This document shows, one piece after another, positions 1 through 49,999 of a stretch of 49,999 nucleotides of DNA. Source of the DNA: Egibacteraceae bacterium. Lineage in GTDB: Bacteria; Actinomycetota; Nitriliruptoria; Euzebyales; Egibacteraceae. A program made the position numbers and the translations under genes. The stretch spans positions 1-49,999 of the forward strand of contig DATLGH010000058.1 in NCBI GenBank assembly GCA_035540635.1. Reading direction: 5' to 3'. The notes beneath the pieces were generated by a model. That model had not been told where the DNA came from. It was given only the letters and a program-made list of their open reading frames with translations, and did not search any database. Position 1 is the first letter of the stretch. Each line of letters opens with the position of its first letter.

Positions 1-1
1 C

Positions 2-412
2 ACCGTCGAGCCCACCTTCGCGGCCTTCGGGGGCAGCAGCCACGGCACCGACTGGGCTTGGTCGGACGCCCAAGGCATGCGGTCGGGGCCATGGAGCGAT
101 CGGTTGCTCGACGAGGTGGTGCTCGACGCGTTCTGGTGGCAGCTGCTGGGCCCGGGGCACCTGCGCCGCCTGGGCGGCCCCCCGCCGGGGGCGCGGCCGC
201 TGGCCGCCGGGCGGGTCGAGCTGGCCGTCGGCGACCCCGCCGACTGGCTGTTCGCTCAACCGCCCGAAGGGCCATGGCACAACTTCGCCAAGTGGCGCCG
301 GGACCCATGGGTGTACGCGCGCGCCCGCGACCTGCTCCAACCCTGCCTGCTCACCAGCAACCAGGCGGCCCGTTTGGACCAGGCCCGCAACACCGGCGAA
401 CCGCCACCATGA
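2..412 (+). CDS. hypothetical protein, 5'-truncated by window edge
   Basis: An open frame runs from the first bases to a TGA at 410-412, giving about 136 residues with no start in view, so the N-terminus lies outside the window. The product is rich in Trp, Arg and Pro (for example DWAWSDAQG near the edge and WHNFAKWRRDPWVYARARD later). I see no signal peptide or known motif in the visible part. It ends 33 bp before the next gene on the same strand, so the two may be co-transcribed. Function is not recognised. An internal ATG at 77 exists, but the frame stays open upstream of it, so I do not take it as the start. Confidence 0.5.
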   Translation, partial: TVEPTFAAFGGSSHGTDWAWSDAQGMRSGPWSDRLLDEVVLDAFWWQLLGPGHLRRLGGPPPGARPLAAGRVELAVGDPADWLFAQPPEGPWHNFAKWRRDPWVYARARDLLQPCLLTSNQAARLDQARNTGEPPP

Positions 413-445
413 GCCGCCAGACCACGGACACGACAGGAGCCGCCG

Positions 446-1459
446 ATGAACCCGTACGCCAGTCGAACCCCACTTCGACCTGTCACGCGCCGCACGATCA
501 CGCTGGCCGCGGCGGCGGTTGTGTGCGCCGTGGTGGTGGCTGGCCTGCCCGCCGCGCCCGTGTGGGCGGAGCCGACCGTTGCAGAGCCCGACCAGGCCGA
601 CCTGCCCGCCGCCCAGGCCCCGGCCGGCGACGCCGACGCCGCGGTGCTGCCGGGCACGCATCCCTATGGGCGCACCAAGCGGACCTTCCCCAAGCAGGGA
701 GGCACGCGCGCGGAGCTGGGGACCCGCGGGTACTTCCCTGACTACCAGTGCCTGACAAGCAGCGACCCGTGCCTGTCCCGCGCCGGCAACTTCCGTCCCG
801 AGGCCACCGCGCAGGCCCGGGTGATCCGGGCGCTGGGCTCCAAGGCCCACACACCCGTGGCGCCGCTTCCCAACCACTTGATCGAGCTCGACCGGGTGCA
901 GTGGGAGGTGGCGCCCCTGCCCCACGACGTGTACGCGCCTGACCACGACAACCCCACCGACTGGGAGAAGGACTGCGGCGACACCTGGCGCGTGGACGTG
1001 GCCGTGGACGACGGGGGCGACAGCACGGGGATCGTCGAGGTCCGACGCTGGTCGCCGAGCGTGCACGACGCCGTACGAGACCGCCTCATCTGCTACATCG
1101 GCAAGGCCGACGCGGTGGGCTTCCGCTTCATACCGCACGCCGAATTGAACGTGGTGTTGTGGGCACGGTCGTACCGGGACAACGTCGGAGCCAGCTGGTG
1201 CGTCTGGGCGCCCGACCCCTTGCAGAACGCTGCCGGCCACGTGTACTTCGCGCCCAGGTTCGAGACCCCGCCGGACGTGCGCCAACGGCCCGGCTGCCGC
1301 GACGACGACGACGACAAGGACCCCCAACCCGTCCCGCCGCCGATCCTCGCACGCGACCCGCGCGAGGCAGCGGACTTGTCGGAACGAACCTGTGGGGTGG
1401 ACGGAGGAAGGTACCAAGACGTGACCGCGAGCGAATGCTGGTGCCCTTACCCGAAGTGA
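446..1459 (+). CDS. secreted protein of unknown function
   Basis: The product has 337 residues. AGGAG at 435-439 is well spaced before the ATG at 446. The N-terminus is a typical Sec signal peptide: Arg residues, then a hydrophobic stretch LAAAAVVCAVVVAGLPAAP, with likely cleavage near VWAEP. The mature part has several cysteines (YQCLTSSDPCL, KDCGD, LICYIG, SWCVW, RTCGVDGG, CWCPYPK), which suggests disulfide bonds outside the cell. A run of acidic residues ending in Lys (DDDDDK) lies near residue 290. I do not recognise the family. The frameshifted secreted gene at 1560-2508 points toward it on the other strand. Whether it is a structural exoprotein or a polymorphic-toxin part cannot be told. 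Confidence 0.65.
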   Translation: MNPYASRTPLRPVTRRTITLAAAAVVCAVVVAGLPAAPVWAEPTVAEPDQADLPAAQAPAGDADAAVLPGTHPYGRTKRTFPKQGGTRAELGTRGYFPDYQCLTSSDPCLSRAGNFRPEATAQARVIRALGSKAHTPVAPLPNHLIELDRVQWEVAPLPHDVYAPDHDNPTDWEKDCGDTWRVDVAVDDGGDSTGIVEVRRWSPSVHDAVRDRLICYIGKADAVGFRFIPHAELNVVLWARSYRDNVGASWCVWAPDPLQNAAGHVYFAPRFETPPDVRQRPGCRDDDDDKDPQPVPPPILARDPREAADLSERTCGVDGGRYQDVTASECWCPYPK

Positions 1460-1559
1460 TGTTCCCTCGCGTTGACGGGACGCTCTTTTGCATTTGTGCA
1501 TTTGGTACATTCGGATCTGTGGGGAGCCCAAGCGGGGCCGGGATAAGTCCCGCCGCCGC

Positions 1560-2508
1560 AGCCGTCGGCGCGGTCCCCCCACCTGCGTGCAGACCATTTC
1601 CTCCGTCATCGTGGAGTGTTGGGGGCGTGGCGCCAGCCCCGTGCAGTGGCTGGTCCAGTCGAGGACGCTGCCGCAGCGGTACTCGATCCAGGGCATGCCG
1701 CGGATGGTGTGGCGCCGGCCGGTGGTGTCGCTCATCGGGTACTCCCACACGTTGAGGTGCACGTTGCCGCGGTAGTCGCCGGTCGCGCCGAAGAACCCGT
1801 CGCCCTTCCACAGACCGTGCACGAGGTTGGTGTCGTAGTCGTTGAGGAAGTCCCAGTACGGCTCGGGGTGACCGGGCCCAGGCCGACCGTGGCGGTGACC
1901 TGAGCGTTCTCGGCCTTCGTGCCCCAGTCGAACCGGTCGATCAGCGCCGAGTCGGGGTCCTCCATGGTTGACCCGGCGCCGTTGCGGGTCTGGTGGGCGC
2001 CGTTGAACGTCGACCCGCCGCCGGCGATGCACTCCGCGAACTGCCGCTGCCATCTGTTATCGACCCGTCGAGCGTCATCGAGCTGGTAGGTGTAGAAGCG
2101 GTACTGCAGGTGGAACGCGTCGGAGGCTGTGTGCGAGGCGGTCACCGGCCCGTATCCGGTCAGCCCCGGCTCGTCGCCGTCGCCGTGGACCTCGCAGCGC
2201 CCCGGTCCCGCGTCGCCGCCCTCGACCCCCAGGCCGGACAGCTGCACCTCCAACGGCATGCTGGCGATGGCCTGCCCGTGGACGTCCACGGCTTCCCAGG
2301 CGCCCTCCAAAGCGGTGGGGAGCAGCTGTTTGGCGACCGGGTCGATCTCCAGCCGCAGCGGCAGACCGGCACGGTAGGACACCGCCTGGTCGGCCTCGGC
2401 TGATGGCTGCTCGTCGGCCAGCGCGCCGCTTGGGGCCGCCACCATGCTCGCCGCAGCCAGGACGGCGATCACGTGCTTCCCAAAGGCGCCCCTCGAACGG
2501 AATGGCAA
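1560..2508 (-). pseudogene. frameshifted secreted protein, unknown family
   Basis: From a TTG at 2508 the frame encodes a signal peptide (HVIAVLAAASMVAAPSGALA) and about 200 sensible residues, including FHLQYRFYTYQL and a Cys pair (GRCEVHG, FAECIAG). Near 1872-1890 the frame degenerates into Thr/Ser-rich noise. The neighbouring frame picks up protein-like sequence at once: HPEPYWDFLNDYDTNLVHG, WKGDGFFGATGDYRGNVHL, then YRCGSVLDWTSHCTGL. A single-base indel there explains both. The shifted frame then runs without a convincing end into the tail of the convergent gene. The upstream same-strand pseudogene ends 7 bp before this start, so they look like an old operon. Family not recognised. Confidence 0.6.
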
Positions 2509-2515
2509 CTTGGTG

Positions 2516-3230
2516 TCATGAGCCTGCTCCTTCGTGCTCGCGGGCCAGCGGATCGGCCCGCGATGTCGATTTGGTCACCCAGGCGCCGACTTGCGCCGGG
2601 ACGGGCAGGCGGCCCACCTCGCGGACCACGTCCAACGACTCGGGGTCGACCAGCAGCAGTCGCCGGCCGTCGGCCACCAGCAGCCGGCCGCCGTCCGGCG
2701 ACCGCGTCACCGGCTGCCAGGACGCCGACAACCGCCGCCGGCTGCCGGTGTCAGGATCGAACAGCCCGTGCTGTATGTCGCGGCTCCGGCGAGCAAGAGC
2801 TGGTCGGCGTGGGGGTGCCAGGCCAGTCCGGCGACCGCGGGCTCGCCGACGTCGACCTCACGGCGGCTGCCGTCGGGGGCCAGCAGCGTCAGGCGGCGGC
2901 CCGTGTACGTCGCAGGATCCAGCTCGAGGACCGCAAGTACCTCGTTGGGTCCCCACCCGAAGCCACCAGGCCCGGCGGACGCGTACACGGTGCGCTCCTG
3001 CCCGGTGGCCAGGTCACGCTCCACCACCGCCATCGGCGACACGGCTGGGTGCTCCGGGTCAAGCATGCGATGGTAAGTAAGCCAGGCGGCCGTCGTCGGA
3101 CAGCAGCGGGGGTGAACACCCGCCCCTCCACGAGGGGCTCCAACCCCCCATACCATCGACGACCTCGTAAATGTGGTCGTGACCGGCCAGCGCCGCCGGA
3201 AACGGGGCGCCCGGACCCCGAGCGGCTCAG
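2516..3230 (-). pseudogene. beta-propeller-like protein, multiply frameshifted and 5'-truncated
   Basis: Protein-like sequence moves through three frames of the minus strand. The first part ends LLSDDGRLAYL near 3080. The second runs from TYHRMLDPEHPAV through VVERDLATGQERTVYASA, LTLLAPDGSRREVDVGEP and GLAWHPHADQLLLAG to about 2775. The third has HGLFDPDTGSRRRL, SPDGGRLLVADGRRLLLVDP and the stop at 2516. Repeated DG-R-L and PDG turns are typical of WD40/TolB-like beta-propellers. The 5' end is lost where the toxin gene stops at 3227. At least two frameshifts separate the parts, so it is not translated as one protein. It lies directly upstream of the frameshifted secreted gene. Confidence 0.6.
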
Positions 3231-3547
3231 CAGGCGACGGCGGTGCGCAGGGCGTCGCACACCGCTTGCATGCGCTCAGGGCCCAGTGTCGTGATCCGTG
3301 CGGTGAGCAATGAGGGGCGGACAGGCCGCACGTTGTCGAGCGTGACCGCGCAGGGTTCGGGCATGCCGTCGTCGGCATCCAGCGGGACCTCGGTCGGGAT
3401 GCTGCGGACCGTGCGGGTGATCGGGGCCGCCAGCAGCCACGTGAGCACCGGAATGGCTGCATCTCGCGTGAGCACGAGCGCCGGGCGCCGGCCGACGTCA
3501 GGATCCTCGAGCCACCAGACGTCGCCTCGCCCCGGACGGGCTACCAC
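3227..3547 (-). CDS. MazF/PemK-like endoribonuclease toxin
   Basis: The product has 106 residues. The N-terminus RPGRGDVWWLEDPDVGRRP resembles the MazF/PemK start (R-G-D-V-W-W followed by RRPALVLT), and the family acts as an mRNA interferase held in check by its antitoxin. I choose the GTG at 3547 because it overlaps the antitoxin stop (TAG at 3541-3543) by seven bases, a usual arrangement for coupled toxin genes. A start at 3589 would need an unusually long overlap. The rest (LLAAPITRTVRSIPTEV, then CAVTLDNVRPV) fits the SH3-like MazF fold. The gene looks intact. Placement within the family is by motif only. Confidence 0.8.
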   Translation of the reverse strand: MVARPGRGDVWWLEDPDVGRRPALVLTRDAAIPVLTWLLAAPITRTVRSIPTEVPLDADDGMPEPCAVTLDNVRPVRPSLLTARITTLGPERMQAVCDALRTAVAC

Positions 3548-3792
3548 GGCTCGTCGGCGATGAGCTCTCGCCCGGAGTTTGCCGCCCACCGCTCCTCGGC
3601 CTTTGTCGGCGGGTGTCGCCGGTAGCCCTCAACGATGGCCTCGTCGATTCTCCGTTGTCGTTCCCGCTCGATGACGGCCTCCAGGCCGGCGCGCACGGCA
3701 TCGGCTCGCGAGGCGAAGCGGCCAGCGGCCACGAGTCCGTCCATCTCATGCGCCAGCTCATCCGGTATGCGCACCGCAATCTGTTGAGTCAT
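3541..3792 (-). CDS. ribbon-helix-helix antitoxin of MazF-like pair
   Basis: The product has 83 residues. It begins MTQQIAVRIPDELAHEMD, the beta strand and first helix of a ribbon-helix-helix DNA-binding domain, then FASRADAVRAGLEAVIERE for the second helix. The acidic, polar C-terminus (PTKAEERWAANSG to DEPW) is the expected toxin-wrapping tail. It is first in the operon and overlaps the toxin start. RHH antitoxins usually bind their own promoter. Here the ATG sits 6 nt after a TATGCT -10 box with no Shine-Dalgarno, so the mRNA is probably leaderless. Confidence 0.85.
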   Translation of the reverse strand: MTQQIAVRIPDELAHEMDGLVAAGRFASRADAVRAGLEAVIERERQRRIDEAIVEGYRRHPPTKAEERWAANSGRELIADEPW

Positions 3793-3798
3793 GCAACT

Positions 3799-3804
3799 AG
3801 CATA
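3799..3804 (-). promoter_or_regulatory. -10 box of leaderless antitoxin mRNA
   Basis: TATGCT on the minus strand is followed by six bases and then the antitoxin ATG at 3792. With the usual 6-7 nt from -10 to transcription start, the message would begin at or next to the ATG. No good -35 box or Shine-Dalgarno is visible. Confidence 0.4.
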
Positions 3805-3870
3805 ACAACCCGGACGCTCCGCTCGCCGCTCGCCTGACGCGTGCGGGGCCCGCTCTGCTCCCTGGACGCC

Positions 3871-4269
3871 TCAGCGCGGGGGGTCGTCACCGCCGAGGCC
3901 CGCCGGCCCGCCGACCAGCCAGACGCCGTGGGCGAGGGCGTCGGTGACGATCGGGTTGCCCCGGGCGCGTTCGCGCCGCCAGTCGGTCACCGACCACACG
4001 ACCGGCTCCACCCGGTCCTCCGGCTCCCCGACGGCGGCCAGCCGGGCGAGCGGGGCGGCGGGCAGGCCGTCGGCCACGACGAGCACGTCGATGTCGCTCT
4101 CGTCGTTCCAGTCGCCCCGGGCCACCGACCCGAAGACCACGGCCGCGCGCAGCGGCAGGTGCTGCTGGCAGCCCTCGGCGAAGCGGCGGGCCCGCGCGAT
4201 GAGGTCGCGTCGGCGTGCCCGCCGGCGGGCCACGTAGGCAGCCGGCGAGGCGCGGGGTGTCTCAGCCAT
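3871..4269 (-). CDS. MNT-type nucleotidyltransferase (antitoxin of HEPN/MNT pair)
   Basis: The product has 132 residues from the ATG at 4269. The minimal nucleotidyltransferase signature G-S-x10-D-x-D is complete: VVFGSVARGDWNDESDIDV followed by LVV. Proteins of this kind partner with HEPN proteins; in characterised MntA/HepT pairs the nucleotidyltransferase adenylylates the HEPN toxin. The start overlaps the end of the upstream HEPN gene by eight bases, so translation is probably coupled. A longer start at 4323 only adds basic, Pro-rich sequence inside the HEPN frame. The gene is intact although its HEPN partner is interrupted by a stop codon. Confidence 0.85.
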   Translation of the reverse strand: MAETPRASPAAYVARRRARRRDLIARARRFAEGCQQHLPLRAAVVFGSVARGDWNDESDIDVLVVADGLPAAPLARLAAVGEPEDRVEPVVWSVTDWRRERARGNPIVTDALAHGVWLVGGPAGLGGDDPPR

Positions 4270-4738
4270 CCCGGGTGCCCGCCTCGGCGGCGGCGACAAG
4301 GGCCTGCCACGTGGCGGTGACACGCGCGCGGACCGCCTTCACCGTCGTGCGCGCCCGCTGGTAGTCCTTGTCGTCGTACGCGCCGCGAGGGGTGCCCGCC
4401 GGCAGGGCGTCGGGGCAGCGGGCCGGCTGATAGTCCCGCTCCAGGCGCGCGAGGTCACCGAGCTCGTCGGCCGACACCGCCATGCCGAGCTCGTCACGGC
4501 AGCGCTCCGCGAGCCCCCGCAGCCCGTGCGTGCGGGTGTGCGAGGCCAGGCCCGCCGCGCGCAGCAAGCCCTTCAGCGCCATCTGCGCCGCCTGCTAGAG
4601 GTGCACGACGGCGGAGTTGTAGGAGCCGTGCGCGGCAAGTGTCCGGGCGTCGTCGACCTGCTCGTCGGCGGCGCGGACGTAGCGGTCGTACTCCTGCCGG
4701 TCGAAATCCGACACGATCGGCGGTTCGCCTTGAGACAC
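4262..4738 (-). pseudogene. HEPN-domain protein with in-frame amber codon
   Basis: From a GTG at 4738 the frame reads VSQGEPPIVSDFDRQEYDRY, then a helix ending HGSYNSAVVHL. It then meets TAG at 4595-4597 and continues in the same frame as QAAQMALKGLLRAAGL and on to a TGA at 4262. HEPN proteins usually have A-x-x-L-A-Q-Q-A-x-E-K-A-L-K-A-L here, so TAG most likely replaced a CAG glutamine by one C-to-T change. The second half (106 residues from ATG 4582) stays open. I see no R-x4-6-H ribonuclease motif in the C-terminal half, so it may belong to the non-nuclease HEPN group. Readthrough, restart at 4582 and true loss are all possible. Confidence 0.7.
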
Positions 4739-4808
4739 GTTCGCACCCGTCCTCACCACCACGGACCCCGCTCACGCGCATCGTAGCGGCCACAGCATCG
4801 TATTCGTC

Positions 4809-4820
4809 GCATCTAGATGC
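4809..4820. promoter_or_regulatory. 12-bp perfect palindrome in divergent promoter region
   Basis: GCATCTAGATGC is a perfect inverted repeat within an AT-rich stretch (about 4800-4855) that separates the minus-strand HEPN/MNT genes from the plus-strand two-component genes. It could be an operator for either side. No protein can be assigned to it from the sequence. Confidence 0.35.
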
Positions 4821-4888
4821 TTCTATCATATAGCCTTTGCGGTATTTTCCTCGCCGGCTGCGCCGTCGTCCCCTACCATCAGGGGCGT

Positions 4889-5623
4889 GTGAACGGCAAA
4901 CCGTATGGGGAACCGGCGGGGACTCCGGCACGGGCGGCGAAACGCCCCAGCGGTCCGAGCGCCAGGGTGCTGGTGGTCGAAGACGACCTGCCCGTTCGCT
5001 CAGCCGTGGAGGTGGCGCTGACGGGGCAGGGATACGAGGTGCGGGCGGTGCCCGACGGCGTGAGCATCGACGAGGTGGCGCACGAGTTCCGCCCGGACCT
5101 CGGCGTGCTCGACGTGCGCCTGCCGTTGGGCCCCAACGGCTACGAGATCGCCCGCAAGCTGCGCGACAGCCGCGACCTGCCCGTGATCTTCCTCACCGCG
5201 GCGGACAGCGTGGAGGAGCGCCTGGCCGGCTTCGAAGCCGGCGGCGACGACTACCTCGTCAAGCCGTTCGCCATGGCGGAGCTGCTCGCCCGCGTTCGCG
5301 CGCTGCTGCACCGCTCCGGCCGGCTGCGCCAGACCGCCGTGGAGGTCGGCCCGCTGGCAATCGACGAGAACGCCCGCCGGGTCACCTACGACGGCGCCGA
5401 CGTGTCGCTCACCCGCATCGAGTACGAGCTGCTGGCCGCGCTGGCCAGGCCACCCGGCCGGGTCTTGTCGAAGACGCAGCTGCTGGTGGCGGTGTGGGGA
5501 TACGACGCCTATGACGACAACCTCGTCGAGGTGCACATGAGCGCGCTGCGCCGCAAGCTCGAGGCGCACGGCCCCCGCCTCCTCCACACCGTGCGGGGGG
5601 TCGGCTATGTCCTGCGGCCCTGA
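4889..5623 (+). CDS. OmpR/PhoB-family response regulator
   Basis: The product has 244 residues from the GTG at 4889, preceded by AGGGG and a TACCAT -10-like box at 4874-4879. A longer frame to 4817 only adds a hydrophobic stretch that does not belong to the family. The receiver domain (about 26-140) has the acidic pair in VLVVEDD, phosphoacceptor Asp75 in VLDVRLP, Thr in FLTAAD, and the conserved Lys in YLVKPF. The C-terminal winged helix (about 150-243) ends VEVHMSALRRKL then TVRGVGYVL, typical of OmpR/PhoB transcription factors. The kinase gene overlaps its 3' end by 17 bp. Candidate targets carry 11-bp-phased CTGAAG repeats at 7705 and 8448. Confidence 0.93.
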   Translation: MNGKPYGEPAGTPARAAKRPSGPSARVLVVEDDLPVRSAVEVALTGQGYEVRAVPDGVSIDEVAHEFRPDLGVLDVRLPLGPNGYEIARKLRDSRDLPVIFLTAADSVEERLAGFEAGGDDYLVKPFAMAELLARVRALLHRSGRLRQTAVEVGPLAIDENARRVTYDGADVSLTRIEYELLAALARPPGRVLSKTQLLVAVWGYDAYDDNLVEVHMSALRRKLEAHGPRLLHTVRGVGYVLRP

Positions 5624-7088
5624 GCTCCCGCAGCTGCCCGCGCACTGGCCGAGGGTCGAGCCCGCCGGCGACGGCCTGCTCGCCGTGGACGCCGCCGGCG
5701 TGATCGTCGACTGGGATGCCAACGCCGAGGCCATCTTCGGCTGGTCGAGCGACGAGGCGGTCGGGCGCACGCTCGCCGGGGCCATCGCGGCTCCCGCGAC
5801 GGTGCACGACGCGCTCACCAGCCTGGCTCGCGCCGACCCGCAGCTGGCGGGTCCGCTCGCGCGCCGGCGGCTGCTGTTGGCCGCCCGCCACCGCGACGGC
5901 CGCCTGCTGCCCGTGGAGCTGACCGCCTGGGCCACGCCGGGAGCGCCGACGGTCACCGCGCTCGCGCGCGACCTCACCGACAGCCTCAAGGCGCAGACGG
6001 CGATGGCCCAGCTCGCGGCCATCGTGGCCTCCACCGGCGACGCCGTCGTCAGCGAGAACCTCGACGGCACGATCACCTCCTGGAACGGCGGCGCCGAGCA
6101 GATCTTCGGGTGGGCGGCTGCCGAGGTCGTCGGCAAGCCGGCCGCACTGCTCGTCCCGGGCGACCTCGTGGAGGAGACCGCAGCCGTCATCGAGCGGGTC
6201 CGCGGCGGCGACGCGGTCTCCAGCTACGAGACCCGGCGCCTGCCCAAGCACGGCGAGGCCATCGACGTCGCCCTCACCCTGTCGCCGATCCGGGACGAGG
6301 AGGGCCACGTGACCGGGATCGCGACCATCGCCCGTGACATCACCGAGCAGCGCTGGCTGGCCGCGGCGCTCGACGCGAGCAACCGGCAGCTGCAAGCGGC
6401 CCTGGAGGCCGCCGAGGAAGCCGAGCAGCGCGTCCGCTCCTTCCTCGCCGACGCCGCGCACCAGCTGCGCCAGCCGATCACCGGCGTGCGCGCGTGCGTC
6501 GAGTCGCTCCTCGGCGATCCTTCCCAGCCCGACCGCCAGCGGCTGCTGGCGAACATGGTCCGCGAGACCGCACGGGCCGGACGGCTCATCGCCTCGCTGC
6601 TGCGCATGGCCCGCCTCGACCAAGGCGAACCCGTCAGCCCCGCCCCGTGCGACATCGTCGGTGTGTGCACCGACGAGGCCGACCGCCTCTACAGCCTCGC
6701 CCCGCACCTCGATATCGTCCTGCGCGCCGAGCGGCTCGACGATCCCCACCCGGCGGTCGACGCCGAGGCGGTCCGCGAGGTGGTGGCCAACCTCCTCGAC
6801 AACGCCCGCCGCTACGCCGTCGAACGCATCACGGTCACCGTCCGGGTCGCGCAGGACACCGTCGAGATCCGCGTCGCCGACGACGGCCCGGGCCTGCCCG
6901 ACGACCTCGCCGAGCGCGTCTTCGAGCGGTTCGTCACCATCGGCGAGCACGGCGGCTCCGGCCTCGGCCTGCCGATCGCTCGCGGCCTGGCCCGCGCGCA
7001 CGGCGGCGACCTCGTCTACTGTGACGGGGCCTTCGTCCTCCGCGTCCGGGCCCGAAGCGACGACGCCGTCCGCGTCGCCGGGTCGTGA
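5607..7088 (+). CDS. PAS-domain sensor histidine kinase, cytosolic
   Basis: The product has 493 residues. Two PAS-like modules come first: about 18-125, with VIVDWDANAEAIFGW, and about 135-250, with TITSWNGGAEQIFGWAA and a PAC-type end TIARDITEQR. A short coiled coil follows, then the dimerisation/phosphotransfer domain with His285 in ADAAHQLRQPITG. The ATPase has the N box NLLDNARRYA, G1 box DDGPGLP and G2 box GSGLGLPIARG. No membrane segments are visible, so it should sense a cytoplasmic or membrane-permeant signal. The gene begins inside the response-regulator gene, which implies coupled translation and a cognate pair. The signal is unknown. Confidence 0.92.
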   Translation: MSCGPELPQLPAHWPRVEPAGDGLLAVDAAGVIVDWDANAEAIFGWSSDEAVGRTLAGAIAAPATVHDALTSLARADPQLAGPLARRRLLLAARHRDGRLLPVELTAWATPGAPTVTALARDLTDSLKAQTAMAQLAAIVASTGDAVVSENLDGTITSWNGGAEQIFGWAAAEVVGKPAALLVPGDLVEETAAVIERVRGGDAVSSYETRRLPKHGEAIDVALTLSPIRDEEGHVTGIATIARDITEQRWLAAALDASNRQLQAALEAAEEAEQRVRSFLADAAHQLRQPITGVRACVESLLGDPSQPDRQRLLANMVRETARAGRLIASLLRMARLDQGEPVSPAPCDIVGVCTDEADRLYSLAPHLDIVLRAERLDDPHPAVDAEAVREVVANLLDNARRYAVERITVTVRVAQDTVEIRVADDGPGLPDDLAERVFERFVTIGEHGGSGLGLPIARGLARAHGGDLVYCDGAFVLRVRARSDDAVRVAGS

Positions 7089-7109
7089 CGGCGCACCGCC
7101 GCGGAGGCC

Positions 7110-7628
7110 TCAGCGGCAGGGGTGGTCGGGGTCCATGCCGAGCAGCAGCCAGTCCTCGACGTGACGCAGGTCACGCGGGTCCACGACGCTGAGGGCCCCG
7201 AGCTCGCGGGACTGTTCCCGCAGAGCCGTGAACGGTGACAGGACCACCACCATGCACGCCGGCGAGGCCTGGAGGAACTCGGGGATGATCCGCAGGCCGA
7301 GATCGCCGCTGAGGGCGAGGTCGATGACGATCGCGTCGGGCCGGGTGGCCCGCGCCGCCGGGATGGAGTCGTCGGGGAATCCGCTCACCCCGACGACCTG
7401 GAAGCCGCAGCGCTCCATGATCACCGCGAGCGCCCGCTGGACCGCCACGTCATCGTGCACGATCAGGCCTCGCAGCGGGCTGTCGCCGGGCGGCTCCGAC
7501 GAGGCGCTGCGGCCGGTATCCCGCTGGGTCACCGGCCCTGCCGGCAGGGAGGGGCCGCCCGCACCGGCGCCCGCGAGCTGGCGCACCTCGATGATCCCGC
7601 CGCCGCTGAGCCTCACCGGCCGCTCCAC
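7110..7628 (-). CDS. receiver-only response regulator lacking the conserved lysine
   Basis: The product has 172 residues from a GTG at 7628. The first 50 are low-complexity (Gly, Pro, Ser). A single receiver fold follows: LIVHDDVAVQRALAVIM (acidic pair), IVIDLALSGDLG (candidate phospho-Asp), VVVLSPF (Ser at the Thr/Ser position) and VVDPRDLRHV. The last aligns with the usual K-P motif but has Asp where Lys is expected, so normal phospho-signalling is doubtful. No output domain is present. It could be a pseudo-receiver, a kinase-binding sink, or a regulator working by protein contact. It sits next to the kinase gene, convergent with it, and four phased CTGAAG repeats lie about 77 bp upstream. 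Confidence 0.75.
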   Translation of the reverse strand: MERPVRLSGGGIIEVRQLAGAGAGGPSLPAGPVTQRDTGRSASSEPPGDSPLRGLIVHDDVAVQRALAVIMERCGFQVVGVSGFPDDSIPAARATRPDAIVIDLALSGDLGLRIIPEFLQASPACMVVVLSPFTALREQSRELGALSVVDPRDLRHVEDWLLLGMDPDHPCR

Positions 7629-7704
7629 CTGCCGCGCACGGCAAACAGGGGCACCGACCCCACCTGCCCGCGTGTCCGCACCTTGCTCACTCTCCCAGAC
7701 CTGC

Positions 7705-7748
7705 CTGAAGGCGGACTGAAGAACGGCTGAAGATCTGCTGAAGATTTC
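7705..7748. promoter_or_regulatory. four CTGAAG direct repeats at exact 11-bp spacing
   Basis: CTGAAG begins at 7705, 7716, 7727 and 7738, with five bases between copies. An 11-bp period puts each copy on the same face of DNA, the pattern bound by tandem OmpR/PhoB-family regulators. The array is upstream of the receiver-only gene, which starts at 7628 on the minus strand. The likely binder is the regulator encoded at 4889-5623, but that is inference. Confidence 0.65.
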
Positions 7749-7763
7749 CGCAGTTCTACGGCC

Positions 7764-7794
7764 GGGTCCCGGCCACGACCGGGGACCGGGACCC
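7764..7794. terminator. strong hairpin downstream of the surface-protein gene
   Basis: GGGTCCCGG (7764-7772) and CCGGGACCC (7786-7794) form a perfect 9-bp stem with a 13-nt loop. It follows the stop at 7815 of the minus-strand gene. No clear U-run follows, so termination may need other factors. Confidence 0.45.
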
Positions 7795-7814
7795 TGTGGT
7801 TTGGTCGCGCCCGG

Positions 7815-8369
7815 CTAGGTGGAGGTTCGGGCCGGCGCGCGGCGCCGGCGCACCGTGGCGACCGCGAAACCGGCGAACAGCGCCACCCCACCAGCCGCCA
7901 ACAACCCCACACCCGCCAGCAACGCCGCCGACGAACCCACCGGCACCGCCGCGTCCAACCCCGCCGCCTGCGTCGCCGACGCAAACCCGCTGTCCGCCGT
8001 CACCGTCCCCGCGCCGCTGACCTCAAACGCCGTGCGGCCCACCGCCGCCGCCCCGTCACGCGTCACCACCACCAGCGAATACACCCCCGGCGCCACCTCC
8101 GGCACCGTGAACACCATCTCGAAGCCCGCCCGCGAGTCCGCCGTCACCTCCGCAAGCTTCGGGCCCGCAACCCCGTTCCACCGCAACTCCACCGGCGCGC
8201 CCACCGCCACCGCCTCACCCCGCATCGTCACCTGCGCCCCCACCGGCGCCGTGATCGGATTCACCGAAAACACCTGCGGCTGCCCCGTGCACGCCCACGC
8301 CGCCGCCAGCGTCCCCAGCACCACCGCGATGCCTATGAACAGCATGACTCCACCACGCTTGGTCCCCAT
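7815..8369 (-). CDS. membrane-anchored extracellular IPT/TIG-like domain protein
   Basis: The product has 184 residues from the ATG at 8369, which has GGGAGGG just upstream. A longer frame to 8615 adds only basic low-complexity sequence. An N-terminal signal segment (MLFIGIAVVLGTLAAAWACT) is followed by FSVNPITAPVGAQVTMRGE, which resembles the first strands of an IPT/TIG immunoglobulin-like fold. The domain continues to FEVSGAGTV near residue 125. A C-terminal hydrophobic helix (SSAALLAGVGLLAAGG, then VALFAGFAV) ends in VRRRR, so the protein is probably held in the membrane with its domain outside. No LPxTG sortase motif is seen. The Cys after AAWA could be a weak lipobox. Two phased CTGAAG-like repeats lie about 80 bp upstream. 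Confidence 0.75.
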   Translation of the reverse strand: MGTKRGGVMLFIGIAVVLGTLAAAWACTGQPQVFSVNPITAPVGAQVTMRGEAVAVGAPVELRWNGVAGPKLAEVTADSRAGFEMVFTVPEVAPGVYSLVVVTRDGAAAVGRTAFEVSGAGTVTADSGFASATQAAGLDAAVPVGSSAALLAGVGLLAAGGVALFAGFAVATVRRRRAPARTST

Positions 8370-8447
8370 GACCGAACCCTCCCCATCTCGCCGCTCGCAC
8401 CGGTAACTGTCTCTGACATACTCCCTGGTGGACGCCCAAAAAGGCAA

Positions 8448-8469
8448 CTTAAGAAATCCTGAAGATTCT
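8448..8469. promoter_or_regulatory. two 11-bp-phased CTTAAG/CTGAAG repeats
   Basis: CTTAAG at 8448 and CTGAAG at 8459 are exactly 11 bp apart and lie about 80 bp before the minus-strand start at 8369. Spacing, sequence and distance match the four-copy array at 7705-7748, so the same regulator probably acts at both places. Confidence 0.5.
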
Positions 8470-8604
8470 CGGTGGGCACGCGACCGCGCCGTGGTCGGCG
8501 GGGGGTCGGGCGGCGCTGTCGGCCGACGGGTCGGCGGTCTGCCGAGCGGTCGGCGCCCGGGCAAAGCGGCCGCTCGGAAGCGGCCGGCCGGGCGGCGGGG
8601 CAGC

Positions 8605-9429
8605 ATGGGCGCCATGCGCCGACCCCCCGCCGTGCAGCGCTACCGTGACGCGTTCGTGCAGCGCGACCTCGTCCAGGAGCTGGAGGCGCTCATCCACCGG
8701 GCCAACCCGCCGCTCACGACGCTCGACGTCGACGGGTGGCAGCTGCGCAGCGCGCGGGGACTCTCGCCGACGGCGAACTCGGTGTGGCCGCGCGCTACGC
8801 GGGGTCGCCTGCCGCTGGCGGCGAGGGTGGAGCAGGTGGAGCGGTTCTACGCCAACCGCCGGCTGGCGCCGCGGTTCCTCGTCAGCCCGTCGGCGGATCC
8901 GGGCAACCTCGACCTCGTGCTCGCCGGGGCGGGGTACACCGCCACCGCACCGGTCGAGGTGCGCACGGCACGCGTCGAGCGCCTCGCCGACGTCGACGCC
9001 GCCGCGCGCGGCGTCACACTGTCAACCGCGCCCGCGCCGTCGTGGCTTCACGCGTGGGCACGCCTGGCCGGCCAGGCGGAGGAGGTCCTCGACACGGCCG
9101 GTGCGCTGCTCGGCGGGGTGGCCGCCGAGCAGGCGTTCGCCCACCTCCACGACGTCGGCGCGGTGGTCGCGGTGGCGCGCGGCGTGTGCTACGGCGGCTG
9201 GCTTGGGGTGGACTACCTCTCTACCGCGCCGGCGTGGCGCACCGCGGCGACCGGGCGGGCGCTGCTCGGCGCGCTCGCGCGTTGGGCGGCGGGCCACGAG
9301 GCCGAACAGGCCTACTGCGCCGTGGACACCGCCGACCCTGCCGCGCGGCAGCTGATCGACGGCGCGGGGTGGCGCCGCGCCTACAGCTACCGGTTTCGCG
9401 TCCACCCGCTGCCCCCCGCCCGCGGCTGA
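8605..9429 (+). CDS. GNAT-family N-acetyltransferase
   Basis: The product has 274 residues from the ATG at 8605; the upstream open frame to 8428 is Gly/Arg-rich and not protein-like. The N-terminal half (LTTLDVDGWQLRSARGLSP, then VEQVERFYANRRLAPRFLV) is typical of actinobacterial GNAT proteins with a degenerate first acetyltransferase-like unit. The C-terminal unit has GWLGVDYLSTAPAWRTAATG, matching the acetyl-CoA-binding strand and the R/Q-x-x-G-x-G/A turn, then a final YSYRFRVHP strand. The substrate is unknown. A decayed copy of this gene lies at 13272-13548, and in both places a 19-residue membrane peptide gene points toward it. Confidence 0.8.
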   Translation: MGAMRRPPAVQRYRDAFVQRDLVQELEALIHRANPPLTTLDVDGWQLRSARGLSPTANSVWPRATRGRLPLAARVEQVERFYANRRLAPRFLVSPSADPGNLDLVLAGAGYTATAPVEVRTARVERLADVDAAARGVTLSTAPAPSWLHAWARLAGQAEEVLDTAGALLGGVAAEQAFAHLHDVGAVVAVARGVCYGGWLGVDYLSTAPAWRTAATGRALLGALARWAAGHEAEQAYCAVDTADPAARQLIDGAGWRRAYSYRFRVHPLPPARG

Positions 9430-9456
9430 GACCGACAGCCGAGACCCGGGAGTCCC

Positions 9457-9717
9457 CTACGGCGCCGCCGGCGCGCGCACCCGCAGCCGCGCGGGCCCCC
9501 ATTGCACGCCGGCGTGACGTCCGGGCACCAGCCAGCCGGCCAGGGAGCCGCATTCGGCGACGTGGACGTCCACCCGCGCGGGGCGTGCCCGCCCGGTGAG
9601 CGAGCAGGTGAAGCGCCGGGGCGCCCCGTCGGTGCCGACCTGGACGACCGGGAACGCCACCGCCGCCGGCAGCATCGGCACCGGCCCGCCGGCCGGGCCC
9701 GGGCGGCGATCTGCCAC
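9457..9717 (-). CDS. hypothetical protein
   Basis: The frame gives 86 residues and is convergent with the GNAT gene. The sequence PRRFTCSLTGRARPARVDV followed by CGSLAGWLVPGRHAGVQWGP looks like a small folded domain rather than noise, but no family is recognised. The first 15 residues are Pro/Gly-rich and the start is uncertain. No clear Shine-Dalgarno is visible. It lies between the GNAT gene and the 19-residue peptide gene and has no equivalent in the second copy of that locus. Confidence 0.35.
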   Translation of the reverse strand: MADRRPGPAGGPVPMLPAAVAFPVVQVGTDGAPRRFTCSLTGRARPARVDVHVAECGSLAGWLVPGRHAGVQWGPARLRVRAPAAP

Positions 9718-9843
9718 CCGCCGCCTTCGGTGCCGTCCGCACGTACCGGTGCGGCGTCGGGCGCCGGTTGCTCGCCTACCCCGGGAAGCCGGCGGACGAC
9801 CAGCAGCGCCCCGGCGGCCCAGGGCGCCCAGCTGTCACGTCTT

Positions 9844-9903
9844 TCAGGCGAACAGCAGGATCAGGATGATGATGAGGACCAGGGTTCCGAGTCCGATGTA
9901 CAC
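9844..9903 (-). CDS. 19-residue single-span membrane peptide, copy 1
   Basis: A GTG at 9903 is preceded by a near-perfect Shine-Dalgarno (AAGGAGGA on the minus strand, 9908-9915) with a 4-nt gap. It opens a 20-codon frame ending TGA at 9844. The product is MYIGLGTLVLIIILILLFA: a short polar/Gly start and one hydrophobic span with no charged residue. A second copy at 13615-13674 differs at only two residues, with a different but equally strong Shine-Dalgarno. Conservation of frame and translation signals in two copies argues that it is made. It resembles small membrane peptides such as type I toxins or regulators of membrane complexes, but no function can be assigned. Confidence 0.65.
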   Translation of the reverse strand: MYIGLGTLVLIIILILLFA

Positions 9904-10157
9904 GACGTCCTCCTTGTCTTGCCGGCGGCGGTGCGGGGCGTTGTCGTGCCGATACCCAGCGTGCCGGGTAGCCAACACCGTCCGGTCGGCCGGTCCCGGG
10001 CCGGCGGTGCGAGGACTCCTCGTCGGTCGTGGAAATCCGCCCGGTCATCAGCGCCGGCCGCAAACCACTTCCCGCGGCGGCGCAGGCGCTCGTGGCGGCT
10101 CGAGCCCGACCTTCCGGGCTATGACCTGAGGGGCGCTGCGCGCGGCTGGTCTTCGGG
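9904..10157. other. intergenic, upstream region of the 19-residue peptide
   Basis: The first 90 bases resemble the region upstream of copy 2 (shared GATACCCAG and GGTCGGCCGGTCC-type stretches), so the promoter was duplicated with the peptide. The rest holds nothing I can identify. Confidence 0.4.
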
Positions 10158-10530
10158 CGTGTTCTGGCGGGTTGACCAGCGCGCCGACCTGCGTCTGGTC
10201 GGCCTGGCGTTGGTGGTCACCCGCGACGGTGGCGTGCCGGTGCTGTGGCAGCCCTATGCGGGCAACCGACCGACGTCACCCCGTTCACCGGCGTGCTCGA
10301 CGAGCTCGTCGCCCGCTGGCGCGACCTGGGCCCGACGAGTTGACCGTGGCCTAAAGACGCCGGGCAGAACTCCACCGTCAACCAGGGCACCTGGAAGCGA
10401 TGGGGATCAGGTTCATCACCTCACTGCCGCCGTCGAATCACCCCGACCGGCTCGCCGTGCCCCACAGCCGGTTCGGTGTCGTCGACGATGACCGCTTCGC
10501 AGGGCTGATCGGCCAACCGAGATCGACCGG
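10158..10530 (+). mobile_element. remnant of IS1634-type (IS4 superfamily) transposase
   Basis: Fragments of one transposase appear in successive plus-strand frames. QRADLRLVGLALVVTRDGG with VPVLWQPYAGN comes first (10170-10270). PDELTV follows near 10325. Last is IRFITSLPPSNHPDRLAVPH with SRFGVVDDDRFAGL (10400-10505). This order and wording match the central DDE region of IS1634-like transposases (LVVTRDGGVPL, PGN, and the SLPPS-HPDL block). Frameshifts and a lost start and end make it inactive. I could not find terminal inverted repeats. It sits among other broken genes. Confidence 0.75.
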
Positions 10531-11092
10531 ATCCTGTCCCCCGCTGGCTGGACCGGTGACCGCCTTCGAGCCGGCCGGGCACTTCGCCAGCATGGCCGTC
10601 CTCGACGGCGGCGCCCAGGATCGCCGGCACCTTCGCCAGATCACCAGACGTACCGTTGTACCTGCCCGGTCCCGCCAGGGGTCCTCACCCGGACCGCGCG
10701 CGCCGACCGAGGGTCCTCGCGCCGCTGCCCGGAGGACTCGTCGTCACCGGATACGCCATCGGGCTCACAGCAGCCGGGAACATTCCTCATCGTCCGCCGC
10801 GACGTCACGTGACCGCGCCGCAGCGTCGACGAAGCCCAGGTGGCCGATCACGCTGCGACACCGAGCGTCGGTCGAACCTCGACGGCCGGGGATGGGCGCC
10901 CAGACTGTTTCGGGGTCGTTGCCGCAGCCCAGCGATGATTTCGCTCGTCCGACGTCGTCCATCTGTGGACGGCGGTGCTACCTACCGGATCCATGGAGGC
11001 CGGTCGCTTGCGAGTATGCGGAAACCGTCACAGCATCGAAGATGTTGACGTCGTCGAGACTGCGCGAGGCCGCAGAGAAGGAGTTCGGTGAC
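10531..11092. other. no gene recognised
   Basis: About 560 bases between the transposase remnant and the VOC gene. Several frames are open on both strands, but none gives protein-like sequence. The last 15 bases carry the Shine-Dalgarno AAGGAG (11078-11083) of the next gene. Confidence 0.4.
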
Positions 11093-11560
11093 ATGGCTTC
11101 GGTCGACCCCATACCTCAGGACTATCCCCGGGTCACCCCCTACCTGCACGTCGACGGCGCAAGCGCCGCGATCGACTTCTACACCGGGGTCTTCGGGGCC
11201 ACGGAGCGGATGCGCATGCCTGGGGACCGCCCGGAGAGCATCGGGCATGCGGAGATCCAGCTTGGCAACAGCGTGATCATGCTCGCCGACGAGTTTCCCG
11301 ACATGGGCATCGTCGGCCCGAAGACGATCGGGGGCTCCCCGGTGACGATCCACGTCTACGTCGAGGACGTCGACGCCGTCTTCGCCAAAGCCGTGCGGGC
11401 GGGCGCCCGGGCGCTGGAGGAGCCCACCGATCAGTTCTACGGGGATCGTTCCGGGCAGTTCGAGGACCCATTCGGGCACCGCTGGAACGTTGCTTCCCAT
11501 GTCGAGGACGTCCCTGCCGACGAGATGCAGCGACGAATGGCGGACGCCACCGGTGGGTGA
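11093..11560 (+). CDS. VOC/PhnB-like family protein
   Basis: The product has 155 residues from ATG 11093, with AAGGAG nine bases upstream; an open frame extends far upstream but is not protein-like. The single vicinal-oxygen-chelate unit pair is clear: VTPYLHVDGASAAIDFYTGV with FGATERMRMPG, then HAEIQLGNSVIMLADEFPDM, IHVYVEDVDAVFAKAVRAGA and FEDPFGHRWNVASHVEDV. This wording matches PhnB/YdfO-like VOC proteins of unknown substrate, often annotated as glyoxalase-like. It is intact and stands alone among pseudogenes. Whether it is an enzyme or a binding protein is not known. Confidence 0.85.
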   Translation: MASVDPIPQDYPRVTPYLHVDGASAAIDFYTGVFGATERMRMPGDRPESIGHAEIQLGNSVIMLADEFPDMGIVGPKTIGGSPVTIHVYVEDVDAVFAKAVRAGARALEEPTDQFYGDRSGQFEDPFGHRWNVASHVEDVPADEMQRRMADATGG

Positions 11561-11619
11561 CGACTGCTCGGCCCTCGGCTGAGCGGACAGCGACACCGCC
11601 CTTGGTCACGCGAGGACGA

Positions 11620-11942
11620 GCGGAACTTGAAGGGGCCCGTCCCTACTGGCTGGCGACGATGACCAGCCAGTGCCGTCCGCATGTGGGCCCGGCTTGCGGT
11701 CATGGTGGACGGTCGAGTGCACTTCTGCGCGAAACGAAAGGTCGAAGAAGGTCAGGAACCTCGCTGACAACCCCGCCTGTGTCCTCACGGCGGGCACGGA
11801 CACGCTCGACGCCGTGGTCGAAGGTGTCGCCACGGCCGTCGGCGACAATGCCACCGTTCGCCGCGTCGCCGAGGCGTACGCGGCCAAGTACGGATGGCGC
11901 CCCGACCAACAGGACGGGTTGCTATGGGCATCAGCGTGCTGA
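11620..11942 (+). pseudogene. broken pyridoxamine 5'-phosphate oxidase-like (FMN split-barrel) gene
   Basis: YWLATMTSQCRPHV begins in one frame near 11640. MVDGRVHFCAKRK follows in another near 11700. A third frame gives KKVRNLADNPACVLTAGTD, DAVVEGVATAVGDNATVRRV and AEAYAAKYGWRPDQQDG. Joined, they match the N-terminal two-thirds of F420/FMN split-barrel proteins annotated as pyridoxamine 5'-phosphate oxidase-like. Two frameshifts and a missing C-terminus make it a pseudogene. Its closest relatives are proteins of unknown substrate. Confidence 0.65.
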
Positions 11943-12164
11943 CCAAGAGCGCGATGACCCGCGTTGCTCCAGCACGATATGCGCGGCCGACATTCGTCGC
12001 CATGCGGGCGGAGGTACTGCTGCAAGCGTGAGCTCGTCAGCCGGCGCAGCCGTTGGATGCGAGACGATCGGGCGCTGCGTGGCACGATCTCCCCGGTGAC
12101 TCCAGACCCGCCGCAGCGCGCATGCCCGCGGTGCACACTTGTCGGCCCGAGCCGCAGCTAGTGT

Positions 12165-12352
12165 GACCGCCATGAAATCACCATCTACCGCACCATGCCC
12201 CCCACGACGACCCGGACGCATCCCTGGCCTTCGCGCGCCTGCAGGCAAGCGACGAGAGGTCGTCGCGGAGCCGACCGACCAGCCGTAGGGGGTCCGCGAG
12301 CGCGCGTTCCTCGATCCCGCAGGCAACCTGGTCCGCTTCAGGAGCTGCGCTG
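12165..12352 (+). pseudogene. remnant of a second VOC-family gene (internal deletion)
   Basis: ITIYRTMPP then HDDPDASLAF can be read near 12178-12230 across two frames, as at the start of many glyoxalase-like proteins. About 40 bases later VAEPTDQP, a TAG, then GVRERAFLDPAGNLVRF give the typical end (usually QPYGVRE, so TAG stands where Tyr is expected). The middle of the gene is deleted. It cannot encode a functional protein. Confidence 0.6.
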
Positions 12353-12377
12353 ACCCGCCCGGAGGAGATGGTTCGCA

Positions 12378-12866
12378 ATGGCTGAGAGGAAGCCCGCAAA
12401 GAAGGGCAAGAAGAAGGCCGCCAAGAGCACCACGGCGAGCGGCAAGAGGTCCAAGACCTTCACGGACGCGGAACGATCTGCGATGGCCGAGCGCGCCCAA
12501 GAGGCGAAGGCAGAGGCGCGTGCGAGCAAGAAGGCGGACGGGGAACGCGACGTGCTCGCCAAGATCGCCGAGATGCCGGAACCGGATCGCACCATGGCCA
12601 AGCGGCTCCATGGGATCATCACAGCCAGCGCGCCAGCCCTCTCGCCGAAGACCTGGTATGGGATGCCCGCGTATGCCAAAGACGGCAAGGTCGTCTGCTT
12701 CTTCCAAAGCGCGCACAAGTTCAATTCGAGGTACGCGACGCTCGGGTTCAACGACGAGGCGAAGCTCGACGACGGCGCCATGTGGCCGACCGCTTTCGCG
12801 CTGAAGGAGCTGACCGCCGCCGAAGAGGCGAGGATCGCCGCGCTCGTGCAGAAGGCGATGAGCTGA
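12378..12866 (+). CDS. DUF1801-family protein with basic N-terminal tail
   Basis: The product has 162 residues. The first 65 are Lys/Ala/Glu-rich ([18 protein letters not shown] and onward), probably disordered and possibly nucleic-acid binding. From about residue 70, [36 protein letters not shown] and [20 protein letters not shown] match the DUF1801/YdhG group, small proteins of unclear role. The end, [19 protein letters not shown], is complete. It is the only other intact gene in this pseudogene stretch. The biochemical role is unknown. Confidence 0.8.
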
Positions 12867-13271
12867 GCTCCGCACCACCGCCAACCGCGAGTTGGCGCAG
12901 TCAACGCTCGCTCACCCGCGTGGGCAGACTGGATCGCCCGGCTCACACGGGCGGAGGGATGATCCGCCGGGCTCAGCGCGCGCCTACAACGCGCCCCGGG
13001 TTTCGGTCGTTCTCGGTGGGGCATGCCCGAGCCTGGAGCCCCACCCCCGGGAAAGTCCGTGGTCAGCTGACTGCCCCGGACCCTGGCGGTACTAGGCCGC
13101 CGGCTCAGTACCGGCGGGTGGGGCTCCGCCAGCCCGCAGGCCTCAGGTGTCCCCAGACCGGGCGGAGCCCGTCACTCCCTCGCCGTCGGGAGGGCATGCG
13201 CGTTCGCGCTCGTGGGGCGAACCGCCAGTCGCGACGGCTCGCAGCCGCTGCAGAGGTCACCGCGCGGTGCA
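12867..13271. other. no gene recognised
   Basis: About 400 GC-rich bases between the DUF1801 gene and the GNAT pseudogene. Overlapping open frames exist on both strands but none is convincing. Confidence 0.4.
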
Positions 13272-13548
13272 GCATGGGCCCCATGGTCGACCCCCCGCCG
13301 TCCAGCGCTACCGCGAGGCATTCGCTCACCGCGACCTCGTCTATGAGCTCGAGGTGCTCATCGACCGCGCGAATCCCGCCCCTGTCGACGCTCGACGTGG
13401 GCGGGTGGCAGCTGCGCTGGACTACTGCGTGGTGGGGGCGGCCGACACGTCCCTGAGCGGCCTCCTCGTGGCGTCGGGCTGGCGGCGCCTACACCTACCG
13501 CTTCCGCGTGCACCCGCTCCCGCGGCTCGGCGCCACGTGTTGAAGTGA
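13272..13548 (+). pseudogene. decayed copy of the GNAT acetyltransferase gene
   Basis: From ATG 13272 the DNA follows the GNAT gene at 8605. The protein-level match is RPPAVQRYREAFAHRDLVYE and LEVLIDRANP, then STLDVGGWQLRW in a shifted frame. After about residue 50 the copy jumps to the C-terminal end (SGWRR, then YRFRVHPLPR across frames) before a stop. Most of the catalytic domain is therefore deleted, and at least two frameshifts are present. The downstream convergent 19-residue peptide gene is also duplicated, so a segment rather than a single gene was copied. Confidence 0.7.
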
Positions 13549-13584
13549 CGCCGCATGCGGGCCGCCAACGGTCACGGCAAAGGA

Positions 13585-13610
13585 AAAGGACCCCGGCTGC
13601 GGGGCCCTTT
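13585..13610 (-). terminator. intrinsic terminator after the 19-residue peptide, copy 2
   Basis: AAAGGACCCCG (13585-13595) and CGGGGCCCTTT (13600-13610) form an 11-bp stem with one mismatch and a 4-nt loop. On the minus strand it is followed by a T-rich tract. It lies just after the peptide stop and before the end of the convergent GNAT pseudogene, and may work in both directions. Confidence 0.65.
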
Positions 13611-13614
13611 CTGT

Positions 13615-13674
13615 TCAGGCGAAGATCAGGATCAGGATGATGATGAGAAGCAGGGTGCCTAGTCCGATGTACAC
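13615..13674 (-). CDS. 19-residue single-span membrane peptide, copy 2
   Basis: The GTG at 13674 follows an AGGAGGAGGA Shine-Dalgarno (minus strand, 13678-13687) and opens 20 codons to a TGA at 13615. The product is MYIGLGTLLLIIILILIFA, equal to copy 1 except for two conservative changes. An intrinsic terminator follows directly and a plausible promoter lies 40-65 bp upstream, so this is a complete one-gene transcription unit. The neighbouring GNAT copy has decayed but the peptide has not, which suggests it is under its own selection. Function unknown. Confidence 0.65.
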   Translation of the reverse strand: MYIGLGTLLLIIILILIFA

Positions 13675-13712
13675 GGGTCCTCCTCCTGGGGCAGCGGTGC
13701 GGCGTTACCTTC

Positions 13713-13740
13713 TCGATACCCAGGGTTGTGCGGTCGTCAA
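13713..13740 (-). promoter_or_regulatory. promoter of the 19-residue peptide, copy 2
   Basis: On the minus strand TTGACG (13735-13740) and TATCGA (13713-13718) are 16 bp apart. The block CTGGGTATCG around the -10 is identical in the region upstream of copy 1. Confidence 0.45.
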
Positions 13741-14132
13741 CCTCGGCCGATCGGCCGGTCCGGCTACGCGGGCGGCGTCAGCGGCGTGTCGGCGACCAGC
13801 GTGTCGAGACAAGCCTCGAAGACCGCGAATCCTCGGGCAGGAACGACCCTCGTAGACGCAGAGGTCCCGTCGGTCGCCTTCAGGTCACGACGGTCCAGCC
13901 GTTCGGAAGCCCTCGTCCGGTGATTGACCGCAGTCCCATGACAAGCCCGTGTCCCGCCGCCGCAAGCCCTTGTCAAGGGGCCCTGAAGGGGCTGACCGGG
14001 GGGGTCAGCCCCTTCCTCCCCCAAGGCCGCCCCCGCAGGCATCATGCGCGACGTTCCGGGGGCGCGCATCACCATTTCTGATGAACGTCGACCGGCGCCG
14101 CCGCCGGCGATGCCCGTCCCTCTCGGCGGCGG
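13741..14132. other. no gene recognised
   Basis: About 390 bases. A minus-strand frame (13764-14075) ends ARGFAVFEACLDTLVADTP, which looks somewhat like the tail of an enzyme, but no family can be named. The rest appears non-coding. Confidence 0.35.
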
Positions 14133-14474
14133 CTACCCGGGCGGCTGCCAGTATCCGAGGTGGTTGCCCCAGGGATCGGTGAAGGGCAGCCAGGCGGCAC
14201 CGTCGACCTCCTCGGGGCGCTCGGCGTCCATAGGGATCTTCATGCGCTTCAGCCGTCGCCGCGTCGCCGCCACGTCGTCGCTCGCCAGGGCGAGCTGAAC
14301 GCCCGGTTTGCGTGACGGCACGAGGCTCACCCGCTGCCCACCGGCGTCCATCTCGGCCACGCGGACGCCCTCGTGCTCCACCGTCCGCACGTGCGCGAAA
14401 CCGCAGACGTCGGTGTAGAACCCGACGGCCTCGTCGACGTCGCCGACCTGGATGATCACCTCGGTAATCGTCAT
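14133..14474 (-). CDS. VOC-family (glyoxalase-like) protein
   Basis: The product has 113 residues. It begins MTITEVIIQVGDVDEAVGFY with TDVCGFAHVRTVEH and ends WLPFTDPWGNHLGYWQPPG, the paired beta-alpha-beta units of the vicinal oxygen chelate fold. Metal-ligand positions are uncertain. The middle LALASDDVAATRRRLKRMKI is the second helix. It lies 27 bp downstream of glnE on the same strand but is probably unrelated to nitrogen metabolism. The substrate is unknown. Confidence 0.85.
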   Translation of the reverse strand: MTITEVIIQVGDVDEAVGFYTDVCGFAHVRTVEHEGVRVAEMDAGGQRVSLVPSRKPGVQLALASDDVAATRRRLKRMKIPMDAERPEEVDGAAWLPFTDPWGNHLGYWQPPG

Positions 14475-14501
14475 CTGCGCACCCTTTCCACGTCCCGCCC
14501 G

Positions 14502-17500
14502 TCACGCATCGTAGAAGTAGCGCTCGTGTACCTTGCGCACCCGGCGCATGGCCCGCCCGAGCTCCTCGACGAACGCCTGCGCGCCAGGTGCCGGATGGCC
14601 GAGCATGCGCGCGATGCGCTCCTGGTCGCGTGGGCCGGGGGGCAGCTCGTCGGTGCGGCGCAGACCCCCGAGATAGAGCATGTTGCGGATTCTCGCGAGC
14701 AGGCTGTAGCCCTCGCGCAGCCAGCGGGCGTCCCCTCCGTCGATCACCCCTTCACGGGCGAGCGCCTCCACCGCTGCGAGCGTCCCGGGCGTGCGCAGGC
14801 TCGGGCGGTGGCCGCCCAGCTGCAGCTGGAGCAGCTGGACCGTCCACTCGGCATCGGACAGGCCGCCCGGGCCGAGCTTGAGGTCGACGCGGTCACCGAC
14901 GTTGATCCCCCCGGGGCGGTCGGCGGGCGGGTGGGGCCGCACAACCGGCCGGGCGGGCGGTGGGCGACCGGGCCGGAACGCGCGGCGCTGCGCTGGTGCC
15001 CGCACCGGGTCCCCCTGAGCGGCACCGCGCTCGCGCTCGACGCGAGCCTTCATGCGCCGGACGGCCTGGACCCGCTCGGGCGGCGGCCGCTTGGGGTAGA
15101 CGAGGTCGGTAACCGCATCGACGAAGGCGGCGCCGAGCTGCCGGTCACCCGCGACCGGTCGCGCCTGGGTGAGCGCTTGCAGCTCCCAGTGCTCCCCCCA
15201 CCGCTCGTAGTAGGAGCGGTAGGAGTCGAGGGTGCGCGCGAGCGGGCCGTCCTTGCCCTCGGGGCGCAGGTTCAGGTCGACCCGGAACGCCTGGCCTTCC
15301 GGGGTGATGTCGCCGAGGGCGGGCAGCAGGCGACCGACGGCCTTCAGTGCCTCCTCCCGGTGTTCCGCCGGCTCGAACACGAGGAGGACGTCGAGGTCGC
15401 TTGCGTAGCCGAGCTCCCGGCCGCCGAGCTTGCCGAGCGCCACGACTGCCATCCGCACCTCGGAGGGCACGACGAGGGACACCGCCCGCTCCAGGCAGGC
15501 CTCGGCCAGCGCGCTGAGCTCGGCCGCCACGTCGACCACGTCCGCCTGGCCGGTGAGGTCGCGCACCGCGATGCGCGCCACCTCCCGGCGCTTCAGCCGC
15601 CGCAGGGCGTCGGAGGAGGCTGCCTCGTCCTGTCCCCGTCGCCGAAGGCCTTCCGCGAGGCGCAGGTAGTCCGACGACTCGAGACGCCGGCCGAGCCCGG
15701 ACAGGTCGGCGAGGTAACCGATGACCTCGGGCTGGCGTTCCAGCCACTGGCCGACGAGCTGGCTCCGGCCGAGCACCTGGGCGAGCATCTCCCCCACCGG
15801 CGGGGTGTCGCGGAGGGACCGCAGGAACACCGGGGACCCCCCGAGCCGGTCGGCGAGAGAATGGAAGGCCGCGAGCCCACCGTCGGGGTCGGGCGCTGCT
15901 GCGAGCGTGGGCAGCAGCGCGGGCAGGAGCATCCGGAACAGCTGCGCGCCCCGGCTCACGCCGCTCGCGAGCGCGCGAAGGTGCTCGAGCGCGGCGCCGG
16001 CGTCGGCGAAGCCGAGGGCCGCGAGCCGGTCCCGCGCGGCCTCGTCGTCGAGGCCGCCGCCGTCCGGCCCCCCAACGACCTGGTCGGCGCGGGACAGCTC
16101 CGCGAAGCGCTCGAGCAGGGGCCGGTAGAAGAGCTTCTCGTGGAGGCGGCGCACGTAGCCCTGGACCCGGGCGAGCTCCTTGTCGAACTGCTGGAGCGCG
16201 CTCTTGCCCGTGAGGTCGTGGAAGCCGAGGTTGCGCGCGAGGCAGCCGCGTTCCTCGTCGTCTGCGGGGACCGTATGCGTGCGGCGGAGCCGGTAGAGCT
16301 GGAGCCGGTGCTCGACGGTTCGCAGGAACTGGTAGGCGTCGCTGGCGAGGTTCGCGTCGCCCTCGTCGACGTAGCCTCCGGCAGCCAGGGCCTGGAGGGC
16401 TTCGAGCGTGTTGCCGCTGCGCAACGTCTCGTCGTAGCGGCCGTGCACGAGCTGCAGCAGCTGGACGGCGAACTCGATGTCGCGGATGCCGCCGGGTGCG
16501 AGCTTCACCTGCCGGTTCCCCGCGCGCTGGACCTCCCGGGAGGACTCGACGACCCCTTTCATCCGCTGGATCTCCGCCACCGCCTCCGCCTCGAGGCGGT
16601 CGGGCCACACGAACGGCCGGGTCGCTTCGACGAAGTCGCGGCCGAGTCGGGCGTCCCCAGCGACGTGGCGCGCCTTCAGCAGCGCCTGGAACTCCCACGC
16701 CTTCGCCCACCGCTCGTAGTAGGCGAGGTAGGCCTCGAGGCTGCGCAGGAGCGGTCCGTCCTTGCCCTCGGGGCGCAGGTTCGCGTCCACCTCGTACGCG
16801 CGGCCCTCCGGGGTCGTCTCGCCGAGCAACCGCAGGAACGCCGCCGCGACGCGGCGCGCGGCCTCGAGGTCGCCGTCGCCCACGAACATGACGTCGACGT
16901 CGGAGACGTAGTTGAGCTCGCGGCCGCCGAGCTTGCCCATCCCGATCACCGCGACCCGGGCGTCGGGGCGCTCGGTGTCGACGAGGTGGTCGAGAGCGGC
17001 GGCGAGGATGCCCTCCGCGAGGTCGGCGAGCTCGGCCGCCGTGGTCGGGGTGTCGGCGAGGCCGAGCAGGTCCCGGGCGGCGACGCGCAGCAGGCCGCGA
17101 CGCTGGAAGGCCGCGAGCCTCCGTGCGGCGTCCTCGGGTGTCGCCCGGAGCTCCGCGGCCGCGCGGCGCTGCACGGTCGCGGCGTGCCACGGCTCGAGTT
17201 CGCCGGTGAGCACGGACAGCGCTGCCGGGCTGTCGGCGAGGAGCTCGCCGAGCGCCCGGCTGGCGCCGGCGACGGTCGCCGCGCGGGTCACGAGGGGCTG
17301 CCCCGCGCGCTCCCCGGCCACGAGGCTGGCCCAGCCGTCGGGGTGCGCCTCGGCGAGGCGGGCGAGCAGCGGGAGCGCGTGGTTGACGTTGAGCGTGCGG
17401 GCCAGGGCCTCGACGAGCGGCTCGGCGTCGGGTGCCGGCCCCTCGTCCCCCCACAGGCCGAGCGCGTGGAGCTGGGGCACCGCGGTGTCCGCGGCGATCC

Positions 17501-17576
17501 CGAGGCGGGCGAGCATGCCCTGCCCGCCGGCGGACCAGCGGTCGCGTACCACCATGGGGACGTCCGGCTCGTCCAT
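14502..17576 (-). CDS. glnE: bifunctional glutamine synthetase adenylyltransferase/adenylyl-removing enzyme
   Basis: The product has 1024 residues. GlnE adds AMP to, or removes it from, a tyrosine of glutamine synthetase according to nitrogen status. Two nucleotidyltransferase halves are present: the N-terminal deadenylylase with VIGMGKLGGRELNYVSDVDV and the C-terminal adenylylase with VALGKLGGRELGYASDLDV. Each is followed by an R-P-E-G-K-D-G-P block (ANLRPEGKDGPLL, LNLRPEGKDGPLA) and a helical domain (FAVQLLQLVHG, WTVQLLQLQLG). A Pro/Arg-rich insert of about 40 residues interrupts the C-terminal half before LKLGPGGLSD. It starts 4 bp after glnA and surely forms an operon with it. Confidence 0.95.
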   Translation of the reverse strand: MDEPDVPMVVRDRWSAGGQGMLARLGIAADTAVPQLHALGLWGDEGPAPDAEPLVEALARTLNVNHALPLLARLAEAHPDGWASLVAGERAGQPLVTRAATVAGASRALGELLADSPAALSVLTGELEPWHAATVQRRAAAELRATPEDAARRLAAFQRRGLLRVAARDLLGLADTPTTAAELADLAEGILAAALDHLVDTERPDARVAVIGMGKLGGRELNYVSDVDVMFVGDGDLEAARRVAAAFLRLLGETTPEGRAYEVDANLRPEGKDGPLLRSLEAYLAYYERWAKAWEFQALLKARHVAGDARLGRDFVEATRPFVWPDRLEAEAVAEIQRMKGVVESSREVQRAGNRQVKLAPGGIRDIEFAVQLLQLVHGRYDETLRSGNTLEALQALAAGGYVDEGDANLASDAYQFLRTVEHRLQLYRLRRTHTVPADDEERGCLARNLGFHDLTGKSALQQFDKELARVQGYVRRLHEKLFYRPLLERFAELSRADQVVGGPDGGGLDDEAARDRLAALGFADAGAALEHLRALASGVSRGAQLFRMLLPALLPTLAAAPDPDGGLAAFHSLADRLGGSPVFLRSLRDTPPVGEMLAQVLGRSQLVGQWLERQPEVIGYLADLSGLGRRLESSDYLRLAEGLRRRGQDEAASSDALRRLKRREVARIAVRDLTGQADVVDVAAELSALAEACLERAVSLVVPSEVRMAVVALGKLGGRELGYASDLDVLLVFEPAEHREEALKAVGRLLPALGDITPEGQAFRVDLNLRPEGKDGPLARTLDSYRSYYERWGEHWELQALTQARPVAGDRQLGAAFVDAVTDLVYPKRPPPERVQAVRRMKARVERERGAAQGDPVRAPAQRRAFRPGRPPPARPVVRPHPPADRPGGINVGDRVDLKLGPGGLSDAEWTVQLLQLQLGGHRPSLRTPGTLAAVEALAREGVIDGGDARWLREGYSLLARIRNMLYLGGLRRTDELPPGPRDQERIARMLGHPAPGAQAFVEELGRAMRRVRKVHERYFYDA

Positions 17577-17580
17577 GGTC

Positions 17581-18909
17581 TTACAGGGTCGGCAGGTACT
17601 TGCTCACCTCGTAGGGCGTGACCTGCGAGCGGTAGTCGTCCCACTCCACCCGCTTGTTGCGCAGGAAGAAGTCGAAGACGTGCTCGCCGAGCGCCTCGGC
17701 GACAAGCTCGGACTCCTCCATCGCGCGCAGCGCCCCGTCGAGGTTGTGCGGCAGGCTGCCGATGCCGGCGGCGCGACGTTCGGCGTCGGTGAGCTCGTAG
17801 ATGTTGTCCTCGGCTTCCGGCGGCAGCTCGTAGCGCTTCTCGATGCCCCGCAGACCCGCGGCGAGGATGACCGAGAAGGCGAGGTAGGGGTTGCACGCCG
17901 GGTCGGGGACGCGGTACTCGATCCGTGCCGACGAGCCCTTCTTCGGCTTGTACATCGGGATGCGCACGAGCGAGGAGCGGTTGTGGCGTCCCCAGGAGAC
18001 GTACACGGGCGCCTCGAAACCGGGGACGAGGCGCTTGTAGGAGTTCACCCACTGGCAGCAGACCGCGGTGATCTCGCGGGCGTGGGTGAGCAGCCCGGCG
18101 ATGAACTGCTTTGCGACCGGCGACAGGTGGTAGGGGTCGGTCTCGTCGTAGAAGGCGTTCGTGTCGCCGTCGAACAGCGACACGTGCGTGTGCATGGCGC
18201 TGCCCCAGTGCTCGGCGAGGGGCTTGGGCATGAACGTCGCGTATATCCCACGACGCATGGCAACCTCCTTCACCACCAGGCGGTAAGTCATGAGGTTGTC
18301 GGCCATGGTCAGCGCGTCGGCGTAGCGCAGGTCGATCTCGTGCTGGCTCGGTGCGACCTCGTGGTGGGAGTACTCGACGGATATGCCCATGGCCTCCAGA
18401 GTCTGGATGGCCTCACGGCGGAAGTCGGACTGCACGTCCATAGGGGTGAGGTCGAAGTAGCCGCCGTTGTCGAGCGGCGTCGGGTCGTTCGGGCCCTTGA
18501 AGAGGAAGAACTCCATCTCCGGGTGGACGTAGAAGCTGAACCCCATGTCCGCCGCCCGCGCGAGGTTGCGCCGCAGAACCTGACGGGGGTCGGCGGTGAA
18601 CGGCTCGCCCTCGGGGGTCCGGATGTCGCAGAACATGCGCGCCACCCCGGTGTCCTCGTCGGTGCGCCACGGCAGGACCTGGAAGGTCCCCGCGTCGGGC
18701 ACGGCGAGCATGTCGGACTCCTGCACACGGGCGAAGCCGTCGACGGCGGAACCGTCGAAGCCGATCCCCTCGGCGAACGCGCCCTCGAGCTCGGACGAGG
18801 TGATCGCCACGGACTTCAGCATGCCGAGCACGTCGGTGAACCACAGTCGCACGAAGCGGATGTCGCGCTCCTCGACCGTGCGCAGCACGTACTCCTGCTG
18901 TTTGTCCAC
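17581..18909 (-). CDS. glnA: type I glutamine synthetase
   Basis: The product has 442 residues from the GTG at 18909 with GGGGAG upstream; a longer frame to 19104 reads into unrelated sequence. It makes glutamine from glutamate, ammonia and ATP. Seen motifs: IGFDGSAVDGF (N-terminal latch region), FYVHPEMEFFLF (metal-binding Glu), HEVAPSQHEIDLRY, HTHVSLFDGD, and RIEYRVPDPACNPYLAFSV. The region EDNIYELTDAERRA holds a Tyr where GlnE modifies the E. coli enzyme. The length and the ending EHVFDFFLRNKRVEWDDYRSQ are closest to actinobacterial GlnA2-type enzymes, which sit beside glnE in Mycobacterium. It follows amt and precedes glnE on one strand. Confidence 0.95.
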   Translation of the reverse strand: MDKQQEYVLRTVEERDIRFVRLWFTDVLGMLKSVAITSSELEGAFAEGIGFDGSAVDGFARVQESDMLAVPDAGTFQVLPWRTDEDTGVARMFCDIRTPEGEPFTADPRQVLRRNLARAADMGFSFYVHPEMEFFLFKGPNDPTPLDNGGYFDLTPMDVQSDFRREAIQTLEAMGISVEYSHHEVAPSQHEIDLRYADALTMADNLMTYRLVVKEVAMRRGIYATFMPKPLAEHWGSAMHTHVSLFDGDTNAFYDETDPYHLSPVAKQFIAGLLTHAREITAVCCQWVNSYKRLVPGFEAPVYVSWGRHNRSSLVRIPMYKPKKGSSARIEYRVPDPACNPYLAFSVILAAGLRGIEKRYELPPEAEDNIYELTDAERRAAGIGSLPHNLDGALRAMEESELVAEALGEHVFDFFLRNKRVEWDDYRSQVTPYEVSKYLPTL

Positions 18910-19048
18910 GGGCGCTCCCCTCACGGCGGTGCTGGTCGGGGCATCGTAGCGTCCGTACACGTGGAGAAGCGCAGCCCCGGCCGCTCGGGCGGTGACCGGT
19001 GCTGCGCTGCTCTGCGGGATCCGCGAGCCCCCTGCGGGCCCGCGGGTA

Positions 19049-20383
19049 TCAGCCGTGCATGGCCGGTGGCTTGGCTTCCCGGGGCGGCAGGCCACGCGCG
19101 ACACCAGTCGTCGGCTCGGTCACCGGGCCGGCCGGGTAGGCCGACGTGCCGAGCGCCGCCTCGGGGTAGGCGTACATGCCGTGCTCGTGGATGTCGAGGC
19201 CCTCGACCTCCTCGTCCTCGGACACGCGCAGCCCGATCACCGCCTTGATGACGGAGAGCAGCAGCGCCATGGCGACGGCGACCCAGAGGGCCACGGCGAG
19301 CACGCCGATGACCTGCGCCAGGAGCAGGGACACGCCGCCGCCGTAGAACAGGCCTTCCTCGGTGTGCGCGAGGCCGACCCACAGGGTGCCGACAATGCCG
19401 CAGACGCCGTGGACGCTGACCGCGCCGACCGGGTCGTCGACACGGATGGCGTCGAAGAAGGCGACGGCGAGCGCGACGACCACACCGGCGACGAGGCCGA
19501 CCGCGAGGGCGCCGAAGTTGCTCACGACGTCCGCGCCGGCCGTAATGCCGACGAGGCCGGCGAGGATGCCGTTGCCGGTCATGGCGACGTCGAACTTGCC
19601 GTAGCGCACCCGCGTGAAGTAGGCCGCGGCGACCCCCCCGGCGCCACCGGCCAGCGCCGTGGTGACGAGTACCTTCGCGATCGTCTCCCCGTCCAGCGCG
19701 AGCACCGACCCGCCGTTGAAGCCGAACCAGCCGAAGAAGAGCAGGAGCACACCGAGCATGCCGAGCGGCATGGAGTGGCCGGGGATCGCCCGCGCCTTGC
19801 CGTCGGGGCCGAACTTGCCGATGCGCGCTCCGAGGAAGACGGTGGCCACCAGGCCGGCGATGCCACCGGTCATGTGCACGATGGTGGAGCCGGCGAAGTC
19901 GGTGAAGCCGAGCGCGTCGAGCCAGCCGCCGCCCCACGTCCAGGCGCCGACGATCGGGTAGATCAGCGCGGTCATGCCGGCGGCGATGGCGACATAGGCC
20001 CCGAACTTCATCCGCTCGGCGACCGCCCCGGAGACGATCGTCGCGGCGGTGGCCGCGAACATCGCCTGGAACGCGAAGTCCATCTCGAGCGTCGCGTCGG
20101 GCGCGTAGCTGCCGCCGATCAGTGCGAAGCTGTCCGACCCGAACAGCCCGGCGACGTTCGTGCCGTACATGAGCCCCCAGCCGATGAGGAAGTACACGAC
20201 CATGCCGACGGCGATCGTCATGAGGTTCTTCATGACGATGTTCGCCGCGTTCTTCGACCGGACGAGTCCAGCCTCCAGGCACATGAAGCCCGCGTGCATG
20301 ATGAACACCAGCACGGTGGCGACCATCAGGTAGATCACCATCATGCTGAGCTCGAGGCCCTCGACAGCCTCCATCGCGTCCAT
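19049..20383 (-). CDS. amt: ammonium transporter (Amt/MEP/Rh family)
   Basis: The product has 444 residues and about 11 membrane spans. It conducts ammonium/ammonia across the membrane when external ammonia is scarce. The Amt signature DFAGSTIVHMTGGIAGLV carries the conserved Asp and first pore His; the second pore His is in GAVSVHGVCGIVG. Other hallmarks are GWFGFNGGS and the start MVATVLVFIMHAGFMCLEAG. The cytosolic tail (GLDIHEHGMYAYPE) has the usual HExG end that meets GlnK. No glnK/glnB gene is adjacent, which is unusual. It sits 139 bp upstream of glnA on the same strand. Confidence 0.95.
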   Translation of the reverse strand: MDAMEAVEGLELSMMVIYLMVATVLVFIMHAGFMCLEAGLVRSKNAANIVMKNLMTIAVGMVVYFLIGWGLMYGTNVAGLFGSDSFALIGGSYAPDATLEMDFAFQAMFAATAATIVSGAVAERMKFGAYVAIAAGMTALIYPIVGAWTWGGGWLDALGFTDFAGSTIVHMTGGIAGLVATVFLGARIGKFGPDGKARAIPGHSMPLGMLGVLLLFFGWFGFNGGSVLALDGETIAKVLVTTALAGGAGGVAAAYFTRVRYGKFDVAMTGNGILAGLVGITAGADVVSNFGALAVGLVAGVVVALAVAFFDAIRVDDPVGAVSVHGVCGIVGTLWVGLAHTEEGLFYGGGVSLLLAQVIGVLAVALWVAVAMALLLSVIKAVIGLRVSEDEEVEGLDIHEHGMYAYPEAALGTSAYPAGPVTEPTTGVARGLPPREAKPPAMHG

Positions 20384-20508
20384 TCGACCCCTCCGTCTCG
20401 GTATGTGGCCGGTCGGCGTGATAGCCGGACCGCTACGGTGGGCACGGTAGGAGGACGGGCTTACCGCCCCGTTGCTCTCGTGTTTCCGCGGTGTAAAAGG
20501 ACGCCCGC

Positions 20509-22170
20509 ATGAGGCTCGCGCTCGCGCAGCTCAACCCCGTCGTCGGTGACGTCGGAGGCAACGCCGAGGCCATCCGCGCCGCCTACGACAACGCGGTGGC
20601 CGGCGGAGCCGACGTCGTGGTGACCGGCGAGCTGTCCCTCACCGGCTACCCGCCCGAGGACCTCGTCCTCAAGTCCGCGTTCGTCGCCGCGGTGCGCGAC
20701 AGCCTCGACGCGCTCGCCGGCGGGGTCGGGCGCGTGCCGCTGCTCGTGGGCTTCACCGAGCGACTCGACGATGCCGCGACCCGCTGGGCCCGCCCGGTCA
20801 TGAGCGAGGCGCCGTCGGTGCAGCGCCTCGCCAACGCCGCCGCGGTCCTCCGCGAGGGCGGCGTCGCGCGGGTGTACCGCAAGCACCGCATACCCAACTA
20901 CGGCGTGTTCGACGAGGCCCGCTACTTCCGTGCCGGCCACGAGCTCGTCGGCTTCGCCGCCGGCGACGGACGGGTCGCGGTGACGATCTGCGAGGACCTG
21001 TGGGGCGAGGGCGGTCCGGTCGCGGACTCCGCCAGGGCCGGTGCCGACGTCGTCGTGTCGATGAACGCGAGCCCCTACCAACGCCACAAGCGGGCCGAAC
21101 GCGAGCGCTGGGCGGCCCATCACGCCCGGGAGGGCGGCGTGTGGGTCGCCTACGTCAACCAGGTCGGGGGCCAGGACGAGGTCGTGTTCGACGGTGACTC
21201 GTTCGTCATGCGCCCCGACGGGGCCGTCGTGGCGCGTGCGGCGCGCTTCGCGCCCGACCTGCTCGTCGTCGACGTCGCGGTCGGCGACGAGGCGCCGGTG
21301 CCCCCTCCCCTCGTCGAGGAGCCCGCCGACCCCACCGCGGACGTCTACGACGCGCTCGTGCTGGCAACGCGCGACTACGTCCGCAAGAACGGCTTCGACC
21401 GCGTGTTCGTCGGCCTGTCGGGCGGGGTGGACTCCTCGCTCACGGCCGCGGTCGGCGCCGACGCGCTCGGGGCGGACGCGCTGACCGGCGTGGCGATGCC
21501 CTCGCCCTACAGCTCCGAGCACTCGCTCGCCGACGCCAGGGCGCTGGCCGCCAACCTCGGCTGCCGCTACCTCGAGCTGCCGATCGACAAGGTGATGGCG
21601 TCGTTCGATGACGCGCTCTCCGAGCCCTTCTCCGGCACCCAGCCGGGCCTGGCCGAGGAGAACATCCAGGCGCGCATCCGCGGGACCCTGCTCATGGCGC
21701 TGTCGAACAAGTTCGGCGGGCTCGTGCTCGCGACCGGCAACAAGAGCGAGCTCGCGGTCGGCTACGCAACCTTGTACGGCGACATGGCCGGGGGCTTCGC
21801 GCCGCTGAAGGACGTCTGGAAGACGACCGTGTACGCACTCTGCCACCACCGCAACCGCACGGGCGCGGTCATCCCCCCGGCGGTACTCACCAAGGAGCCC
21901 TCCGCCGAACTGCGCCACGACCAGCGCGACACCGACTCGCTGCCCTCGTACGACGTCCTCGACCCCATCCTGCAGGGCTACGTCGAGGAGGACGCGAGCG
22001 TCGCCGAGCTTGCCGCCCGCGGCTTCGACGAGGCCGTCGTGCGGGAGGTGACCGACCGGGTCGACCGGGCCGAGTACAAGCGCCGGCAGGCGGCCCCGGG
22101 CGCGAAGATCACCGCTCGGGCCTTCGGCAAGGACCGCCGCCTGCCGATCACGCAGGGATGGCGGGGCTGA
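20509..22170 (+). CDS. nadE: glutamine-dependent NAD+ synthetase
   Basis: The product has 553 residues with a Shine-Dalgarno (AAAAGGA) before ATG 20509. It makes NAD+ from nicotinic acid adenine dinucleotide, ATP and glutamine. The N-terminal nitrilase-type glutaminase has its Glu in TGELSLTGYPPED, Lys in YRKHRIPNYGVFDE and Cys in VTICEDLWGEGG. The C-terminal synthetase has the PP-loop GLSGGVDSSLTAAVGAD and LATGNKSELAVGYATLYGD. It starts divergently from amt with a 125-bp gap. The far 3' end overlaps dtd by 23 bp in convergent arrangement. With nadB at 34 kb the window covers two steps of NAD synthesis. Confidence 0.95.
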   Translation: MRLALAQLNPVVGDVGGNAEAIRAAYDNAVAGGADVVVTGELSLTGYPPEDLVLKSAFVAAVRDSLDALAGGVGRVPLLVGFTERLDDAATRWARPVMSEAPSVQRLANAAAVLREGGVARVYRKHRIPNYGVFDEARYFRAGHELVGFAAGDGRVAVTICEDLWGEGGPVADSARAGADVVVSMNASPYQRHKRAERERWAAHHAREGGVWVAYVNQVGGQDEVVFDGDSFVMRPDGAVVARAARFAPDLLVVDVAVGDEAPVPPPLVEEPADPTADVYDALVLATRDYVRKNGFDRVFVGLSGGVDSSLTAAVGADALGADALTGVAMPSPYSSEHSLADARALAANLGCRYLELPIDKVMASFDDALSEPFSGTQPGLAEENIQARIRGTLLMALSNKFGGLVLATGNKSELAVGYATLYGDMAGGFAPLKDVWKTTVYALCHHRNRTGAVIPPAVLTKEPSAELRHDQRDTDSLPSYDVLDPILQGYVEEDASVAELAARGFDEAVVREVTDRVDRAEYKRRQAAPGAKITARAFGKDRRLPITQGWRG

Positions 22171-22609
22171 CCCGGCCGCCCTCGCGTTCGAGCAGGAGGG
22201 TGACCGGGCCGTCGGCGACGAAGTCGATGACCATGTGCGCCCCGAACACGCCGCGCGCCACCGGCGCGCGCAGCGCTTCGCAGTAGGCGGTGTAGCAGCG
22301 CTCGCCGTGGGCGGGTTCGGCGGCGCCGACGAACGACGGGCGCCGGCCCTTCCGCACGTCGCCGTAGAGGGTGAACTGGCTGATCGCGAGCACCCCGCCC
22401 CCGACGTCGAGCCGGCAGCGGTTCATGTGCCCGGCGTCGTCGGCGAAGATGCGCAGCCCGTCGGTCTTCGCCGCGAGCCATGCGGCGTCCCCGGGCGTTG
22501 AGCGCGCGCCGACGCCGACGAGCGCGACGAGGCCGTGCCCGATCGCCCCCACCGTCTCACCCGCGACCGCGACCGACGCGCGACGCACCCGTTGCAGGAC
22601 CACTCGCAT
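22148..22609 (-). CDS. dtd: D-aminoacyl-tRNA deacylase
   Basis: The product has 153 residues, the family's normal size, from ATG 22609. DTD removes D-amino acids (and glycine mischarged on tRNA-Ala) from tRNA. The start MRVVLQRVRRASVAV, the catalytic S-Q-F-T motif (LAISQFTLYGDVRKGRRPSF) and the Gly-cis-Pro motif in VADGPVTLLLERE are all present. The frame is open far upstream (to 23503), but that part lies opposite panB. It overlaps the end of nadE and is divergent from panB. Confidence 0.95.
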   Translation of the reverse strand: MRVVLQRVRRASVAVAGETVGAIGHGLVALVGVGARSTPGDAAWLAAKTDGLRIFADDAGHMNRCRLDVGGGVLAISQFTLYGDVRKGRRPSFVGAAEPAHGERCYTAYCEALRAPVARGVFGAHMVIDFVADGPVTLLLEREGGRVSPAIPA

Positions 22610-22625
22610 GGCGCGGTAGACTGCC

Positions 22626-22706
22626 ATGGAGCCGCTGGACCCGTACAGCGTCGCCGTGGACAGCGAGGCGGGCCGGCAGGCGTCGAAAGGCCGTGGTCTG
22701 CCATGA
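22626..22706 (+). CDS. possible 26-residue leader peptide coupled to panB
   Basis: An ATG at 22626 opens 27 codons that end in a TGA overlapping the panB ATG (ATGA, 22703-22706). TAGACT at 22617-22622 is a good -10 box three bases before this ATG. panB itself has only a weak, distant Shine-Dalgarno, so coupling from this short frame could help it. The peptide (starting MEPLDPYSVAVDSEAG) has no known motif and no obvious attenuator hairpin. It may be chance. Confidence 0.3.
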   Translation: MEPLDPYSVAVDSEAGRQASKGRGLP

Positions 22707-23515
22707 GCGCGCACCTCCAGCGACCGTTGTCCATCCGTGACGTCCAGGCCTACAAGGAGCGCGGCGAGCGCTTCGCCATGCTCACCGCCTACGACCATCC
22801 CACCGCGGAGATCCTGGACGAGGCGGGGGTGCCGATCCTGCTCGTCGGCGACTCCGTCGGTGACAACGTCCTCGGCTACGACTCGACCGTGCCGGTGACG
22901 ATGGCCGACATGCTGCATCACACTCGGGCGGTGCGCCGCGGCGCGCGCCGTGCGGTCGTGGTCGCGGACCTGCCGTTCATGAGCTACCAGGTGTCGGTGG
23001 AGGACGGGGTGCGAAACGCCGGCCGGCTCGTCAAGGAGGGTGGCGCGACGGCGGTGAAGCTCGAGGGCGCGGCCCGGGTCGTCGACCTCGTCGCCCGCCT
23101 CGTCGCCATCGGCATCCCCGTCATGGGTCACCTGGGGCTCACGCCGCAGAGCGTGCTGCAGATGGGCCACCGGGTACAGGGGCGCGACGAGGCGGGGGCG
23201 GAGGCGATCGTCGCCGCCGCGGCGGCGCTCGCCGCGGCGGGAGCCTTCGCCATCGTGCTCGAGGCGGTCCCCGCCGACCTCGCCCGCCGGGTGACGCAAG
23301 CCGTGCCGATCCCGACGATCGGCATCGGCGCCGGCCCTGGAACCGACGCCCAGGTGATGGTGATCCACGACCTGCTCGGCGTCTCCAGCGGCCGGCTGCC
23401 CCGCTTCGTCAAGGCCTACGCCGACCTGCGCAGCACGATCACCGACGCGGTGAAGGCCTACCAGGCCGAGGTGGCCTCCGGCGACTACCCTGCCGCCGAG
23501 CACACCTACACGTAG
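22703..23515 (+). CDS. panB: 3-methyl-2-oxobutanoate hydroxymethyltransferase
   Basis: The product has 270 residues from ATG 22703. It transfers a hydroxymethyl group from methylene-tetrahydrofolate to 2-oxoisovalerate, making ketopantoate for pantothenate and CoA. Hallmarks: FAMLTAYDHPTAEILDEAG, LLVGDSVGDNVLGYDSTVPV (metal-binding Asp), VKLEGAARVVDLV, IPVMGHLGLTPQSV and TIGIGAGPGTDAQVMVIHD. It is complete. No panC or panD lies beside it. The next gene on this strand is a transporter 58 bp downstream. Confidence 0.95.
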   Translation: MSAHLQRPLSIRDVQAYKERGERFAMLTAYDHPTAEILDEAGVPILLVGDSVGDNVLGYDSTVPVTMADMLHHTRAVRRGARRAVVVADLPFMSYQVSVEDGVRNAGRLVKEGGATAVKLEGAARVVDLVARLVAIGIPVMGHLGLTPQSVLQMGHRVQGRDEAGAEAIVAAAAALAAAGAFAIVLEAVPADLARRVTQAVPIPTIGIGAGPGTDAQVMVIHDLLGVSSGRLPRFVKAYADLRSTITDAVKAYQAEVASGDYPAAEHTYT

Positions 23516-23520
23516 CGACC

Positions 23521-23560
23521 GCGGCAGGACGCGGCAGGACGCGGCAGGACGCGGCAGGAA
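23521..23560 (+). repeat. tandem repeat, four copies of a 10-bp unit
   Basis: GCGGCAGGAC is repeated three times exactly and a fourth time with one changed base, ending 13 bp before the antiporter ATG at 23574. The units contain AGGA, so the leader carries several Shine-Dalgarno-like sites. Confidence 0.85.
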
Positions 23561-23573
23561 AGGACGGGGCGGA

Positions 23574-24773
23574 ATGCTCGACGCCTATCTCGCCGTGCTC
23601 GGCGGGTTGGCGCTGGTGCTCGGGGTCGCCTCCCGGAAGCTCCGCGACCTGCCGGTCTCCGAGCCGCTCGTCGCCCTTGTCGTGGGCGTGCTGCTCGGCC
23701 CGGTCGGGCTCGGCTGGCTCGAGCTGCCGGGCACCGACCGCGCCGCGACCCTCGCCATCGCCGCGAGGATCGCGCTGGCCCTGTCGGTCATGGCCGTGGC
23801 GCTGCGCTTTCCCCTCGCGGAGATCCGCATGCGGCTTCGCCCCGTCGTGGTGCTGACACTCGTCGGGATGCTCGGCATGGCCGCGCTGACGACCGGCCTG
23901 TCCGCGCTCGTGCTCGGCCTGCCGGCGGCGGGGGCGTGGCTGCTCGGGGCGGCCCTCGCGCCCACCGACCCGGTCCTGTCGTCGAGCATCGTCGAAGGCG
24001 GTCCCGCGCAGCGCGACCTGCCCCTGCGTCTGCGCCTGCTCATCTCGATCGAGTCGGCGGCCAACGACGGGCTCGCCGCCCCGCTCGTGACCCTCGGCGT
24101 CGTCCTCGTCCACGCGCGCTCGCTCGCGGAGGGGGCCGGCGAGGTCCTCGCCGGCCTGGCCGTCGCGGTCGTCGTCGGCGCGGTGCTCGGCTACGCCGTC
24201 GGGCGCCTCGTCGAGTGGGCCGAGCGCCACCGCGACATCGAGCACTCCGCCTTCCTCGCCCTCACGCTGTCGCTCACCGCCGTCGTGCTCGGGGTCGCCC
24301 AGCTCGCTCGGGGCGACGCCGTCCTCGCGGTGTTCGTCGCGGGGCTGCTCTACAACCACGCCATCACCCGCGCCGAGCGCTCCGAGGAGTGGGAGGTGCA
24401 GGAGGCGATCAACCGCTTCCTCGTCCTGCCGGTGTTCGCCCTGCTCGGCGTCGCGCTGCCCTGGGGTGCCTGGGGCGACCTCGGCTGGCGGGGCCCGGCC
24501 TTCGTCGCGGGGGTGCTCGTGCTGCGCAGGCTGCCGGTCGCGTTCGCGCTTGCGCGTCCCCTGCGGCTGCGCGCGCACGAGACGCTCTTCCTCGGCTGGT
24601 TCGGCCCCGTCGGGGTCGCCGCGCTGCTCTACCTCACCGAAGCGGTGCTCGAGGAGGCCCTCACCGAGCCGATGTGGGCTGCCGGCACCCTGGCCATCAC
24701 CGCGAACGTCGTCGTGCACGGCCTCACCGCGACGCCGGGCCGCCGGCGCTTCGCCCGTGCGCACGGGGGGTGA
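23574..24773 (+). CDS. cation/proton antiporter (CPA1 type)
   Basis: The product has 399 residues with about 12 hydrophobic segments. It begins MLDAYLAVLGGLALVLGVAS and has PLVALVVGVLLGPVGLGWLEL, the P-L-x-x-L-x-x-G-x-x-L-G-P pattern of Na+/H+ and K+/H+ antiporters. The ion-binding region is GAALAPTDPVLSSSIVEGG, followed by SIESAANDGLAAPLV, where the N-D pair is the CPA1 proton/cation site. No long C-terminal regulatory domain is present. It probably exchanges Na+ or K+ for protons at the membrane; the ion cannot be told. A four-copy 10-bp repeat lies in its leader. Confidence 0.88.
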   Translation: MLDAYLAVLGGLALVLGVASRKLRDLPVSEPLVALVVGVLLGPVGLGWLELPGTDRAATLAIAARIALALSVMAVALRFPLAEIRMRLRPVVVLTLVGMLGMAALTTGLSALVLGLPAAGAWLLGAALAPTDPVLSSSIVEGGPAQRDLPLRLRLLISIESAANDGLAAPLVTLGVVLVHARSLAEGAGEVLAGLAVAVVVGAVLGYAVGRLVEWAERHRDIEHSAFLALTLSLTAVVLGVAQLARGDAVLAVFVAGLLYNHAITRAERSEEWEVQEAINRFLVLPVFALLGVALPWGAWGDLGWRGPAFVAGVLVLRRLPVAFALARPLRLRAHETLFLGWFGPVGVAALLYLTEAVLEEALTEPMWAAGTLAITANVVVHGLTATPGRRRFARAHGG

Positions 24774-24800
24774 CGGCGGTGGTGGCGCTCTGCCGGCCCT

Positions 24801-26210
24801 TCAGCGCCGGCAGAGGGGCGCATCCCCCGACGCGCGCCGCCCCCCGCCGGCGGAGCCACCGGCCGGCACCAGGACGCCGTTGGTGACCCGCAGGAACGGC
24901 ACAGCCTTCGTCATGGCCTCGGCGAACTCCTCGTCCGGGTCGGAGTCCGCCACGATGGCGCCACCCGTGCCGTAGCGCGCAACCCCGTCGTGCACGACCG
25001 CAGTGCGGATGGCGACAGAGAGGTCGACGAGACCCCGGGAGACCACGCCGAGCGCCCCGCAGTACACGCCCCGGCGAACCGGCTCGACGAGGCGGGTGCG
25101 GGCCACGGCCATGCGCTTGGGCGCGCCGGTAACCGACCCCGACGGGAAGGTCGCTGCGAGCAGCCCGCCGAGCCCGACGTCGGCGCGCAGCCGCCCCGTC
25201 ACCGTCGACGTGAGGTGCCAGACGGTCGGGTGGCCTTCGAGGGCGGCGAGCTCGGGAACCTCGATGGTGCCAGGCACGCAGACCCGGCCGAGATCGTTGC
25301 GTTCGAGGTCCACGATCATCACGTGCTCGGCGTTGTCCTTCTCGCTCGCTCGCAGCTGCCGCTCCGCCGCCGCGTCGCGGTCGCGGTCGTCGTAACGGGG
25401 ACGGGTGCCCTTGATGGGCCGGGTGACGATCCGGTCGGCGTCCGAGCGCAGGAACGTCTCGGGGGACACGGAGACGATCTCCACCCCGCCGGGCAGGCGC
25501 GCGTAGGCGGCGTGGGCCGCACCCGGCGACGCCGCCTGCAGCCGACGGGCGAGCGCGAGACCGCCGCCGGTCCACGGCACGGCCGCCTGCAAGGTGAGGT
25601 TGAGCTGGTAGAGGTCCCCCGCAGCTATCCATGCGAGGACCCGCGCGACGGCCGCGGCGTGCGCGGGCGCCGGCAGCGACAGCTCGACGGACGCCGGGCG
25701 CGGGTGAGCGCCGAAATCAGGCCGCCTCGCCGTCGCCGCCCGCACGCGCCGCCGGAGGTCCGCCAGGCGCTCGGAGGGCGGCCGGCGGGTCAGGCCGGGG
25801 AGGTCCGCCGCCACGAGCCAGGCGCGCTCCCCGCCGGGGGGGACGCAGACCGCCGCGTCGTACACGCCGAAGCACAGCCCGGGCAGCGGGGCGACGCCCG
25901 GGCGGGGGTCGTCGTCGGGCAGGTCGACGAAGGCCGCCGCGCACGCGTCGGTGACGAAGCCGGCGGCCCCGCCGAGAAACGGCGGCATGCCCGTCCCCGC
26001 AGCCGCCCGCCATCCGCAGCGCCGCCCGAGGGCGTCGAGGTCACAGGCGTCCTCCACCACGGCCACCGGGTCGGCGAGGGCGACCTGCCAGCCCCGCACC
26101 GTGTGGACCTGGGGTAGCCGCAGCCCCGGCAGGCTCGCGACAGCGAGGACGTCGACGGCTGTGGGCAGCTCTTCGAGCACCGTCCCCGGCCACGGCTCCT
26201 GGGGACGCAC
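24801..26210 (-). CDS. pabB: aminodeoxychorismate synthase component I (chorismate-binding)
   Basis: The product has 469 residues. The family joins ammonia to chorismate to give 4-amino-4-deoxychorismate for folate. The C-terminal chorismate-utilising domain (about 190-450) has VSPETFLR, the diagnostic PabB motif VTRPIKGTRPR (Lys in PIKGT, where anthranilate synthase has another pattern), HVMIVDLERNDLGRVC, FPSGSVTGAPKRMAV, YCGALG and a final GGAIVADSDPDEEF. The N-terminal part is shorter and weakly conserved. No PabA amidotransferase gene is nearby, so that partner must be encoded elsewhere. It is 10 bp downstream of a small gene on the same strand. Confidence 0.9.
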   Translation of the reverse strand: MRPQEPWPGTVLEELPTAVDVLAVASLPGLRLPQVHTVRGWQVALADPVAVVEDACDLDALGRRCGWRAAAGTGMPPFLGGAAGFVTDACAAAFVDLPDDDPRPGVAPLPGLCFGVYDAAVCVPPGGERAWLVAADLPGLTRRPPSERLADLRRRVRAATARRPDFGAHPRPASVELSLPAPAHAAAVARVLAWIAAGDLYQLNLTLQAAVPWTGGGLALARRLQAASPGAAHAAYARLPGGVEIVSVSPETFLRSDADRIVTRPIKGTRPRYDDRDRDAAAERQLRASEKDNAEHVMIVDLERNDLGRVCVPGTIEVPELAALEGHPTVWHLTSTVTGRLRADVGLGGLLAATFPSGSVTGAPKRMAVARTRLVEPVRRGVYCGALGVVSRGLVDLSVAIRTAVVHDGVARYGTGGAIVADSDPDEEFAEAMTKAVPFLRVTNGVLVPAGGSAGGGRRASGDAPLCRR

Positions 26211-26220
26211 GGCCGGCGCG

Positions 26221-26457
26221 TCAGGCGTTGGACGGGACGCCGTACTTGCGGCGGAAGGCCGCGTCGTCGAGCTCGTCCAGATCCGCCTGCAGCTCCGCCT
26301 CGAACTGCACGGCCTGCTCCTGGTGCGTGAACGTCTGCGCCCACAGCAGCTGGCCGGACGCCACCGACTGCAGCTGCACGTCGTACATCATCGAGCCGTT
26401 GTAGCCGCCGCGGGTGCGGGTGAGGGCGCGAAAGTGGTGCCTGGCCGGTTCGCTCAC
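26221..26457 (-). CDS. small conserved-looking protein of unknown function
   Basis: The product has 78 residues from a GTG at 26457. It reads MMYDVQLQSVASGQLLWAQT then FTHQEQAVQFEAELQADLDE, a short beta-strand start and an acidic helix that looks well folded and not like noise. I do not recognise the family. It ends 10 bp before pabB, so the two are probably one transcript, and its start faces the cobalamin adenosyltransferase gene across 175 bp. Confidence 0.65.
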   Translation of the reverse strand: MSEPARHHFRALTRTRGGYNGSMMYDVQLQSVASGQLLWAQTFTHQEQAVQFEAELQADLDELDDAAFRRKYGVPSNA

Positions 26458-26605
26458 AAGTGCAGACCTCGGGGGTCGGTGGGGGGAAGGTCGCTTCGAC
26501 GTGGCCGGTGGCGAGTCGCAGCCAGACTGTCCCCAAGGGAAATCGGACGGTACCCGACAGCGGCTGCGCCTCGCAACGTCCGGTCGGTCGCCGGGCGCCC
26601 TGCAC

Positions 26606-26627
26606 TAGACTCCGGTGGCGAAGGAGG
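26606..26627 (+). promoter_or_regulatory. -10 box and strong Shine-Dalgarno of pduO-type gene
   Basis: TAGACT (26606-26611) is a good -10 box. AAGGAGG (26621-26627) is a perfect ribosome-binding site four bases before the GTG at 26632 and decides that start. No convincing -35 is seen. Confidence 0.5.
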
Positions 26628-26631
26628 CAGG

Positions 26632-27180
26632 GTGAAGGTCTACACCAGGCGGGGCGACGACGGCACCACCGGCCTGCTCTACGGCGGTCGCGTGGACAAG
26701 GACGACCTGCGCACCGAGGCCTACGGCACCGTGGACGAGGCCGTCTCGGCCCTCGGCATGGCCCGCGCCCAGCTGGCCGACAGCCCCTGGCACGACGCGG
26801 TGCTCGGCATCCAGCGGGAGCTGTTCGTCGTCGGCGCGCAGCTCGCCACCCACACCGACCACTGGCACCAGCTGACCGACGGGGTGTCGCGGGTCACCCC
26901 GGACATGACCCCCCGCCTCGAGGACGCCATCGACGAGCTCACGGCGGCCTGCCCGCTGCCGACCGAGTTCGTCGTGCCGGGCGGGCGCCCCGCCGGCGCG
27001 GCGCTCGACCTCGCCCGGACCGTCGTCCGGCGCGCCGAGCGCCATGCCGTGCGCATGCGCCGCTCGGGCGTCCTTCCCGACGACGTCATCCTGCGCTACC
27101 TCAACCGCCTGTCGGACTACCTGTTCGTGCTCGCCCGGACCGTGGAGGGCGGCCGCCACACGCCGACCCGCGAGCGCTGA
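26632..27180 (+). CDS. PduO-type ATP:cob(I)alamin adenosyltransferase
   Basis: The product has 182 residues from the GTG at 26632. It adds the adenosyl group of ATP to cob(I)alamin, producing coenzyme B12. It has the N-terminal ATP-binding motif KVYTRRGDDGTTGLLYGGRV, then AYGTVDEAVSALGMARAQL and the C-terminal helices with AALDLARTVVRRAERHAVRM and YLNRLSDYLFVLAR. The family forms trimers. It is monocistronic here: the next gene is on the other strand. No other cobalamin genes are in the window, so it may serve B12-dependent enzymes with salvaged cofactor. Confidence 0.93.
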   Translation: MKVYTRRGDDGTTGLLYGGRVDKDDLRTEAYGTVDEAVSALGMARAQLADSPWHDAVLGIQRELFVVGAQLATHTDHWHQLTDGVSRVTPDMTPRLEDAIDELTAACPLPTEFVVPGGRPAGAALDLARTVVRRAERHAVRMRRSGVLPDDVILRYLNRLSDYLFVLARTVEGGRHTPTRER

Positions 27181-27195
27181 GGGCGCCGGCGCAGC

Positions 27196-27353
27196 TCAGC
27201 CCGCCGCCACGCGGTCGACGAGCCACAGGACCGCCTCGCCGTCGACCCGGGATGCGGGTGCGGCCGGGTCGCCCTCACGGACCCTGCGAACGCCTCGCGC
27301 TTGCCGGCGCCGGCCACGGGGACGTCGTCGACGACACGGACCTCGCCGATCAC
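27196..27353 (-). pseudogene. short frameshifted ORF coupled to the F420 oxidoreductase gene
   Basis: A GTG at 27353 overlaps the stop of the upstream oxidoreductase gene (GTGA) and reads VIGEVRVVDDVPVAGAGKRE with AFAG. Around 27275 sense jumps by one base to VREGDPAAPASRVDGEAVLW with LVDRVAAG and a TGA at 27196. Adding one G to a GGG run would join the halves into a protein of about 50 residues. Either the gene has a one-base deletion or the sequence has an error. Family not recognised. Confidence 0.45.
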
Positions 27354-28342
27354 GAGGCCACCTCACCCCGCAGCCGGGGGAGGACCTCCGCGCCGACGCG
27401 GGCGACCGTTTCGAGGGGGTCGACGCTTGCGACCTGGATCGCCACGGTGTCGGCGCCCGCCCGCTCGACGAGCGGCCGGTAGACGGCGACGAGCTCGTCG
27501 GCGTCGCGGGCGACGGCGTACTGGCCGAGGATCTCCTCGCGGTCCATGGCATCCGCGCGCTCCCGCAGCATCCTCGGGTCGACCGCCTCCAGGCGGCCGG
27601 GGGCCCGCAGCCCACGCAGCGGCGCGAGGGCTCGCCACGCCTCCTCCTCGTCGGCGGCGAGCACGCACCAGCGGGTGGCGAGCACGCGCGGCGCGGCGCC
27701 CCGCCGTCGGGCCGCTTCCCGGTAGGGGCCGATGACCCGCCGCAGCGCGTCGTCGGGATCTTTCACGCTCGTGAGGAGCCCGTCGGCGTGCGCGCCGGCG
27801 AACCGCGCCGACTTGGGTCCACCCGCGGCCATCCAGATGGGCACGCGCCCCAGCGGGGGGCTGTAGAGCTTCGCCCGGTCGGTGCGGTAGTGCTCGCCGG
27901 CGAAGTCGACCCGCTCGCCGTCGAGCAGCCGCCGAAGGATCTGCAGCGCCTCGCGCATCCGCGCGATGCGCTCCGCGTAACCGGGGAAAACCCAGCCCAG
28001 CGGCGCCTCGTTGATCGCCTCCCCGGTCCCCACGCCAAGCCGGAACCGTCCCCCGGAGAGCCGGTCGACGGTCGCGGCGGCCTGCGCGACGAGAGCGGGA
28101 TGGTAGCGGTACAGCGGGCACGTCACGCTCGTCGCAAGCTCGACGCGCTCCGTGGCCTGGGCGACGGCACCGAACCACGACCACACGAAGCTGGCGGCCG
28201 AGTGGTCGTCGACCCAGGGGTGGAAGTGGTCGGCGCCCGTCACCATGTCGAACCCCGCCCGTTCGGCGGCCACGGCCTCGGCGACGAGGTCCTCGGGTTG
28301 GGAGGACTCGTGACTGCAGAGCCAGGCGAACGTCGTCGTCAT
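27350..28342 (-). CDS. F420-dependent LLM-class oxidoreductase, FGD-like
   Basis: The product has 330 residues from ATG 28342. It is a TIM-barrel of the luciferase-like monooxygenase class. Three features point to the F420-dependent glucose-6-phosphate dehydrogenase (FGD) group: GADHFHPWVDDHSAASFVWS (His and Trp of the active site), VELATSVTCPLYRYHPALVA, and FRLGVGTGEAINEAPLGW (the catalytic Glu region). VPIWMAAGGPKSARFAGAHA forms the F420/phosphate site. Some related enzymes act on other sugars or hydroxy-acids, so the substrate is not certain. It is divergent from gnd and fbiC, which supports a link between sugar-phosphate oxidation and F420 reduction. Confidence 0.85.
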   Translation of the reverse strand: MTTTFAWLCSHESSQPEDLVAEAVAAERAGFDMVTGADHFHPWVDDHSAASFVWSWFGAVAQATERVELATSVTCPLYRYHPALVAQAAATVDRLSGGRFRLGVGTGEAINEAPLGWVFPGYAERIARMREALQILRRLLDGERVDFAGEHYRTDRAKLYSPPLGRVPIWMAAGGPKSARFAGAHADGLLTSVKDPDDALRRVIGPYREAARRRGAAPRVLATRWCVLAADEEEAWRALAPLRGLRAPGRLEAVDPRMLRERADAMDREEILGQYAVARDADELVAVYRPLVERAGADTVAIQVASVDPLETVARVGAEVLPRLRGEVAS

Positions 28343-28358
28343 CGGCTGGACGAGTCTC

Positions 28359-28385
28359 GCACCGTCACGGGCCGGTGCGTAGATT
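28359..28385. promoter_or_regulatory. inverted repeat beside the -10 box in the FGD-like/gnd divergent region
   Basis: GCACCG (28359-28364) and CGGTGC (28373-28378) form a perfect 6-bp inverted repeat with an 8-bp centre. TAGATT at 28380-28385 is a good -10 box for gnd. The repeat would occupy the spacer and could be an operator controlling both directions. Confidence 0.4.
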
Positions 28386-28434
28386 GGCCCGACGCCACCG
28401 GCTGGCAGGCAGGGCAATCGCGGAAGAGGGCGGC

Positions 28435-29373
28435 ATGAGGATCGGCATGGTGGGCCTCGGGCGCATGGGCGGCAACATGACCCGCCGCCTCGTCGGCGCG
28501 GGACATGAGGTGGTGGTCTTCGACCACGACGCCGCTGTGGTCGCCGCCCTCGCCGCCGAGGACCCCGCCATCCGCCCCGCGGGGGGGCTCGCCGCACTCG
28601 TCGACGAGCTCGCCGAGCCGCGCGTCGTGTGGGTCATGGTGCCGGCCGGCGCACCGACGACCGAGACGGTCCACGGCCTCGTCGCGGCACTCTCCCCCGG
28701 CGACGTCGTCGTGAACGGCGGCAATTGCCGGTGGACGGACGCACTCGCCTACAGCGCGCTGGCGGCCGAGGCCGGCGTCGCCCACGTCGACGCGGGGGTG
28801 TCGGGAGGGGTGTGGGGCCTCGCGCACGGCTACTGCCTCATGGTCGGCGGGGACGAGGCGGCCTGCCGCCTCGCCGCACCCGTCTTCACCGCCCTGGCCA
28901 CCGAAGGGGGCTATGCCCGCGTGGGCGGCCCCGGCAGCGGGCACTTCACGAAGATGGTGCACAACGGCATCGAGTACGCCCTGCTGCAGGCCTACGCCGA
29001 GGGCTTCGCGCTGCTCCACGACAGCGGGCTCGACGTCGACCTCGCCGACATCGCCGAGCTGTGGCGGCACGGCTCCGTCGTGCGCTCATGGCTGCTCGAC
29101 CTCGTCGCGACGGTGCTCGCCGAGGGGGGCGACCTTTCGTCGGTCGCAGCATACGTGGAGGACTCGGGTGAGGGCAGGTGGACGGTCGAGGCGGCCGTCG
29201 AGCGGGCGGTCGCCGTCCCGGCGATCGCCGCGAGCCTCTTCGCCCGCTTCGCCTCGCGGCGCGACTCGTTCGGCGACCGGCTGATCGCCGCCCTGCGGGC
29301 GGCGTTCGGCGGCCACGCGGTCCGCTCCCCCGCCGATCCCGGCGCCGAGCGCGACGGGAAAGGGCCGGCGTGA
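28435..29373 (+). CDS. gnd: 6-phosphogluconate dehydrogenase, short (GndA-like, decarboxylating) form
   Basis: The product has 312 residues from ATG 28435, fitting the short bacterial form rather than the 470-residue form. It oxidises and decarboxylates 6-phosphogluconate to ribulose 5-phosphate. The Rossmann loop is MVGLGRMGGNMTRRLV. The substrate-binding motif DAGVSGGVWGLAHGYCLMVG and the catalytic Lys region GHFTKMVHNGIEYALLQAYA are intact. The nucleotide specificity (NAD or NADP) cannot be fixed by eye. Its stop overlaps the fbiC start (GTGA), so the two are translationally coupled. Confidence 0.92.
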   Translation: MRIGMVGLGRMGGNMTRRLVGAGHEVVVFDHDAAVVAALAAEDPAIRPAGGLAALVDELAEPRVVWVMVPAGAPTTETVHGLVAALSPGDVVVNGGNCRWTDALAYSALAAEAGVAHVDAGVSGGVWGLAHGYCLMVGGDEAACRLAAPVFTALATEGGYARVGGPGSGHFTKMVHNGIEYALLQAYAEGFALLHDSGLDVDLADIAELWRHGSVVRSWLLDLVATVLAEGGDLSSVAAYVEDSGEGRWTVEAAVERAVAVPAIAASLFARFASRRDSFGDRLIAALRAAFGGHAVRSPADPGAERDGKGPA

Positions 29374-31982
29374 GCGTGGCCGACGCACCGTTGGGGCGCG
29401 GCGTGTACGGCCCCGGCGAGCTGCCATCGGGCCTGCGCCGGGCGCTCGCCCGTGCGGACGCCGGCAAGACCCTCTCGGTGGACGAGGCCACCGCGCTCCT
29501 ACAGGCCCGCGGTCCCGCCCTGACCGCGCTCATGGCCACCGCCGCGCGCGTGCGCGACGGCGCCTACCCCGAGCGCATCACCTACAGCCGCAAGGTGTTC
29601 ATCCCCCTCACGCACCTGTGTCGTGACACCTGCGGCTACTGCACCTTCGCATGGCCCCCGAAGGGCGACGTGCCCGCCTACCTCTCCCCCGCCGAGGTGC
29701 TCGCGATCGCACGCGCCGGGCAGGCGGCGGGTTGCAAGGAGGCGCTGTTCACGCTCGGCGACAAGCCCGAGGACCGCTATCCCGCGGCCCGCCAGTGGCT
29801 CGAGCAGCGCGGGTTCGCGACGACGCTCGAGTACCTGCGCGCAGTGGCCATCGCGGTCGTCGAAGCCACCGGCCTCATCCCTCACCTCAACCCGGGGGTG
29901 ATGACCTGGAACGACCTCGCGAGCCTGAAGCAGGTGTCCGGGTCGATGGGTCTCATGCTCGAGACGGCGAGCAGCCGCCTGCTCGCGCGCGGCCAGGCTC
30001 ACTGGCACGCGCCGGACAAGGCTCCCGCGGTGCGGCTGCGCACGATCGAGGACGCCGGCCGCCTGTCGATCCCCTTCACCTCCGGCATCCTCGTCGGCAT
30101 CGGCGAGACGCTACGGGAGCGCGCCGAGGCGCTGTTCGCCCTCCGCGCCTCGGCGGCTCGCTACGGCCACCTGCAGGAGGTCATCGTCCAGAACTTCCGG
30201 CCGAAGCCCGGCACGGCCATGCGCGACCGCCCCCCGCCGGCGCGCGAGGAGCTGCTCGCCGCGGTCGCGGTCACCCGGATCCTGCTGCCCACACGGGTGC
30301 ACGTCCAGGCGCCGCCGAACCTCTCACCCGGCGCGGAGGGCGACCTCGTCGCCGCGGGGATCGACGACTGGGGCGGCGTCTCGCCGGTCACCGTCGACCA
30401 CGTCAACCCCGAGCACGCGTGGCCAGGGCTCGACGCGCTCGCCGCACGCACCGCCGCGACCGGCAGGACGCTCGAGGAGCGCCTGTGCGTCTACCCCGAG
30501 TACGTCCGCCAACCCGACCCGTGGCTGGCCGGGCGCATGCGCGGGCCGGTGCTCGCGCTCGCGGCCGCCGACGGCCTCGCCGGCCCCGACGCCCCGGTGG
30601 GGCATGCCTGGCAGGACCCCGAGCGCCTGGCCGTGGCGCGGGCGGGCGACGACGTCCGCTGGCTCGGGGCCGTCGCCGGGCAGGGCGTGACGGCGCTCCG
30701 GCGGGAGGCGCGCCTGCGTGCGGACGCCGACGCGGTCTACGGCGACACCCAGCTCATCGCCGCGGAGACCCTGCGGCGGGGCGTTCCGCCGCCGGACCGC
30801 CGGGCCCAGGGGGTGCCCGCGTCGCGGCGCTCGCGCGTCCGCCCCGAAGTCACCGCGGTGCTGCGCCGCGCCGAGGCGGGCACTCCTCCGAGCGAGGAGG
30901 AGGCGCTCGCCCTCTTCGCCACCTCCGGCGCCGACCTCGACGCGCTCGTGCGCACCGCCGACGCCGTGCGCGCCGAGCGGGTCGGTGAGGTCGTCACCTA
31001 CGTCGTCAACCGCAACATCAACTTCACGAACATCTGCTACACGGGGTGCCGGTTCTGCGCGTTCGCACAGCGCCGCGACGACGCCGACGCCTACTTCCTG
31101 TCGCTTCAGGAGATCGCCGACCGCGCCGAGGAGGCGTGGGAGGTCGGGGCCACCGAGGTGTGCATGCAGGGTGGCATCCACCCCGACCTCGGCGGCGACT
31201 ACTACTTCGACCTCCTGCGTGCCGTGCGTCGTCGGGTGCCGGACCTCCACATCCATGCCTTCTCCCCGATGGAGGTCGTCAACGGCGCCGCCCGGCTGGG
31301 CATCGGGGTCCGCGAGTGGCTTGTCGAGGCACGGTCCGCGGGGCTCGACACGATCCCCGGCACCGCCGCGGAGATCCTCGACGACGAGGTCCGCTGGGTC
31401 CTCACGAAGGGCAAGCTGCCCACCGACGCCTGGGTCGAGGTCGTGACGACGGCGCACGCGCTCGGCATCCGGTCGTCGTCGACGATGATGTACGGCCACG
31501 TCGACGAGCCACGGCACTGGGCGGCGCACCTCCACCTGCTGCGCCGCCTCCAGCAGGCGAACGTCGAGGCGGGCGTCGCCGGCTTCACCGAGTTCGTGGC
31601 CCTCCCGTTCATCCACACCCAGGCGCCCCTGTACCTCGCCGGCGTCGCGCGGCCCGGCCCGACCTGGGAGGAGAACCTCAAGGTGCACGCCGTCGCCCGC
31701 CTCGTCCTGCAGGGCGTCATCGACAACGTCCAGCTGTCCTGGGTGAAGGTGGGCCTGGAGGGCGCGCGGCGGCTGCTCGCCGCCGGGTGCAACGACCTCG
31801 GCGGCACGCTCATGGAAGAGACCATCAGCCGCATGGCCGGGGCGGACCACGGCGTGCGCCAGGACCCCGAGACCCTCCGCCACGTCGCCCGCCTCGCCGG
31901 CCGCGTCCCCGCCGAGCGCACGACCGACTACGCCCGCATCGCCCCCGAGGGCTTCCGGTACCGCCTTTCCGCCGGCGCCTGA
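29370..31982 (+). CDS. fbiC: FO synthase, CofG-CofH fusion (coenzyme F420 synthesis)
   Basis: The product has 870 residues from GTG 29370, which overlaps the gnd stop. It makes 7,8-didemethyl-8-hydroxy-5-deazariboflavin (FO), the chromophore of F420, from tyrosine and a flavin precursor. It is a fusion of two radical-SAM enzymes. The CofG half has CRDTCGYC (C-x3-C-x2-C) near residue 85, then GCKEALFTLGDKPEDR. The CofH half has CYTGCRFC near residue 555, then EVCMQGGIHPDLGGDYY and HAFSPMEVVNGA. The fused form is typical of actinobacteria. Its co-transcription with gnd, beside an FGD-like gene, groups cofactor synthesis with cofactor use. Confidence 0.96.
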   Translation: MSVADAPLGRGVYGPGELPSGLRRALARADAGKTLSVDEATALLQARGPALTALMATAARVRDGAYPERITYSRKVFIPLTHLCRDTCGYCTFAWPPKGDVPAYLSPAEVLAIARAGQAAGCKEALFTLGDKPEDRYPAARQWLEQRGFATTLEYLRAVAIAVVEATGLIPHLNPGVMTWNDLASLKQVSGSMGLMLETASSRLLARGQAHWHAPDKAPAVRLRTIEDAGRLSIPFTSGILVGIGETLRERAEALFALRASAARYGHLQEVIVQNFRPKPGTAMRDRPPPAREELLAAVAVTRILLPTRVHVQAPPNLSPGAEGDLVAAGIDDWGGVSPVTVDHVNPEHAWPGLDALAARTAATGRTLEERLCVYPEYVRQPDPWLAGRMRGPVLALAAADGLAGPDAPVGHAWQDPERLAVARAGDDVRWLGAVAGQGVTALRREARLRADADAVYGDTQLIAAETLRRGVPPPDRRAQGVPASRRSRVRPEVTAVLRRAEAGTPPSEEEALALFATSGADLDALVRTADAVRAERVGEVVTYVVNRNINFTNICYTGCRFCAFAQRRDDADAYFLSLQEIADRAEEAWEVGATEVCMQGGIHPDLGGDYYFDLLRAVRRRVPDLHIHAFSPMEVVNGAARLGIGVREWLVEARSAGLDTIPGTAAEILDDEVRWVLTKGKLPTDAWVEVVTTAHALGIRSSSTMMYGHVDEPRHWAAHLHLLRRLQQANVEAGVAGFTEFVALPFIHTQAPLYLAGVARPGPTWEENLKVHAVARLVLQGVIDNVQLSWVKVGLEGARRLLAAGCNDLGGTLMEETISRMAGADHGVRQDPETLRHVARLAGRVPAERTTDYARIAPEGFRYRLSAGA

Positions 31983-32030
31983 CCCCCGACGGCGGGGCGC
32001 GGCGCGTGCTCACGACGCCCGTGCGGACGA

Positions 32031-33935
<1,905 letters not shown>

Positions 33936-33990
33936 GGATGATCCTCGATCGTCCCTGCGCGGATTCGTAGGAGTCCGGCTTTGTCTCCCG

Positions 33991-34004
33991 CCCATCTTGA
34001 TGGG
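33991..34004. promoter_or_regulatory. inverted repeat between ftsH and nadB
   Basis: CCCATC TT GATGGG is a perfect 6-bp inverted repeat with a 2-bp centre in the 143-bp divergent region. It could be an operator for nadB or ftsH. No binder can be named. Confidence 0.35.
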
Positions 34005-34078
34005 ATACCCCGCGGGCGGATTCTGACCCGCCCCGAGGGGACTTTGCGGGTGCGCGCGGCCACCGCGACGATGCCCCA

Positions 34079-35743
34079 ATGCTAACTGCGCGCCCCGTTC
34101 GCGGCGGGGACACCCGCTCTTACGACGTCGTCGTGCTCGGTGCAGGCATCGCCGGGCTCGTAACGGCGCTCGACCTCCTCGACCTGCGCCCCGGGCTGGC
34201 GATCGCGGTGATCGACAAGGGGGCGGCGGGCACGTCGGGGTCGACGGCCCTCGCACAGGGCGGCCTTGCCGCCGCGATCGGCCCTGCCGACACCCCGGCC
34301 CGCCATGCCGCGGACACCGTGCGGGCCGGTGACGGCCTGGCGGACCCCCAGGCGGCCGCTGTGCTGAGCCGCGAGGCGCCCGCCCGCGTCGACGACCTCG
34401 TCGCGCGGGGGGCGGCGTTCGACCGGAACGCCGACGGGCGCCTCGCGCTCGCCCGCGAAGGCGGGCAGTCGGTGCCTCGCAGCGTCCACGCCGCCGACGC
34501 GACGGGTGCGGCGATCTTCGCCGCCCTGCGCGGCCGCGCGACCGGCAGGCTCGAGCGCCTTCAGGGAACCGCCTGCACGCTGGCGGTCGCCGGTCGGCCA
34601 CCGCGCGTGCGGGGCGCGTGGGTCGTCGTCGACGACCTCGAGGCGAACCCGTCCGGGCCGGCCCAGGAGGCCGGGCTCGTACTCGTCCGCGCCCCGGCCG
34701 TGATGCTGGCCACCGGCGGCTGCGGCGGCCTCTACGCGGTGACGACGAACCGTGGCGACGCCACCGCGGACGGCGTGGCGCTCGCGGCCGCCGCGGGCGC
34801 CACGCTCGTGGACATGGAGTTCGTGCAGTTCCACCCCACCGGGCTCCGCCCCGATCTCCGCGCCTCGGGCCACAGCCCGACGACCACCGTCTTCGCCCGC
34901 CGCCAGCTGCTCACCGAGGCGCTGCGCGGCGCCGGTGCGCTCCTCGTCGACCGCACGGGCCGGCGCTTCGTCGCCGACTACCACCCCGACGCCGAGCTCG
35001 CCCCCCGCCACGTCGTGACGAAGGCGATCCTCGACCAGCCCGATGGCGCGTGGCTCGACGCGACCGGACTCGCCCCCGAAGTGCTCGCCTCCGGCTTCCC
35101 CACGGTGCTCGCGGGTGCGAGGGCCCTCGGCTACGACCTCGCGACCGAACCCGTCCCCGTCGAGCCGTGCCAGCACTACATGGTCGGCGGCGTGGCGACG
35201 GACTTGTGGGGCCGCACCTCGCTGCCGGGGCTGTGGGCAGCCGGCGAGGTGGCCTGCACGGGCGTGCACGGCGCGAACCGCATGGCCGGCAACTCCCTAG
35301 CGCAGTCTTGCGTCTTCGCGCACCGGGCTGCGGTGTCCATCGGGGCGGCGCTCGGCGACACGCCCGATGGCGACGACGACGGGGATCCACCGGCCGACGG
35401 CCCCGCGCCGGTCGCGGACCTCGCCGCGCTGCGCAACGACGTGCGGGTCGCGATGAGCGCCGGGGCGGGGCCGGTGCGCACCGCCGACTCGCTCGACGCC
35501 ACCGCCAAAGCCCTCGAAGTCGCGGCCGCGGTCCTCGGCGACGCGCAGCCATCCCTGCGGCGCGACGCCGTCGAGCTCGCCCACATGGTGGCCGTGGGAC
35601 GCGTCATCGTGGGCAGCGCCCGCCTGCGCGCGGAGTCGCGTGGAGTGCACTGGCGTGACGACGCGCCGGCGCCCGATCCGCACTGGGGGGGTGTGCGTCT
35701 CCAGGTGCGCGTCCCGGCGGGTCTTGCAACGCCGCTGGTCTAG
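34079..35743 (+). CDS. nadB: L-aspartate oxidase
   Basis: The product has 554 residues. It is a flavoprotein that turns L-aspartate into iminoaspartate, the first step of de novo NAD synthesis. The FAD-binding loop is YDVVVLGAGIAGLVTALDL. The family motifs STALAQGGLAAAIGPAD, VMLATGGCGGLYAVTTN, MEFVQFHPTGLR, CQHYMVGGVATDLWGRT and the C-terminal FAD loop GVHGANRMAGNSLAQSCVF are present. No nadA or nadC lies beside it. It is divergent from ftsH, and its TAG stop forms part of a TAGGCT -10 box for the next gene. Confidence 0.93.
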   Translation: MLTARPVRGGDTRSYDVVVLGAGIAGLVTALDLLDLRPGLAIAVIDKGAAGTSGSTALAQGGLAAAIGPADTPARHAADTVRAGDGLADPQAAAVLSREAPARVDDLVARGAAFDRNADGRLALAREGGQSVPRSVHAADATGAAIFAALRGRATGRLERLQGTACTLAVAGRPPRVRGAWVVVDDLEANPSGPAQEAGLVLVRAPAVMLATGGCGGLYAVTTNRGDATADGVALAAAAGATLVDMEFVQFHPTGLRPDLRASGHSPTTTVFARRQLLTEALRGAGALLVDRTGRRFVADYHPDAELAPRHVVTKAILDQPDGAWLDATGLAPEVLASGFPTVLAGARALGYDLATEPVPVEPCQHYMVGGVATDLWGRTSLPGLWAAGEVACTGVHGANRMAGNSLAQSCVFAHRAAVSIGAALGDTPDGDDDGDPPADGPAPVADLAALRNDVRVAMSAGAGPVRTADSLDATAKALEVAAAVLGDAQPSLRRDAVELAHMVAVGRVIVGSARLRAESRGVHWRDDAPAPDPHWGGVRLQVRVPAGLATPLV

Positions 35744-35779
35744 GCTGGGCCCGCGTTCGCGCCGCCGAGCCGAGAGGAG
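35741..35779 (+). promoter_or_regulatory. -10 box and Shine-Dalgarno of the sigma-like fusion gene
   Basis: TAGGCT (35741-35746) overlaps the nadB stop and is a good -10 box. GAGGAG (35774-35779) lies six bases before the TTG at 35786 and supports that rare start. Confidence 0.45.
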
Positions 35780-35785
35780 CACGGG

Positions 35786-37054
35786 TTGCTGCCCATAGAA
35801 CGGCCCGACTACCGCCGGAGCAGGGAAGCCGACCTGCTCGGGGGCCTGCGCTCCCGGGACCCACTCGCGCTCGCCGAGGCCTATCACCGCACGAGCCCGG
35901 CCGCGCACGCGTGCGCCCGGCGGCTGCTCGGCGCGGCACGCGCCGTCGAGGCGCTGCTCACCGCCGTCTACGCCGAGCTGTGGGCCTCGCCTCCCGAGAG
36001 CGCACGCCTCGAGGGCTGGGTCCGGTCGCGCGCGTTCGCCGTCGGTGTCGAGCACCTCCGTGACCGCCGGGAGCCGCCCGCCGCCCCGTCGCTCTCGCTG
36101 CTCCTGCCCGACCTGCCCCCGCCCGAGCAGCCCGCACACGACTCCGCCGAGCAGATCCTCGCCGCGCTGCCCGATCCGGTCCGGCGTGCGGTGCTGCTCG
36201 CGCACGACCAGGGCGTGCCCACCGCCGCCCACGACGACCCCGACGCGGCGGACGCGCTCGCGCGGGGGCTCATGAGCCTGGCGGGGCCCGGCGAGGGACT
36301 GGACGACGGGGCAGAGGAGCAGTGCGCCGACATCACGCTCCTCGGGGACTGGACCCTCGGGCTCCTCGAGGCGGAGCGGGCGGCCCTCGTCGCCGCCGAG
36401 GTCGCCGACCGACCGGCGTGCGGCGCCCGGTCCCGGGCGCTGCGCCGCGGGCGACGGCGTCTCGAGGGCCTGCCACCGGCCCCTGACATGGGCCAGCGGG
36501 TCCTCGCGGCCGTGGTGGGCGGCACAGCAGCGCCGGTTCGCGCGTCCAGGGCTCCCGCCACCGAGGCGCCGTTGGCGGCGGCCGTCCCGACCTCCAGCCT
36601 CGGCGACGCGGTGGGCAGCCCGCCGATCCCTGTCGCGCCGCTCCCCTCGGCGCTCGACGACGAGACGGCCAGGCCGGAGCCGGCGGCTGACGAGGCCGAC
36701 GCCCGCCGCCCCGCCGACGACCCCGGCGGCCAGGTCGAGCGGGAGCCCCCAGCCGCCGGACCGGCCGGTGAGGACGCCGTGGGCGGGGACGCCGTCGACG
36801 CCCTGGCGGGGGACGACGGGGCCGACGGGGACGACGTCGAGGACCTCGCGCTACGGGCCGCGGAGGAGGACGGGCCGCCCCAGGACGAGCACCTCGCGGC
36901 CGGCACCGAGACCGCCACCCTCAGCCCGGCGGCTCCCCGCAGCGGCCGACGGGTGGGGCGCCAGATGCTGAGCGTCGCGCTCATCGTGGTCGTGATCGCG
37001 CTCGGGGGCGCGCTCGGCCTGTTGATCGGATTCCTGCTCGTCGGCGGTCGCTAG
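35786..37054 (+). CDS. membrane protein with sigma-region-like and zinc-anti-sigma-like domains
   Basis: The product has 422 residues from TTG 35786. Residues 10-100 (ADLLGGLRSRDPLALAEAYH, then ARAVEALLTAVYAELWASP) follow the pattern of ECF sigma region 2, but the promoter-melting part is weak. Residues about 110-160 (AEQILAALPDPVRRAVLLAH) recall the start of region 4, without a clear helix-turn-helix. Residues 184-225 (CADITLLGDWTLGLLEAERA with ACGARSRALRRG) look like the end of a zinc-binding anti-sigma domain lacking its His. A Pro/Asp-rich region of about 150 residues and one C-terminal membrane span (VALIVVVIALGGALGLLIGF) follow. A membrane-tethered, self-contained regulator is the best guess. 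Confidence 0.6.
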   Translation: MLPIERPDYRRSREADLLGGLRSRDPLALAEAYHRTSPAAHACARRLLGAARAVEALLTAVYAELWASPPESARLEGWVRSRAFAVGVEHLRDRREPPAAPSLSLLLPDLPPPEQPAHDSAEQILAALPDPVRRAVLLAHDQGVPTAAHDDPDAADALARGLMSLAGPGEGLDDGAEEQCADITLLGDWTLGLLEAERAALVAAEVADRPACGARSRALRRGRRRLEGLPPAPDMGQRVLAAVVGGTAAPVRASRAPATEAPLAAAVPTSSLGDAVGSPPIPVAPLPSALDDETARPEPAADEADARRPADDPGGQVEREPPAAGPAGEDAVGGDAVDALAGDDGADGDDVEDLALRAAEEDGPPQDEHLAAGTETATLSPAAPRSGRRVGRQMLSVALIVVVIALGGALGLLIGFLLVGGR

Positions 37055-37084
37055 CACCCACGGGAGGGGCGGCGCGGCGCGCGA

Positions 37085-37861
37085 TCAGCCGTCGCGCGAC
37101 CCGCCGGGGCCGCTGCCGTTGCCCTCCCGGCTGACGTGCCCGAGACGCGAGGAGATCTCGGTCGCGAGCGCCCGCACGCGCGGGCCGAGGCTTGCGGGCT
37201 CGGGAAGGCGCGGTGACGGTGCGACGATCCCCACGCTCGCGATCGGCCGGCCGGCGCGGTTGAGAACGGGGGCCGCGACCCCGGAGGCCCCTCGCTCGAG
37301 CTCGTCGGCGGACAGCGCGAACCCCCGCGCCCGGCAGGCTTCGAGCTCGGCGGCCAGGCGCGGCTGGCGCGCGACGAGCGGGTTGCGCTCGCCGGTGTCG
37401 AGGTAGGCGAGCAACGCCCGCCCGTGCGCGCCGACGCGCAGCGGGTGCCGGAACCCGACGTGGTAGCCGACACGGACGAACAGCCCCGCGGGCTCCACCC
37501 GGTCGACGACCACGACGTCCGCCCGGTCGCGCACCGCCAGGCACACCGCCTCCCGGCACTGCTCCATCAGCGCCCGCATGCCCGGCAGCGCGAGCCTGCG
37601 CACCTCGAGCCCCCGGCTCGCCCGGGCGCCGAGCTCGACGAGCGCCACGCCGAGGTGGAACCGACGGGTTTCGGCGTCGCGCACCACGAACCCCGCCGTC
37701 GTCAGCGTGTCGAGGAGGCGGTAGAGGACCGCCCGGTCCAGATCTGTCGAGCCGGCGAGCTCCGCGATGGTCGCGCCGTCGTTCGTGCTGCCGAGCGCGT
37801 GCAGCACGGCAAGGCCCCGCGACAGTGTGCGAGACCCCGAAGATGATGCGGTTGCAGGCAC
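37085..37861 (-). CDS. IclR-family transcriptional regulator
   Basis: The product has 258 residues from a GTG at 37861. The N-terminal winged helix (RTLSRGLAVLHALGSTNDGA, TIAELAGSTDLDRAVLYRLL) is typical of IclR, with TTAGFVVRDAETRRFHLG as the wing. The C-terminal ligand-binding domain has VRVGYHVGFRHPLRVGAHGR and the conserved ending region FALSADELERGASGVAAPV with ASVGIVAPS. The ligand is not evident. It is divergent from clpP with about 135 bp between starts and may control a nearby gene or itself. Confidence 0.9.
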   Translation of the reverse strand: MPATASSSGSRTLSRGLAVLHALGSTNDGATIAELAGSTDLDRAVLYRLLDTLTTAGFVVRDAETRRFHLGVALVELGARASRGLEVRRLALPGMRALMEQCREAVCLAVRDRADVVVVDRVEPAGLFVRVGYHVGFRHPLRVGAHGRALLAYLDTGERNPLVARQPRLAAELEACRARGFALSADELERGASGVAAPVLNRAGRPIASVGIVAPSPRLPEPASLGPRVRALATEISSRLGHVSREGNGSGPGGSRDG

Positions 37862-37995
37862 GCGCAGTTCCCCTCGTGCGCCGCGCGCACGGCGCCGCAG
37901 GCGAGTCTTCCGCCAGCCGGGGAAGCCGTCAAGGGGTCGGCCGAGCGATCGGTCCGCTGCTAGGCTGCAGCAGGGCCGTCCAGAGGAGCACTGCC

Positions 37996-38565
37996 GTGGC
38001 AGAGATCGAAACCCCGCTAGAGGCGATGGTCGAGGCCAGCGTCTTCAAGAAGCTCTACGACAACCGGATTCTCTACCTGCGCGGACCGATCGAGGACACG
38101 GTCGCCGACACCCTTGTCGCCCAGATGATGTCCCTCGACGCCGACGGCGACAAGGACGTCACGCTCTACATCAACTCCCCCGGCGGCCTCGTGAGCGGCA
38201 TGTTCGCCGTCTACGACGTCATGCACCTCATGACCGCCAAGGTGAACACCGTCTGCGTCGGCATGGCGGCTTCCGCCGCCGCGTTCCTCCTCGCCACCCC
38301 CACGGGCACCCGCGCCGCCACGCCGAACGCGCGCATCATGTTCCACCAGCCGCTCGGCGGCGCGCGGGGACAGGCGGTCGACATCCAGATCCAGGCGAAG
38401 CAGATCGTCTACCTGCGCGAGCGGCTGTACGAGATCCTCGCCGAGCGCACGGGGCAGGACGTCGAACGCATCCGCAAGGACGCCGACCGCGACTTCTGGA
38501 TGAGCGCGGAGGAAGCCGTCAAGTACGGCGCGATCGACGAGGTCCGCGCCCGCGGCGGCGTCTAG
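37996..38565 (+). CDS. clpP: ATP-dependent Clp protease proteolytic subunit
   Basis: The product has 189 residues from GTG 37996, with GAGGAG 12 bp upstream and a TAGGCT -10 box at 37961-37966. ClpP forms a barrel-shaped serine protease fed by ClpX or ClpC. The catalytic Ser93 is in GMAASAAAFLLATPTGTR, His117 in RIMFHQPLGG and Asp162 in ERIRKDADRDFWMSAEEAV. The sequence DVTLYINSPGGLVSGMFAVY is a family hallmark. It is a lone clpP without clpX or a second clpP beside it, so it may be an extra paralogue. The 3' end overlaps the convergent EAL gene by 4 bp. Confidence 0.93.
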   Translation: MAEIETPLEAMVEASVFKKLYDNRILYLRGPIEDTVADTLVAQMMSLDADGDKDVTLYINSPGGLVSGMFAVYDVMHLMTAKVNTVCVGMAASAAAFLLATPTGTRAATPNARIMFHQPLGGARGQAVDIQIQAKQIVYLRERLYEILAERTGQDVERIRKDADRDFWMSAEEAVKYGAIDEVRARGGV

Positions 38566-40817
38566 TCCGCCAGGGTGCTGACGCGGTCCTGGCGCGTGAG
38601 CATCCGGCCACGCTCACGGGCGAGCCGGTCGAGCAGGGCGTGCTCGGGCGGGACCGGGGTACGGCTGCCCGTCCCGGCCCGGGACGTCACCCGGGCGATC
38701 GCGTCGAGCCAGGCAAGCAGGTCGTCCTCGTCGCCCTCGAGGCTCACCTCCATCGCCGGGACGCCCGCGGCGAGGGCCTGAGCGGCACGGCTGCGCAGCG
38801 GGCCGGCGTAGCGGTCGAGCAGCCGCGCCAGGTCCGGGCGGGCCGTGCCCTCGCGGTCGGCGGCGAGCACGGTCAGGTCGACCTCCGGCGCCTGGCCGGA
38901 CCAGCGGGCGCACGTGTCACCGATGAGGTCGAGCGCCCGCAGCACCACGGAGGGCTCCGCGAGACCGACCGCGACCCTGCGCGGACCGCTGCGGCGGCGC
39001 GTCCAGGTCGACAGCGTCGTCGTCCGCCCCGCTCGGTGCACGCAGGAGTGCCCCGCGTAATCCTTGGCGGTCTGGAGGAGCGGTGACAGGAGGTTGCGGG
39101 CCCACTCGAGGTAGCTGTTCCCGGGGGGTGGCTGCCCCTCGAGCTCGACCGCCCCGATCGACAACGCGATCCCCTCGGCGTCCACGCCCCCCGGCAGATG
39201 CAGCACGGTCCGCACGAGGGGGATGACCTCGCTCTCGACGCTCGGGACGAGCTTGCCGAGGAGCTCGTCGTGGCGTCGGGGGGAGACGAGCAGGAGGAAG
39301 TGGTCACCGCTCACATGGGCGACCGCGGCGTCCTCGACGCCCGCCGCCACCCCGGCCAGGCAGCGCGCCAGGCTGCGGATGACCTCGTCACCGGCGGCGA
39401 AGCCCCCGAGGTCGTTCACCCTGCGGAAGCCGTCGAGGTCGACGAAGAGCATCGTCGTCGCCTCGCCGCTGTCGAGCCGGCGGCGCAGCTCGGCTTCCAC
39501 CCAGCCCCGGCCCACGAGGCCCGACACAGGGTTCACGTCCTCGACGCCCTGGTGGCGGACGCCCGCGAGGGTTCGTAGCACGTCGCGGACGCTGACGACC
39601 CCGACGACGTCACCGCGGGGGTCGGTGACGACGATGTCGTCGGTGGCCTCGGCGGGGTCTCGGGCGGCCATGATCGCCGCCACCTCGACGAGGTCGAGCG
39701 AGGCCTCGACCGTGAGCGGCTGGCGGTCGGCGACCTCGCCGACCGTGACGTCGCTGACCCTCGTCCAGTCGTCGAGCCCCGCGATGTAGCGCTGTTCGAC
39801 CGCCCGGCGGGCGAGCTGCCCCGCGAGTCGGGTCCGACGTGGACCGGGGTGCGCGACGACGAGCATGCCGAGCGACGGGTCGGACACGAACCGCGCGTAC
39901 GCGTCACGGACAGGCAGTCCGGGGTCGACGACCGTGGCGGGGCGGGCGAGCTCACCGATGGTGACCTGCGCCGCACCCAGCTGGAGCCGCTGCGCCGCGG
40001 AAGCGATCGCCCGGCGGGCGGCCCGGGAGGGCATGACGAACTGGCCGATGGTGGGCCGGGCGAGGTAGTAGCCCTGCCCCGCCTCGACGCCGAGGCCGGC
40101 GAGGCTGACGAGCTCGAAGTCCGTCTCGATGCCCTCGGCGATCAGGCGCGACCCGATCTGGCGGGAGAAGCGGACCATCGCGTCGATGAACGCGTGGCGC
40201 GGGCCGTCGGCGTCTACACCGGTCACGAGATCACGGTCGAGCTTGATGTAGGAAGGCCGCAGGCGGGTGATGACGCGGAACGACGCGTGCCCGGCCCCGG
40301 CGTCGTCGACGGCGAGCCCGATTCCGAGGTGGCGGAGACGTCGCGCCTTGCGGCCGAGCGCCTCCAGGTCGTGGATGGCCTCGGACTCGGTGACCTCGAC
40401 GACGAGGTCGGTCGCCGACAGCCCGCTGCGCAGTGCCCCCTCGAGCAGCTCGTCGATGTCGAAGCGGGGGTCGACGAGCGTTGTCGGGCTCACGTTGACG
40501 AACAGCTTCGCCCGGGGCTCCTTGCCCCCCGTCCCCTCGACCGCGGCGCGAACCGCCTGCCGCTCCCCGTCGAGTCGCAGCCCGGCCCGCTCGAGCGCCG
40601 CGAAGTACACGAGCGGGTCACCGGCGGCGGCATGGCGCGGTCGCGCAAGCGCCTCGTACGCGATCACCGCCCCTGACCCGAGGTGGACGATCGGCTGATA
40701 GGCGACCTCCACGCCTGCGTCGAGCAGGCTCACCGCGTCCGCCGCCTGTGCGCCCCCGACAGCATGCAGCCCTCGAAGGGAGGGTCGAGGGGCGGCCATG
40801 GGGTTGTTGTTCGGCAT
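38562..40817 (-). CDS. EAL-CBS-GGDEF protein with degenerate cyclase motif
   Basis: The product has 751 residues. The N-terminal EAL domain (about 30-260) looks catalytically competent: AYEALARPRH, LFVNVSPTTLVDP, VVEVTESEAI, LAVDDAGAGHASF, YIKLDRDLV and IAEGIET. Two CBS-like motifs (about 285-430, with VTDPRGDVVGVVSVRDVL) follow. The GGDEF domain (about 445-600) has LFVDLDGFRRVNDLGGFAAG, but its signature is HVSGDHFLLL, SGDHF instead of GGDEF, so cyclase activity is unlikely. A further 140 residues have no known domain. It probably degrades cyclic di-GMP with the GGDEF and CBS parts as sensors (nucleotide binding). No membrane segments are seen. Confidence 0.88.
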   Translation of the reverse strand: MPNNNPMAAPRPSLRGLHAVGGAQAADAVSLLDAGVEVAYQPIVHLGSGAVIAYEALARPRHAAAGDPLVYFAALERAGLRLDGERQAVRAAVEGTGGKEPRAKLFVNVSPTTLVDPRFDIDELLEGALRSGLSATDLVVEVTESEAIHDLEALGRKARRLRHLGIGLAVDDAGAGHASFRVITRLRPSYIKLDRDLVTGVDADGPRHAFIDAMVRFSRQIGSRLIAEGIETDFELVSLAGLGVEAGQGYYLARPTIGQFVMPSRAARRAIASAAQRLQLGAAQVTIGELARPATVVDPGLPVRDAYARFVSDPSLGMLVVAHPGPRRTRLAGQLARRAVEQRYIAGLDDWTRVSDVTVGEVADRQPLTVEASLDLVEVAAIMAARDPAEATDDIVVTDPRGDVVGVVSVRDVLRTLAGVRHQGVEDVNPVSGLVGRGWVEAELRRRLDSGEATTMLFVDLDGFRRVNDLGGFAAGDEVIRSLARCLAGVAAGVEDAAVAHVSGDHFLLLVSPRRHDELLGKLVPSVESEVIPLVRTVLHLPGGVDAEGIALSIGAVELEGQPPPGNSYLEWARNLLSPLLQTAKDYAGHSCVHRAGRTTTLSTWTRRRSGPRRVAVGLAEPSVVLRALDLIGDTCARWSGQAPEVDLTVLAADREGTARPDLARLLDRYAGPLRSRAAQALAAGVPAMEVSLEGDEDDLLAWLDAIARVTSRAGTGSRTPVPPEHALLDRLARERGRMLTRQDRVSTLAD

Positions 40818-40889
40818 GACACCGGGCGACCTTTAGCGGCGGGGACCCGGCCGGTCGCCGGGACCGCCCATTGTGCGCGCTGCGGGCGC

Positions 40890-41128
40890 AGACGTGCCAC
40901 CGCCGCGACCAAGGCCGCCAGAACCTGCGCGACCTGCTGCTCGCCGGCGTCGCCTCCGACCAGGACCGGTTGCCGGACGCCAGTACTTCGACGACCTGCG
41001 CGATGAGGTGGACACCACGCCCGATGAGTGACCTGCGCCTCGTCGTCCCCCGCGGGCTCGCCACCCAGGACCTGCGCGCCACGGCAGCCCACTACGCCGG
41101 CGAGGTCGACGCCGCAACGGCACGACCG
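40890..41128 (+). pseudogene. decayed copy of the ParD-ParE pair
   Basis: RRDQGRQNLRDLLLAGVAS and then SDLRLVVPRGLATQDLRATA with AHYAGEVDAATAR repeat, in two frames, the end of ParD and the start of ParE at 41774-41998; the DNA is clearly homologous over about 230 bases. The antitoxin start is missing, a frameshift follows the antitoxin tail, and the toxin is cut after about 35 residues, where integrase-like sequence begins. It is a truncated duplicate of the intact pair 650 bp downstream. Confidence 0.75.
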
Positions 41129-41183
41129 CCTTCACCCTCAACACCTACGCCCACGTGCTGCTCGGCATCCAGGCTGCTCGCCC
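41119..41183 (+). mobile_element. C-terminal scrap of a tyrosine recombinase
   Basis: The frame directly after the broken toxin reads TTAFTLNTYAHVLLGIQAAR, the end of phage-type integrases (T-L-x-T-Y-x-H-V-L, with the catalytic Tyr). Only about 20 residues remain. The junction with the ParE copy marks a past recombination. Confidence 0.55.
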
Positions 41184-41193
41184 CTCTCGGAGG

Positions 41194-41480
41194 TCAGGTC
41201 TCGGTGAGGCCCGGATGCGCCGCATCGATGCCGTGAGACCGTGCTGCTGCGACGAGACGCTCGTCGTAGGCGACAAGGACGTCGAGCTCGTCACCGAGGT
41301 CCAATGCGGCGGCCAGATGGATCGCATCCGGTGAACGCATCGTGGCTGGCTCGCGCCGGCCGGCCGCGCTGAACAGCGCGGTCTGGAACTGCTGCGGGCG
41401 TCTACGAGATGGTCGCCGCCCCACAACTCGCCAGAGCACAGCCGCAGGTCGCGGACGCTGAAGACGTCAACAGGTTCCAC
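41194..41480 (-). pseudogene. deletion fusion of a Phd antitoxin start and a VapC (PIN) toxin end
   Basis: A GTG at 41480 opens VEPVDVFSVRDLRLCSGELW, the N-terminus of Phd/YefM antitoxins (V-F-S-V-R-D-L-R-x-x-x-G-E-L). About 60 bases later another frame reads ALFSAAGRREPATMRSPDAI, HLAAALDLGDELDVLVAYDE and RLVAAARSHGIDAAHP, the C-terminal half of a PIN-domain toxin with its conserved D-A-I-H-L-A-A-A and Y-D-x-R-L. The end of the antitoxin and the start of the toxin are deleted and the halves are out of frame. This is the remains of a Phd-VapC module. Confidence 0.7.
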
Positions 41481-41624
41481 CGGTTCAACCTCCCGTGTGC
41501 CATCAAAGCGCAGCGCACTTTGGCAGGTTGCCCCGGGATCCGTCCCATGCTGACCAGGGGATCGCAGGTTCGCGAGAAGGGGCGTGGGGCGCAGGTTAGC
41601 CAGCGAACAGCCACAAGCGGGCGC
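41481..41624. other. intergenic between the Phd/VapC remnant and ParD
   Basis: No gene is seen. The stretch holds the divergent promoter region; TTGGCA- and TTGCC-type words recur. Confidence 0.3.
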
Positions 41625-41654
41625 TTGCCAAAGTTTGCCAAGTCATCGTAGGCT
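41625..41654 (+). promoter_or_regulatory. parDE promoter with overlapping direct repeat, leaderless
   Basis: TTGCCA (41625-41630) serves as -35 and TAGGCT (41649-41654) as -10 with 18 bp between. The ATG at 41661 follows six bases later, so the mRNA should start at the codon. TTGCCAA is repeated 10 bp downstream (41635), within the spacer, where the antitoxin could bind. Confidence 0.55.
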
Positions 41655-41660
41655 GAGCAC

Positions 41661-41900
41661 ATGCCGACCATGAACATCTCCCTGCCCGAGGCCCTTCGTG
41701 CGTTCGTGGAGGACCAGATCGCCCAGCGCCGCTACGGCACGACCAGCGAGTACATCCGCGATCTGATCCGCCGCGACCAGGACCGTCAGAACCTGCGCGA
41801 CCTGCTGCTCGCCGGCGCCGCCTCCGAACCGGGACCGGTTGCCGGACCCGAATACTTCGACGGCCTCCGCGCCGAGGTGGACACCACGCCTGGTGGGTGA
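41661..41900 (+). CDS. parD: ParD-like ribbon-helix-helix antitoxin
   Basis: The product has 79 residues. MPTMNISLPEALRAFVEDQI with QRRYGTTSEYIRDLIRRDQD is the canonical ParD ribbon-helix-helix (type II antitoxin, CC2985/ParD group). The C-terminal part (LRDLLLAGAAS to FDGLRAEVDTTPGG) binds the toxin. The toxin gene overlaps its last eight bases. The promoter just upstream carries direct repeats likely bound by the ParD-ParE complex. Confidence 0.92.
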   Translation: MPTMNISLPEALRAFVEDQIAQRRYGTTSEYIRDLIRRDQDRQNLRDLLLAGAASEPGPVAGPEYFDGLRAEVDTTPGG

Positions 41901-42228
41901 CCCGCACCCCGTCATCCCCCGCAGGCTCGCCACCCAGGACCTGCGCGACGCGGCAGTCCACTACGCCAGCGAGGTCGACCCCGCAACGGCACGACGGTTC
42001 ATCGACGCGGTGGAACAGGCCTTCACCCTCATCGCCCGTCAACCGGCGATCGGCTCCCCCCGCTACGCCGTCGAGCTCGACCTGCCGGGGTTGCGAGCAC
42101 GACCCGTCGAGCAGTTCCCCTACCTGATCTTCTACCTCGAGCACGACGACCACATCGACGTCCTGCGCATCCTCCACGCCCGCCGCGACATGCCGACCAG
42201 CCTGCAGGACCCAGCAGAGGACACCTGA
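41893..42228 (+). CDS. parE: ParE/RelE-family toxin
   Basis: The product has 111 residues from the GTG at 41893 that overlaps the antitoxin stop. RRLATQDLRDAAVHYASEVD, RRFIDAVEQAFTLIARQPAI, GSPRYAVELDLPGLRARPVE and LIFYLEHDDHIDVLRILHAR RDM give the whole ParE fold including the final strand with conserved Arg residues. ParE toxins poison DNA gyrase. It is complete. An alternative start at 41839 would lie deep in the antitoxin and is less likely. A broken duplicate lies at 40890-41128. Confidence 0.92.
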   Translation: MGDPHPVIPRRLATQDLRDAAVHYASEVDPATARRFIDAVEQAFTLIARQPAIGSPRYAVELDLPGLRARPVEQFPYLIFYLEHDDHIDVLRILHARRDMPTSLQDPAEDT

Positions 42229-42537
42229 GCACCTGCGGCAACGCTCGGAGACCCGTAACCCATCCCGCACCTGTCGCAAACTGATGCCGTGTCCTCGCAC
42301 CGCACCGCTGTGGAGCTCGCGTCACTGCCCGTGGCGTCGGGAGGGGCCCGGCGGTCCACGCCCGGTGGCCCGCCCCGGCGCGGCGGGTGCGTGCGCAGCA
42401 CGGCAGGCCTCGATCGCGCCGGCGAACTCCATCAACCGGAGAAGTGCTGCACGCTCCCCTCGGCAGCGGTGACCGTGCCGGCCACGTCATCGCCCACAAG
42501 ACAACCCCTGCCGCAGGGCACGATGGAGGTTGATGTC
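42229..42537. other. no gene recognised
   Basis: About 310 bases after parE. Open frames exist but none is protein-like. The end carries GGAGG (42525-42529), the ribosome-binding site of the next antitoxin. Confidence 0.35.
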
Positions 42538-42990
42538 ATGGTTCGCAAGCAGCTCTACATCGATGAGGCCCACGAAGCCGAACTGAAGCGTCGCGCCGCC
42601 GAATCTGGCCTGACGGAAGCCGAGATCGTTCGCCAGGCCCTCGACCAGCACCTCACGGGGGCGGCCCATGGCGCTCGAGGCCAGGGCCGCGGGAGGATGG
42701 CCGCCGCCGCAGACCTCGACGCGCACGCCGACGACCTGGTCGAGAAGCTGACGAGTCGGGCTGTGGCCTCGTCGGAGCCAGATCGCGAATGGACCAGGGA
42801 CGAGCTGTACGACGACCGTGAGCACCCGCGCCGCTGCGCAGTGACTCTTGTCGTCTTCGACACCATCGTCATCGTCTATCGCTACGACGCCCGCGATGAC
42901 GCCAAGCGAGGGACGGCGGCATCTACGTCGACAAGGCGCGAGCGGCGGCGCGGCACGGATGTGGCGACGACAACTGCTGCACCCCGATAG
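42538..42990 (+). CDS. VapB-type antitoxin reading through into a VapC stub
   Basis: The product has 150 residues from ATG 42538 (GGAGG eight bases upstream). MVRKQLYIDEAHEAELKRRA and AESGLTEAEIVRQALDQHL form a ribbon-helix-helix domain. The tail ends EPDREWTRDELYDDRE, as in VapB antitoxins with a W-T-R-E-x-L-Y end. The usual stop is missing: the frame continues through HPRRCA into VTLVVFDTIVIVYRYDARDD, the start of a PIN toxin, and then into noise before TAG at 42990. The antitoxin part may still fold and bind DNA. Confidence 0.6.
   Translation: MVRKQLYIDEAHEAELKRRAAESGLTEAEIVRQALDQHLTGAAHGARGQGRGRMAAAADLDAHADDLVEKLTSRAVASSEPDREWTRDELYDDREHPRRCAVTLVVFDTIVIVYRYDARDDAKRGTAASTSTRRERRRGTDVATTTAAPR
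42841..42990 (+). pseudogene. N-terminal stub of a VapC (PIN-domain) toxin
   Basis: A GTG at 42841 begins VTLVVFDTIVIVYRYDARDD with AKR, matching the first PIN strand (x-V-D-T-N-V-L-V-Y-x-x-D) that carries the first catalytic Asp. After about 23 residues the sequence turns into Thr/Arg-rich noise, so the rest of the toxin is gone. It is in the same frame as the antitoxin upstream. Confidence 0.55.
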
Positions 42991-43027
42991 GCCGTGAGTG
43001 AGGCGCCCGGTGCAATACTTGGGAGCC

Positions 43028-45604
43028 ATGGAGGCCGAGCCTGCCCGGCCGTGCTGTGTGCACGTCGAGGAGAACGCCAGGCTGCGCGGCGAGCTGGCCA
43101 GGACCCGCGGCGAGCTCGAGGGGCTGCGCCGCGCCCTGGCCGAAGCCACCGCCGGTGGGGCCGACCACAACGGCGTCGTTCCTGCGCCCCTGGAACCTCG
43201 CCTCAGCGGCGCGGTGGGGGGACCGCTGCCCGACGGTGGGCGCTCTGCCCGTGTCCACCAGCGCTCGTCGCGGCGCGCGAAGCTGGCGCTCTACCGCACG
43301 CTGTTCGCGGGCCGCGGCGACGTCTACGCCCGTCGCTTCGAGAATCGGGTCAAGGGCGCCAGCGGCTGGTGGCCGGTCCACACCGGCGGCCCGAGCATTC
43401 CTCGCGAACAGCGGCAGTACCTGCCGCTGACCGACGAGGTGATCGCCGCCCACCTCGAGGGGCGCGACACGATCGGCCTGTACCCGCTGCTGCCCGGCGA
43501 CACGTGCCGCCTGCTCGCCTGCGACTTCGACAAGGCGACGTGGCGCCTGGACGTGCAGGCCTACTGCGAGGCCGCCGAGGCGGCCGGCGTGCCCACCGCC
43601 GTGGAGCTGTCCCGTTCCGGCGACGGCGCGCACGTGTGGACGTTCTTCACCGCCCCGGTCGCGGCCGCCGACGCCAGGGCGATGGGCGCGGCGCTCCTGC
43701 GCGAGGCGATCGCGCTGCGCGGCGAGCTCGACCTCGACAGCTACGACCGCTTCTTCCCCTCCCAGGACCACCTGCCCGAGCGGGGATTCGGCAACCTGAT
43801 CGCGCTGCCGCTGCAGGGCGAGTGCCGCCGCGAGCGCCACACCACCGTGTTCGTCGACCCACCTACGTTCGAGCCCTGGCCCGACCAGTTCGCGTACCTG
43901 GATTGCGTGCAGCGCCTGTCACCCGCGGACGTGCGGCGCATCACCGAAGACCTCCGGCCGCTCGTCGTGGGACCGCAGGCCCGCCTGCACCGCTCGGCTC
44001 TGCGTGCCGACCCCGACCCGCCGGCAACCGTCCCGGCGCAGCTCGCGGGGATGCTCGCGATCCGCCGGGCGGGCATCCCGCCTGGCCTGTACGCCTCGCT
44101 CAAGCATCTGGCGGTGCTCCACAACCCCGCGTTCCACAAGAACGAGCGGCTGCGGATGTCCAACCACGCCACCCCGCGGTTCATCCGCTGCTACGCCGAG
44201 GACCTCGAGCACCTGTACCTGCCGCGGGGAGTCACCGAAGCCGCGGCCGCGCTCGTGGCGGAGGCCGGCAGCCGGCTGGAGATCCACGACGTGCGCAGCG
44301 AGCCGGCTCCGCTCAAGGTCACGTTCACCGGTGCACTGCGCAAGCTGCAGGCCGAGACCGTCGAGGAGCTCGCCCGCCACGAGCTGGGGGTGCTCGAGGC
44401 GCCGCCCGGCGCGGGCAAGACGGTCATGGGCTGTGCGTTGATCGCCCGTCATGCCACGCCCACGCTCGTGCTCGTGGACCGCAGGGAGCTGCTCGACCAG
44501 TGGCGAGCTCAGCTGCGCACCCACCTGGGGATCGACGCGGGGCAGGTCGGCGCCGGCAAGCGCACCCAGACCCGGGCGGTGGACATCGCCACGTTCCAGA
44601 CCGTCGTGCGCAGCCAGCGCCCCGACGAGCTGCTCGACGGCTACGGCCTGGTGGTCATCGACGAGTGCCACCGTGTGGCCGCCCCCACCATCGAGCGCAC
44701 GGTGCGGGAGGTGCGGGCGCGGCGGTGGCTCGGCCTGACCGCCACCCCGCAGCGACCCGACGGCCTCAAAGACGTCATGGTCATGCAGTGCGGGCCGATC
44801 AGGCGCCGCATCGACCAGATCGACGACCACCTCGTCCGGCTGCTGCACGTCCACGACACGCAGCTGGCGGTGAACATGCCGACCGACGGGCTGACCCGAG
44901 GTGAGGTGCTCGCGCTGCTGTACGAGTCGATCGTGGACGACGCTGGCCGCACCGATCAGGTCTGCGACGACGTCGCACGTGCGCTGCGCGACGGGCGCAA
45001 CTGTCTGGTGCTCAGCGGCCGCACCGAGCACGTCGAGACGCTCACCGGCGGACTGCGCGACCGCGGCTTTGACCCCCTGGTCCTCCACGGCCGCCTCAAC
45101 GTCACCAAGCGGCGTGCCGTGCACGCGCGTCTGGCCGAGGAACGCCAGGTGCTGCTGGTCGCGACCGACCGCTACATCGGCGAGGGCTTTGACTGCCCGC
45201 GGCTGGACACGCTGTTCCTCGCCTTCCCCGTGTCGGCCCCCCAGCGCATCGAACAGTACGCGGGCCGCGTCGTGCGCGCCCACCCCGGCAAGGACACCGC
45301 CGAGGTGCACGACTACCGCGACGCCGGCGTCCCGATGCTCAAGGCGATGTACAACCGGCGCAAGGCCGGCTACCGCAAGCTGCGGTTCGCCACCGACCCG
45401 ACGGCGGCCAGCGCCCCGCGGCTCCCGCTGCCCGCGGCGGGCGGCCCGCCGGTCGCGCAACCCAAAGCGCCGGCCGAGTGCGCCGCCCCATCAGCGACGC
45501 CCGCGCAGGTCCGTGCTTGGGCGCGCGCGGCCGGCTTCGCCGTCGGCGACCGCGGTCGGCTGCCGGGCGAGGTCTGGCAGGCCTACCGCACCGCCCGCAC
45601 CTGA
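43028..45604 (+). CDS. AEP-superfamily primase/SF2 helicase fusion with Lsr2-type DNA-binding tail
   Basis: The product has 858 residues from ATG 43028; GTG 42998 is an alternative. A short coiled coil (about 15-40) leads into an archaeo-eukaryotic primase domain (about 75-330), with metal-binding LLACDFDKATW near 164 and the S-x-H motif ELSRSGDGAHVWTFF near 197. An SF2 helicase follows: Walker A LEAPPGAGKTVMG (457), motif II VVIDECHRVA (545), motif III LTATPQRPDG, and motif VI QYAGRVVRAHPGK (743). The last 35 residues (VRAWARAAGFAVGDRGRLPG then EVWQAY) match the Lsr2 DNA-binding domain. Primase-helicase proteins of this type are annotated as TOTE conflict-system primases; the Lsr2 tail would target AT-rich, often foreign DNA. 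It appears intact amid broken toxin genes. Confidence 0.85.
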   Translation: MEAEPARPCCVHVEENARLRGELARTRGELEGLRRALAEATAGGADHNGVVPAPLEPRLSGAVGGPLPDGGRSARVHQRSSRRAKLALYRTLFAGRGDVYARRFENRVKGASGWWPVHTGGPSIPREQRQYLPLTDEVIAAHLEGRDTIGLYPLLPGDTCRLLACDFDKATWRLDVQAYCEAAEAAGVPTAVELSRSGDGAHVWTFFTAPVAAADARAMGAALLREAIALRGELDLDSYDRFFPSQDHLPERGFGNLIALPLQGECRRERHTTVFVDPPTFEPWPDQFAYLDCVQRLSPADVRRITEDLRPLVVGPQARLHRSALRADPDPPATVPAQLAGMLAIRRAGIPPGLYASLKHLAVLHNPAFHKNERLRMSNHATPRFIRCYAEDLEHLYLPRGVTEAAAALVAEAGSRLEIHDVRSEPAPLKVTFTGALRKLQAETVEELARHELGVLEAPPGAGKTVMGCALIARHATPTLVLVDRRELLDQWRAQLRTHLGIDAGQVGAGKRTQTRAVDIATFQTVVRSQRPDELLDGYGLVVIDECHRVAAPTIERTVREVRARRWLGLTATPQRPDGLKDVMVMQCGPIRRRIDQIDDHLVRLLHVHDTQLAVNMPTDGLTRGEVLALLYESIVDDAGRTDQVCDDVARALRDGRNCLVLSGRTEHVETLTGGLRDRGFDPLVLHGRLNVTKRRAVHARLAEERQVLLVATDRYIGEGFDCPRLDTLFLAFPVSAPQRIEQYAGRVVRAHPGKDTAEVHDYRDAGVPMLKAMYNRRKAGYRKLRFATDPTAASAPRLPLPAAGGPPVAQPKAPAECAAPSATPAQVRAWARAAGFAVGDRGRLPGEVWQAYRTART

Positions 45605-45618
45605 CGAGGAGCCACCCC

Positions 45619-46098
45619 GTGCCACAGCCCCGACGGCATCGGATGCGCCGGCCGGCCCGGCTCGACTCCGCCCGCTCGTGGCTGGAGTCCGGTGCCGAGG
45701 TGACAGTGCGCGCCTACGCCCGCCGCTACGGCGTCGACCGCTACACCGCCTGCGACGAGCTGGGGATCCTCGGGGTCGCACTGTCGGCGAAGGACCAGCG
45801 GTGGTCGGTCCGTCCGCCGCCGGTCCCCAAGCGCTCGCGTCGCGAGGAGCCCGAGGGCGTCCAGGACGGGCTCCCCGACGGCTGGTTGGAGTGGGGCGGC
45901 GAGCTCATGTTCGTCGCGGGCTTCACCTCCGGCGGGGCGCCCTACGGCGTGCGGGTGCAGGACTTCCCCGCCCACGACCTCCCCGAGGAGCTCAAAGCGT
46001 TCGCCGAGGAGCGCCGCGCAGAAGAGCGCAGGCTGACCGCTCTCGCCGCCGAGCAGCGCGCCCGCTTCGGCCGGCAGGAGCGCGACGTGCCGTTCTGA
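45619..46098 (+). CDS. helix-turn-helix-like protein downstream of the primase-helicase
   Basis: The product has 159 residues from GTG 45619, with ACGAGGAG upstream, only 14 bp after the primase-helicase stop, so it is probably in one operon with it. Residues about 12-55 (SARSWLESGAEVTVRAYARR then YGVDRYTACDELGILGV) look like a helix-turn-helix that recognises DNA. A short beta domain follows (WLEWGGELMFVAGFTSGGAP then YGVRVQDFP). A charged helix (EELKAFAEERRAEERRLTAL) ends it. I recognise the layout from actinobacterial hypothetical proteins but know no function. It may be a partner or regulator of the helicase. Confidence 0.7.
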   Translation: MPQPRRHRMRRPARLDSARSWLESGAEVTVRAYARRYGVDRYTACDELGILGVALSAKDQRWSVRPPPVPKRSRREEPEGVQDGLPDGWLEWGGELMFVAGFTSGGAPYGVRVQDFPAHDLPEELKAFAEERRAEERRLTALAAEQRARFGRQERDVPF

Positions 46099-46237
46099 CC
46101 GGGGCACAGCCTCCCCTGCGCGGCCCAGTCAGTCGATCCAAGGTCTCGGCCGTGTCCATGTGTAGGCCGAGAGGCAGGGACGGGTGCACGGCTGGTTGTC
46201 CTACATGGCTACATTGTGTTCTGAGGAGGGCAGGTGC
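46099..46237. other. intergenic
   Basis: No gene is seen. AGGAGG at 46223-46229 is the ribosome-binding site of the next gene; TACATT near 46210 may be its -10 box. Confidence 0.35.
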
Positions 46238-46462
46238 ATGGCCGCACGACACGTCACACTCCGACTCGACGCCGACGTGGTCGACCGACTCGACGAGCGC
46301 AGCCAGAGCACGGGACGCAAGCGGCCCGAGTTGATCACCCGCTATGTCGATGAGGGCATGCGCATGGAGGAAGCCCGTCGAGCGCAGCAGATCTGGGAGC
46401 GGCGCCAGGACGCCCAGCTCGTCCAACTTCCGATCGCATTCGGTCTTGAGCGCTTCAGGTGA
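46238..46462 (+). CDS. ribbon-helix-helix antitoxin-like protein, probably cut short
   Basis: The product has 74 residues from ATG 46238. MAARHVTLRLDADVVDRLDE and RSQSTGRKRPELITRYVDEG form a ribbon-helix-helix domain. EEARRAQQIWERR begins the usual toxin-binding tail, but the reading then changes to QDAQLVQLPIAFGLERFR and stops, so the end looks replaced. No intact toxin follows. It could still bind DNA. Confidence 0.6.
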   Translation: MAARHVTLRLDADVVDRLDERSQSTGRKRPELITRYVDEGMRMEEARRAQQIWERRQDAQLVQLPIAFGLERFR

Positions 46463-46689
46463 GCGTCATCACAGGCTTGTGGACCCGCCCGATCCGCAGC
46501 AGTTGCACCGCCGGCTTCGGCCGCACGGAGACTCAAGGCCGGGTTGTAGGCCTCCTTGGAGTCTCCTGCCACCACGGTGCCCAAAGGTGCTTGTTCCGCA
46601 GCGATCAGGGGTGCCGGTGCTGCGCGTCGCCCCGTCGGGCCGTCCCTGGCCCGAGCAGGCCGTCCCGTCCCGCGGGTGCCTGTCAGTCG
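46463..46689. other. no gene recognised
   Basis: About 230 bases. Frames are open but not protein-like; probably debris from lost toxin genes. Confidence 0.3.
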
Positions 46690-46850
46690 CAGCGCAGCGG
46701 GCTTGAAGGATGACGACGTCGTCGTCATCGACCAGGTACACGAGACGATGCTCCTGGCGATCCGGCATGACCAGGCGCCCGCCAGAGCCACCGGGCGTTG
46801 GCGGGGGCGCGCAGGGGGTGGTCGAGCTCGGCGACGACCAGGGGCGACAC
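46690..46850 (-). pseudogene. remnant of a YoeB/Txe-type RelE toxin
   Basis: On the minus strand VVAELDHPLRAPANARWLW is followed in a second frame by RLVMPDRQEHRLVYLVDDDD and VVILQAR, ending near 46690. This is the C-terminal half of YoeB-like toxins (D-P-L-x-G, H-R-L-V-Y-x-V, L-x-Q-A-R-Y-H-Y), but the YHY end is changed to CAAT and the first half is lost. It is inactive. Confidence 0.55.
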
Positions 46851-46965
46851 GACAAGCAGTCCGACGGCGATGAGCAACGCATCGGTGTCAGCGGCGTCTC
46901 GCCACAGCCGGCAGCGGCAGCATGCCCACCATGCTTCTCGTGCCAAGCGCCATGATCGAGGTGCC

Positions 46966-47159
46966 ATGGACTCGCTGCTCATCTTCAGCGAGCACGCCAT
47001 CGACCGCATGCTCGATGGGGACTCGATGTCACCGATGTGCAGACCGCGTTCGATAGCGCTGAGACCATCGAGGAGTACGCCGATGGTGCCCGACTCCTGC
47101 TGGCCGGGCCGGCGTGCGCCCACTCCCGCAGCACTGGCCACGATCTACTCGCGGCCGTG
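46966..47159 (+). pseudogene. frameshifted DUF4258-like (RelE-fold) protein
   Basis: An ATG at 46966 reads MDSLLIFSEHAIDRMLDGD. Near 47020 the sense moves to another frame: TDVQTAFDSAETIEEYADGA then RLLLAGPA. The order (H-A-I-D-R-M-L-D-R-G-V-T, then a helix ending E-T-I-E-E-Y, then L-L-L-G) matches DUF4258 proteins, small RelE-fold putative toxins. The C-terminal half is missing. Confidence 0.5.
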
Positions 47160-47376
47160 TCAGCTGCGCGTGAGGGTCAGTTGCCAGATGTCGTCGTCGT
47201 GGCTGGTGACGGTGGCGGCCCGGTAGGTGCCGGCGCCGTCGTGGATCAGCGCTTCATTCGCCCACCGCGAGGCCCTCGTCGCCGTCGAGCAGCGCCTCGT
47301 GGACGTGGACGACACCGTGCTTGAGCATGCCGGGGGTGGTCTCGATGGTGATGACGGTTCTGGTCAGGATGTTCAT
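47160..47376 (-). pseudogene. small frameshifted protein of unknown family
   Basis: From ATG 47376, with GAGGAG upstream, the frame reads MNILTRTVITIETTPGMLKH and GVVHVHEALLDGDEGLAVGE before a stop near 47252. One base over, the sense goes on as NEALIHDGAGTYRAATVTSH with DDDIWQLTLTRS to a TGA at 47160. A one-base deletion in the GGCGAATGAA region explains it. The whole would be about 72 residues. Family not recognised. Confidence 0.5.
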
Positions 47377-47413
47377 CGCGGCTCCTCGGGTGAGATCGTA
47401 TCGTGACTCGTCG

Positions 47414-47677
47414 CTAGGAAAGCGGCGTGGGACCCTCCAACGCGTCCAGGAACGGCAGTACCGCAGGGATGAACCGCGCCCGCAGGGTTCGTCTGGCCTC
47501 CGGGTCTGGTGCGGTGCGGTCGGCAAGTTCGGTCGCACTGAGGTCACGTGCGATGACCAGGTCGAAGTGGGCAGCGTTGCGCGGATCAGGTTCACCGAAC
47601 TCGTCGACGATGCCGGTCGGCCACAGCTCGTAGTCCAACGCCTGGATGGTGGCGCCGGTTCTGGTGATAGGTGTCAT
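47414..47677 (-). CDS. hypothetical protein
   Basis: The product has 87 residues from ATG 47677. GATIQALDYELWPTGIVDEF with GEPDPRNAAHFDLVIARDLS looks like real protein, with an acidic start and a helical end (RRTLRARFIPAVLPFLDALE). The upstream frame to 47737 is possible but less protein-like, and no clear Shine-Dalgarno is visible. It precedes the small frameshifted gene on the same strand by 37 bp. Function unknown. Confidence 0.45.
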   Translation of the reverse strand: MTPITRTGATIQALDYELWPTGIVDEFGEPDPRNAAHFDLVIARDLSATELADRTAPDPEARRTLRARFIPAVLPFLDALEGPTPLS

Positions 47678-48065
47678 AGCCGGTGAGCGAGCCAGCGCGG
47701 CCGGTGACCAGTCCTCCGTGACCGCGAAGCAGGACACGACCCAGCACCTGTTGGGGCGGAAGGCCCAATGCCTCCACGCGGTCGTAGCGGTCGGCCGTGG
47801 CCAAGCCGGACTGGATCATCTGGTGCGGTTCAATGGTGCCGAACTGCGGAAACGCTCCCCGGCTCGGGTCCTTGGGCCACACTTGGGCCATGCTGGCCCA
47901 CCGCCGGCCACTTCGGCGCAGCAGTGACGCTCATGGCCCGAGTTCGAGATATGCGGTCCAGCGCCTCCGAGCTGAAGCGGACGTTGTTCAGGGCCAGTTT
48001 CGGGCAGACAGCTGGCGGTTGCGGAAGCTGGCCCCAGCTGCACCAGAGCGCGCAGCTCGCTCGCG
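47678..48065. other. no gene recognised
   Basis: About 390 bases. A minus-strand frame (ending MIQSGLATADRYDRVEALGL) has a few protein-like stretches but no family match and no clear start. It may be debris. Confidence 0.35.
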
Positions 48066-48299
48066 TCAGGCGGCGCTCGACCCGTGCTCGAGCCGCTCGG
48101 CGATCCAGACCTTGATGATCGACTGGCGGGTGACGCCCAACCGCCTGGCCTCCTGATCCAGCGACTCCACCATCCACGCGGGAAAGTCCACGTTGACGCG
48201 GCGTTGCTCGGTCCCGGGCCGGCGCGCCTGATCCAGGTCGAGAGCGCTCGTGACGTCCTCGCCGCGGTCGAACCGCTGGTCGAGCTCCTTAGCCTTCAT
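48066..48299 (-). CDS. brnA: BrnA-type antitoxin
   Basis: The product has 77 residues from ATG 48299, which overlaps the toxin's last codons (tail YEG-stop). RRVNVDFPAWMVESLDQEAR and RLGVTRQSIIKVWIAERLE form the ribbon-helix-helix domain at the C-terminal end, with an acidic N-terminal arm (MKAKELDQRFDRGEDV) that contacts the toxin. In BrnT-BrnA modules the toxin gene comes first, as here. BrnA dimers repress the operon; the perfect palindrome at 48564-48582 is the likely target. The antitoxin looks intact. Confidence 0.88.
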   Translation of the reverse strand: MKAKELDQRFDRGEDVTSALDLDQARRPGTEQRRVNVDFPAWMVESLDQEARRLGVTRQSIIKVWIAERLEHGSSAA

Positions 48300-48547
48300 A
48301 GATGGCCACCTCCTCGTCGCGTGAACGGCGGACCGAGATGATTCTCGTGACCTCCTGCCGGCGGGTCACCACGGCGGACAGTGCCGACCTTCAATCCGCC
48401 CGACCACGAGCCATCGGGGCTCGTCAACCGTTCGGGGGGGATCTCCACACGCAGAGAGTCCTGCCACAGCCGTTGCGCCTGGTCGAAGTCGATGCCGTGC
48501 TTCGCCGCGTTCGCGGCGCTCTTGTCGGCGTCGAACTCGAACTCCAC
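48289..48547 (-). pseudogene. brnT: BrnT-type ribonuclease toxin, twice frameshifted
   Basis: The start MEFEFDADKSAANAAKHGID with FDQAQRLWQDSLRVEIPPER is a typical BrnT N-terminus with its conserved K-x-x-x-N-x-x-K-H-G-I. After about residue 50 the sense moves to a second frame (RWLVVGRIEG) and then to a third (VVTRRQEVTRIISVRRSRDE with EVAIYEG and a stop at 48289). Each part fits the BrnT family in order, so two single-base indels have broken the gene. The antitoxin and operator remain intact. Confidence 0.75.
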
Positions 48548-48563
48548 CCGATTGTCTCCATTT

Positions 48564-48582
48564 CGGTATAGAAACTATACCG
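48564..48582. promoter_or_regulatory. perfect 19-bp operator palindrome over the brnTA promoter
   Basis: CGGTATAGAAACTATACCG is a perfect 8-3-8 inverted repeat. On the minus strand it contains TATAGT, a good -10 box, and lies 17 bp before the brnT ATG. A BrnA dimer bound here would block RNA polymerase. Confidence 0.7.
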
Positions 48583-48716
48583 CCGACCACGTAGCGTCCA
48601 CGTGGTCCATCCCGACGGCGAGCGGCCTCATGCGGCTCAGGGACCGGCCGACTCCAACCTGTCCCGACCCCCTCCGAGCGCCGCGCGTCGAGCACCGCCC
48701 GACCCCGCTCGGCGTC

Positions 48717-48860
48717 TCAGGGCATCACGTGCGCGTAGGTGTGCAGCAGCAGCGCCCCGCCGTCCGCTGTGCCCGAGCCATGAGGCCACCGCCGCGACGC
48801 TCACCCCGTCGCTGAGCAGCGTCGAGGCGTACACGTGGCGCAGCATAAGGGCTTCCACGA
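48717..48860 (-). pseudogene. C-terminal remnant of a tyrosine recombinase
   Basis: On the minus strand LRHVYASTLLSDGVSVAAVA with SWLGHS carries the H-x-x-R-like and W-L-G-H-S boxes of integrases. One frame over, LLLHTYAHVMP and a TGA at 48717 give the catalytic-Tyr end. A frameshift lies between the two, and the rest of the gene is absent. It is a different copy from the integrase at 48909. Confidence 0.65.
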
Positions 48861-48908
48861 GCGTAGAAGCGGGCGGACGATCACCTCCCCTATCCCTGGA
48901 GGTATGCG

Positions 48909-49693
48909 ATGCCCACGACAACCATCCTGTTCCCGGTCGACGACGACCGACAGCGCGTGAACCTGCTCGCCGGCGCATTCCTGGCCGGCTATCGCTCCGC
49001 CCATACCCGGCGCAACTACGCCTGCGATCTACGGCAATGGCTGAGTTCTGTGATCACTTCAAACGTGGACCCGCTCGGCGCGCGACGCATCCACGTGGAG
49101 GTGTTCGCTCGCCACCACGAAGCAACCGGTCTTGCTGCCGGAACGATCAAGCGCAAGCTGGCGACCTTGACGATGTTCTACAAGTGGCTCGTCGACGAGC
49201 AGTTGGCCGACACCTCACCGATGACCAACGTCCGTCGACCCAAAGTCTCCAACGAATCCACCCGGCTCGGGCTGGGTCGCACCGAACTGTGCGACTGGCT
49301 CGACGCCGCCGAAGCACTCGGCGGCTACGACTACGCCCTGGCGTGCCTGCTCGCCCTCAACGGACTGCGCATCGGCGAGGTCTGCGCCGCCAACGTCGAG
49401 AACCTGGGCGAGACCCGCTACCACCACACCCTGAGCATCATCGGCAAAGGCGACAACCAGCGCTGGTGCCCCTCGCACCACGCACCCGCATGGCCGTCGA
49501 CCAAGCCGTAGGCATCCGCACCGAGGGTCCGCTCATCCTGTCGCGCTGGGGGACCCGCCTCAACGGCCAATCAAGGCTGGCGAGCCGTGCGCCGCATCTC
49601 CCGGCACGCAGGGACACCAAACCGATCAGCCCCCACTCACTGCGCCACTCGGCGATCACCGTTGCGCTCAACGCCGGCGTGTCACTGCGTGAC
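48909..49693 (+). pseudogene. frameshifted and 3'-truncated tyrosine recombinase/integrase
   Basis: ATG 48909 with GGAGG upstream opens 200 residues: the SAM-like core-binding domain (AGYRSAHTRRNYACDLRQWL, IKRKLATLTMFYKWLVDEQL) and the first catalytic box ALNGLRIGEVCAANVENLG. Near 49465 the sense shifts (LVPLAPRTRMAVDQAVGIRT, EGPLILSRWGTRLNGQ), again near 49575 (GWRAVRRISRHAG), and again near 49615 (KPISPHSLRHSAITVALNAG, VSLRDA) with the H-x-L-R-H box. The remaining third, including the catalytic Tyr, is missing: from about 49693 the DNA belongs to a hydrolase gene. Confidence 0.75.
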
Positions 49694-49999
49694 GCGTGGG
49701 TCGTCGGCGGTGGCGAACGAGCCGGTCATCCCGAGCGGGTCGAACACACGGTCGGCGAGCTCGTCGGCGAAGGGGCGGCCGGTGACCTGCTCGGTCACCG
49801 CGGCCAGCAGCATGAACCCGGCGTTGCTGTAGTTGAAGCCCTCCCCCGGTGGACCGCTGAGCCGGCGGGACAGCAGCTCGTCGACGCGGCGGTCAAGGGC
49901 GTCGGGCCCTTCGTGGATCGTGACCGTTCCGGCGGTTCCCACGATCATGCTGAGTCCGGCGGTGTGGGTGAGCAGCTGCTCGACCGTGGCCGTCTCGAA
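49682..49999 (-). pseudogene. serine beta-lactamase-like hydrolase, fragment at window end
   Basis: On the minus strand, from the window edge, the frame reads FETATVEQLLTHTAGLSMIV, then FNYSNAGFMLLAAVTEQVTG and RPFADELADRVFDPLGMTGS, then FATADDPRVTQ and a stop at 49682. The H-T-A-G-L, Y-S-N and D-P-L-G-M-x-x-S motifs are those of class C beta-lactamase/esterase family proteins; the S-x-x-K motif would lie outside the window. The frame stops right after D-P-L-G-M, so at least the last 150 residues usual for the family are missing and integrase sequence follows. Confidence 0.7.

Follow-up and report, generated by a model that had tools for sequence, protein, structure and literature searches.

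YIGLGT micropeptides, a probable cross-phylum family of 19- to 24-residue membrane peptides with a candidate role in the general stress response

The window analysed here, a stretch of 49,999 nucleotides from an Egibacteraceae bacterium, carries two near-identical 19-residue peptide genes that probably belong to a cross-phylum family of general-stress effectors, the YIGLGT micropeptides. The members, of 19–24 residues, come from Actinomycetota, Betaproteobacteria, Bacteroidota and other groups, and the family would rank amongst the smallest widely conserved gene families. From its sequence features, we lean towards a role as a single-span membrane micropeptide that is induced in the general stress response and contacts a partner through its YIGLGT end. 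No Pfam or NCBIfam family that describes the peptide was found and the motif string was not found in a literature search, suggesting that, as far as this search showed, the family is undescribed.

Results

The earlier note on this DNA described twin 19-residue frames with GTG starts, identical at 17 of 19 positions, and this holds exactly, on the minus strand (Table 1). Both peptides are purely hydrophobic, and residues 9 and 17 are the sole amino-acid differences. At the DNA level six nucleotides differ, in four codons, two of the changes being synonymous and two conservative. The strong Shine-Dalgarno sequences reported for both frames are also present, shortly before each GTG.

Table 1. Features of the duplicated peptide locus in the window
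Feature	Position	Strand	Basis or remark
Full-length GNAT gene (Pfam Rv0428c_C), convergent with copy 1	8428..9429	plus	not kept with peptide elsewhere
Peptide copy 1, VYIGLGTLVLIIILILLFA	9844..9903	minus	read 9903 to 9844; GTG start, TGA stop; sequence and homologues
Shine-Dalgarno AAGGAGG, copy 1	9909..9915	minus	sequence
SigB-type promoter-like site GTTGGC-N13-GGGTAT, copy 1	9952..9976	minus	sequence motif
Frameshifted GNAT remnant retaining just the N- and C-terminal pieces, convergent with copy 2	13264..13521	plus	DNA identity
Bidirectional terminator-like hairpin 3' of copy 2	13585..13611	unstranded	predicted fold, 12 pairs, T-rich both sides
Peptide copy 2, VYIGLGTLLLIIILILIFA, at ancestral glnE-VOC site	13615..13674	minus	read 13674 to 13615; GTG start; sequence, synteny
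Shine-Dalgarno AGGAGGAGGA, copy 2	13678..13687	minus	sequence
SigB-type promoter-like site GTTGAC-N14-GGGTAT, copy 2	13716..13741	minus	sequence motif
VOC/glyoxalase gene upstream of copy 2	14133..14474	minus	order matches same-genus genome G001
glnE (glutamine synthetase adenylyltransferase), next upstream of VOC	14502..17576	minus	

The peptide is conserved well beyond the window. A very loose pattern, which leaves Y2, T7 and the stop free, gave 22 matches in 66 Nitriliruptoria genomes and three with a reversed control. Twenty of the 22 start YIG[LI]GT and one more AIGLGT, and all 21 stop at codon 20; this excess over the control, together with the shared start and stop, is far above chance. 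In the Nitriliruptoria alignment, identity is 0.83 in the coding region and 0.29–0.31 in the flanks, and pN/pS is 0.42 overall and 0.56–0.62 in the codons left free by the search pattern. Frame and ribosome-binding site are both conserved in relatives, and with pN/pS below 1 synonymous and non-synonymous changes do not occur at equal rates, the two points on which the earlier note had made its reading depend.

In 84,980 genomes, a strict pattern (ATG or GTG, YIGLGT and a hydrophobic run) that itself contains no stop matched 107 stretches, of which 106 are stand-alone ORFs of 19–24 residues, in Actinomycetota, Betaproteobacteria, Bacteroidota and others. The distribution is patchy (with a relaxed pattern, about 19 of 66 Nitriliruptoria genomes; three of 61 Streptomyces), with usually one copy per genome; related genomes in these counts are not independent of one another. 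A tblastn search of plasmids with the Streptomyces 24-mer gave zero matches, and is uninformative because the low-complexity filter was active. A conserved leader precedes the betaproteobacterial members, and an Rfam search of leaders returned unrelated tRNAs only. The conservation of frame, length and ribosome-binding site supports the earlier suggestion of a family of minimal membrane peptides; judged by sequence, both ORFs are genuine genes.

For 115 of 115 members the mean hydropathy is about 3.1, with no D, E, P or C and no K or R before residue 17. Positive charges in the family are confined to the C-terminus, where relatives end R(R)(R), and the positive-inside rule thus predicts an N-outside, C-inside orientation. 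The 19-mers of Nitriliruptoria have zero charged residues, and their predicted topology rests on these relatives. A conserved short ORF of no more than 50 residues, with a ribosome-binding site and one predicted span, is what is expected of a small membrane protein.

SigB-type promoters conform to the consensus GTTTAA-N12-14-GGG[AT]A[AT], and GGGCAC and GGGTAG are proven variants of the -10 element (PMC8346170). Sites of the form GNNT/GTTT-N12-16-GGG[TC]A[CTG] lie upstream of both copies, where the earlier note missed them, and such sites are enriched upstream of actinobacterial members. GNNT-N14-16-GGGYAY precedes 23 of 35 Streptomycetaceae members (1.25 expected from dinucleotide shuffles), and GTT-N14-18-GGGTAH precedes four of 53 members in other actinobacteria (0.12 expected, the window copies counting as one event). 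A first narrow scan of 180 nt with GGGTA[ACT], later refined with the dinucleotide shuffles, had given eight sites where 0.6 were expected; for GGGTA[ACT] by itself the figures were 22 and 12.7. The pattern GTTK-N14-16-GGGTAT, whose form was picked after seeing the two peptide sites, occurs six times in the 3.46-Mb genome, two of these at the peptide copies; the same genome has one SigB/F/G-family sigma factor above the cut-off. Read by eye, the same-genus orthologue has GTTCAG-N14-GGGTAG upstream. Most Nitriliruptoria members (family f4) have no recognisable SigB-type promoter, none of 22 members outside Actinomycetota has the motif upstream, and a sigma-70 promoter scan found nothing.

CsbD is the commonest family amongst the adjacent genes, with ten genes within 450 nt of the peptide (100 kb) against three in the other 679 kb, in Acidimicrobiia and Betaproteobacteria. 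In Streptomycetaceae, genes for SigB-like sigma factors and PRC-barrel proteins recur beside the peptide. For the most part the adjacent genes are varied, coming from 95 Pfam families, and so point to no partner. This neighbourhood had been missed in the earlier note, as had the cross-phylum range and the glnE synteny.

The order glnE-VOC-peptide at copy 2 is the same in the same-genus genome G001, and in G001, G014 and G017 alike glnE is found shortly upstream of the peptide. Because this synteny is conserved, copy 2, not copy 1, is the peptide at the ancestral position. A role linked to glnE or nitrogen was rejected: the adjacency is limited to four genomes of one family, which makes synteny more likely than function. 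A functional tie of the peptides to the GNAT, at which the earlier note saw both frames point, fares no better, since no GNAT was seen at the relatives' loci read by hand, the same-genus orthologue included, and the idea of a GNAT-peptide module was dropped. The GNAT gene, convergent with copy 1 at a distance of 414 nt, is an incidental neighbour.

The second GNAT is, as first described, shortened and frameshifted. Positions 13264-13417 are 84% identical in DNA to 8595-8748 of the full gene and 13419-13521 are 74% identical to 9309-9413; the middle is deleted, the frame is shifted and no other part matches. The terminator said to be intact at copy 2 corresponds to a hairpin of 12 bp and its T-rich tail, 3' of the gene; for the plus-strand site at this hairpin, the count of terminator-like sites is not above that in shuffles. 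The two copies may have arisen by duplication of the peptide-GNAT stretch beside the ancestral glnE-VOC-peptide site, after which the GNAT of copy 2 would have decayed and the peptide would not. This small natural experiment, an intact peptide gene beside a decayed GNAT, suggests that the peptide itself is kept.

Discussion

In the proposed mechanism, a SigB/SigF-type sigma factor would transcribe the peptide gene from the promoter motif about 50–70 nt upstream, and the peptide would be translated alone from its strong, conserved Shine-Dalgarno site. The all-hydrophobic chain is predicted to insert in the inner membrane as one short helix, N-outside and C-inside. Under osmotic or related stress, the YIGLGT end, with its small residues Gly4, Gly6 and Thr7 and with Tyr2 at the membrane edge, may pack on a membrane partner or on itself, stabilising or tuning the target.

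The complex-stabilising role that the earlier note raised may hold. The invariant N-terminal motif and the length suggest a specific contact, as would also be expected if the peptide were a structural part of one constitutive complex in the membrane, in the manner of KdpF, CydX or PetN, with stress control incidental. A one-helix protein of 75–98 residues is indeed encoded directly 3' at 12 loci in part of the Nitriliruptoria, but it is seen in Nitriliruptoria-type loci only and neither window copy has it, and the 95 adjacent Pfam families include no recurrent gene for a large membrane complex; we regard this alternative as unlikely. It is distinctly improbable that the peptide is a signalling anchor resembling Prli42, one that tethers to the membrane, or tunes, the machinery activating SigB and is not itself an end effector. 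The SigB-like genes that adjoin it in several Streptomycetaceae, combined with SigB-type promoters, would then form a feedback loop, but at most loci neither a SigB nor an anti-sigma gene is close by. Prli42 has a longer chain and a basic N-terminus, and family members occur in Proteobacteria, which to our knowledge lack SigB.

The toxin-like function suggested in the earlier note finds little support. A type I toxin of the Ibs/Fst kind, a short, hydrophobic, membrane-depolarising peptide that an antisense RNA keeps in check, would be similar in length and hydrophobicity, the start region of copy 1 lies inside a predicted hairpin, and the conserved betaproteobacterial leader could be read in the same way. 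However, the flanks in Nitriliruptoria have diverged to background, which argues against a conserved antisense gene in the class, and the Shine-Dalgarno sites are strong, with the start region 41% unpaired on average over 112 loci. Strict residue conservation beyond hydrophobicity, and a distribution over several phyla with usually one copy per genome, near stress genes and with no partner, also make a toxin rather improbable. A leader peptide, whose own translation regulates the downstream gene, seems very improbable indeed: some of the Nitriliruptoria do have a same-strand gene no more than about 45 nt downstream, but downstream genes vary by lineage, a terminator-like hairpin comes right after copy 2, and the amino acids are conserved through the C-terminus while codons vary.

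A stress-induced membrane micropeptide thus remains the favoured reading. A 19-residue gene kept across phyla stands at the lower size limit for protein-coding genes, at a length that standard annotation usually skips. If the reading is true, some of the smallest known genes would encode a part of bacterial stress physiology that annotation has left out. The promoter type and the neighbours, which indicate the general stress response, make the role directly testable, and YIGLGT alone suffices to find the family in deposited genomes, Ribo-seq and proteomics data.

In sequence, the peptide comes closest to the N-terminal helix of DUF3309 (Pfam PF11752), a family of about 50 residues with two helices whose N-terminus, M-x-LGTILLIILxLxLxG (for example MGLGTILLIVLVLFLVG in L151), closely resembles the peptide GLGTLLLIIILILL. 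The peptide ends after the first helix, without the LPTWPHSR-x-WGY loop or the second helix, and the invariant YIGLGT sets it apart. DUF3309 is also present in 10 of 12 sampled non-actinobacterial genomes that bear the peptide, and in none of 21 relatives of the window, though the peptide occurs there. In Pfam searches the 21-mer had no match whatever and the 24-mer none to DUF3309, and a literature search on DUF3309 gave one unrelated paper. Membership of PF11752 was therefore rejected, on the missing match, the missing second half and the absence from relatives; a likeness over twelve hydrophobic residues is not enough to establish descent. A relation to TatA/E was also rejected, with E of only 0.2–0.8 to the first helix, no FG hinge and no amphipathic helix. 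The Streptomyces 24-mer scores 23.0 bits (cut-off 22) against the hydrophobic-basic sorting tail GG_III-CTERM (NCBIfam NF041738), and other members tested were below the cut-off or unmatched; GG_III-CTERM is the C-terminal end of large proteins, whereas the peptide is a whole gene.

The type I toxins Ibs, Fst and Ldr (18–35 residues) are hydrophobic like the peptide, which differs in its conserved motif, its wide and mostly single-copy range and its lack of conserved antisense or flanks in Nitriliruptoria. Prli42 of Listeria (31 residues) is likewise a minimal membrane protein with a single helix and a link to the SigB stress response; it is longer and works at the stressosome, upstream of SigB, and we know of no sequence likeness between the two. 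KdpF, CydX, SpoVM and other bacterial small membrane proteins also have fewer than 50 residues and one membrane segment and are overlooked by gene callers. Compared with these, the peptide is shorter, at 19 residues, has no partner operon, occurs in several phyla and has a SigB-type promoter.

The two window copies and their history

Both GTG frames that the earlier note had described as 17/19 alike and preceded by strong Shine-Dalgarno sites are present; the copies differ at 6 of 60 nucleotides, with altered residues at positions 9 and 17 only. The duplicated stretch consists of three matching blocks, which are 84% alike for the GNAT N-terminus, 74% for the GNAT C-terminus and 79% for the peptide and the region upstream of it. 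Since the GNAT gene matches in the terminal blocks only, that of copy 2 lacks the middle part and is out of frame. The GNAT decay described in the earlier note is thereby confirmed, as is the retention of the peptide, its ribosome-binding site and a terminator-like hairpin of 12 bp that has a T-rich tail. Strict and loose peptide patterns gave no third copy in the window's 3.46-Mb genome.

The order glnE-VOC-peptide (VOC, a glyoxalase gene) is common to copy 2 and to G001, a genome of the same genus, with both genes at 76% identity, and glnE also precedes the peptide in two other Nitriliruptoria genomes (G014 and G017). Judged by this synteny, the ancestral site is that of copy 2, whereas copy 1 was added later. 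Upstream of copy 2 lies an ammonium-assimilation cluster, with amt, glnA and glnE in a row (14502-20383, minus strand). Between the copies, several broken or fragmentary frames flank an apparently intact glyoxalase-like gene (10100-12160), which suggests a region of insertion or decay.

Positions of the window peptides and of the one-helix proteins at other peptide-bearing loci
Feature	Location	Strand	Detail
Peptide copy 1	9903->9844	minus	VYIGLGTLVLIIILILLFA, Shine-Dalgarno AAGGAGG
Peptide copy 2	13674->13615	minus	VYIGLGTLLLIIILILIFA, Shine-Dalgarno AGGAGGAGGA
One-helix protein	L019 about 1180-1420	minus	
One-helix protein	L017 1168-1422	minus	
One-helix protein	L024 1146-1421	minus	
One-helix protein	L077 711-938	plus	

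A conserved gene and its reach

Of 66 Nitriliruptoria genomes, 17 have the peptide according to a strict pattern (reversed control, 0). With a loose pattern, in which residue 2, residue 7 and the stop are all left open, there were 22 matches against 3 for the control; 20 start with YIG[LI]GT and one more, the second in genome G046, with AIGLGT, and all 21 of these ORFs end after 19 residues. The 22nd is a chance match close to the beginning of a 158-aa ORF. Across 20 class members, identity is 0.83 in the coding frame but falls to 0.29 upstream of it, 0.31 downstream and 0.39 at the ribosome-binding site. Overall pN/pS is 0.42; for codons 10-19, a part that the search pattern leaves unnamed, it is 0.62.

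A scan of 84,980 genomes for ATG/GTG-Y-I-G-[LF]-G-T plus five hydrophobic codons returned 107 stretches, the ORF ending at 19-24 residues in 106; the sole exception is a 225-aa protein of a different kind. Pattern-free codons of three subgroups have a pN/pS of 0.56-0.60 and a coding identity of 0.61-0.79, compared with 0.27-0.37 in the flanks. Synonymous and non-synonymous rates are thus unequal, and the conserved gene and ribosome-binding site bear out the suggestion of a real peptide family. None of 115 members contains Asp, Glu, Pro or Cys, and Lys and Arg occur only from residue 17 onwards.

By phylum labels taken partly from MAG titles, 19-mers ending in FA or T belong to Nitriliruptoria and other Actinomycetota MAGs, 24-mers to Streptomyces (ending MMLRRR) and Acidimicrobiaceae (VRRA), and 19-21-mers to Betaproteobacteria (FR) and Bacteroidota (RRR). 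Because the strict scan forces YIGLGT, the true family may be wider; a loose pattern in 61 Streptomyces genomes found YIGLGT peptides exclusively, in three of them. Streptomyces rhizosphaerihabitans has the 24-residue form three times, on three contigs (L038, L042, L064). Three IMG/VR contigs also carry the peptide (L139, L140, L141; MYIGLGTLLIIVILILIFRGRL and two others); it may travel on viruses, or these contigs may be host DNA.

Neighbouring genes and promoters

The neighbours are diverse, 97 adjacent ORFs matching 95 Pfam families, with CsbD ranking top (6), sigma-70 domains at 3 and PRC-barrel among the families seen twice. A CsbD profile matched 10 genes in the 100 kb that lie no more than 450 nt from a peptide, against 3 in the remaining 679 kb, in Acidimicrobiia and Betaproteobacteria alike. 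CsbD is a classical general-stress protein under SigB control. Directly 3' of the peptide (about 10-50 nt) in part of the Nitriliruptoria lies a one-helix protein of 75-98 aa, with the motif LSN-x-TQ-x-hIW...GGAxxYGVAVEEVxGRDCIEHDxxxYCA, which no Pfam or NCBIfam family matches.

Upstream of copy 1 is GTTGGC-N13-GGGTAT and of copy 2 GTTGAC-N14-GGGTAT, both at about -73 to -42 and, as putative promoters, similar to the SigB consensus of B. subtilis, GTTTAA-N12-14-GGG[AT]A[AT] (PMC8346170). The whole genome has six such sites and one SigB/F/G-type sigma factor above the family cut-off. The same-genus orthologue has GTTCAG-N14-GGGTAG, read by eye; experimentally active SigB-type promoters include GGGCAC, GGGCAT and GGGTAG (PMC8346170). 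GNNT-N14-16-GGG[CT]A[CT] precedes the peptide in 23 of 35 Streptomycetaceae regions (1.25 expected from dinucleotide shuffles), 8 of 53 from other actinobacteria (0.78 expected) and 0 of 22 from outside Actinomycetota. Since many Nitriliruptoria members show no SigB-type site upstream, the motif evidence supports probable SigB control mainly for the window and Streptomycetaceae.

At L030 (1501-2041, plus strand), an actinobacterial 19-mer, MYIGLGTVILIIIIFLLVR, has a clear SigB-type promoter and is followed by a truncated-haemoglobin-like gene. In Betaproteobacteria, and in one MAG that bears the label Verrucomicrobia, a conserved leader lies about 120 nt ahead of the peptide (L046, L083, L118, L127, L093, L122, L138), roughly GCACAGAC...CGTGCT...ACCCTC-CAGAGGGT with a hairpin just 5' of the ribosome-binding site. 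It matches no Rfam family and looks like a regulatory RNA.

Possible function and relation to known families

Beside the conservation of gene and ribosome-binding site, the membrane-span composition, the promoter type and the stress-gene neighbourhood, all of them observed, we infer a scheme in which stress would induce the peptide, which would be translated and would insert as a single span with its N-terminus outside. YIGLGT would then make contact, and the peptide would stabilise or tune a membrane partner or itself.

Neither NCBIfam nor Pfam has a model for the peptide, the one marginal match being to a sorting-tail model, and the string YIGLGT was not found in the literature searched. The global smORF catalogue takes in ORFs from 9 residues (PMC11364881), so raw entries without description are probably present there. 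A likeness exists to DUF3309, a two-helix family of about 50 aa. DUF3309 is absent from the window's relatives and its proteins carry a second half, whereas the peptide has no such half; however, the two occur together in 10 of 12 non-actinobacterial genomes tested, and the DUF3309 start, M-x-LGTILLIILxLxLxG, resembles the peptide.
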